DNA of 64,000 bases from the NCBI GenBank assembly GCA_903887415.1, contig CAISPO010000042.1:1-64000 (forward strand), given 5' to 3'. Below are positions 1-64,000 of this stretch, one piece after another. The position numbers and the translations under genes were made by a program. The DNA comes from an uncultured Bacteroidota bacterium. Lineage in GTDB: Bacteria > Bacteroidota > Bacteroidia > Chitinophagales > Chitinophagaceae. The notes beneath the pieces are model-generated. The model was not told the origin of the DNA, did no database searches, and worked only from the letters and a program-made list of their open reading frames with translations. The number at the start of each line of letters is the position of its first letter. Positions within the stretch are counted from its first letter, which is position 1.

Positions 1-67
1 GTATTAAATCCAGAATTTGGCGCAGTAACGGTTTGTTATTATTTTTACTACGTTTGAATAGCCCCAT
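1..67 (-). CDS. Possible IS4-family transposase N-terminus (partial)
   Basis: A reading frame opens at the ATG at 67 on the minus strand and stays open to the window edge (22 codons). The visible peptide starts MGLFKRSKNNNKPLLRQ and continues ILDLI. This resembles the start of the DUF4372 domain that begins many Bacteroidota IS4-family transposases, where a basic stretch precedes a (L)xQ(I/L)LDLIP motif. A TACCTTTG promoter element lies 27 bases upstream in the right orientation, which supports a real gene start. Only the first 22 residues can be seen, so the family is inferred from a very short match. It could be another small basic protein. Confidence 0.4.
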   Translation of the reverse strand, partial: MGLFKRSKNNNKPLLRQILDLI

Positions 68-93
68 ATTTTTGTGTTTTGGTCGTTCTTAAC

Positions 94-101
94 CAAAGGT
101 A
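94..101 (-). promoter_or_regulatory. -7 promoter element for the leftward gene
   Basis: TACCTTTG on the minus strand matches the Bacteroidota -7 consensus TAnnTTTG. No TTG is found at the expected 19-21 base spacing (the nearest is 15 bases away), so only half the promoter is supported. It points at the ATG at 67. Confidence 0.35.
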
Positions 102-155
102 TGGCCGCTATTCAGGCAAAAAAGTTTCGGATAGTTGTGGAACAACAATAAAAAG

Positions 156-186
156 TTTGTTCAAATAAGTTAAATCATTACCTTTG
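156..186 (+). promoter_or_regulatory. rpsU promoter (TTTG-N19-TACCTTTG)
   Basis: TTTG at 156-159 and TACCTTTG at 179-186 are separated by exactly 19 bases, matching the Bacteroidota primary sigma factor consensus at both elements. Transcription should start near 192, giving a leader of about 25 bases before rpsU. Confidence 0.75.
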
Positions 187-217
187 CACTCCCCAAAGAC
201 AAAAAGGGAATCCTAAT

Positions 218-415
218 ATGCTGATAATAGATTCGAAAGATTGCGAAAACATTGACAAGGCACTCAAGAAGTACAAGAAAAAATACGAGAAATCCCGTGT
301 TCTGAACCAGCTTCGCGACCGCCAGTCATTCACTAAGCCATCCATCAGGCGCCGTACCGAAATACTGAAAGCAGTATATAAGCAGCAGATGGCCAACGGT
401 GAGCTTGACGCATAA
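218..415 (+). CDS. rpsU: 30S ribosomal protein S21
   Basis: A 65-residue, very basic protein of the S21 family, a late-assembling component of the small ribosomal subunit near the anti-Shine-Dalgarno region of 16S rRNA. The sequence shows the usual Bacteroidota S21 layout: a short N-terminal beta segment (MLIIDSKDCENIDKALKKYK), then a Lys/Arg-rich helix with KSRVLNQLRDRQSFTKPSIRRR. Length is normal for the phylum. The ATG at 218 follows a consensus promoter by about 30 bases. It begins the conserved Bacteroidota order rpsU-xer-hpf, although a separate promoter-like element precedes the recombinase gene. Confidence 0.95.
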   Translation: MLIIDSKDCENIDKALKKYKKKYEKSRVLNQLRDRQSFTKPSIRRRTEILKAVYKQQMANGELDA

Positions 416-468
416 TTTAATACACAGTTAATAATTTAATAACGCAATAAATAAGCGTTATATAAAAA

Positions 469-515
469 TATATTTGTACCCGCTAATGTAAATGCGTATA
501 TTTACATTAGCGGGT
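469..515 (+). promoter_or_regulatory. -7 box followed by a 16-bp perfect inverted repeat before xerC
   Basis: TATATTTG at 469-476 matches TAnnTTTG. Immediately after it, 478-493 (ACCCGCTAATGTAAAT) and 500-515 form a perfect 16-bp inverted repeat around a 6-base loop. The predicted transcription start (about 483) falls inside the left arm, so the sequence could act as an operator or as a hairpin at the extreme 5' end of the mRNA. It is not followed by a T tract, so a simple rpsU terminator is less likely. Confidence 0.6.
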
Positions 516-521
516 TTATCT

Positions 522-1412
522 ATGTTTAACGAAAGGCTAACAGATTATCTTCAGTACCTGAGATTCGAGAAGCGATACTCCCCTCATACGTTAGCTGCAT
601 ATCAAAAAGACCTTGAACAGTTCAACGATTACCTTACCAAAGAATTTTCTTTTTCCGAGCTGAAGCTGATCACCCATTTCCACATCAGGGGCTGGCTGGC
701 TGGTATGAAGGGCGATAAACAAACTGCCCGCACTGTAAACCGTAAGATCTCGAGCCTTAATTCCTACTATAAATACTTACAGAAACACGGCTATACGGAA
801 AAAAACCCGGTGCGGCAATTGCATACACAGCGCCTGCCTGAACGGCTCCCTGTGTATCTAAAAGAATCGGAAACACAGCACCTGCTCGAAGAACAGCAAT
901 TTGATGAGGGATTCAAAGGCGCTACCGACCGCCTGATCATTGAACTGCTTTATGCAACCGGTATGCGCCGAAACGAGCTGCAGCAACTGAAGGAACATGA
1001 TATCGAATGGAGCCTGAACCAGATAAGGGTACTGGGCAAGGGCAATAAAGAACGCCTGGTGCCGGTAAGCCCCGCACTGCTTGATACTGTAAAAGACTAC
1101 ATGCATGACAAGCGCAAACTGGAAGTACACGACTGCCAGTACCTGATGAACCTGGAAAGCGGGCAGCAACTGTATGCCGCCTACATATACCGGGTGGTAA
1201 GAAAATACATGGGGTTATCGACAACGCTTAAAAAGAAGAGCCCGCACGTGCTGCGGCATACATTTGCCACACACTTGCTGAACAATGGCGCCAATATACA
1301 GGCAATAAAAGAACTGCTGGGGCACAGCAGCCTTGCCGCAACCCAGATATACACGCACAATAATATTGACAAACTAAAAGAGATACACAAACAAAATCAT
1401 CCGCGAGGGTGA
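522..1412 (+). CDS. xerC: Tyrosine recombinase XerC/XerD family
   Basis: A site-specific recombinase of the phage-integrase family that resolves chromosome dimers at dif with a partner Xer protein. It has an N-terminal SAM-like core-binding domain (about residues 1-85, with RFEKRYSPHTLAAYQKDL) and a C-terminal catalytic domain holding the expected residues: Arg in TGMRRNEL, Lys in LGKGNKER, HVLRHTFATHLL, His in LGHSSLAATQ and the nucleophile Tyr in QIYTH. About 296 residues is the normal Xer length. The ATG at 522 (MFNERLTDYL) is preferred. An in-frame ATG at 492 lies within the inverted repeat and would add 10 residues unlike the family start. It sits between rpsU and hpf, the usual Bacteroidota position. 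XerC and XerD cannot be told apart here. Confidence 0.9.
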   Translation: MFNERLTDYLQYLRFEKRYSPHTLAAYQKDLEQFNDYLTKEFSFSELKLITHFHIRGWLAGMKGDKQTARTVNRKISSLNSYYKYLQKHGYTEKNPVRQLHTQRLPERLPVYLKESETQHLLEEQQFDEGFKGATDRLIIELLYATGMRRNELQQLKEHDIEWSLNQIRVLGKGNKERLVPVSPALLDTVKDYMHDKRKLEVHDCQYLMNLESGQQLYAAYIYRVVRKYMGLSTTLKKKSPHVLRHTFATHLLNNGANIQAIKELLGHSSLAATQIYTHNNIDKLKEIHKQNHPRG

Positions 1413-1440
1413 TCATTTTTAACCATAAAAAAAACCGATT

Positions 1441-1746
1441 ATGAATGTTCAAATCAGGACCGTGCATTTCGATGCAGACACCAGACTTCTTGATCATGTT
1501 AACGCCAAGATCGATAAGCTGAAGACCTTTCATGACAAGATAATAGGAGCCGAGATCTATCTGAAACTCGACAACTTATCGCAGCATGTAAGGGACAAGG
1601 TAGCTGAAATAAAAATATATGTGCCGAAGCATACTTATTTTGTTAAACATCAGAGCAAGACGTTCGAGGAATCCTTCGACCTGGCTTTCGATTCTATCGT
1701 GAGCAAAGTAAAGCGCGAGAAACAAAAGCAATTGGTGTACAGTTAA
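1441..1746 (+). CDS. hpf: Ribosome hibernation promoting factor, short form
   Basis: A 101-residue HPF/RaiA (YfiA) family protein that binds the decoding centre of the small subunit and inactivates ribosomes in stationary phase. The sequence has the family pattern: an MNVQIRTVHFDAD start, the helix LLDHVNAKIDKLKTFHDKI, the strand EIYLKLD, and the second helix TFEESFDLAFDSIVSKVKRE. It is a short form with no C-terminal dimerisation domain. It follows xerC by 28 bases, so the two are likely co-transcribed, and a strong terminator follows at 1770. Confidence 0.93.
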   Translation: MNVQIRTVHFDADTRLLDHVNAKIDKLKTFHDKIIGAEIYLKLDNLSQHVRDKVAEIKIYVPKHTYFVKHQSKTFEESFDLAFDSIVSKVKREKQKQLVYS

Positions 1747-1769
1747 TTAGTTCACCCAACTTTAAATAC

Positions 1770-1806
1770 AAAATATCCGTCTTACTATGGGACGGATATT
1801 TTATTT
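1770..1806 (+). terminator. Intrinsic terminator after hpf
   Basis: A perfect 12-bp stem (AAAATATCCGTC at 1770-1781 with 1791-1802) and a 9-base loop are followed by TTATTTT. It ends the rpsU-xerC-hpf unit. Confidence 0.85.
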
Positions 1807-1934
1807 TACCCAAAAGTGAAAACTCAAAAAGCTAAATTGTCCGTACAGCATACAAAGCTGAAAAAGTGCTTTGATTGTATGACGTTTGATATAAAACAAT
1901 TATCTTGCAACTTCAGAAAAATAATTACCTAGCT

Positions 1935-3317
1935 ATGCCACAACGTTGGAGGAGTATCGCATTATCATTATTGTCGGCTTCCTTGTTTTTTACAGCCTGT
2001 AAAAAACAATCGAGTACGGACACACCGTTACCAACCAATTACTACCCTTCTGTGATCATCAACAGCGATAACCAGGTAGTTTATGCTTTCGACCCATCGA
2101 CCGGCAATAAGAACTGGGAATATGGCATGTATAACCCGAGCGGCTATACAACGCTGAATCCTGCTGTAGATATTGTATTCACACCTTCTCCTCTTTTGTA
2201 TAATGGTATGGTATATGCGGCATATGTGCAGCGCAATGCGGGAGCAACGGATACCATTTTCAAAATAAACTCAAAAACCGGTGTGCTTGTAAAGAAGATC
2301 GTGCCGGATGCGACCAAAACTTTTAATATCCAGGCAACCCCGGTTGCGGATGCAGGGCTCCTGTTTGTTGCCTGTGCCATGTCGTCCACAGCGGGCATGG
2401 TTTACGCCATTGATACCGGAACATACGCAGTAAAATGGTCTTACCCAACTACTACTCCGGTGATATCATCGCCAACTATTTACAATGGGAATCTTTATTT
2501 TGCCAGTGTTGGCGGTACAGTTTACTGCGTTGACGAAAATTTAGGCCCTACAGGCACTGCCAACTGGACTTATACCCCAGAAAGACAGGGTGATACCGCT
2601 TTCTATAAAAATAATTACAACCCTTTACTGGACTCTACCAATCTGCCTGCGCTTAGGGGCAACGCTACCGGTTGCGCTTCATTTTATTCATCACCTGCTA
2701 TCGCTGCGCCTTATTTATATATAGGCAGTGTTGCAGACAGCAATATGTACTGTATACTGCTCACCCCTCCAGGTAGCCCCACACCATCAACAGGCGTAGA
2801 GCGCTGGAGATATAAAGCCAGTGGAGGGATATTTAGCTCTCCTGCTGCATATGCAGGTACATGCATATTTGGCGGCAGCGACTTCCACATATACTGCCTC
2901 GACACAACCATTAACCCGATGATGGAACTGATTGTTCCAGAGCGCAGATGGATCGACAGCGCACACAGCTCTATTTATTCTTCGCCATACGTAATGAACC
3001 AGGTAGTTTATGTAGGGAGCCATGACTACAATCTATATGCACTGAACATCATCAATGGCGGTATAAAGTGGAGCTTTGCATCAAAGGGTATTATCAAATC
3101 CAGTCCCGTATGCTACAACGGCGTTCTTTATGTGGGCAGCTATGATAAATACCTCTATGCTGTTGACACTGCCACAGGCACCCTGAAATGGAGCAAAAAC
3201 ACCAACGGCCTGATAGAAGACTCACCGGTAATTGATGACCTCAGCGGCAATAGTTACAACAGCGGTATCAGCGGATTTTATAATGGCGGCTATACGATCA
3301 ATGCAACTAATCAGTAA
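1935..3317 (+). CDS. PQQ-like beta-propeller lipoprotein
   Basis: A surface or periplasmic lipoprotein built of PQQ/quinoprotein-type beta-propeller blades. The start at 1935 (MPQRWRSIALSLLSASL) gives a type II signal peptide with lipobox FFTAC, Cys22, followed by KKQ. A TTG start 30 bases upstream would add ten residues ahead of the signal and is less likely. The blades show repeated motifs of the type VVYAFDPSTGNKNWEY, MVYAIDTGTYAVKWSY, LYALNIINGGIKWSFAS and LYAVDTATGTLKWSKN, as in BamB-like proteins and quinoprotein dehydrogenases. No haem or dehydrogenase motif is visible, so an enzymatic role is unsupported. It may be a structural or binding scaffold. It stands alone between two terminators. 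Confidence 0.85.
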   Translation: MPQRWRSIALSLLSASLFFTACKKQSSTDTPLPTNYYPSVIINSDNQVVYAFDPSTGNKNWEYGMYNPSGYTTLNPAVDIVFTPSPLLYNGMVYAAYVQRNAGATDTIFKINSKTGVLVKKIVPDATKTFNIQATPVADAGLLFVACAMSSTAGMVYAIDTGTYAVKWSYPTTTPVISSPTIYNGNLYFASVGGTVYCVDENLGPTGTANWTYTPERQGDTAFYKNNYNPLLDSTNLPALRGNATGCASFYSSPAIAAPYLYIGSVADSNMYCILLTPPGSPTPSTGVERWRYKASGGIFSSPAAYAGTCIFGGSDFHIYCLDTTINPMMELIVPERRWIDSAHSSIYSSPYVMNQVVYVGSHDYNLYALNIINGGIKWSFASKGIIKSSPVCYNGVLYVGSYDKYLYAVDTATGTLKWSKNTNGLIEDSPVIDDLSGNSYNSGISGFYNGGYTINATNQ

Positions 3318-3344
3318 ACGATAGAACAATAACATTCCTATATT

Positions 3345-3376
3345 AACTCCTGGCTTTTTGCCGGGAGTTTTTTATT
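3345..3376 (+). terminator. Intrinsic terminator after the propeller lipoprotein
   Basis: AACTCCTGGC (3345-3354), loop TTTTT, GCCGGGAGTT (3360-3369) with one T-G pair, then a T run. Confidence 0.85.
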
Positions 3377-3407
3377 TCAGCCTCCAAATTCCTTATCTTT
3401 AGGGTGG

Positions 3408-4751
3408 ATGCTATATGCTGTAGTAGATATTGAGACAACGGGGAGCCATGCTGCGGGGAACGGCATAACGGAGATCGGCATTGTGATCCACGATGGCATT
3501 AAAGTGCTGAACTATTACCAGAGCCTTGTAAACCCCCATACCCCTATACCCTACTTTATACAGCGCCTCACGGGTATAGACAACCAGATGGTGGCCAATG
3601 CCCCTGCGTTTGAAGAGATAGCAGGCCAGGTTTTTGAGCTGCTGCAGGATAAGATATTTGTGGCCCACAATGTAAACTTTGACTACTCCTTCGTAAAACA
3701 CCACCTGAAGAATGCGGGGTATGAACTGGACACCAAGAAGCTCTGCACCGTACGGCTGTCGCGCAAAGTGCTGCCAGGCTTGCCTGGTTACAGCCTTGGG
3801 AAGCTTACGCACCATTTCGGGATAAATCATGGTGAGCACCACCGGGCTGGCGGCGATGCCCTTGCCACTGCCGACCTGCTGGCCATGATCATAGCAAAAG
3901 ATACCGAAGGGGTAATACAGGATATGCTGAAAGGCAGGAATAGCGAGCAATACCTGCCGCCGCACCTGCCGGTAGAAAACCTGGAGCAATTGCCATCCAC
4001 ACCGGGAGTCTATTATTTTTATAACGCCGCCGGAAAGGCAATTTATATCGGCAAAGCGAAAAACATACGCAGGCGTGTAAAAGGGCATTTCTCCAACAAT
4101 AAGACCAATCGGCAGAAACAGGATTTTTTAAGGGAAACGCACCGCATTACTTATAAGGAATGCGCTACCGAGCTAATGGCGCACATACTGGAAAGCGCCG
4201 AGATACGGAGGCTATGGCCGGTGCATAACCGCAGCCAGCGTGGCTTCCTGCCTAAGTTCGGCTTGTTTACTTACGATGACCAACAAGGCTACACCCGGTT
4301 TGCGATAGAGAAGATACGGCGCAGCCATAAACCTATTTATACGTTCAACACGGTGACAGAAGGGCATTTGAGGCTGCGTGAGCTTAAGGAAGAATTCGGG
4401 CTGTGCCCGCGTCTGTGCAATATTGGATCTAGCCCTGATTGCGGCTGTGAACTGCACGAAGAACCTGCAGCCTACAACCAAAAAGTAAGCAGTGCCATAA
4501 GCTGGATGCGCAAGCACCTGCCCACATTCGCGCTCATAGATAAAGGCATTGAAGATAATGAGAACAGTTGCATACTGGTCATGGAGGGCAATCTCTATGG
4601 CATGGGATATATCAACGATAAAAAGCTACAGCTTAAAAATGTAGAGACGCTGCAAAAAAATATGGAACCGCTGCAGGACAATGACTACATACGAAACCTT
4701 GTCTTCCGCCATGCCACGGAGTTTCCGGAGAAGTGTGTTTCGTTCGGTTAG
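3408..4751 (+). CDS. DnaQ-like 3'-5' exonuclease fused to UvrC-type GIY-YIG nuclease
   Basis: A two-domain DNA repair nuclease. Residues 1-165 form a DEDDh exonuclease like DNA polymerase III epsilon: VDIETTG gives Asp7 and Glu9, HNVNFD gives Asp92, and HHRAGGDA gives His145 and Asp150, so the catalytic set is complete. Residues about 190-275 form a UvrC N-terminal GIY-YIG endonuclease domain (PSTPGVYYFYNAAGKAIYIG with NIRRRVKGHF, Tyr202, Tyr213 and Arg221-223). The remaining 170 residues match the Cho/UvrC-like extension and contain a Cys-rich segment (CPRLCNIGSSPDCGC). The same architecture is known in other Bacteroidota and in actinobacteria, where one report family links it to UvrC-like incision. 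It is separate from uvrABC. The start at 3408 leaves no room for an earlier domain. Confidence 0.9.
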   Translation: MLYAVVDIETTGSHAAGNGITEIGIVIHDGIKVLNYYQSLVNPHTPIPYFIQRLTGIDNQMVANAPAFEEIAGQVFELLQDKIFVAHNVNFDYSFVKHHLKNAGYELDTKKLCTVRLSRKVLPGLPGYSLGKLTHHFGINHGEHHRAGGDALATADLLAMIIAKDTEGVIQDMLKGRNSEQYLPPHLPVENLEQLPSTPGVYYFYNAAGKAIYIGKAKNIRRRVKGHFSNNKTNRQKQDFLRETHRITYKECATELMAHILESAEIRRLWPVHNRSQRGFLPKFGLFTYDDQQGYTRFAIEKIRRSHKPIYTFNTVTEGHLRLRELKEEFGLCPRLCNIGSSPDCGCELHEEPAAYNQKVSSAISWMRKHLPTFALIDKGIEDNENSCILVMEGNLYGMGYINDKKLQLKNVETLQKNMEPLQDNDYIRNLVFRHATEFPEKCVSFG

Positions 4752-5069
4752 TGTAAATTTCTCTCGCAAAGGCGCCAAGCCCGCAGTTCCCTCATTTTGT
4801 TTTTTAAGGCCGCTAAGCGTGAGAGACCTCTCCCCGGGCCTCTCCAAAGGAGAGGGTGAAGTAGAATGAGTTACGTGCAGGCTATACGCAAACATAGGAG
4901 TCGCAAAGCCCGCTCCGGCATGTAGACTTCATTTCATTTTAAATACCGCCAAATCGGGCGAAATGATCAGGCACATATTAAGCAGCCTCTGCGAAAATAA
5001 ATTCAATAACTTGCATTTTCATTGCTATGGACCGTTTTGAATTTTTACTTTTGAATTTTGAATTTATAT
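4752..5069 (+). other. Intergenic region with one dispersed repeat
   Basis: No gene is seen. It contains the repeat at 4825-4875 and, near 5036-5069, an AT-rich run of TTTTGAATTT units before the ABC ATPase. No clear promoter with both elements was found. Confidence 0.6.
4825..4875 (+). repeat. Dispersed repeat family A, copy 1
   Basis: GACCTCTCCCCGGGCCTCTC, then a CC-AAA-GG turn, GAGAGGGTGAAGTAGAATGA and GTTACG. It is closely related to 11081-11130 and, inverted, to 47919-47970 and 52038-52110. CCTCTCC and GGAGAGG arms form a hairpin. Confidence 0.8.
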
Positions 5070-5831
5070 ATGAGCAACGCAATAATAAAAGTCAGCAACC
5101 TGGTGAAGAAATACGGCGATTTTGAAGCCGTAAAGGGAATCAGTTTCGAGGTGATGAAGGGTGAGATATTCGGGCTGCTGGGGCCAAATGGGGCCGGCAA
5201 AACAACTACACTGGAGATACTGGAGGCACTTCGCCAGAAAACATCGGGCGAGGTGATCGTGGATGGCAAGAACCTGGATACAGAACCGCAGGCAATAAAG
5301 AACGTAATAGGCGTGCAACTGCAGGCAGCAGGCTACTACCCCAACCTGAATCTGAAACAGATAATAGAGCTCTTCAGCGGCCTGTATAACAAGGATGTGG
5401 ATGCTATGGCGCTGCTGGATACGGTGAACCTTCGCGAGAAAGCAAGGAGCAAATTTAAGGAGCTCTCCGGCGGACAGAAGCAGCGGTTTTCTATTGCCAC
5501 TACACTTATCAATGAGCCGAAAGTAATATTCCTCGATGAGCCCACTACCGGCCTGGACCCGCAAGCCCGCCGCAACCTGTGGGAGCTGATAAAGCAACTG
5601 CGCGAGCGCGGCGCCACAGTAGTGATCACTACCCACTATATGGATGAGGCAGAGGAGCTATGCGAGCGTGTAGCCATTGTAGACAGCGGGCAGATAATAG
5701 CCCTCAGCACACCAAGCGAGCTTATAGACAAGCTCATAGCCTCCGGCTTCAAACGCCCGAAAGCCGTAAAGGAAGCCAACCTGGAGGATGTGTTCCTGAA
5801 CATGACTGGCAAGGAATGGCGGGAAGGCTAA
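5070..5831 (+). CDS. ABC transporter ATP-binding protein (ABC-2/DrrA type)
   Basis: The cytoplasmic ATPase subunit of an ABC-2 type exporter. It has Walker A GPNGAGKTT (about residues 38-46), a Q-loop near GVQLQAA, the signature LSGGQKQRFSIA, Walker B VIFLDEPTTGLDP and the H-loop TTHYMDEAEELC. Overall it matches drug, lipid or multidrug exporters of the DrrA/CcmA class. The ATG at 5070 (MSNAIIKVSNL) is preferred over a TTG at 5058. The usual partner permease is not next to it: the following gene encodes a two-helix protein of 66 residues and the next is an acyl-CoA dehydrogenase on the other strand. The substrate is therefore unknown. Confidence 0.9.
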   Translation: MSNAIIKVSNLVKKYGDFEAVKGISFEVMKGEIFGLLGPNGAGKTTTLEILEALRQKTSGEVIVDGKNLDTEPQAIKNVIGVQLQAAGYYPNLNLKQIIELFSGLYNKDVDAMALLDTVNLREKARSKFKELSGGQKQRFSIATTLINEPKVIFLDEPTTGLDPQARRNLWELIKQLRERGATVVITTHYMDEAEELCERVAIVDSGQIIALSTPSELIDKLIASGFKRPKAVKEANLEDVFLNMTGKEWREG

Positions 5832-5837
5832 TTACAA

Positions 5838-5870
5838 TGTGCAAATTTGAAAATTTGCACATGTGCAAAT
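5838..5870. repeat. Tight palindrome TGTGCAAATTT-GA-AAATTTGCACA plus extra unit
   Basis: An 11-bp perfect inverted repeat with a 2-base centre (5838-5848 and 5851-5861) is followed directly by TGTGCAAAT (5862-5870). It lies 7 bases after the ABC ATPase stop. The unit resembles the TTTGCACATTTGCACA family found between genes in many Bacteroidota. Confidence 0.7.
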
Positions 5871-5907
5871 GCCCGGCGCAAATTGTTGTTTGATAAAATC
5901 CAGTATT

Positions 5908-6108
5908 ATGACCAAAAATAAATCGCAGAGAACAATTCAACTTTTATCCTCGATCGGTTTGCTGCTTGTGACTCTCCCAACAGTTTTAAAAGAGCATTTT
6001 TTTATTCCCGATTTCTTCCGTGGATTTCTTGCTGGAATTGGGCTTGCGCTGATAATTGGCGGGTTGGTGTTATATAAAAAGCAGTGCAACGTTACTGCGG
6101 CCGAATAA
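5908..6108 (+). CDS. Small membrane protein, unknown function
   Basis: A 66-residue protein with two predicted transmembrane helices (IQLLSSIGLLLVTLPTVL and GFLAGIGLALIIGGLVLY) joined by a short loop, and a basic N-terminus (MTKNKSQRT). The ATG at 5908 is chosen because an upstream in-frame ATG at 5863 lies in the palindromic repeat. It resembles small Bacteroidota membrane proteins annotated only as hypothetical. It follows the ABC ATPase on the same strand with a 76-base gap, but is too small to be its permease. No function is assigned. Confidence 0.65.
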   Translation: MTKNKSQRTIQLLSSIGLLLVTLPTVLKEHFFIPDFFRGFLAGIGLALIIGGLVLYKKQCNVTAAE

Positions 6109-6169
6109 GAACCAGACTGTATGGTCAGGCCCCTCCGGAGGTAGCCGATCAATTCTAACTATCAGAGGG

Positions 6170-6206
6170 CGCAAAAAAAGATGCTGATGAATTAACATCA
6201 GCATCC
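6170..6206 (-). terminator. Terminator after the acyl-CoA dehydrogenase
   Basis: A perfect 10-bp stem (6180-6189 GATGCTGATG with 6196-6205) and loop AATTAA. On the minus strand it is followed by a run of seven T. Confidence 0.9.
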
Positions 6207-6225
6207 TTCAGTATCCTAAAATCAG

Positions 6226-8004
6226 CTAAAAGAAATACTTCTCTGTCTCAATAACTTTCGCTGCAATTCTCCTTCTTGCATCTTTTGTATTGAAGCTATC
6301 CGATTTCGTAAAGCGTTTTACACCCATCAGCATCATGCGCTGTTCATCGCCGGTGGCAAAGCCGTTTATGGCGTTTCTGCCGGCATTGTTTATGCGGTCA
6401 GCGGCATCATAGATAAAAGTGCGGGCTACATCTATTGCGAGATCGGCATTTGGATTGTTGCTGGCCTGCATCTTCATTGCGCGCAGTAAACAACATTCTG
6501 CCTGGAAGGTGTCTATCAGCATATCTGCAATGTTCATCAGTATTTCCTGCTCATGCTCCAGTTGCATCATCAGCTTCTGGGCAGCACCACCAGCACACAT
6601 GAGAATGGCTTTCTTGAAGTTAGCAATCACTTTTTGCTCCGCAGCAAATGGCGCATCATCTGTGTCAAAATCAGGTATGCTCATCAGCTCCTTCTGCACG
6701 GCCATTGCCGGGCCCATAATGTTTATCCTGTTCTTCATGGCGCGCTTCAGGTACATATCCACTGTCAGCAGCCTGTTGATCTCATTAGTGCCTTCAAATA
6801 TCCGGTTGATGCGGCTGTCGCGGTAAGCGCGGGAAATGTTGTACTCATCGGAGAATCCGTTGCCGCCAAATATCTGCACCCCCTCATCCACTACATAATC
6901 AAGTGCTTCAGAGCCCAGCACTTTCAGCATGGCGCACTCTATGGCATATTCTTCGGCAGCACCAAGCAAAGCATCTTCCTTTCCTGCCGCTTCCAGTTCC
7001 TTTTCCTTGTCATCTATCCATTGCGCAGTACGAAACAAGGCACTCTCTGCAGCAAACAAACGTACCACCATCTCTGCCAGTTTATACTGTATAGCTCCGA
7101 AACTTGCAATTGGCACTTTGAACTGAATCCTTGTCTTTGCATAAATTACTGATGCCTTCACCGACAGCTTAGCACCGCCTGAAGTTGCAGCGCACAGCTT
7201 CAGCCTGCCTATATTCAGAATGTTGAATGCTATAATGTGGCCCTTGCCTATTTCGCCAAGGAGATTTTCTTTAGGTATGATACAGTTTTCAAAAAACAGT
7301 TGTCTTGTGCTGGAACCTTTGATACCCATTTTGTGTTCTTCCTCGCCGAAAGTGAGCCCGGGCGTATTGCGCTCTACAATAAATGCGCTGAACTTATCAC
7401 CGTCTATCTTCGCAAATACCGTGAATACATCGGCAAAGCCAGCATTAGTGATCCATATTTTTTGCCCGTTCAGGGCATAGCTTTTGCCATCTGCGGTAAG
7501 CGTAGCGGTTGTCTTAGCCCCAAGCGCATCAGAGCCAGAACCCGGCTCAGTAAGGGCATATGCACCCTTCATTTCGCCGGTCGCAAGTTTCGGAATAAAC
7601 TTTTGCTTCTGCTCCTCAGTTCCAAAATATAATATAGGCAATGAACCTATACCATTGTGTGCAGCCATTGCTACTGCGAATGAGTGGCCGCCACCGAGAC
7701 ATTCATTAACTAATGTCGCCGTTACAAAATCTTTACCTAAGCCTCCGTATTTCTCCGGGAATGCTGCACCAAGCAGCCCCAGTTCCCCTGCCTTCTCCAG
7801 CAGTGATGGCATCAGCCCTGGCTTTTGCGCATCCATATCGGCTATATTAGGCAGTATATCTTTCTCCAGAAACTCAGCGCACATCTGTATGATCATTTGC
7901 TGCTCCTCATTAAAGTCTTCCGGAGTAAATGTGCTATGCGGATCAGAGGGCTGGATCAAAAAACCACCACCCTGTATCGAAGTTGCTGTTGTCTGTGCTT
8001 CCAT
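6226..8004 (-). CDS. Acyl-CoA dehydrogenase, VLCAD/ACAD9-like
   Basis: A FAD-dependent acyl-CoA dehydrogenase for the first step of beta-oxidation. At 592 residues it is longer than the 380-residue short/medium-chain enzymes and matches the VLCAD/ACAD9 class, which has an extra C-terminal helical domain. The two family signatures are present: [13 protein letters not shown] near residue 150 and [20 protein letters not shown] further on. The catalytic base is expected at the Glu of RIFEGTNEI, as in VLCAD. It stands alone, with its own terminator at 6170-6206. It probably supplies acyl-CoA intermediates from long-chain fatty acids. The electron acceptor is presumably ETF, but etfAB are not in the window. 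Confidence 0.93.
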
Positions 8005-8055
8005 AGAATTGTTTGTATAAAGCTATGAAGTTTTTATTGGAAATAAAGCCAGTTG

Positions 8056-8107
8056 TATTGGAATTTGGAATTTGTTATTGGGAATTTGGATTGGAGATTG
8101 GAATTTG
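8056..8107. repeat. GGAATTTG simple-repeat tract
   Basis: Imperfect repeats of GGAATTTG/GGGATTGG type upstream of the acyl-CoA dehydrogenase. Similar tracts lie at about 5036-5069, 15812-15842 and 40577-40612, each next to a gene end. Confidence 0.6.
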
Positions 8108-8130
8108 GCACACACTAGTTCAACCTGCCT

Positions 8131-8161
8131 CAAAAAAGCAGCCCCGCCATCCGGCGGGGCT
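8131..8161 (-). terminator. Terminator after the T9SS type B protein
   Basis: AGCCCCGCC (8140-8148), loop ATCC, GGCGGGGCT (8153-8161). On the minus strand the hairpin is followed by GCTTTTTT. Confidence 0.85.
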
Positions 8162-8195
8162 ATCATATCTTTCATAAAAATCGCAGACTTATAAC

Positions 8196-8215
8196 CCTGC
8201 CTACCGGCAGGCAGG
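8196..8215. repeat. CCTGCC/GGCAGG palindromic repeat
   Basis: CCTGCCTACCGGCAGGCAGG, a palindromic unit that is frequent between genes across Bacteroidota. One copy is seen here, between a coding end and its terminator. Confidence 0.65.
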
Positions 8216-8226
8216 TTACCGCTAAA

Positions 8227-10926
8227 CTACCTTATCAGCGTCACATTGCCTTTGAATATTCGGTTATTGCCATCGGCCATTGCTACAGCAAACACGTACT
8301 GATAAACACCCATATCCTGAAGTACGCCATTAAAAGTGCCATCCCAGCCTTTTGACTTGTCGGCGGTAGTGAATATCTGCTGGCCCCAGCGGTTATATAC
8401 GCTGAACTCTATGAGCTTCTGGTACTTCATGCCTATGGGGCGGAAAATATCGTTCAGGCCATCGCCGTTGGGGGTAAAAGCAGAGGGTATGGTTACGCTG
8501 TCAAAGATCACATCAACTTCTATATTAGCAGAATCCCTGCAGCCGCTGCTATCCATTCCATAAACGGTATAAATAGTGTTTTGGGTAGGCGTAGCCACCG
8601 GGTTATTGATGTTCCTGTTGTTCAGTGAGCCATCGTTTGGCATCCACCAGTAGAACTTTGCATTATCCGCATTGAGCTGTACGCTGCTGCCGTAACTGAT
8701 GACCTGGTTTGGCGTGATATTAGCAAGGTGCAACCCAACAGAGGTAAGCACCACAGTAGTAGTGGCTGCGCCGGTACAGCCGCTGCCATTATCGGTCACT
8801 ATTACTGAATAGACACCTTGTACCGCCGGTACCACGTTAACTATAGAAGGATCCTCAAGTGTGCTGGTGAAACCTACAGGCCCATACCACGCATACTGAT
8901 AAGTAGATGCCCCTGGAGCAGGGCAAGAAAAATCGATGAGTGTATTGCAGGCTTTCACATCGTTGGCGGCGGTAACCAAAAGCGGCGGATTCAGTCCAAC
9001 GTTGAATGTGTCTGTACGTGTAGCACAAGCATCTGCTTCTGTCACCCAATACACACCTGCGCTGGTAATCACGATCGAAGATGCAGTGCTGCCTGTATTC
9101 CAGGTGTAAGTGCCAAACCCGGGATCCGCAATCAAAGTAGCGGAGCCTGCGCCATTGCATATGGCGAGGTTGGAATCGCTGGTGGATGTACCGGCAGGGG
9201 TTATCGTAACATGGAAAGTATCGATAATTACCGGTATGGCGCATGTACTGGTGCAAACAACCCAGTAGGAGCCCGAAGCGGTTACATCGCGGGTTGGTAG
9301 TGTAGTGGCATTATCCCATATATAGCCGCTGTAGCCTACAGGGGCGCCCAGAGTCACCAGGCTTGCACCGCACAGTATAGTATCCTGGTGTGTATAGTTG
9401 GTATCCGCAACGCCCACAACATTGGCATACTTTCCCACATAGAGATACTCATTACCCGTACCACTGGTTCCGGAATTGATCAGGTCAGGGCCTATGGAAA
9501 ACGATGATACGTCCTGGTAATCGCTGCACATATATACGTTGCCGCTTGGGTCCACTGCTATGCCATTCTGGTCATCGCCGCCAGAGCCGAGGCCCGCATA
9601 ACCGATAACACCGCCCGCAAGCGTATAGCCCGCGATAAACACAGGGTCGGGGCCCGGCACCACAGCCAATATATGCCCGTCTATACTTGCATCTTCAGAG
9701 TAATTGCCGCTTACCCATACCTCGCCACATGCAGCTAGCCCTATCGCAAATCCCCACAATCCTCCTGCTGCGGAGCCTATGGTTTTGGTCCAGGTCACGA
9801 CATTAGACGGTGAATATTGCACGAGGTACAATGCCAGGTTAGGCGCAGTTCCCGCAAAGGTCCTGTTTATCGTCACAGAACCAAAAGAGATCGATTCATC
9901 TCCAAAACCGCCTGTCATGTATATGTTTCCGGCGGGATCGCTCACAAGGCCCATACCATAGGCCCCACTGCTGCCGCCTGCTGCCTGCGCCCATAAGGGA
10001 ACGCCCGCAGGCGAAAACTCGGCGATGTAAGCAAGCGGTGTTCCGCCGCCGCCATAACCGCCGGAACCGTATGGATTGGCTATAGTAGCTGAACCGACTG
10101 GAACCGATGGTGACCAGAACGGCCCGGTGACATAAACATTGCCGCCTGCCCCTACCGCGATACCGTAGGCAAAATCATCTGATGAACCGCCAATACTTTT
10201 AGCCCATATCAATGTACCTGCCGGGCTGTACTTTGCCACAAAAATATCCTGGGTAGCTCCGCTGGGATCTGCATTGGTGAGTGTGGTGCCGCCCATGGTG
10301 ATAGAAGGCTTCTGGAAACTGGAGGTTATATAAATATTACCGGCAGCATCAGTCACTAGCCCGCCGGTGCTTAGCAGGCATACCCTAGTGAGGAAGTAGT
10401 GGTACGTATTCGTAGAGTTGCCATCAGCAATAGCCCAAAGTAAAGTACCTGTGGGGCTGTACTTGGCAATATAGTTTTGATTGTCTCCTGAGGAACCATA
10501 CGCATTGGTTAGCACGGTGCCGCCAAGCGTGAGTGTAGGGCTGTCGAACGCACCAAAAACGATCAGGTTATTGCTGGCGTCTGTAGTGATGTTATAGAGC
10601 CAGTCGTCACTGTTTTGTGTGCCTGCTGCCCACAGCGGGGTACCTGTGCTGCTGTACTTTACCCATATAGACTGGGTGAAGCCTAATCCGCCTGCGGTTC
10701 CGGCCACCGCAGTGTTAGGCACTGTGAGCGCGCCAAACGTCGATGCCGTGTTCTCATAGTTAATACCCGCGCCATACACATTGCCCAAGGCATCTGTGGC
10801 AACTGCGTAAGCATCTATGCCAGCACCGCCATTGCCCTGGCCCCAAACCCAGCCACTTGCTTGCGCACTAGCGCCAAAAGGCAGTAATAGGGTTGCCGAA
10901 AATAAAACGATAAGGAATGATTTCAT
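8227..10926 (-). CDS. T9SS type B surface protein with beta-propeller repeats
   Basis: An 899-residue secreted protein. The ATG at 10926 gives a signal peptide (MKSFLIVLFSATLLLPFGAS, cut after AQA). A longer upstream start at 11007 lacks one. About residues 25-480 hold SBBP-type beta-propeller repeats (units like GNVYVTGPFWSPSVPVG and AGNIYITSSFQKPSITMGG), followed by Ig-like or PKD-like modules (DTFNVGLNPPLLV, CTGAATTTVVL). The last 85 residues form the gliding-motility C-terminal domain (SAFTPNGDGLNDIFRPIG, FSVYNRWGQQIF, WDGTFNG), the type B sorting signal for the type IX system. It is therefore expected to be exported and attached to or released at the cell surface. No catalytic motif is visible. 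An adhesive or matrix role is an inference. Confidence 0.9.
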   Translation of the reverse strand: MKSFLIVLFSATLLLPFGASAQASGWVWGQGNGGAGIDAYAVATDALGNVYGAGINYENTASTFGALTVPNTAVAGTAGGLGFTQSIWVKYSSTGTPLWAAGTQNSDDWLYNITTDASNNLIVFGAFDSPTLTLGGTVLTNAYGSSGDNQNYIAKYSPTGTLLWAIADGNSTNTYHYFLTRVCLLSTGGLVTDAAGNIYITSSFQKPSITMGGTTLTNADPSGATQDIFVAKYSPAGTLIWAKSIGGSSDDFAYGIAVGAGGNVYVTGPFWSPSVPVGSATIANPYGSGGYGGGGTPLAYIAEFSPAGVPLWAQAAGGSSGAYGMGLVSDPAGNIYMTGGFGDESISFGSVTINRTFAGTAPNLALYLVQYSPSNVVTWTKTIGSAAGGLWGFAIGLAACGEVWVSGNYSEDASIDGHILAVVPGPDPVFIAGYTLAGGVIGYAGLGSGGDDQNGIAVDPSGNVYMCSDYQDVSSFSIGPDLINSGTSGTGNEYLYVGKYANVVGVADTNYTHQDTILCGASLVTLGAPVGYSGYIWDNATTLPTRDVTASGSYWVVCTSTCAIPVIIDTFHVTITPAGTSTSDSNLAICNGAGSATLIADPGFGTYTWNTGSTASSIVITSAGVYWVTEADACATRTDTFNVGLNPPLLVTAANDVKACNTLIDFSCPAPGASTYQYAWYGPVGFTSTLEDPSIVNVVPAVQGVYSVIVTDNGSGCTGAATTTVVLTSVGLHLANITPNQVISYGSSVQLNADNAKFYWWMPNDGSLNNRNINNPVATPTQNTIYTVYGMDSSGCRDSANIEVDVIFDSVTIPSAFTPNGDGLNDIFRPIGMKYQKLIEFSVYNRWGQQIFTTADKSKGWDGTFNGVLQDMGVYQYVFAVAMADGNNRIFKGNVTLIR

Positions 10927-11080
10927 ATATATAGGTGTGTGTTTTGCCGATAAGAAGTAAAAATGTGCCTGATTATTAGTCAAACAAATAATTAGTGCTC
11001 CGTACATATATAGACGTATAAAAACAGGTAAACGTTTGGTTTATATAAAAATAATTATTATTGCAATGTATTATAATGCT

Positions 11081-11130
11081 GACCTCTCCCCGGCCCTCTC
11101 CGAAGGATAGCTGAAGTAGAATGTGTTGCG
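11081..11130 (+). repeat. Dispersed repeat family A, copy 2
   Basis: GACCTCTCCCCGGCCCTCTC, then CGAAGGATAGCTGAAGTAGA and ATGTGTTGCG. It is in the same orientation as 4825-4875 but its right hairpin arm is degraded (GGATAG in place of GGAGAG). Confidence 0.75.
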
Positions 11131-11160
11131 CACCACTTATGTTCTTCCGGTTAAAGGCTT

Positions 11161-12420
11161 TTACCCCAGATCCTTAATGGCATTGACCAAAGCATCGAGC
11201 TCCGGAATGGTGGTGAAAACATTTGGTGTTATGCGGCAGCCACGTACGCCCGCACTATCTATTGCTACGGTGTATATCTTGTATTTATCCAGCAAAGTTT
11301 TTTGAAAGTCGCCTGGCTTCATGCCTTTTATACCTACGTTGGCTATGCCGCAGGAACGGTGGGTATCAGAGGGCGTATTCATGATCACATGAGGCATATG
11401 GTGTACCTTAGCCACCCAGTAGTTTTGCAGGTAGCGCAGGCGGGCCTCTTTTCGTTCAGCGCCTATTTTGTGGTAAAAATCTATTGCATTCGCTATGGTC
11501 AGGTCGGTGGCTACGGGCAATGTACCGGTATGGTTGAGCCGTGCAATGTCATCGTCCTTTTTTGTGCTGTCGGCAAAAATAGGCCATACCCTGCCTATGT
11601 GTTCTTTCTTTACATAGAGCATACCTGCACCTAGCGGCACGCTCAGCCATTTATGCAGGCTGGCGCCGTAGTAGTCGCAATGCAGGTCGGGTATGGAGAA
11701 TTGTATATGTGCTATGGCATGAGCTCCATCTACCATCACGAGCACGCCCTTTGCGTGGGCCATATCGCATATTTTGCGCACGGGCAGTATCTGGCCGGTA
11801 ATGTTTATCATATGGCACACCATCAGCAGCTTTGTCTTGGGCGTGATGGCGTTGGCATACATTTCTACAATTTCATCATCGCTCTCTGGGTCCATGGGTA
11901 CCGACAGCACCTTGTTGACCGTCCCATAGCGCTTAGATACTTGCTTGAACATATCCAGCATGGCCCCATAATCCTGCTCTGCCATTATAGCCTCATCGCC
12001 GGGCTTCCAGTCCATGCCGCTGATGATCATGTCGAGGCTCTCGGTGGTGTTGCGAGTAATGACCACTTCATCTGCGCCACAGCCTGCCAGTTCAGCCACC
12101 TTAGCCGCCGCTGCATTTTTATTGTCAAACTGCACGGTGCGCATATAGTACGAGCCCTGCATATTCACCTCCCGCACATGGTCCAGGTAGTGCTCGAGTA
12201 TCTCCTGCGGCATAATGCTGTAGTAGCCATTTTCCAGGTTTATATAGTCTGGTTTCAGTTTATACCCTCCCCTTATCGAGGCCCAAAATTCCTCATCCTG
12301 CGCCACAGCCTCAACCGGCAGGTGCGCCACAGACTTCACTATTTTACCAATAGATGAATAACTCACCAGGCTACCGAGGCCGAGGAGGGATGTGCTTTTG
12401 AGAAAGGTGCGTTTGTTCAT
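11161..12420 (-). CDS. PLP-dependent aminotransferase class V-fold protein, exported
   Basis: A fold-type I PLP enzyme of the class V/isopenicillin N epimerase-cysteine desulfurase group, 419 residues. The Asp that holds the pyridine nitrogen is seen in VMVDGAHAIAH, and the Schiff-base Lys in YYGASLHKWLSVPLGAG. A C-terminal RVR-like segment is replaced by GVRGCRITPNVF. The N-terminus MNKRTFLKSTSLLGLGSLVS looks like an export signal of Tat type with KR instead of RR, so a periplasmic enzyme is possible. The start at 12420 is favoured; 12447 would add nine residues and abut the previous stop. Related proteins include lyases and epimerases, so the reaction cannot be assigned. It lies downstream of two membrane-protein genes. 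Confidence 0.88.
   Translation of the reverse strand: MNKRTFLKSTSLLGLGSLVSYSSIGKIVKSVAHLPVEAVAQDEEFWASIRGGYKLKPDYINLENGYYSIMPQEILEHYLDHVREVNMQGSYYMRTVQFDNKNAAAAKVAELAGCGADEVVITRNTTESLDMIISGMDWKPGDEAIMAEQDYGAMLDMFKQVSKRYGTVNKVLSVPMDPESDDEIVEMYANAITPKTKLLMVCHMINITGQILPVRKICDMAHAKGVLVMVDGAHAIAHIQFSIPDLHCDYYGASLHKWLSVPLGAGMLYVKKEHIGRVWPIFADSTKKDDDIARLNHTGTLPVATDLTIANAIDFYHKIGAERKEARLRYLQNYWVAKVHHMPHVIMNTPSDTHRSCGIANVGIKGMKPGDFQKTLLDKYKIYTVAIDSAGVRGCRITPNVFTTIPELDALVNAIKDLG
12397..12420 (-). repeat. 24-bp direct repeat, copy 1 (at the aminotransferase start)
   Basis: The first 24 bases of the PLP-enzyme gene (ATGAACAAACGCACC plus TTTCTCAAA) match 13056-13079 at 22 of 24 positions in the same orientation. 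Confidence 0.75.
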
Positions 12421-12447
12421 TTCAACTAATTCAATTTTAAATTTCAT

Positions 12448-13089
12448 CTAACTATTTTCAGCCAGGCTGAGGCTTTTATCAGCTATCATTGCGTCAAAAC
12501 TCCCGATCACAGTAGATTTCGAGGTTAACATTCCAACGAAACTATTGACTTCCTTTTTTACATCCACTATCGGTCTATATCCGTTTAACCAATTTACTAT
12601 TACTGGCAATCGTTCCGTATGAGTGTGGTTAAATTTTGTTGTAATAAACTCAAAATTTAATTTCGAGGTTTGCCCTTTATCGGTCGCAAGCTCAAATGAA
12701 ATAATGACCGGATAACCATTTATGTTACCACAAAGACACTCCGACGTATAGAAAATACTAGAGTGTTTTTCAATGTAGCCTACGAAATAATCATTGTTGT
12801 CGAAAATGGCAAGTGTTTTGATAAATGTAAATAATTTGCGAGAAATCCGAAAAGCGTACCATCCAGCAAAAAAGAATATTAAGAACCAAACCAATCCCAC
12901 ACAATATACAAATGTCAACATTATCGGAGTGTCATCCGGCGAATTACCATGCTTTTTCATTATTTCATAGCAAGTCATTGCAACAAGGCTATATATAAAT
13001 AGATTGATAATCAACCTAAAAAGCACTTTTCTGCCGTTTAACTCTATGAATTTCATTTGAGGAAGGTGCGTTTGGTCATTGAGTATCAT
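12448..13089 (-). CDS. Membrane protein, unknown function
   Basis: 213 residues with two predicted transmembrane helices near the N-terminus (VLFRLIINLFIYSLVAMTCY and IMLTFVYCVGLVWFLIFFFA) and a soluble C-terminal part of about 120 residues. I do not recognise a family. The start may be 13089 or the internal Met at 13056 (MKFIELNGRK). The stop codon abuts the longest possible start of the PLP-enzyme gene and the 5' end overlaps the previous gene by 14 bases, so the three genes are likely translated from one message. The gene body lies between two copies of a 24-bp repeat, one of which is inside its own 5' coding sequence. Base composition is more AT-rich than the neighbours, consistent with later acquisition. 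Confidence 0.75.
   Translation of the reverse strand: MILNDQTHLPQMKFIELNGRKVLFRLIINLFIYSLVAMTCYEIMKKHGNSPDDTPIMLTFVYCVGLVWFLIFFFAGWYAFRISRKLFTFIKTLAIFDNNDYFVGYIEKHSSIFYTSECLCGNINGYPVIISFELATDKGQTSKLNFEFITTKFNHTHTERLPVIVNWLNGYRPIVDVKKEVNSFVGMLTSKSTVIGSFDAMIADKSLSLAENS
13056..13079 (-). repeat. 24-bp direct repeat, copy 2 (fossil gene start)
   Basis: ATGACCAAACGCACC plus TTCCTCAAA on the minus strand would read MTKRTFLK, almost the same as the start of the PLP-enzyme gene. Here it is read in another frame, within the overlap of two unrelated genes. Confidence 0.7.
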
Positions 13090-13585
13090 TTTTTTCTTCT
13101 AAAAGGTCCGAGAGAAATTTCTTTGCTTTCGAACTTTCACTGCTGAAGGCGTAAAAGGGAAACACCACGCCGATAGTATTCATAAACGCAATAATAAAAA
13201 ACGCTACAAGTGCAGCATTTCCGGCGTTCAAAGCTTTGCTGGTGCATGCTATTATTAATATCAAATCAGCCAATAAAATCGCAACGGCATAAACCCAGCA
13301 AAACCAGTTCAGCCAAATTGTTATGTCGATCGATGTTCCGTCTGCTAATTCCGTAATAACGCCCCTTACACTAGTACGATATTTATGATTAAGCCATGCA
13401 ATTCTCCTTATTTTGAACAAATGGTTTAATATCTTTCCTTCGTACGGTTTTTTATATTCAATCACCATTCCGAAACTAAATCGCCAATTATTTGCCGGCT
13501 CAATATTATCAGCTAGTCTTTGCTCTACTTCATCGGCCGTAAGATTAGTCGCCAATGTATATTTTATGTACGGCAATAAACTCAT
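13076..13585 (-). CDS. Membrane protein, unknown function
   Basis: 169 residues with a soluble N-terminal part of about 95 residues (NLTADEVEQRLADNIEP, WRFSFGMVIEYKKPYEGKI, FKIRRI) and two C-terminal transmembrane helices (WLNWFCWVYAVAILLADLIL and ALVAFFIIAFMNTIGVVFPF). The N-terminal pattern of an alpha helix then a long beta strand ending in a short R-I-x-x-L-N motif is seen in AT-rich Bacteroidota proteins of unknown role. The stop codon is inside the start of the next gene (14-base overlap), indicating translational coupling. No enzymatic motif is visible. The pair could be a small accessory module. Confidence 0.75.
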   Translation of the reverse strand: MSLLPYIKYTLATNLTADEVEQRLADNIEPANNWRFSFGMVIEYKKPYEGKILNHLFKIRRIAWLNHKYRTSVRGVITELADGTSIDITIWLNWFCWVYAVAILLADLILIIACTSKALNAGNAALVAFFIIAFMNTIGVVFPFYAFSSESSKAKKFLSDLLEEKNDTQ

Positions 13586-13680
13586 AGAGGTAGAATTGAT
13601 AGTTCAATGATTTTTCACTGATATTTTTCAAACGAGATTGTTAAATTAGATATTAATTTTAGACAAAGCAAAACAAGGCA

Positions 13681-14262
13681 ATGAATTTCATTAGATTCCT
13701 CAAACGCAAAATCTCCCAAAAACACAAATTCAACCAGCAGTTTGAAAACAAGAAATGGGAAGGCTTGCGGGATATTGCCGATCTTGGCAGGTATAGCATC
13801 ATCGTGGGGCTTACTAAATACTTCGGCCCAAACGCCCGCATCCTCGACCTTGGTTGTGGGGAAGGCGTACTTCTGGAGAAGTTTGCCGACAGCGATTATG
13901 CCGCTTATCTCGGGATAGATTTCAGCGAAGTTGCCATACAAAATACGGCGAAACTGGTGAACGAAAAAGCCCGGTTCTTAATCGGTGACCTTAATAAACT
14001 GGAGGTAACCGGGCAGTATGATGTGATCGTTTACAATGAAAGCCTTTATTACCTCCGCCATCCGCGGCATGCCGTGCAGGCGTTATTTAAGAACCTTGCA
14101 CCGGGTGGTATCTTCGTCATCAGTATGGTGGACAAGCATGGTAAAGAACGGGAAGGGATTTGGGCTGAACTGGATGAAATACTGGAAATACAGGAAAAAA
14201 CCAAAGTAACCAACCTGAAGGGCGACTCGTGGACGATACGGGCTTACAAGGTCGCGGGTTAG
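13681..14262 (+). CDS. Class I SAM-dependent methyltransferase
   Basis: 193 residues with a Rossmann methyltransferase core. Motif I is ILDLGCGEGVLLEKF (about residues 58-72), the acidic end of strand 2 is YLGIDFSEVAI, motif II/III is FLIGDLNKL then YDVIVYNESLYYL, and the post-motif is NLAPGGIFVISMV. It resembles small stand-alone methyltransferases of the Methyltransf_11/25 groups. The substrate is unknown. A short basic N-terminal segment (FLKRKISQKHKF) precedes the domain. The gene is on the plus strand between a divergent membrane-protein operon and the NlpE-like pair; 34 bases separate it from the next gene, so it may lead that transcript. Confidence 0.88.
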   Translation: MNFIRFLKRKISQKHKFNQQFENKKWEGLRDIADLGRYSIIVGLTKYFGPNARILDLGCGEGVLLEKFADSDYAAYLGIDFSEVAIQNTAKLVNEKARFLIGDLNKLEVTGQYDVIVYNESLYYLRHPRHAVQALFKNLAPGGIFVISMVDKHGKEREGIWAELDEILEIQEKTKVTNLKGDSWTIRAYKVAG

Positions 14263-14296
14263 TTGCATTTGTAGCGGTAATGAGTAATTTTATGAT

Positions 14297-14773
14297 ATGC
14301 AAATATGTATAGTTGCGTTAATTGGCTTATTATTATCAGCAGAATTGACAGCTGCGCAAGACAGCAAATCGGTGCAGATCAATGATGAATATAAGGGGAA
14401 CATTGAAGTCGGTACGGAGGAATATATTGCTACTGCTTTGAGACTGACTCACCAAAAGTATGCGGATGATGGCAATTTCGTCCTGAATGAAGTTTATTGC
14501 AACTCAAAACTAAAAACGACTTCTGCCCAGTTACGGGAAGGTAACTGGACCGTACTGAAAGGCTCTGCCAAAGATGACAATGCCACTGTTGTAGAGTTGG
14601 ATGACGAAAACCGAAAACCCATACACTATTACTTGCGATTAAAAAATGGTGATCTTCAGCAACTGGATTCGACCCTGTACGAGATAAAGCCCGCCTCTAA
14701 ACATATGCTCACTAGACAAACTCAAACGCGCCCAAAATCGGTAAGGCCTACACATTCTGGTATGAAACAATAA
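14297..14773 (+). CDS. NlpE-like secreted protein lacking the CxxC motif
   Basis: 158 residues with a signal peptide (MQICIVALIGLLLSAELTAA, cut before QDS). The rest follows the order of the NlpE N-terminal domain: a YKGNIEVG opening strand, a leucine-rich strand (IATALRLTHQKY), GNFVLNEVY, EGNWTVLKG, then TVVELDDENRKPIHYYLRLKNGDLQQLD. The redox-active CxxC of NlpE is absent. The next gene encodes a longer relative that keeps it. The C-terminal 25 residues are basic and low in complexity (TRQTQTRPKSVRP). NlpE proteins sense surface adhesion or copper in proteobacteria; that role is not shown here. The similarity is distant and inferred by eye. Confidence 0.7.
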   Translation: MQICIVALIGLLLSAELTAAQDSKSVQINDEYKGNIEVGTEEYIATALRLTHQKYADDGNFVLNEVYCNSKLKTTSAQLREGNWTVLKGSAKDDNATVVELDDENRKPIHYYLRLKNGDLQQLDSTLYEIKPASKHMLTRQTQTRPKSVRPTHSGMKQ

Positions 14774-14837
14774 ATACAGCGGGTGAAATTTAGAGCAATC
14801 AAAAAAAATGACTATTTTTAAACGCGAAACTACATCC

Positions 14838-15422
14838 ATGGTAATGAGATATATTCTGGCTTCAATACTGATTTCCCTTAATTTCCTGTCGGCTCATGGC
14901 CAGTCAACGGACCCTGCTTTGATTGCAACAGCAGCTTCTGTGAGCGGCAATTACTCATGTATGTCTGAGTGCGTGGAATGTGACAATACCCTCACAAAAC
15001 TAAAGCTGACTGCTGATGCCAACAGCGATGGCGGCACTTTTACCATCAAAAAGATCAACCTGTATGATGATGGCTCCAGGCGCATCACTTATAAGTACAC
15101 CGGCGAGTGGTATGTGCTGCCAAACCAGTCAAAAAAAGTTGCTGACAACACTACGATCATTGTTGCCGATATTGATGATTTCCCGGAAACATGGGCGCTC
15201 TTCCTGTTAAAGAAAGATGGCAGCCTGCAGGAGCTGAACCGCAAGAACCCCGAAAAAATGCCGCTTTATGTATATGCAGACACCACGGAGTTTGGTAAAA
15301 AAGAAGTCTATATAGCAAGAAAAGCCGCACACCCATTGCCGCTGTACAAAACGTTATACTACAGGTATGACGCACACAAATACCTTGACGCTACATTTGA
15401 GCACGTCTTCAAAAAGGATTAA
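14838..15422 (+). CDS. NlpE-like secreted protein with CxxC motif
   Basis: About 194 residues, with signal peptide MRYILASILISLNFLSAHG. The start is set at 14838 (MVMRYIL); an upstream ATG at 14808 would add a charged stretch (MTIFKRETTS) ahead of it. The mature part has the NlpE N-terminal pattern: GNYSCMSECVECDNTLTKLKL contains CxxxC and CxxC where NlpE has LPCADC, then SDGGTFTIKKINLY, YTGEWYVL, TTIIVADID and FLLKKDGSLQELNR. The tail (KTLYYRYDAHKYLDATFEHV) is not in NlpE. It is paralogous with the preceding gene, 65 bases upstream of this start. A role in envelope stress or metal handling is only inferred. Confidence 0.72.
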   Translation: MVMRYILASILISLNFLSAHGQSTDPALIATAASVSGNYSCMSECVECDNTLTKLKLTADANSDGGTFTIKKINLYDDGSRRITYKYTGEWYVLPNQSKKVADNTTIIVADIDDFPETWALFLLKKDGSLQELNRKNPEKMPLYVYADTTEFGKKEVYIARKAAHPLPLYKTLYYRYDAHKYLDATFEHVFKKD

Positions 15423-15446
15423 GTAAACACGGAGAATTTTATTGCA

Positions 15447-15689
15447 CTACAGCCACCTCAGCGGGTTACGCCTGCGTTGGAGGATGTAATGCTTCATATT
15501 CATCCAGAAAGCCAATACCATGTAAACGATCACCGGGGAACCCAGCGTAAGAAAAGAAATGTAGATAAACCACAGCCGGATACGCGATGTGGCCACGCCC
15601 ATACGCTCCCCTATTGCCTGGCACACGCCAAAGGCCTTCCACTCTATAAAATCTTTAATGTCGTACAGTTTGCGCATGGGATAGTGCAA
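15447..15689 (-). CDS. PspC-domain small membrane protein
   Basis: 80 residues with the PspC pattern: RKLYDIKDFIEWKAFGVCQA then IGERMGVATSRIRLWFIYIS, where PspC has GVCaGIAeyf and iRl. One transmembrane helix (WFIYISFLTLGSPVIVYMVLAFWM) is followed by a basic end. PspC proteins are inner-membrane partners in phage-shock type envelope responses. The start may be 15689 or the Met at 15677. No other psp gene lies nearby. It converges with the NlpE-like pair, which may also serve envelope stress, but this is only a positional hint. Confidence 0.82.
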   Translation of the reverse strand: MHYPMRKLYDIKDFIEWKAFGVCQAIGERMGVATSRIRLWFIYISFLTLGSPVIVYMVLAFWMNMKHYILQRRRNPLRWL

Positions 15690-15773
15690 AATTAACCAAG
15701 TCCGCCGTTATAACAAGTTGAGCAGCAATATTTGGCAGAATTTTACGAAATGATAACAAAACCAGTTGCGCAC

Positions 15774-15805
15774 AAAAAAATAACCCACTCTTTCGAATGG
15801 GTTAT
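15774..15805 (-). terminator. Terminator after aconitase
   Basis: ATAACCCA (15780-15787) pairs with TGGGTTAT (15798-15805). On the minus strand it is followed by seven T. Confidence 0.85.
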
Positions 15806-15842
15806 GTCCCTGGAATTTATTTTTTTGTCTTTTGGAATTTTG

Positions 15843-18119
15843 TTATGCCATTGCCTTTGCTGCAAATTCACTGCGGATCACATTAAGCGCTCCACCTGCA
15901 CGGAACCACTCTATTTGTTGCTCGTTGTAGGTGTGGTTCACTTTTATTTCTTCCTTGCTGCCGTCTTTGTGGTTCAGCACCAGTGTCAGTTGCTCACCGG
16001 GAGTAAACGTGATGAGGCCATCAATATCTATGGTATCGTCTTCCTGTATCTTGTCATAGTCCTGTTTGTCGGCAAAGGTGATGGCGAGCATACCTTGCTT
16101 CTTCAGGTTGGTCTCATGTATGCGGGCAAAGCTCTTTACCAGTATAGCGCGAACGCCCAGGTGGCGTGGCTCCATAGCTGCGTGCTCGCGGCTGCTGCCT
16201 TCGCCGTAGTTCTCATCGCCTACCACTATGCTGCCCAGGTTGTGTGCCTTGTAAGCGCGGGCTGTGGCCGGTACTTCGCCATATTCGCCGGTAAGCTGGT
16301 TCTTCACTTTGTTCGTATCCATGTTGAAGGCATTAATAGCGCCTATCAGCATGTTGTTGGATATATTGTCCAGGTGGCCGCGGTACTTAAGCCATGGGCC
16401 AGCCATAGATATATGGTCGGTAGTACACTTGCCGAAAGCCTTTATCAGCAGCTTCAGCCCGGTAAGGTCTTTACCATCCCATGCCGGGAAAGGCTCCAGT
16501 AGCTGTAGTCGGTCGCTCTTAGGGTCCACAATTACCTGTACTTTAGAACCATCCGAAGCGGGTGCATGATAGCCGGCATCCTTTACGTCAAAGCCAAGCG
16601 GCGGCATTTCATACCCCTGGGGTTCATCCAGCTTCACATCTTCGCCTTTCTCGTTCTTAATAGTATCGGTAAGCGGATTGAACGACAGTTTACCGGCAAG
16701 TGCGAAAGCAGTAACTATTTCAGGAGATGCCACAAATGCGTGTGTGGAAGACAGCCCGTCATTGCGCTTTGCAAAGTTCCTGTTGAAAGAGGTAACGATC
16801 GTATTTTTCTTGGCCGGATCGGCTACATGGCGAGCCCACTGGCCTATGCATGGCCCGCAAGCATTAGCCAATACTACACCGCCCATTTTATCAAAGGTAT
16901 CCAGCATGCCATCGCGCTCTATGGTGTAGCGCACCATTTCTGAGCCGGGGGTTATGGTAAATTCGCTTTTCGCCTTCAGCCCCTTTGCCATACCGTCGCG
17001 GGCAATAAATGCCGAGCGGGATATGTCTTCATAAGAAGAGTTGGTGCAGGAGCCTATCAATGCAACTTCTATTTCCTCAGGCCAGCCATGCTCTTTCAGT
17101 GCGGCAGCCATCTGGCTGATGGGTGTGGCAAGGTCCGGAGTGAATGGCCCGTTTACATGCGGTTCCAGGTTATCCAGGTTTATTTCTATCAGTTGGTCGA
17201 AGAAGGCTTCGGGATTATCATATACTTCCTGGTCTGCACGAAGGTCTTTCATTACGCCATTCGCAAGCTGTGCCACGTCCGCACGGTTAGTGCCGCGCAG
17301 GTAGTCGCCCATCTTCTCATCGTACCCGAAGAGAGAGCATGTAGCGCCTATCTCTGCGCCCATGTTGCAGATAGTGCCCTTGCCGGTGCAGCTCAGGATG
17401 TCGGCGCCTTCACCAAAATATTCTACGATAGCACCTGTACCACCTTTTACAGTAAGTATGCCGGCAACTTTAAGGATAATATCTTTTGCAGAAGTCCAGC
17501 CGCTCATCTTACCGGTCAGCTTCACACCTATTACTTTAGGCATTTTCAATTCCCATGGCAGGCCCGCCATTACATCCACTGCATCAGCGCCACCTACGCC
17601 TATGGCTACCATACCCAAGCCGCCCGCGTTTGGTGTATGACTGTCGGTGCCTATCATCATACCGCCGGGGAATGCATAATTCTCCAGCACTACCTGGTGA
17701 ATGATACCCGCGCCTGCACGCCAGAAACCAATACCGTATTTATTAGAAATAGAAGCGAGGAAATCATACACTTCTTTGTTCACGTCCAGTGCAGTAGCCA
17801 GATCGGCAGCAGCGCCTACCTTGGCCTGTATGAGGTGATCGCAATGCACCGTGCTGGGCACTGCTACTTGCTCCCTGCCACACGTGCTGAACTGCAGCAA
17901 TGCCATCTGTGCGGTTGCGTCCTGCATAGCTACGCGGTCAGGCGAGAAATTCACATAATCATGTCCACGGCCATAAGCCTTTGTTGGGGCATCGTACGTG
18001 TGCGAATACAGTATTTTTTCTGTAAGTGTAAGCGGGCGGCCTAATAGTTTGCGGGCGGCTGCCACTTTTCCGGGTAATTGCTGGTAAATTTTCTGGATGA
18101 GATCAATATCAAATGCCAT
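15843..18119 (-). CDS. acn: Aconitate hydratase, mitochondrial type
   Basis: A TCA-cycle enzyme that interconverts citrate and isocitrate with a [4Fe-4S] cluster. At 758 residues it fits the mitochondrial-type (TIGR01340-like) aconitase that Bacteroidota use, not the 890-residue AcnA/IRP or AcnB. The cluster ligands are seen in [11 protein letters not shown] (first Cys) and [11 protein letters not shown] (the Cys pair). Other family motifs are [28 protein letters not shown] and [17 protein letters not shown], the latter being the swivel-domain active site with Ser and Arg. It is monocistronic, with a -7 box at 18154-18161 and a terminator at 15774. The next gene in that direction, PspC, is after this terminator. 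Confidence 0.96.
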
Positions 18120-18153
18120 TATAGAAGAATTTTAGTCGTTTTAAATCAGGGTG

Positions 18154-18161
18154 CAAAGGTA
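18154..18161 (-). promoter_or_regulatory. -7 promoter element of aconitase
   Basis: TACCTTTG on the minus strand, 34 bases before the aconitase ATG. No TTG stands at the standard spacing. Confidence 0.5.
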
Positions 18162-18211
18162 CGGAATTTGTCAATTCGGGAAAAGCACGTCAACAGCAAA
18201 TAAATATTAAA

Positions 18212-18245
18212 TACAACAAAGGCTGCCCGAAGACAGCCCTTGTAA
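18212..18245 (-). terminator. Probable terminator after glutamate dehydrogenase
   Basis: AGGCTG and CAGCCCT arms form a hairpin (ACAA...TTGT outer pairs). On the minus strand it is followed by a U-rich TTTGTTGTATTT. The stem is imperfect. Confidence 0.55.
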
Positions 18246-18286
18246 AATAATTATGGTCAACTGCAGACTGCTGTCTGCAAACTGAA

Positions 18287-19726
18287 TTATGGGAATATAC
18301 CCAGCTCTTCATAAGATACACCCACCTTATCAATAGCTACGGTGAATGCAGCAGTACGCATATCCACACCGCTGCCCAGGCGCATCAGTGCCTCACGGAT
18401 CTCGTGGTAAGAGCCGATCATGGTATCTTCAAGGCCGGAGTAAACCAGGTCCACCTCGTCAGGGCCGTGCAGCAATTGCTGGCGCTCTACATCGTTTACT
18501 TTCTTACCGGTAAGGTCTTCCACAGACTTCAGCAGGAAGTGGTTCTGATTTTCACTGAAGCGCTTGTCCATACGGCCAAAACGTACATGGCTAAGGTTCT
18601 TCAGCCACTCGAAGTAAGATACCGTAACACCACCGGCGTTCAGGTACATATCCGGTACTATTATGGCACCTTTCTTGCCCAGTATTTCGTCAGCATCTGG
18701 CGTCAGCGGGCCGTTAGCCGCTTCGCCTATAATTTTAGCCTGTATGCGGTCTGCGTTCGACTTGTTGATCACATTTTCAAGAGCCGCTGGTATCAGGATG
18801 TCGCAAGGTTGCTCCATTGTTTCAGCGCTGTTTTTGAAGTTGGTTGCGCCAGGGAAGTTCAGGATAGAACCCGTTGTTTTGCGGAATTCCACCACTTTGT
18901 TTACGTCCAGTCCTTTTTCGTTGTAGATACCGCCCTCGTACTCGGCAAGGCCGACAACAATAGCGCCGTTTTCCTGGAAGTACTTAGCCGCGTGGTAGCC
19001 CACATTTCCTAATCCCTGTATGATCACTTTCTTGCCTTCAATGCCAGGAGTAAGACCTATTTTCTTCATATCTTCAGCTACGAGACATACCTCGCGGATA
19101 CCATAGAATACGCCAAGGCCGGTAGCCTCGGTGCGACCGCGAACGCCGCCCTGTGTTACCGGTTTTCCGGTCACGCAAGCCATAGCATCTACTTCACCTG
19201 TTTTCAAAGATGCGTACGTGTCCACTATCCAGCTCATTTCACGTGCGCCGGTTCCGTAGTCAGGTGCTGGCACGTCAAGTCCCGGGCCTATGAAGTTTTT
19301 CTTCACCAGCTCAGATGCATAACGGCGGGTTATTTTTTCCAGTTCGAACGGAGTGTATCTCTTAGGATCTATCTTGATACCACCCTTGGCGCCCCCAAAA
19401 GGTACATTCACGATAGCGCATTTGTAGGTCATCAGCGAAGCAAGTGCCATCACTTCATCCTGGTTCACATCCATGCTGTAGCGGATACCGCCCTTACACG
19501 GCAGCTTGTGATGCGAATGCTGTACGCGATACGCTTCTATCACCTCTATTTTGTCGCCTATGCGCACAGGGAATTTCATTTGGTACACCGAATTACATGC
19601 CTTGATCTGCTCAAGGATGCCCGCTTCGAAACGTGTATATTTCGCAGCTTTATCGAAGTTGCGTTCTACGCCATGAAAAAAGCTGTAGTGTGCCTGATGT
19701 GTTGGCTTGGCATTTACTGTTTCCAC
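18287..19726 (-). CDS. gdh: Glutamate dehydrogenase (Glu/Leu/Phe/Val family)
   Basis: Interconverts glutamate and 2-oxoglutarate plus ammonium, linking nitrogen metabolism to the TCA cycle (aconitase is the next gene). Residues about 60-200 hold the substrate domain with [20 protein letters not shown] and the catalytic Lys in [10 protein letters not shown]. The NAD(P) domain has [17 protein letters not shown], a GxGxxG variant. [17 protein letters not shown] and [18 protein letters not shown] are family signatures. At 479 residues it is about 30 longer than the common hexameric enzyme, with an extra N-terminal segment. The acidic residue after the fingerprint (GLAEYEGG) suggests NAD use. It lies 26 bases after ccmD on the same strand and may be read through from it. 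Confidence 0.94.
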
Positions 19727-19752
19727 CTTTTCTGAATTTTAGTGTGAGATAA

Positions 19753-19962
19753 TTATGATTTACTTTCTTTTTCCAGTTTACCGATCTTGCGGTCAAGCAT
19801 GATCAGGTATGCAAAAATCCCCGCAAAGATAGTAGCTAATACCACAACCACAACGTAAATTTTACCGTTGCTCCGCATAGTATCCGCCATCTCTGTTTGC
19901 GCACTTGCACTCATGCAAGTTATTATCAATAAAAATATGGTTGTCAGGATTTGCTTACCCAT
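19753..19962 (-). CDS. ccmD: CcmD-like membrane protein
   Basis: A 69-residue protein with an N-terminal hydrophobic segment (signal-like, ILTTIFLLIITCMSASA) and one central helix (KIYVVVVVLATIFAGIFAYL), followed by MLDRKIGKLEKESKS. The LDRK(I)xKLE end and the position right after ccmC identify the Bacteroidota CcmD-like family. CcmD assists haem release in the cytochrome c maturation module CcmABCD. The stop codon of ccmC and the ATG overlap by one base (TAATG), a typical coupling signal. The other ccm genes are not in the window. Confidence 0.8.
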   Translation of the reverse strand: MGKQILTTIFLLIITCMSASAQTEMADTMRSNGKIYVVVVVLATIFAGIFAYLIMLDRKIGKLEKESKS

Positions 19963-20654
19963 TATTTTGCTTTTTTTTCAAGTTCAAATTGCAATGTATT
20001 TTCCTTGCGGAACCTTACTAGTTCCAGCCTTGTTTTCAGTGCAGCTATCCACCAGCCCAGCATGATCCAGCCAATTACCGCCGGATAGAACACCAGGCGC
20101 ATATCACTGTCCAGGTCGTATTTGGCAAAGGCGGGGTTTCCTCCATTGCCAGGATGCAGGGAGTCAACCATGCGGGGCAACACAAAGATCAGCGGTATCA
20201 TCATAGCGAACGCAAACACATTATATACGGCGCTTATTTTCGCTTTCTTTTCTTCGTCCTTCAGCCCGCCACGCAAAATGATGTAGGCGAAATAGATAAG
20301 CATACTCATTGCCGTACCCAACTGTTTTGGATCATTGCTCCAGGCCGCCCCCCACGTATATTGCGCCCATTCCATGCCGGTAAGCATACCCAGTATGCTG
20401 AAGAAAATGCCTGTATTGGTATACTGCACCGCATAAATATCATCCTGCAGATCGCCGGTGCGCAGGTACTTGATAGAATAAAAGAAAGCTACGCCAAATA
20501 GCACGATCATTGTAAACCACATCGGCACGTGAAAGTAAAGGTTGCGGATAGTTTCATTGAGTATATCCAGCCGCGGCACTGGCAACAGGAATCCGCCAAC
20601 GGCCACGTATATACAAAGGATAATACAGAGTATTTTCCACCACCAGTTGCGCAT
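19962..20654 (-). CDS. ccmC: Haem exporter subunit CcmC (CcsA family)
   Basis: An integral membrane protein with six predicted helices that presents haem at the periplasmic face for cytochrome c maturation. It belongs to the CcmC/CcmF/CcsA haem-handling family. The tryptophan-rich motif is present as WAQYTWGAAWSNDPKQLG, and conserved histidines are seen at NLYFHVPMWF and at VDSLHPGNG. At 230 residues it matches the short CcmC form. A -7 box (20675-20682) sits 21 bases before the ATG, which supports the start MRNWWWKILC. Downstream is ccmD, then glutamate dehydrogenase. Confidence 0.92.
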   Translation of the reverse strand: MRNWWWKILCIILCIYVAVGGFLLPVPRLDILNETIRNLYFHVPMWFTMIVLFGVAFFYSIKYLRTGDLQDDIYAVQYTNTGIFFSILGMLTGMEWAQYTWGAAWSNDPKQLGTAMSMLIYFAYIILRGGLKDEEKKAKISAVYNVFAFAMMIPLIFVLPRMVDSLHPGNGGNPAFAKYDLDSDMRLVFYPAVIGWIMLGWWIAALKTRLELVRFRKENTLQFELEKKAK

Positions 20655-20674
20655 CAGGGGTATGAGATTTTGTG

Positions 20675-20682
20675 CAAAAGTA
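20675..20682 (-). promoter_or_regulatory. -7 promoter element of ccmC
   Basis: TACTTTTG on the minus strand matches TAnnTTTG, 21 bases before the ccmC ATG. No -33 TTG stands at normal spacing. Confidence 0.5.
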
Positions 20683-20780
20683 ATTGTTTCAGGTGCAACT
20701 ATAAAATGATTGTGGCTAATGTACTTTCACCCATATACATCTTTTTTAAAAATATAGTAGCTTTATAGTAAATTGAAATT

Positions 20781-21302
20781 ATGAAAAATTTGCTGCTACT
20801 TATAGCAGGTGTCCTGGCCTTGCACTCCTTCGGCTGCAAGAGCGTTGCCCAGTTCCCGATCAATGAGCCCGCTACCGATACTTTTAATAAGGGATTTGTA
20901 GGTAAATGGAAATTCCAGGAGGACTCGAACAAAAACAACTACTATCAGATAGAGTGGGGATTGCCCTACAGTACAGATGCATACCATGTAAAATTCTGGG
21001 ACCGCGGCGGCAAAAACCCCACTATAGAAATGAATATACATTTTACCAACATCAGGGGCAATATCTTTGTCAGTGTTCCGTATCTGAAGAGGGGCGAGGA
21101 GATATGGGACTATAGGCCCTCCGGGTATTTCTTCCTAAAGGTGATCGACATAAATAAAGACTTCACAAAAATGACCGCAGCCACCGTACACGACTCTACT
21201 ATGTCGGAACTAAATGCTGTTGGAATACGGCAACGAATAGCACGGAACCTGGATAATCCAGCTTATTACTTCGATACGGTTCACTTCTACAAAATGAATT
21301 AA
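20781..21302 (+). CDS. Predicted lipoprotein, unknown function
   Basis: 173 residues with a type II signal peptide (MKNLLLLIAGVLALHSFGC, Cys19). The mature part starts KSVAQFPINEPATDTFNKGF and contains GKWKFQEDSNKNNYYQIEWG, a lipocalin-like opening (a GKWxxxED strand) common in small Bacteroidota lipoproteins. It ends DTVHFYKMN, consistent with a closing beta strand. No family is recognised with confidence. It is divergent from ccmC across 126 bases and stands alone before trhO. The fold guess is an inference. Confidence 0.75.
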   Translation: MKNLLLLIAGVLALHSFGCKSVAQFPINEPATDTFNKGFVGKWKFQEDSNKNNYYQIEWGLPYSTDAYHVKFWDRGGKNPTIEMNIHFTNIRGNIFVSVPYLKRGEEIWDYRPSGYFFLKVIDINKDFTKMTAATVHDSTMSELNAVGIRQRIARNLDNPAYYFDTVHFYKMN

Positions 21303-21348
21303 CAAATCCAAAACTGATCCAAATCATGCTGGCACTTTGAAAAATCGG

Positions 21349-21356
21349 TAACTTTG
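21349..21356 (+). promoter_or_regulatory. -7 promoter element of trhO
   Basis: TAACTTTG matches TAnnTTTG, 35 bases before the trhO ATG. No clear -33 TTG. Confidence 0.5.
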
Positions 21357-21391
21357 CGCTTTCTCAATAAAAAAACAAAGGAAGGTACACC

Positions 21392-22450
21392 ATGCCAGTG
21401 CTACACAACCGCGTAAACAATGAGGAACTGAAACAACTGATGCTGGCCGAGAAAGAGCCGCGCACCACCGTTTCGTTCTACCAGTACTTCCCGGTCGCGG
21501 ACCCGGGTGTTTTTCGCAACGATCTCTACATCGCTTTTAATGCACTTAAAGTCTTTGGGCGCATATACATAGCCCATGAGGGCATCAATGGACAGGTGAG
21601 TGTGCCCTCCGGTAATTATGAGGCATTTCGCGATGCCCTGTATGCAGCACATCCCGATCTGAATGGCATTCGCATGAATATAGCCATGGAGGATGATGGG
21701 AAATCATTTTGGGTGCTTCGCATGAAGGTGCGGCCCAAGATAGTAGCTGATGGCATTGATGATCCCACCTTCAGCATGGAACGGAAAGGCAAGTACCTGA
21801 AAGCAAAGGAATACAATGAACTGGCCGAAAAGCCGGATACCATAATCGTGGACATGCGTAACCACTACGAGTACGAAGTGGGCCATTTTGAAAATGCAAT
21901 AGAAGTTCCCTCTGATACTTTCCGCGACCAGCTACCCATGGCGGTGGACATGCTAAAAGACAAGAAAGATACCAACATCATTATGTACTGCACCGGCGGC
22001 ATACGCTGTGAAAAAGCCAGCGCCTATATGCTGCATAATGGGTTCAAAAACGTCTTCCACGTCGAAGGTGGCATCATAGAATATGCCCGCAGAGCCAAGG
22101 AAGAAAACCTGCCCTTAAAATTCAAGGGGAAGAACTTCGTGTTTGATGAGCGCCTGGGAGAGCGCATCACCGAAGATGTAATAGCCCAATGCCACATCTG
22201 CGGCAAGCCCTGCGATACGCATACCAATTGCAAGAACGATGGCTGTCACCTGCTGTTCATTCAGTGCGGGGATTGCGCTGCAAAATATGACGGTTGCTGC
22301 AGCGAAGAATGCCGCGACGAAAAAAATCTCCCGGCAGACGAACAGCGCGCCCGGCGTGCCGGCCGCGAAAACGGCCCGATGATCTTTAATAAATCAAAGG
22401 AGCATCCGCTCAGGAAGCATAGGGATGAGTGGAAGACACCTACTCCCTAA
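21392..22450 (+). CDS. trhO: tRNA uridine(34) hydroxylase TrhO
   Basis: A rhodanese-family protein (YceA/TrhO) that makes 5-hydroxyuridine at the wobble base of tRNA in an oxygen-dependent way. It has the N-terminal UPF0176 domain ([38 protein letters not shown]) and a rhodanese domain (residues about 130-235) with the active-site loop [12 protein letters not shown], Cys200. The C-terminal region has eight or more cysteines ([33 protein letters not shown]), as in the long bacterial form. The 352-residue length is standard. It is monocistronic. Confidence 0.93.
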
Positions 22451-22492
22451 ATGGAAACTATTTAGCTTATAGAAGATTTCATCTATTGCATA

Positions 22493-24007
22493 TCAATGTA
22501 CAATCACAACTTTGTCATTGTACCTATTTCCTTCATTATCCGTGATGCTGATGTAATAAAGGCCGGAAGACAGATTAGCTGTGTTTATTGTTTCTTTTTC
22601 CCGTGTACTATGTAAGTTCAATATTTGTTGGCCAAGCGTATTCCATAATGCAATGGTATGGAGCTGCATTGACGCTGTTTCGATGGTCAATATATTTGCA
22701 GCGGGGTTAGGATATACCAGAGCGCCTTTTTTAGCTGCAGAGTTAGTGACATTGGCGGCGTGATCGGTTCCGCAAGCGGCTGCACCATTTTTATTATAAA
22801 CTAAACTATCCCGAGCCTGGTGAACATCCCCACCATAAAAATCCTGATGATAATATACCTGACCCAAATTAACTTTATAAGCGATCTCCGATTCAAGATC
22901 TCCGAGATAAAACGGCGGATATAAACTATACATGTAGCTTGGGGCAATTTGATAGCCCGGACTGTGCATACAAAAGGAAGAATCATCAGGCAGATAATAG
23001 TAAGTATGCTGTTGACCATATTCTTCGGGCATAAGCGAAGTATCGATCAGTAAGGTATTGTTCAATGAAATAGCATGAAAGCCTGAATCAGCAAAATAAT
23101 ATAATCTGAATGGATTGGGGTACGACGCTGTATCAACAAAACGATATTCCGTTTGAGTTCCTAAAAGCAATTTATCGGTAACAGAATCGCGCTCGAAAAA
23201 CGGTGGCACCCAGCCTCCGGCACTGAGCAAGTTTAACCAAGTCTCATATTCATAAACATCTCCCGTGTGGAAATCAAAAAGCTGCTGGTACGATGGATTG
23301 TAAAGCACGCATAATTTAAATATTGTAAGGTTAAATGAAGGTGGGTAACCTATATACCCCAATAGCTCATTTGGCAAAACAGTTGACTTATCTAAATAGA
23401 AATCCAAGCCTGGCGTAAATGACGAATCAGGTAAATGATACGGGAAAGTATATAGATCAGGAACCTGGTAGAAACCATGGTTTTTACTCAAAATTATTTG
23501 CATGCCATTAACGGAATCAGAAGTATAAACCGCTGATCCGATATAGGCGTTGATCTGAATACTCTTCACTGTGTCAAAAATACCCGCCATAGTGAGTGTA
23601 TCGATCGAGATCACAGAAGCTTTATAATAAACATCCCCTGAATCCTGGTAAAACACCCACGAATCGCCCAAATTTGCCTGGGTTTTTATGATAACTGAAT
23701 CATTCCAGTTGTCATCAAAAATAAATGTACCGTTGCTGAGCTGCAAAACATGCTTTCCGAGCCAACTGCCTCCGGTTGTGTCTAAATTAGAAAAACTACT
23801 ACTGGAGTAGGTTCCTCTTGATGTATGAAACGGATAATACACAACGGTATCTCCTGTTGTCTTCACCGAGTCAATTCTTATACCCCGCAGATAACCAATA
23901 CTATTATTGAAGTAATGTTTTACGCCACTTTGCAGACATTGGTAGTTCTGTGCGTAACTACCTGACATGGAAGATAACAGGAACAGAATAAATATAGACT
24001 TTTTCAT
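22493..24007 (-). CDS. T9SS type A sorted secreted protein, unknown function
   Basis: 504 residues. Signal peptide MKKSIFILFLLSSMSGSYA, then a Tyr- and Ser-rich beta-sheet protein with no recognised domain. The C-terminal 80 residues are a type A sorting domain: LVYPNPAANILTIET, LWNTLGQQILNL, INTANLSSGLYYISI and a short charged end. It should cross the outer membrane through the type IX system. The gene is alone on the minus strand, 42 bases before trxA finishes. Confidence 0.85.
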   Translation of the reverse strand: MKKSIFILFLLSSMSGSYAQNYQCLQSGVKHYFNNSIGYLRGIRIDSVKTTGDTVVYYPFHTSRGTYSSSSFSNLDTTGGSWLGKHVLQLSNGTFIFDDNWNDSVIIKTQANLGDSWVFYQDSGDVYYKASVISIDTLTMAGIFDTVKSIQINAYIGSAVYTSDSVNGMQIILSKNHGFYQVPDLYTFPYHLPDSSFTPGLDFYLDKSTVLPNELLGYIGYPPSFNLTIFKLCVLYNPSYQQLFDFHTGDVYEYETWLNLLSAGGWVPPFFERDSVTDKLLLGTQTEYRFVDTASYPNPFRLYYFADSGFHAISLNNTLLIDTSLMPEEYGQQHTYYYLPDDSSFCMHSPGYQIAPSYMYSLYPPFYLGDLESEIAYKVNLGQVYYHQDFYGGDVHQARDSLVYNKNGAAACGTDHAANVTNSAAKKGALVYPNPAANILTIETASMQLHTIALWNTLGQQILNLHSTREKETINTANLSSGLYYISITDNEGNRYNDKVVIVH

Positions 24008-24049
24008 AGGATTTGCCTTTTACTTCAAAGCTAATCCTAATATCTTGCA

Positions 24050-24343
24050 TTACATAGCATTCAGTATTCTTTGCAACTCCTTCGCCTGCACCACTCCTGA
24101 TTGTCGCCAGGCCACCTTGCCCTGTTTGAAGATGATGAGTGTAGGCACTCCCTGCACCTGGAACTGCGAGGAAACTTCCGGATTCTTGTCCACATCTATT
24201 TTGAGAATGGTGACCTTATCCCCTACTGCCGCTTTAAGATCGTGCAGTATCGGGGCCATCATCTTGCACGGTCCACACCATGTGGCGAAAAAGTCAACCA
24301 GCACCGGCTTCTCCGACTTAATAACTTCACTGAATTTGTCCAT
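24050..24343 (-). CDS. trxA: Thioredoxin
   Basis: A 97-residue classical cytoplasmic thioredoxin. The redox motif FATWCGPCKMMAP gives Cys23 and Cys26. KIDVDKNPEVSSQFQVQGVPTLIIFK has the cis-Pro (VPT) of the family. It reduces disulfides in ribonucleotide reductase, peroxiredoxins and similar targets using thioredoxin reductase. The start MDKFSEVIKS is a few residues shorter than typical thioredoxins, but no upstream in-frame ATG exists nearby. It has no signal peptide. Confidence 0.94.
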   Translation of the reverse strand: MDKFSEVIKSEKPVLVDFFATWCGPCKMMAPILHDLKAAVGDKVTILKIDVDKNPEVSSQFQVQGVPTLIIFKQGKVAWRQSGVVQAKELQRILNAM

Positions 24344-24443
24344 AACCTAGATTTAAGCGTAGAATATTATTCAACAGGTCATGGTTCGGCGGGGCTCACC
24401 ATGACCGTTCTATTCTCAATCTGAACAAAATTGATACCAAGTG

Positions 24444-24752
24444 CTATTTCCTGTTTATTTTCAGCGACTCCAGCATTTCGTCTGTCATCCCGTCTGTATA
24501 TATACCGGCACCGTTTACCAGTACACCCTTTATGTCATACTTAGGGCAGGATATGGCATAAACCGTTGCTTCGTCTCCTGGGTCGCTGTTGCCCTCAAAA
24601 CGATACACTTTATCGATCACAAACTCATCGTGAAAAACGCTGTAATGCGCATTCCGGCATTGCAGGCAATTTTGCTGCAGGTTGAAGTCTTCTATATACC
24701 CGTCCTTTCGCAGCTTATTGATCACTTCGGTTACTGTGGTCATCTCTTCCAT
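24444..24752 (-). CDS. Conserved Bacteroidota protein of unknown function
   Basis: A 102-residue acidic protein. It matches, from memory, a small family conserved in Bacteroidota and often mislabelled phosphoribosylpyrophosphate synthetase: VTEVINKLRKDGYIEDFNL, a C-x-x-C pair in QNCLQCRNAH, then DKVYRFEGNSDPGDEATVYA and GVLVNGAGIYTDGM. No PRPP synthetase motif is present, so that name is not used. The start may be 24752 or the Met at 24743. It is monocistronic. Confidence 0.8.
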   Translation of the reverse strand: MEEMTTVTEVINKLRKDGYIEDFNLQQNCLQCRNAHYSVFHDEFVIDKVYRFEGNSDPGDEATVYAISCPKYDIKGVLVNGAGIYTDGMTDEMLESLKINRK

Positions 24753-24786
24753 GTCATAAAGTTAAAGTAGTTGCCGTGAATCATTT

Positions 24787-24825
24787 GCAAAACAAAGCCC
24801 CGCGAAGTGCAGGGCTTTGTTTTTC
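24787..24825. terminator. Bidirectional terminator hairpin
   Basis: AACAAAGCCC (24791-24800) pairs with GGGCTTTGTT (24812-24821), with T-rich flanks on both strands. It probably ends the large gene at 24838-28611 on the minus strand. Confidence 0.8.
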
Positions 24826-24837
24826 ACTTTTTGCTTA

Positions 24838-27800
24838 CTAATGCTGTACTGTAAATCGGATAATTTTCTTCTGCCCTTCATCACCGGCAATGTTCATCAG
24901 GTAAACGCCGTCCGGTGTATTGTTCATATCGAAGGATTTGTTCAGTCTATTGTTTTGCACGGTTCCGTTATCACTGTATATAAGCTGGCCCAGCAAATTA
25001 TATATCTGGAAGGATACCTTGCTGATGTCTGTGTTCTGCATGTTACCCTGTATGCTGAAGCTGCCGTTGTTCGGGTTCGGGAAAAGATCTATGTTATCCA
25101 GCGCCGATGCAACATTTCCAACACCCACAGTCGCAGGATGCACCACCAATGTTCCCTGCACGAAATTAGGAACCGCGCAGGTCATATTAGATGTTACGGT
25201 TACAGTTACCGTATCGCGCTGTGTAACATTACTCAGTAAAAATGTGCTGAATGTAGCTCCCGGAACATCTACGCCATTTACCGACCACTGGTATGTGGGT
25301 GAAGCGCCTCCGGCATAAACATAGGCGGTGAACGAAACATTGTCGCCCATAGCCACATAGGTACCAGGAGAAGCGGTAATATTTACCAAAGGTGGACTGT
25401 CGATCACATCCATAATAAGCAAATTACTATTGGCATTCACCGGCGATGGACAGATAATATCGCTGGTCATGACACAGTAAACAGCTTCGCCGTTAATAAG
25501 CGTTGATGAAGCCCACGTTGGGGAGATAGCACCTACTACAGGCGATCCGCCCGCCATCCATTGATAGGAAGGAGAAACACCCCCGGTAATTGTTGCCGCT
25601 GTAAATGTCACTAAAGTACCGGCGCACACTGTATCGGTGGGGCTGGCGGTAATATTTACCGAAACGGGATTTACCGGGCTTACCACTACTGTAAAAGTAT
25701 TTGCGGCAGAGGGGCAGCCAGCCATAGTATCTGTAACCGTATAGACGCCTGCATTAGCACTGGTCACAGATAAAAGCACCGGGTTCTGTAAAGTTGATGT
25801 GAACCCGCCCGGTCCGCTCCAGTTGTACGTAACAAAAGCGCTGGTATCACTGTTAGCAAACAGATATACATTGCTGCCTACACAGCCGGGAGTTGTACCG
25901 CTGACTGATGGCGTAGGAGGCAGATCCTTATTCACAACAACATCTACAGTTGACGTGCTCGAGGGACAACCATTATGTGTGGTAACTACAGAGTAAGTAC
26001 CCGCATCGGAAGCGGTAACCCCTGTTCCTGAGAAGCCCGTATTGGTTGGGTTCTGCAAAAAGGAAGTAAACCCAGTGCCGCCGGCGCCCGAACCTGCAGG
26101 GCCTGTCCAGGTATAGCTGGTTATCGCATAAGGCGATGAATCGAACAAATAAAGTGTTGCGCCGACACATGTAGGCGTAGTAGCCGTAGCTGTGGTCGGG
26201 GGGAATGCAGCCACAATATTAATATCAAAGAAATCATCCGGAGACGTGAATGCGGGATTGCTGGAAACGATGCGCAGACGGTAGCCAGTGCCGCTGAGGC
26301 CCGCAGGGATAATACATGGTATGGAGCCGGATGCGCTGGAGGTAACAATACCCACGCTTGTTGGCGCGGCAAAGCTGCCGGTAGCATCAGAAAGTTGGAG
26401 TGTAAATGTATTACCCGGCTGGAAATTAAAGTTGGTGGTATAGTTCACCAGAAAATTACTGCCGGCACATACCAGGGTGTCATTGTATGGCTGGTTTATG
26501 GCAACAAGAGTATCCGTTTTGAATTTGGCCGTAAATGCGTCATAAGTGCCGCCGCCATAAACGGTCTGCTGTGTGCCTGCTGTAGCAATGCCAGCAGTAC
26601 TGGCTGTATATCCTGCTATCACAAGCTCATCGTTTGTGAGGTCGCAGGCAATACCATTTGCGTTGTCATAGAACAGGCCGCCGTAATAAGTACCCCATAT
26701 GCGCTGGCCAAGAAGATTGAATTTGGCGACATACGCATCGTAATCACCGCCAATCGCAGGCTGGTAGCTACCGGTAGTAGCGATTCCCCCGGAACTGAAG
26801 GTAGCGCCCGCGATAGCAATATTGTTAAAAAGATCAAAACATACTCCCTGTCCGTAATCAACAGAGCTGCCGCCATAGTATGTGCTCCATGTTTCTGCAC
26901 CAGTCGAAGTGAAATAGGCGACGAAGGCATCCTGCAGGCCGCCTCCATTTATGGGTTGCGCTGCTTTGGCTGTAGCTATTCCGGTAAGGCTGCTTGTGTT
27001 GCCTGTTATGGCAATAGCGCTGGTTGTGGGGTTGCAGGCAATGCTGTTACCTTGTTCCAGGCCTTCTCCGCCATAATAAGTAGCCCAGTTAAGTGCCCCA
27101 ACGAGAGAGAATTGTGCGATGAACGCATCATTAGTACCATTTAATGCAGGTTGGAAAGCAGTTGCAGTAGCTATCCCGACAATGCTGCTGGTTTGCCCGG
27201 TAACTATCACGTTGTTGGCAACATCACACGCCAGGGCGAGGCCTTCTTCCTGTGCTGTGCCACCAAAATAAGTTGACCATGATATCGCGCCGCTTGGAGT
27301 GAACCTCGCCACAAAAGCATCCGTAGAACCGCTAATAGCTGTTTGGTATGCGCCCGCGGTAGATACCAGTGTTGCGCTGGCGGTCTGCCCGGTTATATAA
27401 ACATCACCAGCTGCATCACAAGCCACACCATAAATGAAGTCGTCGGCTGTACCGCCATAAAAAGTGCACCATGTGCGTACGCCTGTTGCGCCTGCAAACT
27501 TTATCAGGAATCCGTCATTGCCACCATTGTTTGCTCCATGATAAGCTCCTCCTGTTGTTAATCCTGTTGCCGCAGAAGTAGTGAAACCAGCGAGATACAC
27601 ATTTGGGGTAGCAGCGTTGTCAACAGCTATACAGGTACCCTGGTCGTTCCCAGTGCCGCCAAAGTAGGTAGCGAACATACGAACACCCAAAGCACTGTAC
27701 TTGATCATGAATGCATCATAATTTACACCTGCAGCGTGGTTTTGCTGAAAAGTGCCTGCAGTGCCAAGGCCGGTGCTTGCAGTGTAGCCGCCCACGTACG

Positions 27801-28611
27801 TAAGGCCGCCTGCAATAGTTTTTACCGAGGTAGCCACATCTTCATTGGCGCCGCCATAATAAGTGCTCCACAACAGGTAGGGGTCTATGGTAAGCGATCC
27901 GCGATAATCGCCTGTTTCAAAACTAACAATATTTCCGTTCAGCTTAAAAGAAGAAGCAACCTCCTTATGGGAGCCTGTTTCATAAGCATATGGTTTTTTC
28001 TCTTTCACAATGCCCATCGGCGTTTCGGCAGATATACTGCCATCTTCTGTTATGCTGAGTTTGGCAGCGCCTTCATACGACAACTTTATTTTGCTGGCAT
28101 CACCTCCTTCACGCACCACAAAATCATACTCCACATTATTGTCTTTTACATACAGCACCCAGTCAATGTTGGGGTAAACATTTTTATAAATGACCTTGTT
28201 AAAAGAATGTGCTGTAAAGCCATTATCATTTGCCGACTGGTAGTAATTCTCATAATACTCTTGCTCGTCTGCTGAAATTACTTTGGCACCAGGATTGGCG
28301 CCAATCAGCGTCACGCCCATATTATAAGTAGTGAACTTCAGGGTAGCAGCTGTGTTGCCCTCTGTTTTTATGAACTGATAGTGCAGGCTACCATTACCCA
28401 CATACAGGTTCATGCCTGGGGTGGAGAGCTTGTATTGCACATCATATCTCGGGTTGTTATTATCATCCTTTACCTGGCCTTTGTTCTCGATGAACGACAG
28501 TGGCTTAGACAGCCCCTGCCCGGCATTTATTTTGCTATCCTTCGCCATTAGCGACATTGATAGAAAACAACAAAAAAGGAGGGAACAGGATTTTGTACCA
28601 CTTAAATACAT
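24838..28611 (-). CDS. Giant T9SS type A surface protein with SBBP beta-propeller and Ig-like repeats
   Basis: 1257 residues. It starts with a signal-like segment (MYLSGTKSCSLLFCCFLSMS) and an N-terminal conserved domain seen before SBBP propellers (FIENKGQVKDD, YDVQYKLSTPGMNLYVG; about residues 35-260, DUF7948-like). Then come eight or so SBBP beta-propeller repeats of about 55 residues (units such as WSTYYGGANEDVATSV, VYLAGFTTS, DAFVARFTPSG). After residue 720 there are Ig-like or PKD-like modules, several carrying YNWSGPGGFTSTLQNP-like units. The end has the type A sorting signal (DLFPNPNNGSFSI, YNLLGQLIY, DGVYLMNI). It should be exported and anchored at the surface. No catalytic residues are seen. 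Confidence 0.92.
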   Translation of the reverse strand: MYLSGTKSCSLLFCCFLSMSLMAKDSKINAGQGLSKPLSFIENKGQVKDDNNNPRYDVQYKLSTPGMNLYVGNGSLHYQFIKTEGNTAATLKFTTYNMGVTLIGANPGAKVISADEQEYYENYYQSANDNGFTAHSFNKVIYKNVYPNIDWVLYVKDNNVEYDFVVREGGDASKIKLSYEGAAKLSITEDGSISAETPMGIVKEKKPYAYETGSHKEVASSFKLNGNIVSFETGDYRGSLTIDPYLLWSTYYGGANEDVATSVKTIAGGLTYVGGYTASTGLGTAGTFQQNHAAGVNYDAFMIKYSALGVRMFATYFGGTGNDQGTCIAVDNAATPNVYLAGFTTSAATGLTTGGAYHGANNGGNDGFLIKFAGATGVRTWCTFYGGTADDFIYGVACDAAGDVYITGQTASATLVSTAGAYQTAISGSTDAFVARFTPSGAISWSTYFGGTAQEEGLALACDVANNVIVTGQTSSIVGIATATAFQPALNGTNDAFIAQFSLVGALNWATYYGGEGLEQGNSIACNPTTSAIAITGNTSSLTGIATAKAAQPINGGGLQDAFVAYFTSTGAETWSTYYGGSSVDYGQGVCFDLFNNIAIAGATFSSGGIATTGSYQPAIGGDYDAYVAKFNLLGQRIWGTYYGGLFYDNANGIACDLTNDELVIAGYTASTAGIATAGTQQTVYGGGTYDAFTAKFKTDTLVAINQPYNDTLVCAGSNFLVNYTTNFNFQPGNTFTLQLSDATGSFAAPTSVGIVTSSASGSIPCIIPAGLSGTGYRLRIVSSNPAFTSPDDFFDINIVAAFPPTTATATTPTCVGATLYLFDSSPYAITSYTWTGPAGSGAGGTGFTSFLQNPTNTGFSGTGVTASDAGTYSVVTTHNGCPSSTSTVDVVVNKDLPPTPSVSGTTPGCVGSNVYLFANSDTSAFVTYNWSGPGGFTSTLQNPVLLSVTSANAGVYTVTDTMAGCPSAANTFTVVVSPVNPVSVNITASPTDTVCAGTLVTFTAATITGGVSPSYQWMAGGSPVVGAISPTWASSTLINGEAVYCVMTSDIICPSPVNANSNLLIMDVIDSPPLVNITASPGTYVAMGDNVSFTAYVYAGGASPTYQWSVNGVDVPGATFSTFLLSNVTQRDTVTVTVTSNMTCAVPNFVQGTLVVHPATVGVGNVASALDNIDLFPNPNNGSFSIQGNMQNTDISKVSFQIYNLLGQLIYSDNGTVQNNRLNKSFDMNNTPDGVYLMNIAGDEGQKKIIRFTVQH

Positions 28612-28708
28612 ATTCAGATATTTATTTGTTAATTATACAGACTGCAATGTAAGAATTATATCAGAAATCAGGAAGTTTTTTGCCATGTCATTATTAACCT
28701 GTCAAATC

Positions 28709-29164
28709 TCATTTCATCAGGGTTACGGTCATTTCCCGTTCTGCAGCACTTTTTGACGCGATACTTATCCACAAATAAGGCTTACGAAGCAGCTCCCTGG
28801 CTTTTTCCGGCCACTCTACAAAGCACCTTGCCCTGCCGCCCTCTGCCTCCAGCAGGCAGTCTTCCATGCCGGCATTTACTGCCTCTGCACTGTCCTTTAG
28901 CCGGTACCAGTCCAGGTGGTAGATCGTGCTGTCATTACTGCCTTCCCTGAAATGATATTCGTTTATCAGTGCAAAAGTAGGGCTGCTCACTGTATCCTCC
29001 ACATGCAGATAGTCGCACAAGTGGTGAATAAACGTAGTTTTACCCGCGCCCAGGTCTCCGCTGAATGCGAAAATACGGTAGGCAGATAACGTCTCCCAGA
29101 ACTGTATAGCGGCTTTGTCTATATCAGATAATGTATAAGATTTTTTAAACAATACCTCGTCCAT
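28709..29164 (-). CDS. tsaE: tRNA N6-threonylcarbamoyladenosine biosynthesis ATPase TsaE
   Basis: An essential P-loop ATPase that works with TsaB, TsaC and TsaD to make t6A at position 37 of ANN-decoding tRNAs. Walker A is FSGDLGAGKTTF (Lys42 from the start at 29164). The family motifs SSPTFALINEY and YHLDWYRLKD follow, then FVEWPEKA, the Walker B-like strand. About 151 residues is the normal size. The ATG at 29164 (MDEVLFKKSY) is favoured over 29215, which would add 17 unrelated residues. tsaB and tsaD are not in the window. Confidence 0.92.
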   Translation of the reverse strand: MDEVLFKKSYTLSDIDKAAIQFWETLSAYRIFAFSGDLGAGKTTFIHHLCDYLHVEDTVSSPTFALINEYHFREGSNDSTIYHLDWYRLKDSAEAVNAGMEDCLLEAEGGRARCFVEWPEKARELLRKPYLWISIASKSAAEREMTVTLMK

Positions 29165-29303
29165 TTGACTGCTAAGATACAAGCATTGATGTTTCGAAAT
29201 ATCTGCACGCATCACCTTCCGATAAATTTATTAACTTTATTATCCTAATAATTTACGATTCGCTTAACCTTACGGATACCTATACCTTTCATATACGCAC
29301 AGA

Positions 29304-31565
29304 ATGAAAAACCGTGTTGCTTTATTGTTTGTTTTTACGGCTCTGTTCAATTCTTATTTTTTGGCTGCACAGAGTCTTTGGCGCCTTACTGATCCTGAAC
29401 GATTACCAAAAACTGCGCAAACTGTACATGCATCGCACTTTCTGGTTTATACAGCCGATGAAGCTACACTGGTGCAGCAGCTCAATACTCTTTCGGAAAA
29501 ATATGAGGGAGCCCAGATAATAGAGCTCCCGTTGCCGGATGGCTCTTTCAGGCAATTCAAAATATGGAAAACTCCGATACTCCCCGGCAAACTTGCAGCT
29601 AAGTATCCTGAACTGATGACATTTACAGGGGAAGCTATTGACGACCCACGGGTTACTACCAAGCTGGACATTACCCTCTACGGCTTTCACGCCATGATAT
29701 TTGACGGCAGCAATACTTCATTTGTTGACCCTTATAACAAACAACACGATGGCAGCTACATGGTCCATTATAAGAGGGAGGAGACCAAAGAACCGAAGGA
29801 CAGGATGAAATGTGCCTTCACCCATGACTTTCGTACTAACGGCCGGGAAACAAACAGGGAACAAAAAAAGTCATCCAGAACTGCCAACGGTTACGAACTG
29901 CGCAGTTATCGCCTTGCCCTGGCATGTGATCATTTTTATGCACAGGCAGCTACGGGCCTCTCCGAACCAACAATTGCGGAGGTATTGAGTAAAATGATCA
30001 CTTCGATGAACCGTATTAACGGCGTATATGAGCGCGAACTGTCTGTGACTATGGTGTTTGCGGATAATGAGGACACGTTGATCTGGGATGCAGACACCAG
30101 CGCTGTGAATGGCCCTGATCCCTACCGAAATATTGATGGTGATGCATCGCAGTGCCTTACGGTCAATCAGAGGGTGTGTGACACCCGTATAGGAGATACC
30201 AACTATGATATAGGCCATGTGTTTACGACTGGCGCAGGAGGCTTGTCGCAGGTGGGCGTCACATGCGGTACGGGTTACAAAGCGCAAAGCGTCACCGGCC
30301 AGCCCGATCCCGTGGGCGATGGTTTTGACATAGATTATGTGGCGCATGAAATGGGGCACGAATATGGCGCCGATCATCCTTTCAACAGTTCTGACGGCAA
30401 TTGCGGCGGTGATAATCTAAATCCTCCTACAGCTTACGAACCGGGCAGCGGATCTACTATTATGGCCTATGCCGGAATCTGTAGCCCCGATGACCTGCAG
30501 CCCCACAGCGATGCCTACTTTCACTCCATTAGCCTGGAGCAGATACAGAACTATATCACTACACTTGGCGATGGCTGTGCAGTAAAGACCGCCACTGGGA
30601 ACAAACTGGTGGCAACGCCATCCTTCACGGCATCTTATACCATTCCCTATCTCACTCCTTTTGAAATTATTGGCCCGGCAGCTACAGACTCGGTCATGGA
30701 TACTTCTGTTACCTACTGCTGGGAACAGTGGAACCTGGGCGACGTAGGCGAGTCTTTGGTAAACACGCACCAATATGGCCCCATTTTCCGTTCCTACACA
30801 CCTGTAAAATCTGCTACCCGCATATTCCCGAGAAACGGCCTGGTGCTCTCCGGCGTTTTAAGCGATGCAGGTATAGAAGACGCAGAAGGAGAGAAGGCCC
30901 CTGACGTAGCCCGCTTCCTCACTTTTCACGTTACCCTGCGCGACATATATCAGGGCAATGGCTGCTTCCTCATTCCGGACGACACCGTTCATCTTGATGC
31001 GATCAATACCGGAGAGGGGTTTAAAGTCACCAGCCAGAATACTTCCGGCCTTTACTACATTGGCAGCAGCCCCGAAACAATAACCTGGAATGTTGTGGGC
31101 ACTAATACTTCGCCGATTAACACTTCCGCTGTTGACATTTATATGTCTGCCGATGGCGGGAATACATGGCAGTACCATATAGGCACGTTCCCAAACACCG
31201 GCTCTGCTGTTATCACACTTCCCAACCCTGATACAGACCTCCATGCGGCACGTATAAAAGTGAAAGGGCACGGCAATGTATTTTTTAATGTAAACAGCGC
31301 TGATTTTACCGTCACCCACAGCCTTACTTCTGATACCGATATTGTTATCTATCCCGTACCCACCCATACTGTACTCCGTATGTTTGGCGGCAATAAGGGG
31401 ACACTGCAAGGAGCTATCTACAACACCTTGGGCCAGCAGGTATGGAAAGGCCAGATAGACGGCGAAACAGATATCCCCGTAGCTCTATGGGCGCGCGGGA
31501 TCTATTTCGTAAAAACTATTGATATAAAGAACCGGCATACGGTCAAGAAAATTGTGGTGGAGTAA
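29304..31565 (+). CDS. Secreted reprolysin-type metalloprotease, T9SS type A
   Basis: 753 residues. Signal peptide MKNRVALLFVFTALFNSYF then LAAQ. A propeptide is followed by a metzincin domain with HEMGHEYGADH (His348, Glu349, His352 and His358), the extended zinc site of M12B/reprolysin-like proteases. The Met-turn is seen in STIMAYAG and a Ca-site-like DxxD segment precedes it. Ser/Thr-rich and Ig-like modules (about residues 430-670) follow, and the end is a type A sorting domain (DIVIYPVPTHTVLRM, IYNTLGQQVWKG, ALWARGIYFVKT). It is a surface or extracellular protease for nutrient or matrix protein breakdown. It is divergent from tsaE. Confidence 0.93.
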   Translation: MKNRVALLFVFTALFNSYFLAAQSLWRLTDPERLPKTAQTVHASHFLVYTADEATLVQQLNTLSEKYEGAQIIELPLPDGSFRQFKIWKTPILPGKLAAKYPELMTFTGEAIDDPRVTTKLDITLYGFHAMIFDGSNTSFVDPYNKQHDGSYMVHYKREETKEPKDRMKCAFTHDFRTNGRETNREQKKSSRTANGYELRSYRLALACDHFYAQAATGLSEPTIAEVLSKMITSMNRINGVYERELSVTMVFADNEDTLIWDADTSAVNGPDPYRNIDGDASQCLTVNQRVCDTRIGDTNYDIGHVFTTGAGGLSQVGVTCGTGYKAQSVTGQPDPVGDGFDIDYVAHEMGHEYGADHPFNSSDGNCGGDNLNPPTAYEPGSGSTIMAYAGICSPDDLQPHSDAYFHSISLEQIQNYITTLGDGCAVKTATGNKLVATPSFTASYTIPYLTPFEIIGPAATDSVMDTSVTYCWEQWNLGDVGESLVNTHQYGPIFRSYTPVKSATRIFPRNGLVLSGVLSDAGIEDAEGEKAPDVARFLTFHVTLRDIYQGNGCFLIPDDTVHLDAINTGEGFKVTSQNTSGLYYIGSSPETITWNVVGTNTSPINTSAVDIYMSADGGNTWQYHIGTFPNTGSAVITLPNPDTDLHAARIKVKGHGNVFFNVNSADFTVTHSLTSDTDIVIYPVPTHTVLRMFGGNKGTLQGAIYNTLGQQVWKGQIDGETDIPVALWARGIYFVKTIDIKNRHTVKKIVVE

Positions 31566-31580
31566 CTACACCAAAAATAC

Positions 31581-31609
31581 GCGGAGACGTTGCATAGCAA
31601 CGTCTCCGC
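31581..31609. terminator. GAGACG palindrome between convergent genes
   Basis: GCGGAGACGTTGC (31581-31593), loop ATA, then its exact complement (31597-31609). It resembles the GTAGAGACG...CGTCTCTAC repeat family of Bacteroidota and lies between the stops of the protease and the NHL protein. It may serve as a bidirectional terminator. Confidence 0.7.
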
Positions 31610-31634
31610 AAAATAAATCAACAATCCCCGTTAA

Positions 31635-33773
31635 TTACTCTATCACTATCTTCCCGCTCATACTGTTAGTCGCGGTCGCAGCATTCAGCAAATAAATACC
31701 TGCCGGCATATTCAGCGAAGCGTCTATTGGCTGGTTGGTAGCGCCGGTGAACTCTTTCAGTTTTGCTCCGGTTATACTGGTAATTGTAACGGTCACCTGC
31801 TCATTTTTAGAAGAGGATACTGTTACCGTGAAATTATCCTTTGCAGGGTTAGGCATCACCACCAGTTTATCCGCGCTTGCAGATGTGTTGCTTACTCCGG
31901 TAGTTACCTCAGAAACCGTAAAGCTAAAGTAGGTGTTCGCTGTACCGCAGGAATTAGTAACTGAATAAACAATTGAATCGGTGCCGGGAGCCACTCCATA
32001 TACCAGGCCTGCACCAGTTACTGTGGAAACCGAAGTATTGGTTGTACTCCATACGCCGCTGCCTGTAGCGCTGACATTAGATAGCGTTGTAGAGCCGCCC
32101 GCATTAATATTGTTGCTGCCTGTTATGCTGCCTGCATTTGGAGTACCATCGATTGTGATAAGTGATGTAGCAGTTAAGGTACATCCATAAGCAATGGTTA
32201 CTGTATAGTAAATGGTGTCAACACCCACCGACAGGCCTGTTACATTACCGAATGAGTCCACAGATGCATAACCATAGGACGCAGACCAGGCACCACCAGG
32301 TATCGACTCGGTAAACAGTGTTGCGGACCCCATGCAAATGGCGGTACTACCGGATATTGCGCCAGGACTAGCAGTGCTGACAGACACATAGATAGTTATC
32401 ACATCGGATGTTGCGCCGTTAGAAACCATGACTTTGAAAGAATCGTTACCGGTATAACCTGCGGTAGCTGTGTAATATAGACCGTTTGTGGTCGTCAGAC
32501 TGTCTGTACCTTTGGAATGAGCTGTATAAGGGAACCCTGACAATGCGCCATTTGCAGGTGCGGTGAGCACAGTAAATGTTTCAACCTCGCCAAGTATGTT
32601 GTTTGTTATGGCCATTTGGGTGTCTATAGAAAAAGCGGCTCCGCTACAAGCATTAATAGATTGCCCTGCCCCATAAGCAAACGAAGGTGTGCTGGAGAGC
32701 TGGATCAGTTTCCGTACACGGTTATTATTATAATCTGCTACAACTACACGTTGTGAACCATCAATAAACAGACCATGAGGCTCATCCATCCAGGAGTTAA
32801 GTGAGTTCAAGTTATCCAAAAAAGCATCAATGCCAAAGTTGCCGCCAACGTAATTAATAGAATCGGTAGTAATATCTATTTTCCTGCAGGAGCAACTTTC
32901 TTCGCAGCAGTAAAGATTCCCGGCTGCGTCAAGGCACATCCCTGTTATGCTTCCCAACCAGGCATTAATAGCAAGAACGCCTGTTACATCGCTAGACGTC
33001 ATGCTGCCGGCAAACGTGGTGATGACACCTGTTGTACCGTTGATCTTTCTAATGACCATAGCATTGGTGCTCACATATGACGTAACACCGCCGGAATAGC
33101 CTTCGCCCTGATCCGCAATATAAACATCGCCTGCCGCATTAACACAAACAAACAGCGGCACTCCAAGTGTTGCAGATAAGCATGAGCCGCCATCACCGGT
33201 ATAGCCGGAAACTCCGGTACCGGCAATCGTATTGATAATGCCTGTTGCTGCAGCTACCACTCTTACACGGTTATTGACACCGTCGGCTATGTACAGATTG
33301 CCTGCCGCATCGAGACATAGCCCCAACTGGCCCTGGATCATCGCCGCCGTCGCAGGGCCGCCGTCGCCTGAATAGCCAGCAATTCCTGTTCCCGCGACTG
33401 TAGTAATTACACCACTGGACAGATTCATTTTTTTAATAGCACCCGTGGTAGAAAAATACAAATTGGACGTTGTAGCGTCCATGCACATATAGTATGGCGT
33501 TATGGTACTCTCCACCGTAGTAATTACGCCGGTGGTCGCTGCTATTTTTCTTATACTATTATTGCCATTATCAGCAACATATACGTTGCCAGCAGCATCC
33601 GGGCACACATCAGTAGGGCCGTTTAGCGCAGCATATAGGCCTGTACTGCCATCGCCGGTATAGCCGGGGGCTCCATTACCTGCTATAGTTACAGTTATTC
33701 TTTGCGCGTGTGCACTGCCACAGGCAACTACAGACAATGCAAGACTGAATATAAGCGTAGAAAATTTTCTCAT
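31635..33773 (-). CDS. NHL-repeat secreted protein, T9SS type A
   Basis: 712 residues. Signal peptide MRKFSTLIFSLALSVVACGSA. About residues 30-360 carry NHL-type propeller blades (GNVYVADNGNNSIRKI, AGNLYIADGVNNRVRVVAA, ITTVAGTGIAGYSGDGGPAT). Then come a cadherin-like or Ig-like segment and glycine-rich repeats, ending in the sorting domain (LVVMPNPAKDNFTVTV, ITSITGAKLKEF, MPAGIYLLNA). The function is not known; propellers of this kind often bind proteins or sugars. It converges with the protease gene. The lipoprotein-like Cys in VACGS is not placed as a lipobox. Confidence 0.88.
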   Translation of the reverse strand: MRKFSTLIFSLALSVVACGSAHAQRITVTIAGNGAPGYTGDGSTGLYAALNGPTDVCPDAAGNVYVADNGNNSIRKIAATTGVITTVESTITPYYMCMDATTSNLYFSTTGAIKKMNLSSGVITTVAGTGIAGYSGDGGPATAAMIQGQLGLCLDAAGNLYIADGVNNRVRVVAAATGIINTIAGTGVSGYTGDGGSCLSATLGVPLFVCVNAAGDVYIADQGEGYSGGVTSYVSTNAMVIRKINGTTGVITTFAGSMTSSDVTGVLAINAWLGSITGMCLDAAGNLYCCEESCSCRKIDITTDSINYVGGNFGIDAFLDNLNSLNSWMDEPHGLFIDGSQRVVVADYNNNRVRKLIQLSSTPSFAYGAGQSINACSGAAFSIDTQMAITNNILGEVETFTVLTAPANGALSGFPYTAHSKGTDSLTTTNGLYYTATAGYTGNDSFKVMVSNGATSDVITIYVSVSTASPGAISGSTAICMGSATLFTESIPGGAWSASYGYASVDSFGNVTGLSVGVDTIYYTVTIAYGCTLTATSLITIDGTPNAGSITGSNNINAGGSTTLSNVSATGSGVWSTTNTSVSTVTGAGLVYGVAPGTDSIVYSVTNSCGTANTYFSFTVSEVTTGVSNTSASADKLVVMPNPAKDNFTVTVSSSKNEQVTVTITSITGAKLKEFTGATNQPIDASLNMPAGIYLLNAATATNSMSGKIVIE

Positions 33774-33911
33774 AAAAGAAAGAATTAGTGTGTTTATAAA
33801 GAGGGGTACGATATATAGACACTAAAAATAATCATTTCGTTGGTATTTTCTAAAAATTAATATTCACCGAATTTCCGTATTAATCAGATATTAATGATTT
33901 CTGGAGAATTA

Positions 33912-34844
33912 TTACTTTGGCTTTGCTGTAGGATGCACTATAGCTTTTACCGCCCCCTCTACATCGGGGTGTTCAAATACAAAACCGGCCGCAACAATCT
34001 TATCAGCGCTTACTGTACAGCTTTTCAGCACCTCCGTGCTCATCTCGCCCAGCAATATTTTTAGTAATGCAGAAGGCACGTGTACCGGTATTCTAACACC
34101 ATGCTTCATAGAGGTAATAGTCTGTATCAGTTGCCTGTGAGATACGTGGCCGGGAGCTACTGCGTTATATATTCCGGCGATCTCGGTATGTTCTATTGCA
34201 AACAATATAAGCCGGGCAAGGTCATGCACTTCTATCCAGCTCACCACCTGCCCTCCGGAACCGAGAATAGGCGAAATACCATACACCATTGGGCCCGCAA
34301 GCTGTGGAAAAGCCCCGCTGCCCTTACCCAGCACAATGCCAAACCTCAATACTACCCTTCTTATATCGCTATTTAGCTTTTCAGATGCAGCTTCCCACAA
34401 CCGGCAGGTCTCGCCCAGGAAATCAGTTGCCGCAGGTGCATCTTCAGTAAATGAGTCCGAATAATGGTTATCTGCACCATAAAACCCTGTTGCTGAAGCA
34501 GTTATCAGCGCTTTGCAATTTGGTGCATATGCGTTCATGTGAGCGACGAGAAAACTCGTGCCTTTCACCCGGCTATCTCTTATTTCTCTCTTCCTTTTTT
34601 CGGTCCATCTCCTGTCCGCAATACCCTCGCCGGCAAGATTTACCATTATATCCACGCTTTTCACAGCCGCCAGATCACATGCCCCGTTTCCCGGGTTCCA
34701 GTGTGCATAGGAAATATGTTGCTTTTTCCGTCTTTTTGCGACGCCCGTAGTAAACACAACGACTTCATATCCCTTTCTTATCAGCAAGGCAGTGAGATGC
34801 CGCCCGATAAACCCTGTTCCGCCTGTTATTCCTACTTTTTTCAT
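33912..34844 (-). CDS. TIGR01777-family NAD-dependent epimerase-like protein
   Basis: 310 residues of the SDR39U1/YfcH family: an atypical short-chain dehydrogenase. The Rossmann fingerprint GITGGTGFIGRHLTALL is at residues 5-21, and INLAGEGIADRRWTEKRK-type text (MVNLAGEGIADRRWTEKRK) and SATGFYG (the YxxxK position is altered: SATGFYG lacks the usual catalytic pair) mark this subgroup, followed by a DUF1731 C-terminal domain (HVPSALLKILLGEMSTEVLKS). The physiological substrate of this family is unknown. The start ATG at 34844 fits the fingerprint position. It is on the minus strand with no operon partner. Confidence 0.9.
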   Translation of the reverse strand: MKKVGITGGTGFIGRHLTALLIRKGYEVVVFTTGVAKRRKKQHISYAHWNPGNGACDLAAVKSVDIMVNLAGEGIADRRWTEKRKREIRDSRVKGTSFLVAHMNAYAPNCKALITASATGFYGADNHYSDSFTEDAPAATDFLGETCRLWEAASEKLNSDIRRVVLRFGIVLGKGSGAFPQLAGPMVYGISPILGSGGQVVSWIEVHDLARLILFAIEHTEIAGIYNAVAPGHVSHRQLIQTITSMKHGVRIPVHVPSALLKILLGEMSTEVLKSCTVSADKIVAAGFVFEHPDVEGAVKAIVHPTAKPK

Positions 34845-34981
34845 AGAGTGAGTTCGTAGATTGTAAATATATAAACAAAAATCTAATTCATATCTACTAT
34901 TTTCAGCACATTAACATTATTTTTTATTTCCTATACAATAATCGGTCCGCTGCTGCGTTTTTTTGAAAACAACTTTTATCA

Positions 34982-35176
34982 ATGAACAAAACTTTACATA
35001 GAAAACTTACTGGAAAACACCTTTACGATCATACGCCCGCGATGGCGCATACCGGTGATGATGGGCAATATGGATTTGCCCACGAAATGGATATTCTGTA
35101 CGCCGCGGCCAAAGACCTGCTGCAGCCTCGCCCCCAGGCCATTGCCAATATCCTGAAGTTGGCAAAAAGTATCTGA
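34982..35176 (+). CDS. Small protein, unknown function
   Basis: 64 residues, MNKTLHRKLTGKHLYDHTPA followed by an acidic-Gly spacer and a helix (EMDILYAAAKDLLQPRPQAIANILKLAKSI). No family is recognised, but the gene has an independent transcript signal: a strong GC-rich hairpin follows the stop by about 20 bases and is followed by a T-rich stretch. The neighbours are on the other strand, so the hairpin cannot easily belong to them. The RPxxIxxIL end resembles tails of small Bacteroidota proteins. I consider it likely real. Confidence 0.6.
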   Translation: MNKTLHRKLTGKHLYDHTPAMAHTGDDGQYGFAHEMDILYAAAKDLLQPRPQAIANILKLAKSI

Positions 35177-35192
35177 GGATAAACGGTTTTGT

Positions 35193-35222
35193 TGCAGGGG
35201 GCAGGTTGTCCCCTGCATTGTT
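35193..35222 (+). terminator. Terminator of the small gene at 34982
   Basis: TGCAGGGG (35193-35200), 9-base loop, CCCCTGCA (35210-35217), then TTGTTATTAT. Confidence 0.7.
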
Positions 35223-35226
35223 ATTA

Positions 35227-36021
35227 TCAATACCGGAAGTAAATCTCCGTAGCGCCAAAACCGTACTTACCGCTCCATTCATTCTTAAACCTGGCTATTT
35301 CTTTCGTCTTTTTCAGAATAGCGTGTACCTCCTCGCGTAACTTCCCTTTGCCGAGGCCGTGTATTACTACCATGCGCTCTTGTCTGTGTACTATAGCAAG
35401 CTGCAGGTATCGTTGCAATGTATCCAGTTGTATTTTTATGCAATCGGCATTCGTAAGGCCTTTTTTATCATCTACCAGCGCCTCTATGTGCAAGTCTATT
35501 TCATAACGTGCAGCTTCAATGGTCCTGGTAGTCACAGGCACAAACTTTGGTTTCACCACCGGCTCGTAGGTTTCCTTTGGTTCCTGCTTTTTCTTTGGCG
35601 AGAAATCCTCTATTAATGTATAACTGAATGTCGGCTCACTGCTATGCATCATGTGCGTAATATGCTCAAACAGTTTCACAGGACGGATACGTAGTATCCC
35701 TTCAGCTACTTCCATCTTATCATTTACGGTATCCATCAACTGCCAGTGAAACCTAGGCTGGTCATTCATATCCATGTAGGCGATACTGTGCAGATACACA
35801 TTCCCAAATCCGTGCAATGTACCCTCATGCTTAAATTCGCTCTTAGTGGAAAAGCGGACATCATACACAAACTTCACCGGTTGCGGCAATTCATTCAGCA
35901 GATAAACCTTCAGCAAATCCACCTTTTCTTCCATATCCTCCGTTTTATAAACCGGCATAAAAGAAAGATAAACGCCCTTTGCCAGCCGCTGCTTCCGCTC
36001 CGTGATCCGCTCTACAGGCAA
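35227..36021 (-). CDS. DUF2027/Smr protein, C-terminal part (split by frameshift)
   Basis: 264 residues ending in an Smr domain (IDLHIEALVD, VVIHGLGKGKLREEVHAIL), preceded by a DUF2027 region with GVYLSFMPVYK. The ATG-like first codon is a TTG (36021) in the middle of a family sequence. Upstream in the same frame the DNA keeps coding for QRKKKKSLPEQL. This joins the N-terminal part in another frame (35945-36451). The fix is loss of one A from the run at 36038-36049 (a 6-A and a 5-A tract around a G). The full gene would be about 400 residues, as in other Bacteroidota. Smr domains nick or bind DNA and RNA structures; the DUF2027 role is unknown. Confidence 0.8.
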   Translation of the reverse strand: MPVERITERKQRLAKGVYLSFMPVYKTEDMEEKVDLLKVYLLNELPQPVKFVYDVRFSTKSEFKHEGTLHGFGNVYLHSIAYMDMNDQPRFHWQLMDTVNDKMEVAEGILRIRPVKLFEHITHMMHSSEPTFSYTLIEDFSPKKKQEPKETYEPVVKPKFVPVTTRTIEAARYEIDLHIEALVDDKKGLTNADCIKIQLDTLQRYLQLAIVHRQERMVVIHGLGKGKLREEVHAILKKTKEIARFKNEWSGKYGFGATEIYFRY

Positions 36022-36451
36022 TTGCTCCGGCAGCGACTTTTTCTTTTTTCGCTGTCTTGTCCGTAAACCACTTTAGATAAGGGTGGTCTATATCCTCCAG
36101 GTGTACCGGGAACATAGTACCACCCACTTCCACCTCTACCATTTTGGTATTGATGAAAGCGGTCACATGGCCCTCTTCGCCCGTGCGGTTAAGCACTATT
36201 CTATCCCCTATCGAAAATTTCATACCCCTCTCACCCCTGTCCCCTAATGGAATATTACCCAATTCCATAAGGTCTTTTACTTCCGGCTCGTCTTTATGTA
36301 ACTCGATAAGGTTATCTTCTAATATAAACATATTCTTTCTCCGAAGCAGAAACTCAGCCATTTCACTATACTCCTTAAATGAGTCGGGAAAAATGAGACT
36401 TTCATATATAGAAAGGTCTCTTAGATTGATGCTGTAATTGTTCTCTTCCAT
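35945..36451 (-). CDS. DUF2027/Smr protein, N-terminal part (split by frameshift)
   Basis: The N-terminal part of the same gene: MKFSIGDRIVLNRTGEEGHV is the SH3-like DUF2027 opening, then KMVEVEVGGTMFPVHLEDID. True coding ends at about KWFTDKTAKKEK (near 36043); the remaining 30 residues are frameshifted read-through that ends GRLSFFYAGL. A longer N-terminal extension of about 75 residues (MEENNYSINLRDLSIYESLI) lies before the SH3-like start and may be real, because an ATG begins it and no shorter start is obvious. The break may be a sequence error, a true mutation or a slippage switch. Confidence 0.75.
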   Translation of the reverse strand: MEENNYSINLRDLSIYESLIFPDSFKEYSEMAEFLLRRKNMFILEDNLIELHKDEPEVKDLMELGNIPLGDRGERGMKFSIGDRIVLNRTGEEGHVTAFINTKMVEVEVGGTMFPVHLEDIDHPYLKWFTDKTAKKEKVAAGAIACRADHGAEAAAGKGRLSFFYAGL

Positions 36452-36538
36452 ATCCCAAAATTATGACTTGTTTTTCGCTTTTTTCGGTCGGTGTATCTGC
36501 ATCGGCAAATTAAATAAAAAGCAGTATTCACGCTGCTT

Positions 36539-36576
36539 TGACGGCTATCTGACGGCTCATTGACGGCTGTGACGTC
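36539..36576. repeat. TGACGGCT direct repeats with 11-bp period
   Basis: TGACGGCT at 36539, 36550 and 36561, and a shortened TGACGTC at 36570. They lie beyond the 3' end of the integrase gene, after its terminator. The spacing of one helical turn fits repeated protein-binding sites, such as integrase arm sites. Confidence 0.7.
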
Positions 36577-36593
36577 TTTTTTTTTCTTTTTTA

Positions 36594-36624
36594 AAAGGCG
36601 GTGAACTTTTTGCTCACCGCCTTT
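36594..36624 (-). terminator. Integrase terminator
   Basis: AAAGGCGGTGA (36594-36604) and TCACCGCCTTT (36614-36624). On the minus strand it is followed by a long T-rich tract. Confidence 0.85.
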
Positions 36625-36657
36625 CTTTGTTCTACTCATATACATTTTTACGCTGCT

Positions 36658-37794
36658 TCAGGATGCCGTTTTTAGCATGGGCAATCCGTTAATTGCCGCC
36701 TTTTTTCTGCTGTCCCTCACATGGGCGTATATCTGTGTGGCACTAATACTCTTGTGTCCAAGCAGTTTTGATACCGTCCATAGGTCTGCATCCGGGCTGT
36801 TTTCCAGTACGTTAGTTGCAAAGGTATGACGGGCACTGTGGAAGTGGATGCGTTTGGGGTCAATGCCTGCCGCCTTTGCCCATTTTTTCAGTGCCTCATT
36901 TACCTTAGCATTCATAATGTTTTTCTTAGGCTCGGATTCTTTTATGAGCGGGAATACATAAGGGCTGTTTTCTTCATTTTCTATCCTTTCGTTTTTCCGC
37001 TCCTTGAGTATGGCTATAGCCTGACCGGATATGGGTAAATATTCGATGTCATCTGTTTTTTCCTGCCTGAAATGCAGGAACCATTCCTCATTGCCGTCAA
37101 TTGTTTTTGTAATTATCTCCGACCAGCGCAAAGGATTTACATCACACCATCTCAGCCCTGTAAAGCATGAAAAAAGAAAAGCCTGCTTATACTGTGGCTT
37201 TATCTTGCATGGGGTATTCGACAGTAGTTGTAATTCATCTAACGTAAAAGAGTTCCTGAAAACAGGTGTCCTTTTAATACGCTCATGGCGGGGAATTTTA
37301 CGAATAGGGTTTTGTGCGATTATATCTTGCCTAACGGCCTCCTCAAAGGCAGCAGAAAGTTTTTTAATGTAATCGGCAGCCGTATTCTCTCCAGTTTTTG
37401 TAAGCAGGTATCTCATGAACTGCTTGATTAGTTCCGGCGTTACTGCGCTAAATGTTATAGGCTTTTCATCTGCAAAACTCCTTAAATGCTTTAGCGTAGC
37501 CGTATTGCATTTATTGAAATTTTTGCCCGATACATAACTATCAAACCATTGAACAAAATCGGCTTTGCGCTTTACCTTATCTACAAGGCCGTTGCCTTGA
37601 ACAATTAACTCATTCTCCCGTTTTGCTCTTATTTCCTGAGCCAGCCGCCTTTTTTCTTTGTCCTGCTCCGAAGGGCGGTTTTTGTTGATATGAATTTCAA
37701 GAAATTCATACCAGCGTTTTTTGTTGTGATAAATGTCGAGGTAAAATGATACCTGACCCGTTCCCAGCTTTTTCTCTCTTAAATGCACTCCCAT
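36658..37794 (-). CDS. Tyrosine-type site-specific integrase
   Basis: 378 residues in the architecture of Bacteroidota mobile-element integrases: an N-terminal arm-binding domain (MGVHLREKKLGTGQVSFYLD, like Arm-DNA-bind_5), a core-binding SAM-like domain (residues about 95-190), and a catalytic domain with Arg in TGLRWCDVNPLRW, HFHSARHTFATNVL, His in LLGHKSISATQ and the nucleophile Tyr in QIYAHV. No relaxase, mob, tra or phage gene lies next to it, so it appears to be a lone remnant or the end of a small element. The gene is flanked by a palindrome (37866-37887) upstream and TGACGGCT repeats downstream. It has its own terminator. Confidence 0.92.
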   Translation of the reverse strand: MGVHLREKKLGTGQVSFYLDIYHNKKRWYEFLEIHINKNRPSEQDKEKRRLAQEIRAKRENELIVQGNGLVDKVKRKADFVQWFDSYVSGKNFNKCNTATLKHLRSFADEKPITFSAVTPELIKQFMRYLLTKTGENTAADYIKKLSAAFEEAVRQDIIAQNPIRKIPRHERIKRTPVFRNSFTLDELQLLSNTPCKIKPQYKQAFLFSCFTGLRWCDVNPLRWSEIITKTIDGNEEWFLHFRQEKTDDIEYLPISGQAIAILKERKNERIENEENSPYVFPLIKESEPKKNIMNAKVNEALKKWAKAAGIDPKRIHFHSARHTFATNVLENSPDADLWTVSKLLGHKSISATQIYAHVRDSRKKAAINGLPMLKTAS

Positions 37795-37865
37795 TGTTTT
37801 GTTTTTTAAAGGTTTGATAATACCTTTAACCGTGTAAAATTACAGCGGCATAAAGGCTTTCGTTT

Positions 37866-37887
37866 GGTTCCTGAACGTTCATGAACC
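37866..37887. promoter_or_regulatory. 22-bp near-palindrome upstream of the integrase
   Basis: GGTTCCTGAACGTTCATGAA then CC: 20 of 22 positions are self-complementary, centred on AACGTT, 72 bases before the integrase ATG. It could be a repressor operator or a recombinase site. Confidence 0.5.
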
Positions 37888-38029
37888 TTCTCGAAAAAAC
37901 CGGGTAACAAGGGAGTAACAAAAACAACAGAAAAGGACATAAGCAGGTATAACTGCACCTAACTTAATGCTTGTCTAAATGATTGATTACCAATATGTTT
38001 TTGGGATTGCTTATTTTGGGTTAGATTTC

Positions 38030-38050
38030 ATAGTTCCCTAAAGGGGGACA
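38030..38050. repeat. CCCTAAAGGGGGAC-type repeat
   Basis: GTTCCCTAAAGGGGGACA. It is related to the AGTCCCCCTTTAGGG family that is frequent in Bacteroidota genomes. Confidence 0.55.
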
Positions 38051-38116
38051 ATCTATTTAGCTTCGTTAAAAAAACATTTGGCATCATAAATCAATCTGGC
38101 AAAAAAAGGATTAATA

Positions 38117-38146
38117 ATTAAGGGGAAGCCCCTTTAGGGGTTTGGA
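38117..38146 (-). terminator. Hairpin at the rdgB stop (CCCTTTAGGGG type)
   Basis: AAGGGG-AAG-CCCCTT hairpin overlapping the rdgB stop codon. On the minus strand it is followed within 20 bases by a seven-T run. It is a second copy of the CCCCTAAAGGGG-type repeat and may double as the rdgB terminator. Confidence 0.55.
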
Positions 38147-38709
38147 GTTAACCATTCCACCATCTTCATCACCGCCTTTCCCCTATGGCTTATCTGGTTT
38201 TTCACACTCAGTGGCAACTCAGCAAATGTTTGCTCATAGCCATCAGGTATAAATATCGGGTCATAACCAAAGCCTCCCTCCCCTCTTTTCTCTTCTGTTA
38301 TTTTCCCTTCGCAAATACCTTCAAAATAATACACCTCCCCATCCCACACCAGGCAGATCACCGCCTTGTAAAAAGCCCTGCGATCTTGCTCACCTTTCAG
38401 ACCTGCCAGCACCTTCCGCAAATTCTTTTCGTCATCCCGCTCGCCCGAATAATGCGCACTATCCACACCCGGCTCACCATTCAGCGCATACACACAGATA
38501 CCACTGTCATCCGCAAACACATTCTTACCAGAAAACTGGTAAATGGCCGATGCCTTGGCCAATGCATTCTCCTCAAATGTATGATACGGCTCAGGTATAT
38601 CGGCCGAAAAACCAATATCTTTCAGCGACAACAACTCAATACCCTCCACCAACTGGCTTATCTCATTGATCTTATGGGTATTGTTCGAGGCGATAACTAA
38701 TTGTGGCAT
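38134..38709 (-). CDS. rdgB: XTP/dITP diphosphatase (RdgB/HAM1)
   Basis: 191 residues. It removes non-canonical purine nucleotides (XTP, dITP, ITP) from the pool as monophosphate plus pyrophosphate. The family signatures are present: IASNNTHKINEI (substrate site at the N-terminus), FEENALAKASAI, VFADDSGICVYALNGEPGVD (acidic catalytic site), and GEGGFGYDPIFIPDG, ending with SHRGKAV. Length is normal. It is divergent from the gene at 38767 by 57 bases, with TAAATTTG (minus strand) near 38714 as a possible -7 box. Confidence 0.95.
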   Translation of the reverse strand: MPQLVIASNNTHKINEISQLVEGIELLSLKDIGFSADIPEPYHTFEENALAKASAIYQFSGKNVFADDSGICVYALNGEPGVDSAHYSGERDDEKNLRKVLAGLKGEQDRRAFYKAVICLVWDGEVYYFEGICEGKITEEKRGEGGFGYDPIFIPDGYEQTFAELPLSVKNQISHRGKAVMKMVEWLTPNP

Positions 38710-38766
38710 GGTGCAAATTTACGCCCAAGTCAGTTATTATTTAAAAAGAGTGCTTAATTTACATAC

Positions 38767-39420
38767 ATGGAAATAGCACACAGAATATTATTGCTGCCGC
38801 TGATTGCCTTATCCATTTTGATCCCAGGCAGATCAAAAGCACAAACCCAGCCTCATAAATTTAGTTTGCCGCCGGAAATAACCTGCATTGATGCGGAGCT
38901 TCCTATTACTTTTTCCTGGATCGACTTCAGACAGGCTCATAAGAAAGTACCCAAAGTTGTTGCTAAAAAAATGCAGGACATAATCGTCGATTTTTATGTT
39001 GAAACTCGTAACGATAGCACAGAAGAATTTACCAAATCAAAGGATGGCTATTTTAACACATTACGTGTACCATATGACGACCTGCAGCTTTTTATTGTGA
39101 TATTGCGGGCGCCTATGTCATATGCCCGCTGCAAATTATTCCTTTATGATAAAGCATCTAATACTGTATCAGAAGGGGTCTTTGATTATAACATATGGGC
39201 GATGTACGGAATTGATGCCAATGGCAACATGAAACGGTCTAACCTTTATAAGCAAGCACACTTAAACAAAGATGACATAGCAGTAAAGAAGGCGTCCAAC
39301 CTTTTCCTGAGAAGGATAAAGCACAACGGAACTTCGAGTGAACTGGAAGAAATTACGCTAGCTTCAAAAGGGATGTCTTTGGAAACTATTTCCTTCAAAT
39401 CAAAATCCTTGTTTGAATAA
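38767..39420 (+). CDS. Secreted protein, unknown function
   Basis: 217 residues with a signal peptide (MEIAHRILLLPLIALSILIP, cut near SKAQT) and a mixed alpha/beta body (VPKVVAKKMQDIIVDFYVET, TLRVPYDDLQLFIVILRAPM). No domain is recognised. The C-terminal part is rich in Ser and Lys. It ends at a perfect 24-bp palindrome that terminates it and the convergent gene. Confidence 0.7.
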   Translation: MEIAHRILLLPLIALSILIPGRSKAQTQPHKFSLPPEITCIDAELPITFSWIDFRQAHKKVPKVVAKKMQDIIVDFYVETRNDSTEEFTKSKDGYFNTLRVPYDDLQLFIVILRAPMSYARCKLFLYDKASNTVSEGVFDYNIWAMYGIDANGNMKRSNLYKQAHLNKDDIAVKKASNLFLRRIKHNGTSSELEEITLASKGMSLETISFKSKSLFE

Positions 39421-39425
39421 CTAAA

Positions 39426-39449
39426 AGGGCAAGCCATATGGCTTGCCCT
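39426..39449. terminator. Perfect 24-bp palindrome between convergent genes
   Basis: AGGGCAAGCC-ATAT-GGCTTGCCCT, 5 bases after the stop at 39420. It probably acts in both directions, although T tracts are weak. Confidence 0.7.
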
Positions 39450-39472
39450 ATGTGTAGATGATTATCCCTTTC

Positions 39473-40387
39473 TTAGCTCCAAACCCTGCTTGCAAAACGG
39501 TCGCTCACTACAAGCTCTTTGCTGCCGGGAGTGTATTTGTAAAAACCTTCACCAGACTTCACGCCAAGGTAACCTGCCTGCACCATATTGGCAAGCAATG
39601 TAGCCGGTGCATACTTCTGGTTGCCAAAGCCCATATGCAATACGTGCATGATGGAGTAGCAGGTATCAAGGCCTATAAAGTCAGCGAGCTGCAACGGCCC
39701 CATCGGGTGCGCCATACCCAGCTTCATTATTGTATCTATCTCATTGATACCGGCAACGCCTTCCTGCAATGCAAGTACGGCTTCGTTGATCAATGGCATT
39801 AATATACGGTTAGAGATAAAGCCTGGATAGTCATTAACCACGCAAGGCACTTTACCTAACTGCACAGTAAGATCAATAATAGTCTGTGTTACTTCCCGGT
39901 CTGTAGCATAGCCATTGATGATCTCCACCAACTTCATTACCGGTACCGGGTTCATAAAGTGCATACCGATCACCTTGCCTGGCCTGTTAGTCACAGAAGC
40001 AATGCGCGTGAGCGATATAGAAGAGGTATTGGAAGCCAGTATGCAGCCTGCAGGACAGTGCTGGTCCAGTTGTTTGAAGATGTTGAGTTTCAGCTCTATA
40101 TTTTCAGTAGCTGCTTCTACTACCAGGTCGGCATCGGCTACGGCCGCAGCCATGTCAGTAAAAGTTTTTATGCGGCCCAGCGATTGTTGTTTCGCGTCTT
40201 CGGTAAGTGTACCCTTGGTCACCTGCCTGTCCATATTCTTGCCGATAACAGAAATAGCCTTGTCCAGCGCATCCTGCTTAATATCCATCATGTGTACATT
40301 AAATCCGCATTGCGCGAACACATGGCTGATACCATTTCCCATTGTACCAGAGCCGATAACAGTAACCGTGTTTAATTTTGATGACAT
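39473..40387 (-). CDS. hbd: 3-hydroxyacyl-CoA (3-hydroxybutyryl-CoA) dehydrogenase
   Basis: A 304-residue NAD-dependent dehydrogenase acting on (S)-3-hydroxybutyryl-CoA. The ATG at 40387 (MSSKLNTVTVIGSGTMGNGIS) gives the Rossmann fingerprint near the start; a longer frame to 40519 adds a non-family extension. Catalytic His is in GMHFMNPVPVMKLVEII and the C-terminal 3HCDH domain has YPGFISNRILMPLINEA and GLDTCYSIMHVL. It is the monofunctional clostridial/HBD type, not a fused multifunctional FadB. It lies beside PhaB on the same strand and could supply or drain the acetoacetyl-CoA pool of the PHA pathway. Confidence 0.92.
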   Translation of the reverse strand: MSSKLNTVTVIGSGTMGNGISHVFAQCGFNVHMMDIKQDALDKAISVIGKNMDRQVTKGTLTEDAKQQSLGRIKTFTDMAAAVADADLVVEAATENIELKLNIFKQLDQHCPAGCILASNTSSISLTRIASVTNRPGKVIGMHFMNPVPVMKLVEIINGYATDREVTQTIIDLTVQLGKVPCVVNDYPGFISNRILMPLINEAVLALQEGVAGINEIDTIMKLGMAHPMGPLQLADFIGLDTCYSIMHVLHMGFGNQKYAPATLLANMVQAGYLGVKSGEGFYKYTPGSKELVVSDRFASRVWS

Positions 40388-40495
40388 AATCCGTGTGTTT
40401 GTAATTTTTTGATCTGCTAAAATAAGCGTATCCGTGCTCATAACTTTATTATGGATTTTTTGAGGGCGCAAAGTAAGCATTGGGCAAACAATTAT

Positions 40496-40533
40496 CAAAA
40501 AAAGAAAAAACACCTGCAAAAAATTTGCAGGTG
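40496..40533 (-). terminator. phaB terminator
   Basis: CACCTGCAAA (40511-40520), loop AAA, TTTGCAGGTG (40524-40533). On the minus strand it is followed by TTTTTTCTTTTTTTG. Confidence 0.9.
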
Positions 40534-40606
40534 CTCATTTCAATCTGACTTTATGTTGCAATTTTCGCTACACAAATTTGGATTTTGGAATTTAATTTTT
40601 GGAATT

Positions 40607-41353
40607 TTAATAGACGTGCTGCCCACCATTAATGCTCATGTTGGCTCCGGTAATAAAATTAGCGTGCTCTGATGCCAGGAACGATACCAGGTATGCCACT
40701 TCTTCCGTGCCCCCAAGCCTGCCCAACGGTATCTGCGCTATGATCTGGTTGCGTATCTCCTCTTTCACCGCCATTACCATATCCGTGCCTATGTAGCCGG
40801 GAGAAATAGTATTTACAGTAACGCCTTTGTTAGCTACTTCCATAGCCAGCGTCTTGGTGAATCCATGCATACCCGCCTTCGCGGCGGAATAGTTAGCCTG
40901 CCCAAACTGCCCGCGCTGCCCATTAACAGAAGATATATTAATTATACGGCCAAAACCTTTTTCTATCATATGGTTGATCACATGGCGGGAGCAGTTGAAT
41001 ACACTGTCGAGATTGGTAGAAATTACCGCACGCCAGTTTTCAAAACTCATCTTACGGAAACCACCATCTCGGGTTATCCCTGCATTGTTTACCAAAACAT
41101 CAACGTGGCCTATCTCAGCAGCTATTTTTTCAACCATTTTACCCACCGAGTCAAAATCAGCCACATCGGCATAATATATATTGATATCGTAACCCTCATT
41201 ATGCAGCTTTTCTTTCCATTTGACGGCTTTGTCCTCGCTGTGGTAGTTGGCCACTACAATATATCCATCATCGTATAATTTTTTACACATTGCAGTGCCA
41301 AGGCCGCCCGTAGCGCCGGTTACTAATACTATTCTCTTTTCTGTTGTGCTCAT
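40607..41353 (-). CDS. phaB: Acetoacetyl-CoA reductase PhaB-like
   Basis: A 248-residue short-chain dehydrogenase that reduces acetoacetyl-CoA to (R)-3-hydroxybutyryl-CoA, the PHA monomer. Rossmann motif VTGATGGLGTAMCKKL, NNAGITRDG, catalytic Ser in INISSVNGQRGQFGQ, then YSAAKAG with Tyr and Lys. SPGYIGTDMVMAVKEEI resembles PhaB more than FabG, and the pathway context agrees. The start at 41353 (MSTTEKRIVLVTG) is chosen; the longer frame to 41386 has no known homologous start. It is divergent from phaC by 232 bases and has its own terminator. A FabG role cannot be excluded by sequence alone. Confidence 0.87.
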   Translation of the reverse strand: MSTTEKRIVLVTGATGGLGTAMCKKLYDDGYIVVANYHSEDKAVKWKEKLHNEGYDINIYYADVADFDSVGKMVEKIAAEIGHVDVLVNNAGITRDGGFRKMSFENWRAVISTNLDSVFNCSRHVINHMIEKGFGRIINISSVNGQRGQFGQANYSAAKAGMHGFTKTLAMEVANKGVTVNTISPGYIGTDMVMAVKEEIRNQIIAQIPLGRLGGTEEVAYLVSFLASEHANFITGANMSINGGQHVY

Positions 41354-41585
41354 AAATAATGGTTTAGCCAATGAAAGATAGTCCAAAGGGTTTTAAAAAG
41401 AAACTATTCCCAGAAATATCATTTTAAAAATATATCGGGAGCGCGACGTTTTGCGCTACGCCGATCTTCAGCGCTGACCGCATAGCGTTTTATCCACTTG
41501 GTTATGCACAGTTGGCCGTTTTCCATCATAATTAACAACTTAAATTGTAAATAGGTATTACCTTCGCCGCAAAAAATATAGCCAA

Positions 41586-42638
41586 ATGAATTTTAATACA
41601 GCAGATATTGCCCAGGAAATGGTAACTACCTCTGAAAAGATACAGAGGGGATACGAAGTATTAAACGAAATAGGTGATGTAGAGGTAGGCATGACGCCAA
41701 AAGAACTGGTATGGTCTTGCGATAAAATAAAAATGTATCACTACACACGTGATACTAAAGCAAAATGCGCAACGCCTGTACTGGTGTCATTCGCAATGCT
41801 CAACAGGCACGATGTGCTTGACCTGCAGCCAGACCGCAGCCTGATGAAGAAATTGATCGAAGAAGGCCTGGACGTCTATATTATGGACTGGGGCTACCAC
41901 GATCGTTCTGATCGCTACCTCACCATGGAAGACTATATTGATGTCTATATGAATGGGGCTGTTGACTTCCTGCGCAAAAAACATAAGACACAGAAGATAC
42001 ACAAGATGGGCATCTGCCAGGGCGGCACTTTCTCCATGATCTATGCCTCTTTATACCCCGAGAAACTGAAATCGCTGACTACTTATGTAGCTCCTTACGA
42101 CTTCTCTACCACCAAGTGCATGCTCTACAAATGGACCAAGTACATTGATGTAGATGCGATGGTGGACACAATGGGCACCATACCCGGCGAAATGATAGAC
42201 AGCGCATTCGGCATGCTGAAACCAAGCATGAACGTTAGCAAGTATTTTGGCCTCGTTGATTCGCTTGATGACAAACCGAAAATGGAGAACTTCCTCCGCA
42301 TGGAAAAATGGAAGAGCGACCTGCCTGCTATCCCCGGAGAAATGTACCGCAAGTATATCAAGGACCTGTTCCGCGACAACAAGCTGATACATGGCGAATT
42401 CGAACTTGGCGGCCGAAAAGTTGACCTTAAGAAAATGACTGTTCCGTTCCTCAATGTGTATGCTACCGAAGACAACATTATACCCAACGAGAGCACCAAG
42501 AACATCATGGAACTTATTGGTTCTACTGACAAGAAAGTTTACGCTTTCCCAGGTGGCCACATCGGTGTGTTCGTAGGCGGCAAGTCGCAGAAAGAGCTTG
42601 CTCCTGCCGTTGCTGAGTGGGTGATAGATAGGTGCTAA
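41586..42638 (+). CDS. phaC: Class III polyhydroxyalkanoate synthase subunit PhaC
   Basis: A 350-residue catalytic subunit of class III PHA synthase (alpha/beta hydrolase fold), which polymerises 3-hydroxyacyl-CoA into PHA. The nucleophile Cys144 lies in the lipase-like box GICQGG (the class III proteins of Allochromatium have GVCQGG at Cys149). Asp296 in YATEDNIIP and His325 in FPGGHIGVFVGG complete the triad with the same spacing as the reference enzyme. The short length and absence of the 200-residue N-terminal domain separate it from class I/II. Class III enzymes need PhaE, and a PhaE-like gene lies 3.4 kb away. TACCTTCG at 41559-41566 is a possible -7 box 20 bases upstream. Confidence 0.95.
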   Translation: MNFNTADIAQEMVTTSEKIQRGYEVLNEIGDVEVGMTPKELVWSCDKIKMYHYTRDTKAKCATPVLVSFAMLNRHDVLDLQPDRSLMKKLIEEGLDVYIMDWGYHDRSDRYLTMEDYIDVYMNGAVDFLRKKHKTQKIHKMGICQGGTFSMIYASLYPEKLKSLTTYVAPYDFSTTKCMLYKWTKYIDVDAMVDTMGTIPGEMIDSAFGMLKPSMNVSKYFGLVDSLDDKPKMENFLRMEKWKSDLPAIPGEMYRKYIKDLFRDNKLIHGEFELGGRKVDLKKMTVPFLNVYATEDNIIPNESTKNIMELIGSTDKKVYAFPGGHIGVFVGGKSQKELAPAVAEWVIDRC

Positions 42639-42690
42639 CCGCCAGCCCCTGAAGGGTAGTACTGGTGAATAAATTTTCAACAACAGAATA

Positions 42691-42721
42691 AAGGTGTGCG
42701 GTTCAGTCGCACACCTTTTGT
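42691..42721. terminator. Bidirectional terminator after phaC
   Basis: AAGGTGTGCG (42691-42700), loop GTTCAGT, CGCACACCTT (42708-42717), then TTTGTC. It separates convergent phaC and the receiver-PAS protein. Confidence 0.85.
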
Positions 42722-42736
42722 CTTTTACATCCGTGC

Positions 42737-43720
42737 TCAATGGTTCTCTTCGGCAGTAGTTGTATAAGAGTTTATCTTCCGGATGATCTCATCCAGCTTA
42801 TTCGCAGCAATTTGCAGGTTTTCCAATATTTCTATATTGTCAACGTGCCCCGGATTGTCAATATTGAATAGCTGGGCTATGCCCAGAATGCTGGCAACAG
42901 GGCCCCTTACTTCATGCGATTGAATCCATGCAATTTTCCTTAGTTGATCGTTTTGTTTTTTTATCATCTTCAGGTACTTGTACTGCCTGGTTATGTCCCT
43001 GGAAAAACAGCTCACACCGATAATATTTTTATCCTTATCGTGAATCAGGTTAAAACGTACTTCTTCATATGTTTTGCTGCCGTTATGCTCTTCGGTCCAG
43101 ACCATTTTATATACCTCGCCACTCAATGCCCGGTCATAAAAACCAGCCCATGTTTTAAGCAGGCCTTTATCAAAGTCATCGTATTGTACATCACATTTTC
43201 TTTTGCCGCAGATCCTGTAAATGCGCCGCCAGAATGCTTTGTTTGCCGAAATAATGCTATGTTGTTTGTCAACTGACCAGATTATGTCTGTTGTGTTATT
43301 AACTATCGCACGTAAATTCTGTTTTTCTATAAATATCCTGTCCAGAATTCTGTTTCGTTCAATGGCATAATGTATCGCCTTTTCCAGCATTTTTTGGTTA
43401 AACTCGCCCTTCACCAAATAGTCCTGTGCACCGTGTTTTATCGTATTGATAGCTATGGCTACTTCCGATGTTCCGGTAAGTACGATTATCGGGGTATCGG
43501 GGAATTTTTTTACCACCTGCTCAAAGGTTTCGGGATAAGACGAATCCGGCAGGGTGAGATCCGTTAATACAACCTCAATTCCAGAAATATCTACATCTGC
43601 CAGGTCTCGCAGATAGACGCATCTCACAATTCGTGCCCGGGGATAACCAATGTCTTCAAGCAGCATTGCAATTGACTGAAATGCAAAGTCATCATCTTCA
43701 ATAAACAGTAATTTCTTCAT
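42737..43720 (-). CDS. Receiver-PAS-HisKA-like protein without an ATPase domain
   Basis: 327 residues. Residues 1-125 form a receiver domain (LLFIEDDDFAFQS with the acidic pocket, phosphorylation site Asp54 in VVLTDLTLPDS, Lys in YLVKGEF). Residues about 130-245 form a PAS domain (LRAIVNNTTDIIWSVDKQHS, FSRDITRQYK, with PAC). Residues 258-325 hold a dimerisation and phosphoacceptor-like helix: LRKIAWIQSHEVRGPVASIL has His269. No HATPase_c domain follows, since the gene ends at residue 327 and a terminator sits behind it. It therefore cannot phosphorylate by itself and would need a partner kinase, or it may be a phosphotransfer or sensing scaffold. It sits inside the PHA locus. Confidence 0.88.
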   Translation of the reverse strand: MKKLLFIEDDDFAFQSIAMLLEDIGYPRARIVRCVYLRDLADVDISGIEVVLTDLTLPDSSYPETFEQVVKKFPDTPIIVLTGTSEVAIAINTIKHGAQDYLVKGEFNQKMLEKAIHYAIERNRILDRIFIEKQNLRAIVNNTTDIIWSVDKQHSIISANKAFWRRIYRICGKRKCDVQYDDFDKGLLKTWAGFYDRALSGEVYKMVWTEEHNGSKTYEEVRFNLIHDKDKNIIGVSCFSRDITRQYKYLKMIKKQNDQLRKIAWIQSHEVRGPVASILGIAQLFNIDNPGHVDNIEILENLQIAANKLDEIIRKINSYTTTAEENH

Positions 43721-44061
43721 AATTATTTTCGATCACATAGCCTTTTCACGGATACTATCTGAAATTTTAATCAAAATTACTATTCAACATTTCAATGAAA
43801 TTGTACAATTGTTTATTTAAATGGTAGTTTTCGTGAGTATTGACGCAATACCCTATTCTTGGCCAAATCTGCATAAACCGTGTTTAAGATTTATTCCAGC
43901 TTGGGAACGTTGACAAAATAAATCATACTAGTTGGCGAAGGTATTTTTCTATTATGCAAGGCGCAAAAATATGCGAATAGTGCGCTATTTTAAGACTTTT
44001 GCAACGAAGCAAAAATGGAAAAGAATAAGGCAATTTGTGTAATTTATTTCGTCATCGTTCC
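43721..44061. other. Intergenic region between two regulator genes
   Basis: No gene is seen in 341 AT-rich bases. A possible minus-strand promoter is CGAAGGTA (43936-43943, reading TACCTTCG) with a TTG 20 bases upstream (43964-43966), which would give the receiver-PAS gene a leader of about 200 bases. A 12-bp palindrome AATTGTACAATT lies at 43799-43810. Confidence 0.45.
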
Positions 44062-44757
44062 TTACATTGCTTTTTCTAAAAAACTATACACATTAAGTGC
44101 CCGGAACTCCTCCGGAGTAAAAGAAGTGTATTTCTTAAAAAACTTGGTAAAGTAGGAATTGTCAGAAAAATTAAGCTGGTAGGCAATTTCAGATATGCTC
44201 ATATCGGCATTCACCAGCAATCTTTTGGCTTCAAGAATTATTCTGTTCCTGATGATTTCTCCTGCCGAAGTACCTGCTTGTTCATTACATATGGCATTGA
44301 GCTTGTAGGGTGTTATGTAGAGCATTGCCGCATACTCTTTGGGTAATTTCTTTTTCTTGTAATTTTGATTTAGCAGCACTCTGAATTGGTGCAGAATTTT
44401 TTGGTTCAGTGTGGACATCTGCAATCTGACCCGTATGTTTTCATGGCGGCTGACACCGATGAACAAAGACATTAGATGAAAACAAACCTGGTCCTGGCTA
44501 AACGAATCTTTTTTCGCGGCTTCATTTATTATTTGTTTGAAAAAGTAAGTTGCCTCTGATAAAGCATCCCCTTTCAAATCCATAACACTTTCTTCCGGGA
44601 TGCCCCGCAGGAATGGGAATTGGCCTAGATAATCGGGGTTTGCAATAAATGAATGGAATAAGTTTTCTGAAAAGTTAAGCCCATATCCTTCGTCCTCATC
44701 GGTAATATTCCACCAATGAACCTGGCCCGGTATCATAAAATAGATGCGGCCCGGCAC
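44062..44757 (-). CDS. AraC-family regulator, main part (frameshifted)
   Basis: 231 residues ending in an AraC helix-turn-helix pair (KLPKEYAAMLYITPYKLNAI, then LLVNADMSISEIAYQLNFSD and NSYFTKFFKKYTSFTPEEFR). The first codon is a GTG in mid-sequence. Upstream in the same frame the DNA keeps coding for VDFEQFDL and, before it, PHRHAYYHIFLFIRGSGT, the cupin-like sensing domain of this family. That segment joins the frame of the next feature at a run of six G (44838-44843, plus strand): five G would restore one protein of about 302 residues. It is divergent from the alpha/beta hydrolase gene and may control the PHA locus. The target is not known. Confidence 0.85.
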   Translation of the reverse strand: MPGRIYFMIPGQVHWWNITDEDEGYGLNFSENLFHSFIANPDYLGQFPFLRGIPEESVMDLKGDALSEATYFFKQIINEAAKKDSFSQDQVCFHLMSLFIGVSRHENIRVRLQMSTLNQKILHQFRVLLNQNYKKKKLPKEYAAMLYITPYKLNAICNEQAGTSAGEIIRNRIILEAKRLLVNADMSISEIAYQLNFSDNSYFTKFFKKYTSFTPEEFRALNVYSFLEKAM

Positions 44758-44776
44758 AAGATCAAATTGCTCAAAA

Positions 44777-44968
44777 TCAACGCTTACCGTGCCACTGCCA
44801 CGAATGAATAAAAATATATGGTAGTAAGCATGCCGGTGGGGGGACTATTAGTTTATCACGGATCTTGTAGTAATCCTGGCGTGAGCCTGCGCTAATATCA
44901 TGATGCAACCTGTTGTGGTTGATCATGCATAAATCATAAACCGGTATAGTACCTTTTGCTTTTTTCAA
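44777..44968 (-). CDS. AraC-family regulator, N-terminal part (frameshifted)
   Basis: A 63-residue frame starting MKKAKGTIPVYDLCMINHNR. This is the N-terminal end of the AraC-type protein at 44062-44757, in a different frame. Up to KIRDKLIVP the sequence is family-like; after the G6 tract it reads PPACLLPYIFIHSWQWHGKR, which is not family-like. Without the extra G it continues as PHRHAYYHIF. The gene is thus inactive, switched off by slippage, or the tract is miscounted. Confidence 0.75.
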   Translation of the reverse strand: MKKAKGTIPVYDLCMINHNRLHHDISAGSRQDYYKIRDKLIVPPPACLLPYIFIHSWQWHGKR

Positions 44969-45052
44969 GTATATATATCAAGTCATGTCAAGTCAAATCA
45001 AATATACGAAGATATTTTAACCCATGAAAAGAATAGGTTATTTTCGCCGACC

Positions 45053-45925
45053 ATGTCAATAAGTATCAGTTACCCTTACAAAACACATTTCATCGAGCTT
45101 CCCGGCAACTGCAAGGTTGCCTACATAGATGAAGGCTCCGGCGAGCGAACGCTTCTGTTCATTCATGGCCTCGCCAACTACATCCCGGTGTGGAAAAAGA
45201 ACATCGACGAGCTTAAGAAATACTATCGTTGCATCGCCATAGACCTACCAGGGAATGGCCTTTCTGACCAGCACGTGCATCCATTCGGGATGAAGTTTTT
45301 TGCCGAATGCATCTTCAACTTTATTAATGCGCTAAAGCTGAAAGACCTGCATATAGTGGGCCACTCGATGGGCGGGCAGATCGCCATGACCACAGTGCTC
45401 AATCATCCGGGTTGTGCCGAGTCACTCGTGCTTTGTGCGCCTGCCGGTTTCGAACAGTTTTCCGTAATGGAGAAAACGATGTACTACAGTTCGATACACC
45501 TTCTTGATTTTATCTCAACCGACGAGCACAGCCTGCGTACGGCAATACAAAATAGTTTTTACCGTAACCACGCACAGGGCGAAGGCATAGTAAAAGAACT
45601 TGTGAGCATCATGAAAACGTACAAGCTAAACTACTATCGCAAAATGGTGGAAGCCTGCATAAAAGGAATGATGGAAGAACCGGTATATAGCAACCTGAAC
45701 AAGATCCAATTACCCGCACTCGTCATTTTTGGCAGAAACGATGCACTTATACCAAACAAGCTCATACACCACACTACCACCGAAAAAATTGCGAAGGACG
45801 CAGTAAAGAAAATGCCAAACGCCCACCTGGAAATGATACCCGACTGCGGCCATTTTGTACAGTGGGAAAAAGCTAATGAGGTGAACAGGAATATTATTCT
45901 TTTTCTTGAAAACGAGCATCAGTAA
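45053..45925 (+). CDS. Alpha/beta hydrolase, possible PHA-locus esterase or depolymerase
   Basis: 290 residues with a classic hydrolase fold: oxyanion region LLFIHGLANYIPVWKKNI, nucleophile elbow HIVGHSMGGQIAM with Ser, acid in VIFGRNDALIP, and catalytic His in IPDCGHFVQWEKA. No signal peptide is present, so it acts in the cytoplasm. It resembles esterases and C-C hydrolases. Its place among PHA genes makes a granule-associated depolymerase or oligomer hydrolase possible, but no depolymerase-specific motif (such as a type-specific lipase box) is seen. TATTTTCG at 45039-45046 lies only 7 bases before the ATG, which could give a leaderless mRNA. The start MSISISYPYK is the only good one. Confidence 0.85.
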   Translation: MSISISYPYKTHFIELPGNCKVAYIDEGSGERTLLFIHGLANYIPVWKKNIDELKKYYRCIAIDLPGNGLSDQHVHPFGMKFFAECIFNFINALKLKDLHIVGHSMGGQIAMTTVLNHPGCAESLVLCAPAGFEQFSVMEKTMYYSSIHLLDFISTDEHSLRTAIQNSFYRNHAQGEGIVKELVSIMKTYKLNYYRKMVEACIKGMMEEPVYSNLNKIQLPALVIFGRNDALIPNKLIHHTTTEKIAKDAVKKMPNAHLEMIPDCGHFVQWEKANEVNRNIILFLENEHQ

Positions 45926-45947
45926 CAATTTTTAAAACACCACCACA

Positions 45948-45970
45948 CGTAGAGACGCAACGTATTGCGC
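45948..45970. repeat. GTAGAGACGCAA palindromic repeat
   Basis: GTAGAGACGCAACGTATTGC then GCC, a partly degraded copy of the GTAGAGACGCAA...TTGCGTCTCTAC family. Compare 31581-31609. Confidence 0.6.
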
Positions 45971-46032
45971 CTTTACTTTACCCACTGCCATCACATCTCA
46001 CTGCTACAATAAAATTACTGTTACGCCCAATA

Positions 46033-46063
46033 AAAAAAGGAACGCGATCTGCGTTCCTTTTTT
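46033..46063. terminator. Bidirectional terminator between the hydrolase and phaE
   Basis: AAAAAAGGAACGC (46033-46045), loop GATCT, then its complement (46051-46063). T tracts are built into both sides. Confidence 0.9.
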
Positions 46064-46084
46064 ATCAACCATTGTTATTAGTTA

Positions 46085-47659
46085 TTATTTTCTTCCACGC
46101 TTAGCAGGAGCAACAGCTTTCTTTACTGCTTTCTTAGCTGGAGATGGAGCTTTATATTCTTCCTCTTCTTCCTCTTCGCTCTCGTCTTCTGCTACTACAT
46201 CTTCTACGCTCTCAGCGGCAGCCATTTTAGCAGCCATTTCACGTACTTTCTTTTTCAGGTCATAGATGGTTTTGTAAACTTCGTCCATCTGGCTGCGTGT
46301 AGCCACCGGGATGTCCTTCATCATGCCTTCTACCTGCAGTTCGATGTCCTTGCGGAGCTTGTTCTGCATGCTGCTCACTTCGCCCATCAGTTTGCTGTAT
46401 TCTGTGCTTTCAAACAAAGAAACATAAACCTTGTCGCTGATGTTCATCCACTCCTGGTAAAGGGCAAGCATGCTCTTTACTTCTACGCCATCCTGTATTT
46501 TCTTGGCAGTGCTTTCAGCAAGCTTGTCCATAACCTTTGTACCCTGGCTATAGATCATGTACTGCAGTTCTGCATTCTTGATATTGTATTCAGCTATGCG
46601 CTTAGCGATATCGCTCCACTCCTTAATAGTTTTGCTCTGCGCATTTTCAGGCATCAGCTTAGTGAAAGGAGAAGCCGCTTCGCTCATCATGTTGGTGAAG
46701 TCGTTGTACGCCTTGTTCACCTGGCCAAACATATCTGTGCTGTTGCCCATCATGCCGCGCAGCTGATCGAAGCTCGTTTTGCCAAACTGGTTCATTTGTG
46801 CTGTACCGTTCTTCATCATCTCTGCCATTTTGGTCATGTAGTCACGGCCCTCCTGTGGCATAAAGCTGAAGAACTTATCGGTGAACTCCTTGTATGTTTC
46901 CGGGTTCATCCATTTCTTGTACTCGTCCATGTTGAACGTCTTCTCCTGCATGGATTTGAACATTGGCGCCCACAGCTCAGCAAACTTGGTAAAGCTCTCG
47001 CCAGACTTCATCATGTTGTTATAAGCATCATGAGCAGTTGGGCTCTGGAACATTTTGGTCCAGTCAGCCATGCTGCTCTGCAGTGTATTGTTGAACTGGC
47101 CGAACATAGAAGTCATCTGCTCCTGTGCCTTCTTCATGTTATCAGCGTTGAACGGATTCATCTGCTGTGCCTGGTTCATCCAGTTATTTGCCTGCATCTG
47201 GTTCATCCATGCAGTCATCGGGTTAGAAGTATTGTTGTTCATCCACGCAGTCATTGGATTAGACTCCGTATTGAAGCTCTTCTGCCACTGGCTGAAAGGA
47301 TTAGCAGTTGTGCCATTGCCCAGGTTCTTTGCAGCTTCCTGGCTCTTGTCCCACATTTGCTTGGCAAGGTCGGCCTGTACTTTCATCCAGTTTTCGAAAA
47401 ATTCGCTGGCTTTTTCAGTCGCCTCCTTTGCAGTTTCGGTAGCTTTTTCAGCAGCTTTAGGAGCTTCGCTTGTTACTTTGGTAAACAAGTTCTTCTGTGT
47501 TTCCAGCCAGTTCTTGTACCAGTCGCTTCCTTTCTCAATTGTTTCATTGAGCGTAGCGTTGCCATTCGCGAGTTTCTTAGTGTTCTCCACTACAGAATCG
47601 ATCACTTTTTTTTGTGTGTCAACGATGTTGTCCACCAAATTTTCTGCTTTGAAAGCCAT
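46085..47659 (-). CDS. phaE: PhaE/phasin-like PHA granule protein with a Lys-Ala-Pro tail
   Basis: 524 residues, no signal peptide. The N-terminal 110 residues are phasin-like amphipathic helices with two copies of an aromatic unit (WYKNWLETQKNLFTKV and FFENWMKVQADLAKQM). Residues 120-160 have the tandem unit NPMTAWMN (134-141 and 146-153) in an Asn/Met/Trp-rich linker. The C-terminal half fits the class III synthase subunit PhaE (PF09712-like): LYQEWMNISDKVYVSLFEST, ELQVEGMMKDIPVATRSQMD, EVYKTIYDLKKKVREM. It ends with an acidic run (EDESEEEEEEE) and a basic PAKKAVKKAVAPAKRGRK tail like the DNA-binding tail of PhaF. Known PhaE proteins are about 350 residues. It is inferred to be the PhaC partner plus granule coat. 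TACCTTTG (47784-47791) is a possible -7 box. Confidence 0.85.
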   Translation of the reverse strand: MAFKAENLVDNIVDTQKKVIDSVVENTKKLANGNATLNETIEKGSDWYKNWLETQKNLFTKVTSEAPKAAEKATETAKEATEKASEFFENWMKVQADLAKQMWDKSQEAAKNLGNGTTANPFSQWQKSFNTESNPMTAWMNNNTSNPMTAWMNQMQANNWMNQAQQMNPFNADNMKKAQEQMTSMFGQFNNTLQSSMADWTKMFQSPTAHDAYNNMMKSGESFTKFAELWAPMFKSMQEKTFNMDEYKKWMNPETYKEFTDKFFSFMPQEGRDYMTKMAEMMKNGTAQMNQFGKTSFDQLRGMMGNSTDMFGQVNKAYNDFTNMMSEAASPFTKLMPENAQSKTIKEWSDIAKRIAEYNIKNAELQYMIYSQGTKVMDKLAESTAKKIQDGVEVKSMLALYQEWMNISDKVYVSLFESTEYSKLMGEVSSMQNKLRKDIELQVEGMMKDIPVATRSQMDEVYKTIYDLKKKVREMAAKMAAAESVEDVVAEDESEEEEEEEYKAPSPAKKAVKKAVAPAKRGRK

Positions 47660-47783
47660 GTTAATTGTTATTATGTTTGAAAAATATGTGCTTGTTTGTT
47701 TGCAGAAAAGGAATTTTCACTATCTTGGTTCTTCAATTCTGCTTTAGTCTCCTGTAGTGCCTTTCTATCCCTTTTTCGCGCTG

Positions 47784-47791
47784 CAAAGGTA
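47784..47791 (-). promoter_or_regulatory. -7 promoter element of phaE
   Basis: TACCTTTG on the minus strand, 124 bases before the phaE ATG. Near -33 the sequence has no TTG. It may give a leader of about 118 bases. Confidence 0.45.
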
Positions 47792-47918
47792 GATAGTCTA
47801 AAGTTAAGTAAATGTAAAATTCCATATTTATCGGCTCCCTAACAATTATTTAACGGGGCCTATTGCTATGACCTATGGATGGCTGTATGTATCACGTTTT
47901 TTTCGAAAATCCCAGTTG

Positions 47919-47970
47919 CATAACTCATTCTACTTCACCCTCGCCTTCAGGGAAGGGATGGGGAGAGGTT
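47919..47970 (-). repeat. Dispersed repeat family A, copy 3
   Basis: CATAACTCATTCTACTTCAC then CCTCGCCTTCAGGGAAGGGA and TGGGGAGAGG. It is the inverse orientation of copies 1 and 2 and lies directly upstream of the phaJ -7 box. Confidence 0.75.
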
Positions 47971-47977
47971 TTTTCCT

Positions 47978-47985
47978 TACTTTCG
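47978..47985 (+). promoter_or_regulatory. -7 promoter-like element of phaJ
   Basis: TACTTTCG (TAnnTTYG form), 22 bases before the phaJ ATG. No TTG at normal spacing. Confidence 0.4.
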
Positions 47986-48007
47986 CCCACAAAAACACAC
48001 AAAAACT

Positions 48008-48421
48008 ATGTTACAGATCGGAGATGAATTCCGCCACAAGTACAGCTACACACAAGATGATGTGGACACCTATGCACGCGTAAGCGGCGATACTAACCCA
48101 TTGCATATTGATGCAGCGGCAGGCAAGGCCAGCATGTTCGGCCGCAATATTATTCATGGCTTCCTCGGCGCCAGTGTATTTACCAAAATATTCGGCGCAC
48201 TTTGGTATGCCGATGGCCATGTCTATATGAGCCAGAACATAAAGTGGCTTAAGCCCATGTTTGTGGACACACAATACGAAGCAGTAATAAAGGTAAAAGA
48301 GATCATTAAGGAAAAGAACCGCATCCTCTACGAATGTGCAGTTTACGACGTAGCCACCGGCGACCAAACCATTGCCGGCGAAGCACTGCTGCTCAATAAG
48401 AAGCAGTATGTGTGGGCATAA
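48008..48421 (+). CDS. phaJ: (R)-specific enoyl-CoA hydratase PhaJ-like (MaoC family)
   Basis: 137 residues, hot-dog fold. It hydrates 2-enoyl-CoA from beta-oxidation to (R)-3-hydroxyacyl-CoA, feeding PhaC. The hydratase 2 motif YARVSGDTNPLHIDAAAGKA gives Asp28 and His33, matching Asp31 and His36 of the Aeromonas enzyme, and FGRNIIHGFLGASVF matches the family. Length is normal (134-150). Its gene is divergent from phaE across 348 bases and converges with the lipoprotein gene at 48478, with a terminator between. Acyl-CoA thioester dehydratases of other roles share the fold, but the PHA context supports PhaJ. Confidence 0.87.
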   Translation: MLQIGDEFRHKYSYTQDDVDTYARVSGDTNPLHIDAAAGKASMFGRNIIHGFLGASVFTKIFGALWYADGHVYMSQNIKWLKPMFVDTQYEAVIKVKEIIKEKNRILYECAVYDVATGDQTIAGEALLLNKKQYVWA

Positions 48422-48435
48422 GAAATACAGTAAGT

Positions 48436-48475
48436 AATAAGCAAGCCAATCCAAATCAGGATCGGCTTGCTTATT
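48436..48475. terminator. Bidirectional terminator after phaJ
   Basis: AATAAGCAAGCC (48436-48447) pairs with GGCTTGCTTATT (48464-48475), with inner ATCC/GGAT pairs. It precedes the stop codons of two convergent genes. Confidence 0.85.
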
Positions 48476-48477
48476 TG

Positions 48478-49455
48478 TCACAATCCCAATAACCGCGATA
48501 TAATATCTCCTTCCGCGTCCGACGCCATCGCCATGGACACCTTTAGCCCGCTTGCTGTAACACCGGACTGTTGACAAAAATAGAAACTGCCATTTTTATT
48601 CGTAATAGCAACAATAGTATAATTTAGTCCGGGCGGAACTTGTTCAGCAAATCCCCCAGAATCATTATCGTACATATCAAGGTTTACTTTGTCGGCAGTC
48701 AGGGTAACATATACTTGTGTATTTCTGCGGTTATATGACGTATCTGGCATTACTGCTGTTATTTGCGTTAAAGAGCCATTATAACACGACCAATAGTCTG
48801 AATTCATAAAACCAAAACTACTGCACGAGTCAAACACATAATACCAGGGTTTAGGGGGTGGCACATAAGTATAGTTTGAATAGAACACGGAATCTCCCGC
48901 AGAATCTGTCCCGTACGAAACAGTACCAGGCAGCGTTGTATCACATACCGTCCAGTTCGCCGTTGAGTCGCTCGTATTGGTACTGCCATAAAACATTTCC
49001 ATTTTTTGTGAGGATGATCCATTTTGTGCAAATCCAAGCCCGTATTTGTTCGCATACACGGTCGCTCCGTTCATCGTGGCAGTTATATTCACTTGCCCGG
49101 TGCTTTGAATTAGTTTGCCATCCGGAGTTATCGTACTCGTTCTGTTGGCGATCATATCGCCCACGCTATACATTTCCACCAACTGCAGGTTTATCGTACC
49201 GCTGGTGATAATAGTACCACCCACCGTTTTGAATGAGTTTACATAAAAATGCAGCATAGTACCATTCGTACCATACACAATGGTATCGCGCCCGGCACTA
49301 ACACTCAGTTTTTGTGGAGTTGTGCGCAATCCTGCAAATAACTGGTTCAATGTTTGTGTCGGTCCTGCAGCATTGTACTTGGTCTTTTTACAGGATAGCA
49401 CTGTCACCACCGCTACTATACCTATAAGCCCCACTGAAAGAAATACTTTTTTCAT
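48478..49455 (-). CDS. Predicted lipoprotein, paralogue of 49531-50517
   Basis: 325 residues with a lipobox (MKKVFLSVGLIGIVAVVTVL then SC, Cys22). The rest is a beta-rich protein: DTIVYGTNGTMLHFYVNSFK, INLQLVEMYSVGDMIANRTS, VYANKYGLGFAQ, and a C-terminal region ending DIISRLLGL. No family is recognised. It is about half identical by eye to the next gene upstream (49531-50517), which shares TLNQLFAGLRTTPQ-like, MLHFY and ANKYG segments. The opening motif DTIVYGxNGTMLHFYxNSF is like bacterial proteins with a C-terminal carbohydrate-related fold, but this is only a resemblance. A short gap (75 bases) separates the paralogues, so they may be one transcript. Confidence 0.8.
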   Translation of the reverse strand: MKKVFLSVGLIGIVAVVTVLSCKKTKYNAAGPTQTLNQLFAGLRTTPQKLSVSAGRDTIVYGTNGTMLHFYVNSFKTVGGTIITSGTINLQLVEMYSVGDMIANRTSTITPDGKLIQSTGQVNITATMNGATVYANKYGLGFAQNGSSSQKMEMFYGSTNTSDSTANWTVCDTTLPGTVSYGTDSAGDSVFYSNYTYVPPPKPWYYVFDSCSSFGFMNSDYWSCYNGSLTQITAVMPDTSYNRRNTQVYVTLTADKVNLDMYDNDSGGFAEQVPPGLNYTIVAITNKNGSFYFCQQSGVTASGLKVSMAMASDAEGDIISRLLGL

Positions 49456-49530
49456 AAAACCTTAGTGTTTTGTACTATAAAAACGGATGAATAAATAAAA
49501 CGTTAGTAAATAAACTAAGCCTACAACACC

Positions 49531-50517
49531 CTATAAACCTCCCAACCGGGTAAGAACATCTGCTTTCGTGTCCGCTCCCATAGCCGCATTAATGGTCATG
49601 CCGCTGGTTGTAGTTCCGGAGGTTTGATAGTAATACCAACTGCCATTGTTATTCGTGATCGCTACCAATTCGAAATTTACACCCACAGGTACTTGCGTGC
49701 CATGATAATTTAAACTAAATGAATTTGTGGTAGTATCGTATAACGATACCGGTATCGACCATTTCTCTGGCAGGTACACAAAAAATATTTGCGTGTTCCC
49801 GCTGTTAAAGTTTCCATTCGGCATAATAACAGTCATATCGGTCCATACTGAACTAAAGTTGCCCCTGTAAAAATAATCACAGTTCACCTGACCAAAACCG
49901 ACGCAGGAATCGAATATATAGTATGGAGAGTTAGTGGGGGGCTCGTATGCATGATAAGGGGTATCAGTCCCTACTTTCACCGTGCCAATGGTATTATTGC
50001 TCGCAGTCCATGTTGTTACAGAATCCGCAGTGTTAGTGCCACCATAAAATAATTGCATGGTATCAGTTGATGCGCTGGTTTGTACAAACCCTACGCCATA
50101 TTTATTGGCATAGACCGCTTGCCCGTTCATGGTACCGGTGAGGCTTATTTCGCCCCCACTGTTCAGCAGGCTATTGCCCGCTATGGTACTGGTACGGTTG
50201 CAGATATAGTCCACCGGTTTGTACATTTCTATCAGTTGCAGGTTCACTATGCCGCTTGTAAGGATATTGTGGTTTACGTCCATAAAAGAATTAGTATAAA
50301 AATGCAGCATCGTGCCATTAGCGCCATACACAACAGTATCCCTTCCCGCCTGCACACTCAGGCCCTGCGGTGTATATCTCAGCCCCGCAAACAACTGATT
50401 CAGCGATTGCGAACTATTAGTGACCGTAGTAGGATTACTCTGCACCTTCTTACAGGATATTACGGCTACCCCAGCCACACAGCACATCAGCAACACGGAA
50501 ATCACAACTTTTTTCAT
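49531..50517 (-). CDS. Predicted lipoprotein, paralogue of 48478-49455
   Basis: 328 residues with a lipobox (MKKVVISVLLMCCVAGVAVI then SC, Cys22). Shared blocks with the other copy are SLNQLFAGLRYTPQGLSV, DTVVYGANGTMLHFYTNSF, NLQLIEMYKPVDYICNRTST and VYANKYGVGFVQTSAS, plus a common end (ADVLTRLGGL). Differences cluster in the middle. The gene is upstream in the likely two-gene unit. Function unknown; both are outer-membrane or surface lipoproteins by signal. Confidence 0.8.
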   Translation of the reverse strand: MKKVVISVLLMCCVAGVAVISCKKVQSNPTTVTNSSQSLNQLFAGLRYTPQGLSVQAGRDTVVYGANGTMLHFYTNSFMDVNHNILTSGIVNLQLIEMYKPVDYICNRTSTIAGNSLLNSGGEISLTGTMNGQAVYANKYGVGFVQTSASTDTMQLFYGGTNTADSVTTWTASNNTIGTVKVGTDTPYHAYEPPTNSPYYIFDSCVGFGQVNCDYFYRGNFSSVWTDMTVIMPNGNFNSGNTQIFFVYLPEKWSIPVSLYDTTTNSFSLNYHGTQVPVGVNFELVAITNNNGSWYYYQTSGTTTSGMTINAAMGADTKADVLTRLGGL

Positions 50518-50630
50518 AAAAATGCTTTGTTTGCAATATAGACAGACTTCACCTTTAATAGGTTGGCTGCAAACAAAAAATCAGTATTTGCTCTGAGCAT
50601 ATAATTATCAAGCATATATATTACATAAAA

Positions 50631-50660
50631 AAATCTCATGCCCCGTAGAACATGAGATTT
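50631..50660 (-). terminator. Terminator of the YceI operon
   Basis: AAATCTCATG (50631-50640), loop CCCCGTAGAA, CATGAGATTT (50651-50660). On the minus strand it is followed by a T tract. Confidence 0.85.
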
Positions 50661-50667
50661 CATTATG

Positions 50668-50702
50668 TTATCTGCAAACTGCCGACCGCAAACTGTCAAC
50701 TG
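50668..50702. repeat. CTGCAAACTGCCGACCGCAAACTG repeat
   Basis: ATCTGCAAACTGCCGACCGC then AAACTGTCAACTG. Related to 18258-18285 (CAACTGCAGACTGCTGTCTG then CAAACTG). A dispersed CTGCAAACTG family with two copies here, each at the end of an operon. Confidence 0.55.
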
Positions 50703-50706
50703 GCAT

Positions 50707-51252
50707 TTACGCTGCAACTGCTTCTTTTTCCTTTACAAACTCTGCATTGGCGCTTATCGTCACATCATGCCCCAGCATTATAGCGCCCGTCTCTGATACA
50801 CCACCGAAGCTCACACCAAAATCCATACGGTTCACCTTGCCGGTAACACCAAATCCCGAACGCGTATTGCCCCATGGATCGGGCGCGATGCCCCCGAATG
50901 TTACATCGAGTACCACATCTTTCTTTACGCCGCGCATATTCAGTACACCATGCATTTTATAATTTTCGTCGCTCACCTTTTCCATTTTAGTGCTGTCAAA
51001 TATAAGTTGCGGGTGATTGGCAGCGTCAAAAAAGTCGCCTGTTTTCAGGTGCCCGTCGCGCTGGTCGTTATTGGTTGACACGGAATCTATATCCGCTGTA
51101 AAATGCACCTTCGCAGTGGCGATATCATCACCATCTGTTTCTACGGTCGCGTCAAATTTTTTAAACTGTCCGCTTACATGCGATACCAGGTGCCTTACTT
51201 TGAAATGCACTTCAGAGTGCGTGGGGTCTAAAACCCATTTTGTGTTGCTCAT
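50707..51252 (-). CDS. YceI-family protein, cytoplasmic form
   Basis: 181 residues of the YceI lipocalin-like family, which binds polyisoprenoid or other amphipathic lipids. It lacks a signal peptide. The family strands are clear: TKWVLDPTHSEVHFKVRHLV, DATVETDG, LKTGDFFDAANHPQLIFDST, YKMHGVLNMRGVKKDVVLDV, and the glycine-rich FGVTGKVNRMDFGVSFGG. The last gene of the five-gene operon. The conserved HSxxxFxxRHL opening places it in the isoprenoid-quinone type. Its ligand is not known. Confidence 0.88.
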   Translation of the reverse strand: MSNTKWVLDPTHSEVHFKVRHLVSHVSGQFKKFDATVETDGDDIATAKVHFTADIDSVSTNNDQRDGHLKTGDFFDAANHPQLIFDSTKMEKVSDENYKMHGVLNMRGVKKDVVLDVTFGGIAPDPWGNTRSGFGVTGKVNRMDFGVSFGGVSETGAIMLGHDVTISANAEFVKEKEAVAA

Positions 51253-51273
51253 TTTTGTTTGTTTTTATGGTTA

Positions 51274-52023
51274 TTAATTGTTTTGAATTATTTCTTGATT
51301 GATAGTGGGCTCGCAGACACCATCTGGTGTGCAAACCCCACCGTTTACATCATTTTTCATTGTTTGTTTCGCCCGCTCATGTATCGCCCATGCCTGCTGC
51401 AGGCCGTCTGTAAATACTTTCACGGGCTGTGCACCCGAGATACCATATCGCTCGTCCAGCAGGAAGAACGGCACCCCGCTTATCCCCAACGTCTGCGCCA
51501 TGTGAATATCGTTGTGCACCTCATCCGCAAAGGCATCGCTGTTCAGCATCTCGCCGACCTCAACAGCGCCCAGCCCTAATTCCATGCCTATCTGCATCAG
51601 GGTATTGTGGTCACTGATATTTTTACCTTCCGTGAAATACGCCCGGAACAATTTTTCCTCCGCTGCATCCGCCAGCCCCTTCGTCTTAGCTAGTTGTATA
51701 AGCCGGTGCGCGTCAAAAGAATTGGCGATCAATGCCTTGTCAAAATTGTAAGTAAGACCTTCCTTCTTTGCAGTCTCTGTCATCTGGTTATGTACAGATA
51801 CAGACCATTCCCTTGTTTTGCCATATTTCGCGGCCAGGTATCCATGAATATCTTTACCTGCCTCGTACTTCATCGTTGGGTCAAGCTGAAAACTGTACCA
51901 CACGATCTGCACATCGTCTTTATGCTCAAATTGCTCTAGTGCACCCTCCAGTTTCCGCTTGCCTATGTAGCAGAAAGGGCACATAATGTCTGACCAGATA
52001 TCTATTTTCATCGTCTCTTTCAT
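51274..52023 (-). CDS. FrnE/DsbA-family thiol oxidoreductase
   Basis: A 249-residue 2-hydroxychromene-2-carboxylate isomerase/DsbA-like protein of the FrnE group. Start at 52023 (MKETMKIDIWSDIMC) is chosen over 52047, which overlaps a repeat; the Met at 52011 is also possible. The active site is CPFC (Cys15, Cys18) at the end of the first strand, followed by DLxGxx-like helix and ISGVPFFLLDERYGISGAQP, the cis-Pro and C-terminal motif of the group. No signal peptide, so it is cytoplasmic. It sits between YceI genes and could protect or modify thiols during the same response. Confidence 0.9.
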   Translation of the reverse strand: MKETMKIDIWSDIMCPFCYIGKRKLEGALEQFEHKDDVQIVWYSFQLDPTMKYEAGKDIHGYLAAKYGKTREWSVSVHNQMTETAKKEGLTYNFDKALIANSFDAHRLIQLAKTKGLADAAEEKLFRAYFTEGKNISDHNTLMQIGMELGLGAVEVGEMLNSDAFADEVHNDIHMAQTLGISGVPFFLLDERYGISGAQPVKVFTDGLQQAWAIHERAKQTMKNDVNGGVCTPDGVCEPTINQEIIQNN

Positions 52024-52037
52024 AATCAACAGTTTTA

Positions 52038-52110
52038 CGTAACTCACTCTACTTCACCCTCTCCGAGCCTGCCCTGAGCCTGTCGAAGGGGAGAGGGCCG
52101 GGGAGCGGTC
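52038..52110 (-). repeat. Dispersed repeat family A, copy 4, with a nested repeat
   Basis: CGTAACTCACTCTACTTCAC then CCTCTCC, an inserted GAGCCTGCCCTGAGCCTGTC GAAGGGG, and the right arm GAGAGGGCCGGGGAGCGGTC. The insert is the CCTTCGACAGGCTCAGG repeat, also common in Bacteroidota. The element lies between two genes of the YceI operon and covers the longest start of the FrnE gene. Confidence 0.75.
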
Positions 52111-52505
52111 TATTCTCCATTCTTAATAAACAGCGGCTCCAGTGTGGACCACGACAATGCCGGAAAAAAATGCATCGGTATTACCAGCCCCGGAAACAGT
52201 TCCGGCGAATTCACCGTCAGGGGCAACTTTGCAGCAAAGGCAGGCAACATACTCGCAAATGACAGGATCACGAAAACAAAATTGAACACGATCTCCGTTT
52301 TGCCCTTCAGCCACTTGCTCAGTATCCAGTACCCCAGCGCAGCTATCACACAGCCAACAATGTTCGATATCATAACCCCTACCGGCTTCACCACTGAAGA
52401 AAAGTCTGCACCTACCGAAGAAGAATAAATCTTCTGATAAATAAGTGCAACTACCCCGGCAAGTACGCCCGATATAACACCCAGTAACAATAATCGCTTT
52501 AGCAT
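52110..52505 (-). CDS. Membrane protein, unknown function (DUF6069-like)
   Basis: 131 residues with about four transmembrane helices: LLLLGVISGVLAGVVALIYQ, VGVMISNIVGCVIAALGYWI, IVFNFVFVILSFASMLPAFA and a last one near PMHFFPALSW. It resembles small membrane proteins of the DUF6069 group. Its place in the YceI operon, with 19 bases to the neighbour, suggests a partner in membrane-lipid stress, but no activity is known. Confidence 0.72.
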   Translation of the reverse strand: MLKRLLLLGVISGVLAGVVALIYQKIYSSSVGADFSSVVKPVGVMISNIVGCVIAALGYWILSKWLKGKTEIVFNFVFVILSFASMLPAFAAKLPLTVNSPELFPGLVIPMHFFPALSWSTLEPLFIKNGE

Positions 52506-52524
52506 CGTTTTATTTTTTGTTGAG

Positions 52525-53061
52525 TTATTTTTTTACCACCGGGAGCACTACCTCGAGCTTAATATTTTCATCCACATCGCCACCCGGTTTACCTACATGA
52601 AAATCACTGCGGTTGATATTAAACTTAGCACTGAATGTACCCGTGCCGCCGCCATTCTGAAAACTGAATGGCAGCACCATTTCTTTTTTCACACCGTGTA
52701 TGGTCATGTCGCCCGTTACCTGGTAGCCTGCGCCTGACTTTACTATTTTCTTCGAGGTAAATTTTATTACCGGGTATTGCCCTGCGTCAAACCACTCCGC
52801 ACTCTTGGCGTGCGTATTCATCAGCCCATTCCCGGTATTTATTGACGCAACATCGATCGTCAGGTCAACACTTGAAGCCTCAGGATGCTGATCATCAAAT
52901 AGTATCGCGCCCTTCATGGTTTTGAATATGCCGCCTACTTCGCCGCCACCTGTAAACCTTACGGTGTACTTATCGGTCATTTGCCAATTGGTTGCCGGGG
53001 CAAAGGCAAGCACTGCGGCCAATGAAAGCAGTGCTGCCAGTGAGAAGATTGATTTTTTCAT
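52525..53061 (-). CDS. YceI-family protein, secreted
   Basis: 178 residues with signal peptide MKKSIFSLAALLSLAAVLAF then APA. The mature part is a YceI lipocalin-like domain: YTVRFTGGGEVGGIFKTMKG, ASSVDLTIDVASINTGNG, KFTSKKIVKSGAGYQVTGDM, IHGVKKEMVLPFSFQ and NINRSDFHVGKPGGDVDENI. It binds a lipid-like ligand by family analogy. Four bases separate it from the gene upstream (53066-53635). It is the middle copy of the three paralogues. Confidence 0.88.
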   Translation of the reverse strand: MKKSIFSLAALLSLAAVLAFAPATNWQMTDKYTVRFTGGGEVGGIFKTMKGAILFDDQHPEASSVDLTIDVASINTGNGLMNTHAKSAEWFDAGQYPVIKFTSKKIVKSGAGYQVTGDMTIHGVKKEMVLPFSFQNGGGTGTFSAKFNINRSDFHVGKPGGDVDENIKLEVVLPVVKK

Positions 53062-53065
53062 TTTT

Positions 53066-53635
53066 TTAGTCTTTGCTGAATTCAGTATTAGCTTTCAATT
53101 CCACTTTCTCCGCAAGCATAGGGCCAGGCATTGTTGCGCCTACACCATAGTCCATACGGTTCACGATTCCTGTTATCCTGAAGCCTGCCATTTCTTTTTT
53201 AGTCATAGGGTGGGTAGTAGTACCCACCAGTACCGCGTCAAGGGTCACAGGCTTTGTTACGCCATGCATGGTAAGGTTACCTTCTACCCTATAGTTGTTG
53301 CCTTTTTCTTTTTTGAATGATGTGCTTTTGAATGTCATTGTAGGGTTGTTGGCCACATCAAAGAAGTCAGCGCTTTTCAGGTGCTTATCTCTTGCTTCAA
53401 CATCTGTATTGATAGAGTTCATATCAGCGGAAAATTCTATTGTAGCATCGGAGAAGTCAGCTTTTGAAGAGGTGATCTTGCTGTCAAATGTCTTGAAATC
53501 GCCTTCTATTTCATTGATGCCCAGGTGGGTGATACCAAAACCTATCCTGGAATGTGCCTTGTCTATCGACCATGTCTGCGCAAATGCCGATGCTGATAAT
53601 AATATCCCTGCTGCGAAAATTGAGATTCTTTTCAT
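53066..53635 (-). CDS. YceI-family protein, secreted, first gene of operon
   Basis: 189 residues with signal peptide MKRISIFAAGILLSASAFA. The YceI core is WSIDKAHSRIGFGITHLGIN, EGDFKTFDSKI, FSDATIEFSADMNSINTDVE, LKSADFFDVANNPTMTFKST, NLTMHGVTKPVTLDAV, RITGIVNRMDYGVG. The gene leads the operon; a promoter and operator lie 80-105 bases upstream (see 53712-53741). It probably works in the periplasm. Confidence 0.9.
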   Translation of the reverse strand: MKRISIFAAGILLSASAFAQTWSIDKAHSRIGFGITHLGINEIEGDFKTFDSKITSSKADFSDATIEFSADMNSINTDVEARDKHLKSADFFDVANNPTMTFKSTSFKKEKGNNYRVEGNLTMHGVTKPVTLDAVLVGTTTHPMTKKEMAGFRITGIVNRMDYGVGATMPGPMLAEKVELKANTEFSKD

Positions 53636-53711
53636 TGTTTTTTGTTTTTGGTTTTTTGGTTAAATAATTAAGTTAATATTTTCGGTACGTTATTTTATTT
53701 AATACTATAAT

Positions 53712-53741
53712 TAATGCTAACAGTGTTAACTAGTTAGTCAA
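53712..53741 (-). promoter_or_regulatory. YceI operon promoter with TetR operator
   Basis: On the minus strand: TTG (53741-53739), exactly 19 bases, then TAGCATTA (53719-53712, a weak TAnnTTTG). The operator palindrome CTAACAGTGTTAA (53717-53729, plus strand) lies between the two elements and extends to a further GTTAG at 53733-53737. The same 13-mer occurs at the tetR promoter with 11 of 13 matches. Confidence 0.7.
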
Positions 53742-53748
53742 AAAAAAG

Positions 53749-54366
53749 TTACTCTGTCAGTCCTTTCAAAAAGCCCATAATAAAGTCATTCAGTATCATT
53801 TTATTCATTTGGTCCATGCTCACTCCTTCGTGTGTTGATGGCGGCGCTAAAAGATTTATCGAAACAAGCCCATGTATTGTTGACCAAAACGACCGGACCT
53901 TAAGCTGCACATCAGCGCTCCTATTATTCCCTTCGGCCACAACCTGGGAAATAACGCTGCCAATAACTTCTATAAAGGCCACCAACTCCGGCACTTTTGC
54001 CAGTTCTTCGCAACCCGGCATTCCCAGCCCGAACATAAGCTGGTAGTATTCCTTATGACGAAATGCGAAATCCCAATATGCAAACGCGATAGCTTCCAAT
54101 TTCTTTTTTGGCTCCGACTGTGTTCCTTTAGCTGCCCTGAGCTCATCACCAAGCAATTGAAACCCACGGCGGTTAAAGACGGTAAGTATCGCTTCTTTGT
54201 TCTCAAAATGGTCATAAACCACGGGCACACTATACTCTATGGCGTCAGCTATCTTGCGGATAGACAGGTTCTGCCAGCCCTCCTCGTTCACCAGTTGCCA
54301 GGCGCTTTGAAGAATGCTATCCCTCACCTCTTTTTTCTGCCTTTCTTTTCTTTCTGCTATGCCCAT
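53749..54366 (-). CDS. TetR/AcrR-family transcriptional regulator
   Basis: About 205 residues. N-terminal helix-turn-helix: RKERQKKEVRDSILQSAWQL, VNEEGWQNLSIRKIADAIEY, SVPVVYDHFENKEAILTVF, the standard TetR layout. The remainder is a ligand-binding and dimerisation helical domain (TetR_C-like, KEYYQLMFGLGMPG, FWSTIHGLVSINLL). The ATG at 54366 (MGIAERKERQ) is used; an upstream 75-base extension lies over the promoter. It is read in the same direction as the YceI operon. A palindrome overlaps its own transcription start and another lies in the operon promoter, so it should repress both. The inducer is unknown. Confidence 0.92.
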   Translation of the reverse strand: MGIAERKERQKKEVRDSILQSAWQLVNEEGWQNLSIRKIADAIEYSVPVVYDHFENKEAILTVFNRRGFQLLGDELRAAKGTQSEPKKKLEAIAFAYWDFAFRHKEYYQLMFGLGMPGCEELAKVPELVAFIEVIGSVISQVVAEGNNRSADVQLKVRSFWSTIHGLVSINLLAPPSTHEGVSMDQMNKMILNDFIMGFLKGLTE

Positions 54367-54386
54367 GTTTGCCGTTCGTATTTTTC

Positions 54387-54429
54387 CTAACAGCGTTAGC
54401 AAAGGTAAGAAGGTTTTCCTTACTTCCAA
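54387..54429 (-). promoter_or_regulatory. tetR promoter with overlapping operator (autoregulation)
   Basis: On the minus strand: TTG (54429-54427), exactly 19 bases, then TACCTTTG (54407-54400), a consensus Bacteroidota promoter. Immediately downstream is the perfect palindrome CTAAC-AGC-GTTAG (54387-54399), which covers the predicted start site near 54393. Confidence 0.8.
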
Positions 54430-54501
54430 TATTTCTACCATGGACTTTGACTATGGAAGCATAATTGATATCAATAATGGCGAAACATACCGGCACAAAA
54501 A

Positions 54502-54522
54502 AGGCACTTGCTGAAAGTGCCT
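54502..54522 (-). terminator. Response-regulator terminator
   Basis: AGGCACTT, loop GCTGA, AAGTGCCT, with A and T runs on both sides. On the minus strand it follows the response-regulator gene. Confidence 0.8.
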
Positions 54523-54544
54523 GTTTTCTTCATAGCGATAGGGC

Positions 54545-54580
54545 GGCCTCGATTGAAAACCCCCGTTTTTTTTCGAGGCC
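54545..54580. other. GGCCTCGA hairpin at the response-regulator stop
   Basis: GGCCTCGA (54545-54552) pairs with TCGAGGCC (54573-54580), with an inner AAAAC/GTTTT arm. It abuts the stop codon of the response-regulator gene, upstream of the terminator at 54502. Confidence 0.55.
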
Positions 54581-55002
54581 TAAATAGCAACTTCATTTTT
54601 TAAACAACTTCGTAGTTTGAAAAGTATCTTTTCCGACAGCGGCTTTTCGAAGAAAAAGCGTACCGAAGGATAGGTACTTATCCTGTTAAAGTCTTCCTGC
54701 GAATTGGTGCTGGAGATCATGATAACCACACAATGTTTTTGAATAGCGTCGGGCAACTGCACATATCTGTCCAGGAAATCAAAGCCGTCCATTACTGGCA
54801 TATTAATGTCCAGGAAGATGATCTGCGGAATGGCCTCCGGGGTATTAGTTACAGCCTTCAAATGATCTAAGGCGGCAGCAACTGAACTGAAATCAGCTAT
54901 CTCGTCTGCAAACACGTCTCTTTTTATCACATTTGCGGTAATAAAGCGATCCAATTTACTATCATCAATTATCATCGCCTTTTTAAATAAGCTTTTCTTC
55001 AT
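54580..55002 (-). CDS. Single-domain response regulator
   Basis: 140 residues of a stand-alone receiver (CheY-like) domain: acidic pair in MIIDDSKLDRF, phosphorylation site Asp65 in IIFLDINMPVMDG, Ser/Thr in VVIMISSTNS and Lys in FFEKPLS. No output domain, so it signals by protein contact. The Lys-Pro end (EKPLSEKIL) is like receivers used in phosphorelays. A cognate kinase is not adjacent, though the cassette starting at 55301 is divergent from it. Confidence 0.9.
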   Translation of the reverse strand: MKKSLFKKAMIIDDSKLDRFITANVIKRDVFADEIADFSSVAAALDHLKAVTNTPEAIPQIIFLDINMPVMDGFDFLDRYVQLPDAIQKHCVVIMISSTNSQEDFNRISTYPSVRFFFEKPLSEKILFKLRSCLKNEVAI

Positions 55003-55300
55003 AACATATTATATGATTCTTTGCAATTACTTTAGTTATGTATTTGTTATTATTTAATAATAACAATTGTTCGTTGCGGGCTTATTGATAGGTAGTTGTA
55101 AAAATCGTAATAAATATTTGAAAATGCACAGCTTTAAAGCCCCGGCCTTTATGTCTTTTTAGCTTAACCATGGAAGCCTTTTTGCTTAAAAAGTACAGCT
55201 TAAACGACTTAAAAACCTAAACAAAGGAGCTTTTCAGACGTATTCCTGTCCTTGGCTGTAACTATTTTGCACCCATTCTAAACATTCTAAAAAACAATTT
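55003..55300. other. Divergent control region with a 19-bp palindrome
   Basis: No gene. GTTATTATT-T-AATAATAAC (55046-55064) is a perfect palindrome around one base, followed by AACAATTGTT. It is placed 44-62 bases before the receiver-only gene and about 240 bases before the lipoprotein gene. TATTTTGC near 55270 is a weak -7 candidate for the plus-strand operon. Confidence 0.5.
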
Positions 55301-55954
55301 ATGAATCGCAAATTATTTATCGCGTTAACACTGGCAGTAATTGTAGTAATTGCATGTAACAAAGAAAAAACAGATATTACTCCCTCCCAAGGCTCCGCAG
55401 AACAGATGAGGATCTCGACTTCCCATAGTGGTAATTTGGGTCATCATCATAACAGCGGCAGAGAGGGAGATAGTGCAAATGCCTATTCTTCCTTCATCAC
55501 TACAGACGTTGCAAATCAAATGATCGGTAGCTATCTCTCCAGCATTGGCTCCGGGTCCGGGCTTAACAGCGCAGGGGCTGCCAGCAGCAGTTCTGCCGCC
55601 AATGCGTACAATGGGGTGGCCGGCAATTCAAACGGCCCTGTAAATGACCTGAAATCGTTTTCTATTGACGCAGACTCGTTAAGGGCGTATCTGGCAAGCA
55701 CCAATATCAAAAGCGTCAAGCTCATCTTTGCACACACAATGGATTATATCAGCGCAGGCAATCAGGGACTATTTGCCGGTATGCAAAGCGGCGCGATGAC
55801 AATAATTATTGCCGGATATGATGTCGATGGCAATTATGTATATTACACTCCCGGTGGGGCAAATGGACAGGGCGGGCAATATGTACTGGATCATTGCTCA
55901 CCGTGCCCTGCAAACTGTCCTCCAGGGACTGCCGGTGGTGATTTGTTACAATAA
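55301..55954 (+). CDS. Lipoprotein in a signalling operon, unknown function
   Basis: 217 residues with a lipobox (MNRKLFIALTLAVIVVIAC, Cys19). The mature N-terminus is His/Ser/Gly-rich (SGNLGHHHNSGREG), followed by a central part with Ser/Ala/Asn-rich linker (SAGAASSSSAANAY), the segment IKSVKLIFAHTMDYISAG and a C-terminal Cys cluster (DHCSPCPANCPPGTAGG). The 5-base gap to the 7TM gene shows that they are co-transcribed. A ligand-binding or sensory role for the neighbouring membrane protein is inferred from position only. Confidence 0.8.
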   Translation: MNRKLFIALTLAVIVVIACNKEKTDITPSQGSAEQMRISTSHSGNLGHHHNSGREGDSANAYSSFITTDVANQMIGSYLSSIGSGSGLNSAGAASSSSAANAYNGVAGNSNGPVNDLKSFSIDADSLRAYLASTNIKSVKLIFAHTMDYISAGNQGLFAGMQSGAMTIIIAGYDVDGNYVYYTPGGANGQGGQYVLDHCSPCPANCPPGTAGGDLLQ

Positions 55955-55959
55955 ACAAT

Positions 55960-56613
55960 ATGACATTTCAGGCGATCATCTCCTATATCTATTTGCTTTC
56001 ACTGCTATTTGCGAGCCTTTGCAGCTTACGCCGTATTAGAACAATAGATGCGGCATCAAAAATTATAGCTATTTTGGTATGCTGTGCATTCATAAATGAG
56101 TGCACAGCATATTATTTAGCAAAGAAATATCATAATAACTTACCACTTTACACAATTTATAGTTTCTTTGAGTTCGGGATATTGTGTTTATATTTCAGTA
56201 AGATTATAGATGTTTTCATAAAAAAAAAGATCGGTATTTATATTGGCATTTTGGGAATCATACTAGGTATTTTGAACTTGATTTTTTTACAACACCTCTA
56301 CGATCTTAATTCTTATTTTTTACTATTTGAAAGCTTGTCTGTTATTGGAATGGCATTATTTGCCTTTTTTCGTATGCTACTCAAACAGGATTCACTTAAA
56401 TTGAATAAATATCCTCACTTTTGGTTTACGAGTATCTTACTGTTTTTCTGGAGTATTACCTTTCTATCATTGGGATTATATGAATATATCAATACCCGAT
56501 TACATCGCTCAATCGTGACTATTGATACAGCATTAGATATCATAGGCTGTATTACATATATTGGTTTAGGCTGCGTATTTTTACTTTACCCCAAAATGCA
56601 AAAACATAAATGA
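55960..56613 (+). CDS. Seven-helix membrane protein of a kinase cassette
   Basis: 217 residues with about seven predicted transmembrane helices and almost no soluble part. It is a divergent relative of 61576-62313 and 62357-63085. Shared marks are a basic loop with KKKIGIYIGILG (the K-x-G-(I/V)-Y-x-x-x-x-G motif) and the end YPKMQKHK (the (Y/F)PK motif). The stop codon overlaps the histidine-kinase ATG (ATGA). No family name is recalled. Together with the sensor-less kinase it suggests a membrane sensor. It has no signal peptide or catalytic motif. Confidence 0.82.
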   Translation: MTFQAIISYIYLLSLLFASLCSLRRIRTIDAASKIIAILVCCAFINECTAYYLAKKYHNNLPLYTIYSFFEFGILCLYFSKIIDVFIKKKIGIYIGILGIILGILNLIFLQHLYDLNSYFLLFESLSVIGMALFAFFRMLLKQDSLKLNKYPHFWFTSILLFFWSITFLSLGLYEYINTRLHRSIVTIDTALDIIGCITYIGLGCVFLLYPKMQKHK

Positions 56614-57410
56614 GTAATCAATACGTCATTCCTTTATTTGTCGCCGGCTCCCTGCTGCTCACGCTTTTTGCATTCTTCCTGATCGCCTACCTGCTCGTTC
56701 AGAAAAATAAACAAAACCAATATCAGCTTGAAAAAAGCCAGATGATCTTTGATCACGAAAATAATATCCTGCGCACGAAGATCGAAGAACAGGAAAATAC
56801 CATGGACCAGATATCAAAAGAACTTCACGACAACATTAAGTCTGTACTGGGGTTTGCCCAAATGAGCATGTACAATATTGCGCGGCTTGCAACGGATAAA
56901 GAACAGGGATTGCTTATTGACAAGACAAATAAAATAATCGGCGACGTGATAGAGAACCTGCATAATATAAGCCACTCACTGAACAGTAATTTTGTAAGGA
57001 ACATTGGTTTGATAGATTCCGTTGAAAAGGAAATAGAACATGTTCGGTTGTCAAAAAAACTGGATTGCAGCCTTGAGGTCACGGGCGACCCTATTCCCAT
57101 GAGCCCGGAAAAAGAGGTGCATATTTTCCGGATAGCACAGGAAGCTATCCAAAATTGTATTAAACACGCTAACGCTACAACCCTTAATTTTACATTCACT
57201 TATGGAGCGGATTTTTTCATGATGAAGATATCAGATAATGGGAAGGGATTTGATAAGAATAAGGTCTATGCAATGAATGGACTGGGATTTCTCAACATGT
57301 TTCAGCGCGCCCGGTATGTACACGGGGCGCTTGAAGTACAATCTGCGCCATCGGAAGGGAGCACAATTATGCTTACATTAAACCCCAATACGAATGGAAT
57401 CAATAATTAG
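56610..57410 (+). CDS. Histidine kinase, HisKA_3/HATPase type without a sensor domain
   Basis: 266 residues. One N-terminal transmembrane helix (YVIPLFVAGSLLLTLFAFFL), a coiled-coil linker, then the phospho-acceptor helix QISKELHDNIKSVLGFAQMS, His73, and HATPase_c with EAIQNCIKHANATTLNF (N box) and ISDNGKGFDKNKVY (G box), then GLGFLNMFQRA. This is the NarX/LiaS class. No periplasmic loop or extracellular domain of its own is visible, so the sensing part is likely the preceding seven-helix protein. It overlaps both neighbours (4 and 17 bases). Confidence 0.92.
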   Translation: MSNQYVIPLFVAGSLLLTLFAFFLIAYLLVQKNKQNQYQLEKSQMIFDHENNILRTKIEEQENTMDQISKELHDNIKSVLGFAQMSMYNIARLATDKEQGLLIDKTNKIIGDVIENLHNISHSLNSNFVRNIGLIDSVEKEIEHVRLSKKLDCSLEVTGDPIPMSPEKEVHIFRIAQEAIQNCIKHANATTLNFTFTYGADFFMMKISDNGKGFDKNKVYAMNGLGFLNMFQRARYVHGALEVQSAPSEGSTIMLTLNPNTNGINN

Positions 57411-58041
57411 GATAGCTATTGCCGATGATCACGAAATTGTTTTGAATGGAGTCCGTGAGATCATTATGGGCTTCGGCGGATTTAACGTTGATATCGTTGC
57501 GAATAACGGCAAAGAATTATTTCAGAAAATATCAACTGCCAGTGTCCTGCCGGACATTGTGATAACAGATATCAGCATGCCCGTATGGGATGGATATGAA
57601 ACACTTGACGCCATAAGAAAAAAATGGCCAAAAATGAAAACATTGATCCTTACTATGCATAAGCATGAACTGGCGATAATCAAGATGTTCAGGGCCGGTG
57701 CAAACGGCTATTTGTTAAAAAACAGCCCGCCCAGTGAATTACAGAAAGCGTTACGTTCAATTTATGATACCGGCCTGTATTTCTCTGAGGTGGCATCCAG
57801 CAATCTTTATCACAGGCTACAGCATTCCAATATAATGCCTTCGCTAAACGAAAAGGAAGTGCAATTGCTCAAATACTGCCATACAGATCTTACCTATAAG
57901 GAAATTGCCGAAAAAATGAGCATTACAGAACGAAGTGTGGCCGGATTCAGAACAAGCCTGTTTGAAAAATTGGACGTCAACAGCCGGGCAGGACTTGTTG
58001 TTTGCGCTATAGAAATGGGACTGATCCCAACTGCCGGATAG
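57394..58041 (+). CDS. LuxR-family response regulator
   Basis: 215 residues: receiver domain with acidic pair in IAIADDHEIVLNG, Asp59 in DIVITDISMPVWDG, Thr in ILTMHKHE, Lys in GYLLKNSPP; then a LuxR/FixJ helix-turn-helix (LNEKEVQLLKYCHTDLTYKE, IAEKMSITERSVAGFRTSLF, EKLDVNSRAGLV). It is the partner of the overlapping kinase gene (17-base overlap). Output is transcriptional. It has an RSVAGFRTSL recognition helix; target promoters were not identified. Confidence 0.93.
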   Translation: MESIIRIAIADDHEIVLNGVREIIMGFGGFNVDIVANNGKELFQKISTASVLPDIVITDISMPVWDGYETLDAIRKKWPKMKTLILTMHKHELAIIKMFRAGANGYLLKNSPPSELQKALRSIYDTGLYFSEVASSNLYHRLQHSNIMPSLNEKEVQLLKYCHTDLTYKEIAEKMSITERSVAGFRTSLFEKLDVNSRAGLVVCAIEMGLIPTAG

Positions 58042-58083
58042 TCCTATGACTAACAGGAATTGTTTCACAGTTATCCTTAGCTT

Positions 58084-58362
58084 ATGCCCGAACCGATTGA
58101 ACTGGCCATCGATTCCCCCGAAGGCATCATTGACTGCCGCCTGGACCCGGAATTAAACGAAGGCGTGTTATCCTATAGCGCTACCATCCTCTACCCGCAC
58201 ACGGTCAACGGCTTTAGCCGATCGGAGATTTACTGCCATACTTTACTGCAGGCCGAAAAAAGTGGCGATTACTTTTTTGAGCCGGGAGAAGAAATACACC
58301 CAAAAATAAAAAAACTGGAGGCGCAGTTATCGGAAGCGATAATTCATGCCGGTAGGTGGTGA
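58084..58362 (+). CDS. Small conserved protein, unknown function
   Basis: 92 residues, acidic, with no signal or membrane segment. PEPIELAIDSPEGIIDCRLD opens and IHPKIKKLEAQLSEAIIHAG closes in a coiled-coil-like helix. No family is recognised. It follows the response regulator by 42 bases on the same strand, so it may be the last gene of that operon. It converges with the T9SS gene, with 13 bases between stops. Confidence 0.65.
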   Translation: MPEPIELAIDSPEGIIDCRLDPELNEGVLSYSATILYPHTVNGFSRSEIYCHTLLQAEKSGDYFFEPGEEIHPKIKKLEAQLSEAIIHAGRW

Positions 58363-58375
58363 GGCTACATTGGAA

Positions 58376-60082
58376 CTACTCCTTTACAAACTTCCGCATA
58401 ATACTGTCGTTTATTTTAATGAAATAAACACCGGGCCGCAATTGCCCGACATTTAAATTTGAAAGTCGGGCTGCACCGCAGGCACGCTGACTGTATACCA
58501 CCTGGCCTAAAAGATTTGTGATGATTATCTCGTTGATCGCCTGATCGGCAGACTGGATCATAAGTTGGTTAGTCGCGGGATTAGGATAAATGATGACACC
58601 ATCCTCTTTTACCGAGGCAACTAAAGTTGTGCCTCCGCCGCCGCTTGTGTCATGCCCGGCACAGGTAACCCCTGTGTAATATTTCGCCATTAAGAAATTT
58701 TCATCAGTAGAAGTGGTGATCATCGTATCTGCTGCTACGATCATGGTGTCACTACTGTAAACATCTGCAAATACAAACAAATTACCTGAATCATTAATCG
58801 CCAGGCCGGCATAATCATCGCCACCACTTTGCAGCATCGTTATGCCTAACATGACAGAGTCTGCGCGCCATCCCGCTATCAGCAAGCCGTCATTCGTGCT
58901 GTTCGGGATAATGGTTCTGCGCCCGTCAATGGTATCTGCGCCAAGTCCCGGTGTAACCCCGGCCGACACCCACACACTGCCGGTACAATCATCCAATGCA
59001 ATATCAATTGGCTGCAATAGCGTGCCCGTTAACCGCTTTAGCCACCGTGCAGAACCATCAGGCTCCAGCCCGGCCACAAAACAGTCAAAGCCGGCATTCA
59101 GGTTATATGGCAAACTGAGTCCGCCAAACTGGAAAAAAGTATCATTGTAGTAACCATATAGGTAAGCCCGGTCATAAGCGTCGCAGGCCATCCCGGTTAT
59201 GTAGTTCCCCTCCTGGCCACCTGCATGTGCCTGCTCCGCCCACAGAGCAGTACCATTTGAGTCCAGCTTTGCCACACATAAATCGGTATTGCCCCATAAC
59301 GCCACACCTGGGTCAAGGATCATTTCGGTGCTGCCGATCTGCAGCGTATCCGATCGAAAATTTACGGCCAGGTATATGTTCATTTGCGGCGATACAGCTA
59401 TACTTTCCGGCACATCATCCTCATCGCCGCCATAAGTAGTGGCCCATAGCACATTACCGTTGCTATCCAGCTTTGCCACAACAATGTCGCCAGTAACATG
59501 CGATGTATCACGGTTTACCAGTGGGAAACCACCCAGCACAGAATTGTTTGTATAACTGCAGGCCACAAAGATGTTTCCTTTGTTGTCGGTGGTAATATCC
59601 CCGTTGTAATAGCTGTTGCAATTCACATTGCCCAGGTTTTTTGCCCAGATAATATCACCTGTTTCGGTTAACTTGGCTATGAAATACTGCTCTCCTGTAC
59701 CGGCAGTGTACATATGAAATGTGCCAAACGAAGCCGAGTCTTCATAAGTACCCATCACATACACATGCTGGTGCACATCTGTCTCGATTGCCAGCGGGGA
59801 AGTAAGTCCATTTTCCGTACTGCGCGCCCACAGTACGTTGCCATTGCCATCATACTTCACAACGTATAGAGCATCTCCTTGCCAACTTTTATTTAGTGTA
59901 TCTGTGCCTATGATCTCTTCAAGAATAGACAGGTCTCCCAGTCCATATGCATTCCCCGCATTATCTGCAGCACAGGCATAGCCTTCAGATGCAAAACCCA
60001 TTCTGCCCCACTGCCAGCCGGCCTGTGCGTAGCAAGTCAATGCGGTAAAAAACAACATACAGCATAACAATGTTTTTTTCAT
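58376..60082 (-). CDS. T9SS type A secreted beta-propeller-like protein
   Basis: 568 residues. The ATG at 60082 (MKKTLLCCMLFFTALTCYAQ) gives a clean signal peptide; the longer frame to 60121 does not. The body is a beta-propeller-like protein of SBBP type: repeated units such as NGNVLWATTYGGDEDDVPES, IFVACSYTNNSVLGGFP, DCFVAGLEPDGSARWLKRL. The end is the type A sorting domain (VIIYPNPATNQLMIQ, NLLGQVVYSQ, LRPGVYFIKI). It is exported by the type IX system. It lies between two mirror-image signalling cassettes and could be a target or a ligand-binding partner, an inference from position. Confidence 0.88.
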   Translation of the reverse strand: MKKTLLCCMLFFTALTCYAQAGWQWGRMGFASEGYACAADNAGNAYGLGDLSILEEIIGTDTLNKSWQGDALYVVKYDGNGNVLWARSTENGLTSPLAIETDVHQHVYVMGTYEDSASFGTFHMYTAGTGEQYFIAKLTETGDIIWAKNLGNVNCNSYYNGDITTDNKGNIFVACSYTNNSVLGGFPLVNRDTSHVTGDIVVAKLDSNGNVLWATTYGGDEDDVPESIAVSPQMNIYLAVNFRSDTLQIGSTEMILDPGVALWGNTDLCVAKLDSNGTALWAEQAHAGGQEGNYITGMACDAYDRAYLYGYYNDTFFQFGGLSLPYNLNAGFDCFVAGLEPDGSARWLKRLTGTLLQPIDIALDDCTGSVWVSAGVTPGLGADTIDGRRTIIPNSTNDGLLIAGWRADSVMLGITMLQSGGDDYAGLAINDSGNLFVFADVYSSDTMIVAADTMITTSTDENFLMAKYYTGVTCAGHDTSGGGGTTLVASVKEDGVIIYPNPATNQLMIQSADQAINEIIITNLLGQVVYSQRACGAARLSNLNVGQLRPGVYFIKINDSIMRKFVKE

Positions 60083-60168
60083 AAGCGCCCACTTTATTGC
60101 AGCAATTTCTGCTCTAAACAAATGTAATGTGCTTTATGTTGAGGTACAATCCGTTTTATAACGGGCTG

Positions 60169-60804
60169 CTATTCCAGGGTGGCTATCCCACACCTGAGCG
60201 CATAGATCACAAGGCCCATTCGCGTATTCAGACGTAATTTCTTAAATAGGTTATCTCTATGGTCCTCCACCGTCCGTGGGCTGATGCTCATTTTATCCGC
60301 AATTTCTTTGTAAGCCAGCTCGCTGCAGCATAGTTTCAGAAACTCAATTTCCTTAGGCGTTATGGAAACCCGCTCATTCACCGCGTGGCCCTTTCCTGTG
60401 GCGCCGGATTCGTAAAAACCAAATGAATAAATGTTTTCCAGCGCGTCCTTAAACTCACTGGGGTTGCAATTTTTCAGCAGGTATCCGTTGGCCCCGGAAC
60501 GCAGCATACGGATAATGGTAAACTCATTATTGAACATGGAAAGAGCAAGCACTTTGATCGCAGGCCAGTCTTTCCGTATTTGTGCCAGCGCACCAAATCC
60601 ATCAAGCAAAGGCATATTTATGTCCAGGATGCAGATGTGCGGCAATAACTCTACGCTGCTCAATTGTTCCAGGAGGTGTATGCCGTTATCTGCCTGCATC
60701 ACTACCTTGAATGGTCCGAACGAATCTATCAGGTCCGCCAGCCCGTTGCGCAGCAATGTATGGTCATCTGCTATTGCTATCCTTATTTTCGTTTGCTCTT
60801 TCAT
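60169..60804 (-). CDS. LuxR-family response regulator, second cassette
   Basis: 211 residues: receiver with acidic pair in IAIADDHTLLRNG, Asp61 in CILDINMPLLDGF, Ser in VLALSMFNNE, Lys in GYLLKNCNPS; LuxR helix-turn-helix ITPKEIEFLKLCCSELAYKE then IADKMSISPRTVEDHRDNLF. It shares length and layout with 57394-58041. The ATG at 60804 overlaps the kinase stop by 4 bases, so it is translationally coupled. It probably regulates transcription in response to the kinase. Confidence 0.93.
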   Translation of the reverse strand: MKEQTKIRIAIADDHTLLRNGLADLIDSFGPFKVVMQADNGIHLLEQLSSVELLPHICILDINMPLLDGFGALAQIRKDWPAIKVLALSMFNNEFTIIRMLRSGANGYLLKNCNPSEFKDALENIYSFGFYESGATGKGHAVNERVSITPKEIEFLKLCCSELAYKEIADKMSISPRTVEDHRDNLFKKLRLNTRMGLVIYALRCGIATLE

Positions 60805-61589
60805 GGTCTTACTGGCATTTGCAGTGTTACAATAGTGCCCTTTCGGTGTTGCGATTGTATATCTAATTCCGCCCGCAGCAATTTTGCGCGCTGCCGCATA
60901 TGCGCAATGCCTATCCCCTGGCTGCTGCTTGCAGACTCTGTATCAAACCCAGCGCCATTATCGCTTACGACAAGGGTGAACATATCCGGCTCAAAATTCA
61001 TTTTCACCTTCAGCACGGTACAGTCCGCATGCTTTATGCTGTTATTTATGGCCTCCTGTGCCAATCGGTATATAAAAAGCTCCTGCTCCGGTAACAACGA
61101 ATAATAATTGCCCGTCACTTCCAGGCCGCATGTTTGTTTTCTCAGCGCCCGGAGGTAATCGAGTTCCTTACTTATGGTTTCTTTCAGCCCGAGGCGCTGC
61201 AATATCGTAGCACTCTGCGTATGGCTTATATTCCGCAGGTCGTCAATAGCCTTATCCAGCAACGCTGCAGAGGTGTTCAGCAATTCCACAGAGCGCTCAT
61301 TGGCCGGCTGGTTGCCCACGGAATAAAGGTGCACCTTCACGAGGCTCAGCACTTGCCCCACATTATCATGTATCTCCTGCGATACCTGGTTCAGCAAATG
61401 TTCCTGCAGCTCTATTTGGGTATTAAGGAGTTCATTATGATATTGGTATTCCATTTCCTTTTTCTCTGCCATATACAGGTAGCGGCGCTTGTTGTGGACT
61501 ATCAGCATATACACGATCGCTGATAAAAGCAACGAAAAACCTAGTGCTCCGTAAATCATGAACTGTATGATATGGCTATTGCTTAGCAT
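60801..61589 (-). CDS. Histidine kinase, HisKA_3/HATPase type, second cassette
   Basis: 262 residues with one N-terminal transmembrane helix (QFMIYGALGFSLLLSAIVYM), a coiled coil, the His box QVSQEIHDNVGQVLSLVKVH (His74), N box QEAINNSIKHADCTVLKVKM and G box VSDNGAGFDTES, then GIGIAHMRQRAKLL. Parallel to 56610-57410 in length, order and overlaps (13 bases with the membrane protein, 4 with the regulator). No separate sensory domain is seen. Confidence 0.92.
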   Translation of the reverse strand: MLSNSHIIQFMIYGALGFSLLLSAIVYMLIVHNKRRYLYMAEKKEMEYQYHNELLNTQIELQEHLLNQVSQEIHDNVGQVLSLVKVHLYSVGNQPANERSVELLNTSAALLDKAIDDLRNISHTQSATILQRLGLKETISKELDYLRALRKQTCGLEVTGNYYSLLPEQELFIYRLAQEAINNSIKHADCTVLKVKMNFEPDMFTLVVSDNGAGFDTESASSSQGIGIAHMRQRAKLLRAELDIQSQHRKGTIVTLQMPVRP

Positions 61590-62313
61590 AGGTATTCTTT
61601 TTAGGGAAGATCAGGAAAATAATGCCAAATGCTACCGTACCAAAATAACCGGGAAGCCAGTCAATAATGAACGAAACAAAATTATACAGCGCCCGATGGG
61701 CATATATATCCTTAATACTCGCCAGCGGCATAATGATGCTATTAATAAACCCACAGCTATCCATAAACACGTTCACAACCAAAAGCCAGAAATTCATATC
61801 CAGCCTGATCAATTCCCAGGAATTATTTTTAAACATAACAAACAATGCCCAGAGCGCAATAGCAATGCAGCCAAGGGTGAAAAATGCCAGGTAATTCATG
61901 AACGCAAGCTCTGCTGCATCGTTTACCTCAAGAGTTGCCGGCCCAATTCCAGGCAAAGCGCCTGGCTTATAAAACATCACAACTACAACCCAAAACAAAG
62001 TGCCGCAAATAGTCATGTACACACCCACTTTATATTTCGTAAATAAAGGAATGCAATAATTAAAAAATACAGAAAGAAGTACCAGGTTCTTAAAATAGGA
62101 TACATACAATACAGGCGTAACACTGATGTTATGCGCTTTAAAATAATCGTCAAGATTATTCAGCACACATTCCGGCACAATCACCCAAGGCAAAGCCCTC
62201 GCGGACACGCTCATTTTTTTATACCTGACGATGGCGACAATTGCAAGAAACAAAGAGACAAATATTTCCAGCCATTGATCTACCCTAAAAAACAGTATAC
62301 TCGAATCCCCCAT
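61576..62313 (-). CDS. Seven-helix membrane protein, second cassette
   Basis: 245 residues, about seven transmembrane helices. Shared features with 62357-63085 and 55960-56613: the motif KYKVGVYMTICG after helix 3 or 4, LARALxW-like loop residues, and the end IFLIFPKKNTYAKQ. It overlaps the kinase gene by 14 bases. The first helix is preceded by MGDSSILFFRVDQWLEIFVS. It likely senses a signal in the membrane and passes it to the kinase. No known family name can be assigned from memory. Confidence 0.82.
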   Translation of the reverse strand: MGDSSILFFRVDQWLEIFVSLFLAIVAIVRYKKMSVSARALPWVIVPECVLNNLDDYFKAHNISVTPVLYVSYFKNLVLLSVFFNYCIPLFTKYKVGVYMTICGTLFWVVVVMFYKPGALPGIGPATLEVNDAAELAFMNYLAFFTLGCIAIALWALFVMFKNNSWELIRLDMNFWLLVVNVFMDSCGFINSIIMPLASIKDIYAHRALYNFVSFIIDWLPGYFGTVAFGIIFLIFPKKNTYAKQ

Positions 62314-62356
62314 ATTTCGCGAATAATTTACCAGATAAATATACGCCGTTCATACG

Positions 62357-63085
62357 CTAATGGCACTCCGTTTTAAAACGGGCGTCTGTTATAAAGAGCT
62401 GGCCAACCACAGCATCCGCTTTTTTAGGGTAACGTAAAAAAAGACACCCTAAAAACAGTACGCTCAATGAATTAGGGAGGTATTCTAAAAGTATGCTGGC
62501 GATAGTGAAAACAGTTTCCGACCGCACCATTGTAATAACAATATCATAAATGAACCCTATCCCGTCGCCGAATATATAAATGATAAAATACCAGAAAACC
62601 TCGTTGCGGCGGATCTCAGCAAATGTACTCTCCTGGAACATCAGGTATAGCCCTATAAGCGAAAATACGATGCAGCACAGGTCGAAAAAAGATGCATAAT
62701 AAAAATAACTTTCGTTGCCGGCGTCAAACGCCATAGGCGCGATAAATGAACTATACATTGCCCAGAAAACAAAACCTGCCGCGCCCATATAGATGCCCAA
62801 CTTTATCTTGCGGAATTGCGGTATGCTATAGTTGAAAAACATGGATCCGATAATAAAATCATTCAGGTAGTTGATGTACAGCAGCACATGGTCGCTCATA
62901 TGCCTTGCATGAAACACGTCCATCGTCTTATTGGCCGCAAATCCTACGATAATCGTAAAAAGCAATAGCTGGCTCGGAAATGTGATTTTTCTGAACCGGT
63001 ATAATCCGATTATTATCACGATGATCGTAATGATAATAGCGGACCAATCTTCGACATTTGCCCAAAAATCAATAGTTTTCAACAT
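62357..63085 (-). CDS. Seven-helix membrane protein, extra paralogue
   Basis: 242 residues, about seven transmembrane helices. MLKTIDFWANVEDWSAIIIT opens, then KIKLGIYMGAAGFVFWAM (the K-x-G-I-Y motif) and LFLRYPKKADAVVG (the YPK end). It lies 43 bases before the next gene of the cassette on the same strand, so it is likely the first gene of that operon. An N-terminal acidic Trp pair (WANVEDW) is unlike the others. Two paralogues in one cassette could form a heteromer. Confidence 0.82.
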   Translation of the reverse strand: MLKTIDFWANVEDWSAIIITIIVIIIGLYRFRKITFPSQLLLFTIIVGFAANKTMDVFHARHMSDHVLLYINYLNDFIIGSMFFNYSIPQFRKIKLGIYMGAAGFVFWAMYSSFIAPMAFDAGNESYFYYASFFDLCCIVFSLIGLYLMFQESTFAEIRRNEVFWYFIIYIFGDGIGFIYDIVITMVRSETVFTIASILLEYLPNSLSVLFLGCLFLRYPKKADAVVGQLFITDARFKTECH

Positions 63086-63218
63086 GTAAGAGAGGGTAAA
63101 TTATTTGGCATATTAAATATACGCCTTTAACCCTTATTGCATATCCGTTTAAAAACGGGTCAGGTAAGTACCCAAAATTGTGTAGATAGTTAACTGGTCT
63201 GGCGGGTGCCTTAAAACA

Positions 63219-63248
63219 AAAGCAGGCACCGTTTAAAGTGCCTGCTTT
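63219..63248 (-). terminator. Terminator, minus strand
   Basis: AAAGCAGGCAC (63219-63229) and GTGCCTGCTTT (63238-63248). On the minus strand it is followed by TGTTTT. It lies 120 bases past the stop of 63369-63731 and may serve that gene. Confidence 0.75.
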
Positions 63249-63368
63249 ACCTGGTAGCGGGAAAGGTCGAAATATCTAACTTAATTACCGACTATTATAG
63301 AGTAATCGAGATGGCTGATTATTTAAGCTAAAAGTAATCTCTAGGTACTTGTAAATGGTACGGAGTTT

Positions 63369-63731
63369 TTAATTCCAAATGCTTTTTTGTAAGCGCTCTT
63401 CTCTGTTATTAATTGCCAAACGAAGTTCATCGGTGGATGTTATCTCTTTTGGAAGCATTGCAAGAATTGGGAAACGTTCTTTTCTGTCGGTTACAATTGA
63501 CGGTTCCCCTCGAAGTGAAAATTCTATCATGCACTTTGCTGGAGGACTGTCATTTGTAAAAGGCTTCCTATTGAGTATGATCGTTAAATACTCACTACCA
63601 ATATTGCCCGTCAAACCAAATTTTATTTCGTAGTTAGAATTCTCCCATTTCCCCAGCAATGATTGAACAAAGGTTGAATGTAAATTACCAGCAAAAGCAA
63701 TCATAGCCACGATTTTAGTTTGATGAAGCAA
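63369..63731 (-). CDS. Hypothetical protein
   Basis: 120 residues, mixed, with no signal or membrane segment. It contains LGKWENSNYEIKFGLTGNIG, EYLTIILNRKPFTNDSPPAK and EITSTDELRLAINNREERLQ. No family is recognised. The start may be 63731 or the Met at 63704. The neighbouring cassette is over 280 bases away, so it is independently expressed, with the terminator at 63219 as its probable end. Base composition is more AT-rich than the surroundings. Confidence 0.6.
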   Translation of the reverse strand: MLHQTKIVAMIAFAGNLHSTFVQSLLGKWENSNYEIKFGLTGNIGSEYLTIILNRKPFTNDSPPAKCMIEFSLRGEPSIVTDRKERFPILAMLPKEITSTDELRLAINNREERLQKSIWN

Positions 63732-63773
63732 ATGTAATACTTAGCATTAAGAAATGCAGGTGGCTTTTATTTA

Positions 63774-63781
63774 TATCTTTG
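63774..63781 (+). promoter_or_regulatory. -7 promoter element for the gene at the right edge
   Basis: TATCTTTG matches TAnnTTTG, 18 bases before the ATG at 63800. No TTG at normal spacing. Confidence 0.45.
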
Positions 63782-63799
63782 TTCTAAACAGTATTACTA

Positions 63800-64000
63800 A
63801 TGAATTTAGACAAAATAATCAAAAAAGCAATTGAATATCCATATTGGGTTTTTCTGATAATGCTGAATCATACATGGGATTTGATAAAAGCAGTTAGGGA
63901 AGCCGCAAATCCTCAAGCATTACTCAACTATTATAAAAATTATAACTGGACAGATTTTCTCATTCTAGCTGTAGTTTCGATCATATTGCTCATATTATTG
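63800..64000 (+). CDS. Hypothetical membrane protein, partial
   Basis: An open frame starting MNLDKIIKKAIEYPYWVFLI that reaches the window edge (67 codons). A hydrophobic stretch at the end (DFLILAVVSIILLILL) is likely a transmembrane helix. Too short to identify. Confidence 0.5.
   Translation, partial: MNLDKIIKKAIEYPYWVFLIMLNHTWDLIKAVREAANPQALLNYYKNYNWTDFLILAVVSIILLILL

Follow-up and report, generated by a model that had tools for sequence, protein, structure and literature searches.

In class III PHA synthases, the phaE and phaC genes usually lie adjacent and in the same direction; PhaF of Pseudomonas is a phasin and carries no PhaE core. One source gives PhaE a mass of 20-40 kDa and counts class III PhaC in 13 genomes of Bacteroidetes (PMC8312272). 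In Ralstonia, the phasin-like protein PhaM activates the class I synthase PhaC1 and, through the lysines of its C-terminal PAKKA motifs, attaches granules to the nucleoid (PMC9049629, PMC11352279). In PhaF of Pseudomonas putida, a granule-binding amphipathic helix is followed by a zipper and then by a histone-like tail with eight AAKP-like repeats (PMC5658603). For Proteobacteria, reviews assign the coating of granules and their sharing between daughter cells to separate phasins together with PhaM or PhaF (PMC9049629, PMC5658603).

Here we describe a PhaE from an uncultured member of the Chitinophagaceae, encoded in the window, the whole stretch of 64,000 nucleotides that was analysed. It shares with class III PhaE a full-length PF09712 core, a terminal zipper-like helix and the presence of a class III PhaC in the genome. 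It differs in its mass, outside the 20-40 kDa given in PMC8312272, in an N-terminal arm and linker that together span about 160 residues, in an acidic-basic tail, in a gene that forms no operon with phaC, and in a score below the cut-off of TIGR01834. Its unusual length is due to helices resembling a granule coat at the N-terminal end and to a positively charged tail at the C-terminal end.

The phaE gene and its neighbourhood

The features of the locus are listed in Table 1. The phaE frame starts with the ATG at 47659 on the minus strand and its stop codon ends at 46085, confirming the 524-residue frame of the sequence-only reading, which had given no strand. On the opposite plus strand (46085-47659), one frame is open over all 525 codons, and in genome G101 a frame antisense to phaE extends over 550 codons without a stop. 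We attribute these open frames to codon composition; they may mislead ORF callers and are no evidence for a gene. A scan of 45800-48600 for promoters and terminators gave sites no commoner than in shuffled sequences.

Table 1. Features of the phaE locus, in order of position in the window
Feature	Position	Strand	Basis or content
3-Hydroxybutyryl-CoA dehydrogenase	39473..40519	-	PF02737/PF00725; NF004474 406.1 bits, just below cut-off 408
Acetoacetyl-CoA reductase (phaB)	40607..41386	-	TIGR01829 364.6 bits, cut-off 302.1
Class III phaC, catalytic partner	41586..42638	+	TIGR01836 420.9 bits, cut-off 365.3
Alpha/beta hydrolase, possible PHA depolymerase	45053..45925	+	NF050089 102.4 bits, below cut-off 300
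phaE gene	46085..47659	-	ORF, PF09712 match; 524 aa, about 60 kDa (60.1), pI 5.5
Acidic run (residues 491-501), then Lys/Ala/Pro tail	46088..46189	-	One PAKKA (507-511), nine K/R
PF09712 PhaE core (residues 160-475)	46235..47182	-	Ends in zipper-like helix (VATRSQMDEVYKTIYDLKKKVRE)
Asn/Met/Trp-rich low-complexity linker (about residues 119-168)	47156..47305	-	Tandem NPMTAWMN
N-terminal arm, two overlapping Phasin_2-like stretches (about residues 4-85, 68-129)	47273..47650	-	Phasin_2 scans
MaoC-type hydratase, phaJ-like, divergent from phaE	48008..48421	+	PF01575 E 3.1e-17

The cluster is arranged in the order dehydrogenase, reductase, phaC, two regulators (two-component-type and AraC-type), alpha/beta hydrolase, phaE and the divergent hydratase. 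The predicted PhaC carries Cys144 within a GICQG box and is the sole TIGR01836 match in the genome. The phaE and phaC genes lie on opposite strands, 3.4 kb apart, and are therefore not members of one operon and have no common transcript; the window thus differs from the Rhizobium and Bosea plasmid records, in which phaE and phaC are adjacent and co-directional. A search for plasmid-borne PhaEs close to that of the window gave no match. Among 80 named loci with a related PhaE, phaC was detected within the stretch in 15, the stretches reaching at most 6 kb past the match and some contigs being shorter. The alpha/beta hydrolase was likewise found in 15 of the 80 stretches, together with phaC in 14 of them; it resembles the intracellular PHA depolymerase model NF050089 without reaching its cut-off, and may possibly be such an enzyme. 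The hydratase is located upstream of phaE on the opposite strand in 58/80 loci, at a distance of up to 500 bases in 50 and of 2.4-3.0 kb in 6.

Several other genes of the region were also noted. Between phaC and phaE, the minus-strand gene at 42737-43720 encodes a response regulator receiver joined to PAS and to a HisKA-like stretch that scores below the HisKA cut-off; an ATPase domain was not matched, and the gene recurs in only one of the 80 related loci. Beyond the hydratase, two neighbouring genes (48478-49455 and 49531-50517, minus strand) encode lipoprotein-like proteins of 325 and 328 aa that are visibly similar to each other and match no Pfam family at E <= 0.001. A YceI-like protein (PF04264) is encoded at 53066-53635 (minus strand), and the proteins of 50707-51252 and 52525-53061 (minus strand) resemble it by eye; a relative of the former lies near phaJ in 5 of the 80 loci.

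The PhaE core

The PF09712 model matched the window protein over residues 160-475 (E 7.8e-24, 84.9 bits; gathering cut-off 25.7), in agreement with the PF09712-like C-terminal region claimed from the sequence alone; phaE is the sole PF09712 match in its genome at E <= 10. The match to the narrower NCBI model for PhaE, TIGR01834, stayed under the cut-off (66.7 vs 154.95 bits). Near the end of the core, the phasin models PF05597 and TIGR01837 both fell on residues 418-477 with scores below cut-off (PF05597: residues 418-476, 16.7 bits, cut-off 28.8).

The core is partly predicted as helical (block pLDDT 70-86). The fold model of the whole protein is poor (mean pLDDT 50.8) and gave no match in the PDB at E <= 0.001, and it was therefore used for helix positions alone. 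No convincing solved homologue was identified: the best hit (E 0.001) was a fusion between a receptor and a designed protein, and a profile search reached E 0.11 at best.

Occurrence of PhaE in the family and the phylum

PF09712 exceeded its cut-off in 23 of the 147 sampled genomes of the family, and TIGR01836, scanned at E <= 1e-60, exceeded its cut-off in the identical 23. Among 395 sampled genomes of the phylum, 8 carried PF09712 and the identical 8 carried TIGR01836, both over cut-off. Class III PhaC is thus present in all genomes with a PhaE over cut-off (23/23 and 8/8), and among the 147 family and 395 phylum genomes no homologue over cut-off was found in a genome free of phaC. This co-occurrence and the PF09712 match support the identification as PhaE. 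One candidate (G077), with 23.4 bits for PF09712 (below cut-off) and no phaC, was rejected: its 771-codon frame encodes a 752-residue protein unlike PhaE.

The 23 family PhaEs, including that of the window, are 486-529 residues in length, and the other 22 are 41-56% identical to the window protein. All carry the conserved arm and the basic tail, so that the order arm, PhaE core and basic tail holds for 23/23. The sequence-only reading had spoken of a fusion; this term is too strong for a layout common to all 23 family members found, which rules out a recent fusion. By its sequence, the protein is a true class III PhaE, and its enlarged form is the usual one in this lineage.

The named relatives include Taibaiella, Flavipsychrobacter and Edaphocola. 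The matches include a single further genome from the genus of the window (G097), whose PhaE is also found in a record titled Flavipsychrobacter sp. For 22 of the 23 family genomes, every 8-residue word of the PhaE was found in a named locus; the 23 genomes and the 80 named loci overlap and are therefore not summed. In three of the 80 named loci, the start of phaE lies beyond the contig end.

Two observations concern other members of the set. In another family of the phylum (G413, G421, G477), two of the three matching genomes carry two types of PhaE and two class III PhaCs. Records labelled Azovibrio restrictus (L114) and Phycisphaerales (L136) show phaE with an opposed phaJ, as in Chitinophagaceae, and all 8-residue words of the L136 PhaE are common to G140, a genome assigned to the window's family; both bins are probably mislabelled or mixed.

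The N-terminal arm and the linker

Residues 1-115 are conserved in 23/23 family PhaEs. In the family alignment, the conserved block opens directly after the phaE start in 23 relatives, the invariant M1 being partly a matter of construction since the starts of the relatives were set as the first ATG of the frame. Q16, E25, K28, N34, K43 and Q95 are invariant in 23/23, and W91 is nearly so. The arm is predicted to be helical with low confidence, and contains the two aromatic units noted earlier from the sequence, WYKNWLETQKNLF at residue 47 and FFENWMKVQADLAKQMW at residue 87, each within one of these low-confidence helices. The structure alignment included the window and 44 of the 80 named loci, chosen by eye with omission of truncated or near-identical ones.

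The Phasin_2 model (PF09361) gave 25.8 bits on the full-length window protein (cut-off 24.9). In the genome scan, the arm gave 24.5 bits and a second stretch 18.4 bits, both below cut-off, and the PhaE core was also matched weakly (14.2 bits); in such scans of the 23 PhaE/PhaC genomes, that of the window included, the cut-off was reached in none (0/23). On isolated residues 1-160 the score rose to 33.9 bits over two stretches. None of nine shuffled sequences matched, which speaks against a chance match. Among isolated N-termini of the window and 41 of the 80 named loci, chosen by eye as above, Phasin_2 was the commonest family (25/42, window included, E <= 0.1); generic coiled-coil families were also drawn, YkyA being next (15/42). 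At full length, Phasin_2 was detected in 2 of the 23 family PhaEs at E <= 0.01. When the five closest relatives and five others were scanned at full length, relatives of 95, 87 and 88% identity gave 22.0, 13.2 and 9.7 bits, all below cut-off, and no match was listed for those of 73 and 71% identity.

Because the Phasin_2 signal is unstable among relatives, we grade the phasin-like nature of the arm as plausible only. The earlier claim of a phasin-like N-terminus is plausible for the isolated arm, and the matches at full length are marginal. In our reading, the arm is related to phasins but has diverged, or else consists of convergent amphipathic helices that would serve the same use. Compared with the phasins of the Phasin_2 family, the two weak matches are the shared element, and the attachment of the arm to a synthase subunit and a full-length score barely at the cut-off are the differences. 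In the 23 PhaE/PhaC genomes, no match over cut-off was obtained for PF09361, PF05597 or TIGR01841, a set that phasins of other types would escape; weak phasin matches were seen outside phaE, such as that of PF05597 to a 111-residue frame in G125 (20.7 bits).

The arm is followed by the linker, in which NPMTAWMN occurs at residues 134-141 and 146-153, the tandem pointed out before. Linker length and repeat number differ among relatives, and related NP[MF]xxWx units number 1 to 4 per locus among the 12 loci listed. On the sequences compared, the exact tandem of NPMTAWMN is only a local feature.

The acidic run and the basic tail

Following the zipper-like helix, an acidic run from residue 491 (EDESEEEEEEE) leads into the Lys/Ala/Pro tail, both as reported from the sequence alone; no regular structure is predicted for this part, with low confidence. 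Tail composition was compared between 75 distinct tails from the 80 named loci and 494 further ORFs encoded there. K, R, A, T, P or S make up 11 or more of the last 15 residues in 63/75 PhaE tails vs 0/494 other ORFs, which rules out a composition due to chance. At least five K/R within the last 15 residues are present in 62/75 vs 29/494, and KK within the last 12 residues in 73/75 vs 56/494; a net charge of at least +3 separates the two sets less well (50/75 vs 80/494).

The literal PAKKA was detected in 6 of the 80 named relatives, the six heading the match list. All eight PhaEs inspected from two other families of the phylum have Lys/Arg-rich basic tails by eye, one with AKKPAAKKPAAKK; three of them, from one family, are 374-375 residues in length, and in the one that was scanned PF09712 starts at residue 9, leaving no room for an arm. 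Outside the phylum, two PhaEs were inspected, that of Bosea with a basic tail and that of Rhizobium without. A basic tail is therefore not peculiar to the window protein.

The tail had been called PhaF-like. It is indeed rich in Lys, Ala and Pro, but is nearer to the PAKKA tail of Ralstonia PhaM than to the eight AAKP-like repeats of PhaF. The order of helix, zipper and positively charged tail is shared with PhaF (PMC5658603), whereas the window protein has these parts around a PhaE core and a shorter tail with nine basic residues.

Proposed role of the PhaE protein

We propose that the phaE product serves as E subunit in a PHA synthase of class III (polyhydroxybutyrate-type), with the nearby phaC product as catalytic subunit. 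Its C-terminal core of 315 residues would bind and activate PhaC, a function that we consider nearly certain from the well-supported core sequence. The arm of about 115 residues, made of amphipathic aromatic helices, would cover the surface of the growing polymer in a phasin-like manner, so that the synthase subunit would double as the granule coat in a genome without a recognised separate phasin; for this second step our confidence is moderate. We put the probability that both steps hold at about 0.58. Points that count against the proposal are the TIGR01834 score below cut-off, the low full-length Phasin_2 scores of close relatives, the weak Phasin_2 match to the core, the generic coiled-coil matches of the isolated arm and the poor fold model. 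No report of PHB production by this lineage was found in the literature searched, and PHA production is here assumed from the genes.

A third step is more tentative, a weakly supported but testable guess. The disordered Lys/Ala/Pro tail after the zipper helix might make a loose electrostatic contact with the nucleoid, and might thereby keep nascent granules near the DNA, like the PAKKA tail of PhaM in Ralstonia. Against such a DNA tether stand the acidic nature of the whole protein (pI 5.5), the acidic run beside the tail and the low number of relatives with a literal PAKKA (6/80).

The proposed activator and coat has to be weighed against an ordinary PhaE with extra ends that are neutral. The arm would then aid oligomerisation of the synthase without a true phasin role, and the charged tail would keep the protein and the young granules soluble and apart without contact with DNA. 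The wide differences of linker and tail in length and sequence speak for this explanation, as do the presence of both acidic and basic residues in the tail of an acidic protein and the instability of the Phasin_2 match between close relatives. On the other hand, the arm is conserved, the tail composition is held in 63/75, and no other phasin exceeded the cut-offs of three models in the 23 genomes. We regard the ordinary PhaE as a serious possibility, though not the favoured one.

The protein could also be mainly a granule coat or segregation protein of the PhaM or phasin kind, with a PhaC that is active without it; the PF09712 match would then reflect a helical bundle common to PhaE, PhaR and phasins. 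PhaR and TIGR01837 indeed match 8 and 7 of the 23 family PhaEs (E <= 0.1) and PF05597 matches 5 (E <= 0.01), matches that fit a common helix at the protein end, with those of phasin models on the window protein below cut-off. The score below the TIGR01834 cut-off, the opposite strands of phaE and phaC and the detection of phaC in only 15/80 stretches point the same way. However, PF09712 matches 23/23 family PhaEs (E <= 0.01) and other Pfam families 5 at most, the strict pairing with class III phaC fits an obligate subunit, and the genome has no second PF09712 match. A coat protein of this kind is improbable, and the synthase subunit with a coat-like arm remains the preferred reading.

A similar design is that of PhaM from Ralstonia eutropha (Cupriavidus necator), a synthase activator with phasin-like character and a C-terminal PAKKA; PhaM is a protein of 32 kDa and serves the class I PhaC1, whereas the window protein is a class III PhaE of about 60 kDa. 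The comparison was made by description, and the likeness is one of design rather than shown homology. The idea of joining activation, granule attachment and DNA tethering is already known, since PhaM combines them. The earlier claim that such a combination had not been described thus has a precedent in a class I system; no PhaE with coat or DNA-tethering parts was found in the open-access literature searched, which is not proof of absence.

In its most far-reaching form, the proposal is that in this Chitinophagaceae lineage one protein replaces three, activating the synthase, coating the granule instead of phasins and tethering it to the nucleoid; its PAKKA-type tail would then have arisen separately from those of PhaM and PhaF. 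Taken as a whole, we consider this unlikely; if it holds, granule inheritance would be built into the synthase itself. A PhaE with coat-like helices and a basic tail, in genomes with no recognised phasin, would represent a one-protein solution, and also a compact tool to display proteins on bioplastic granules or to position them.
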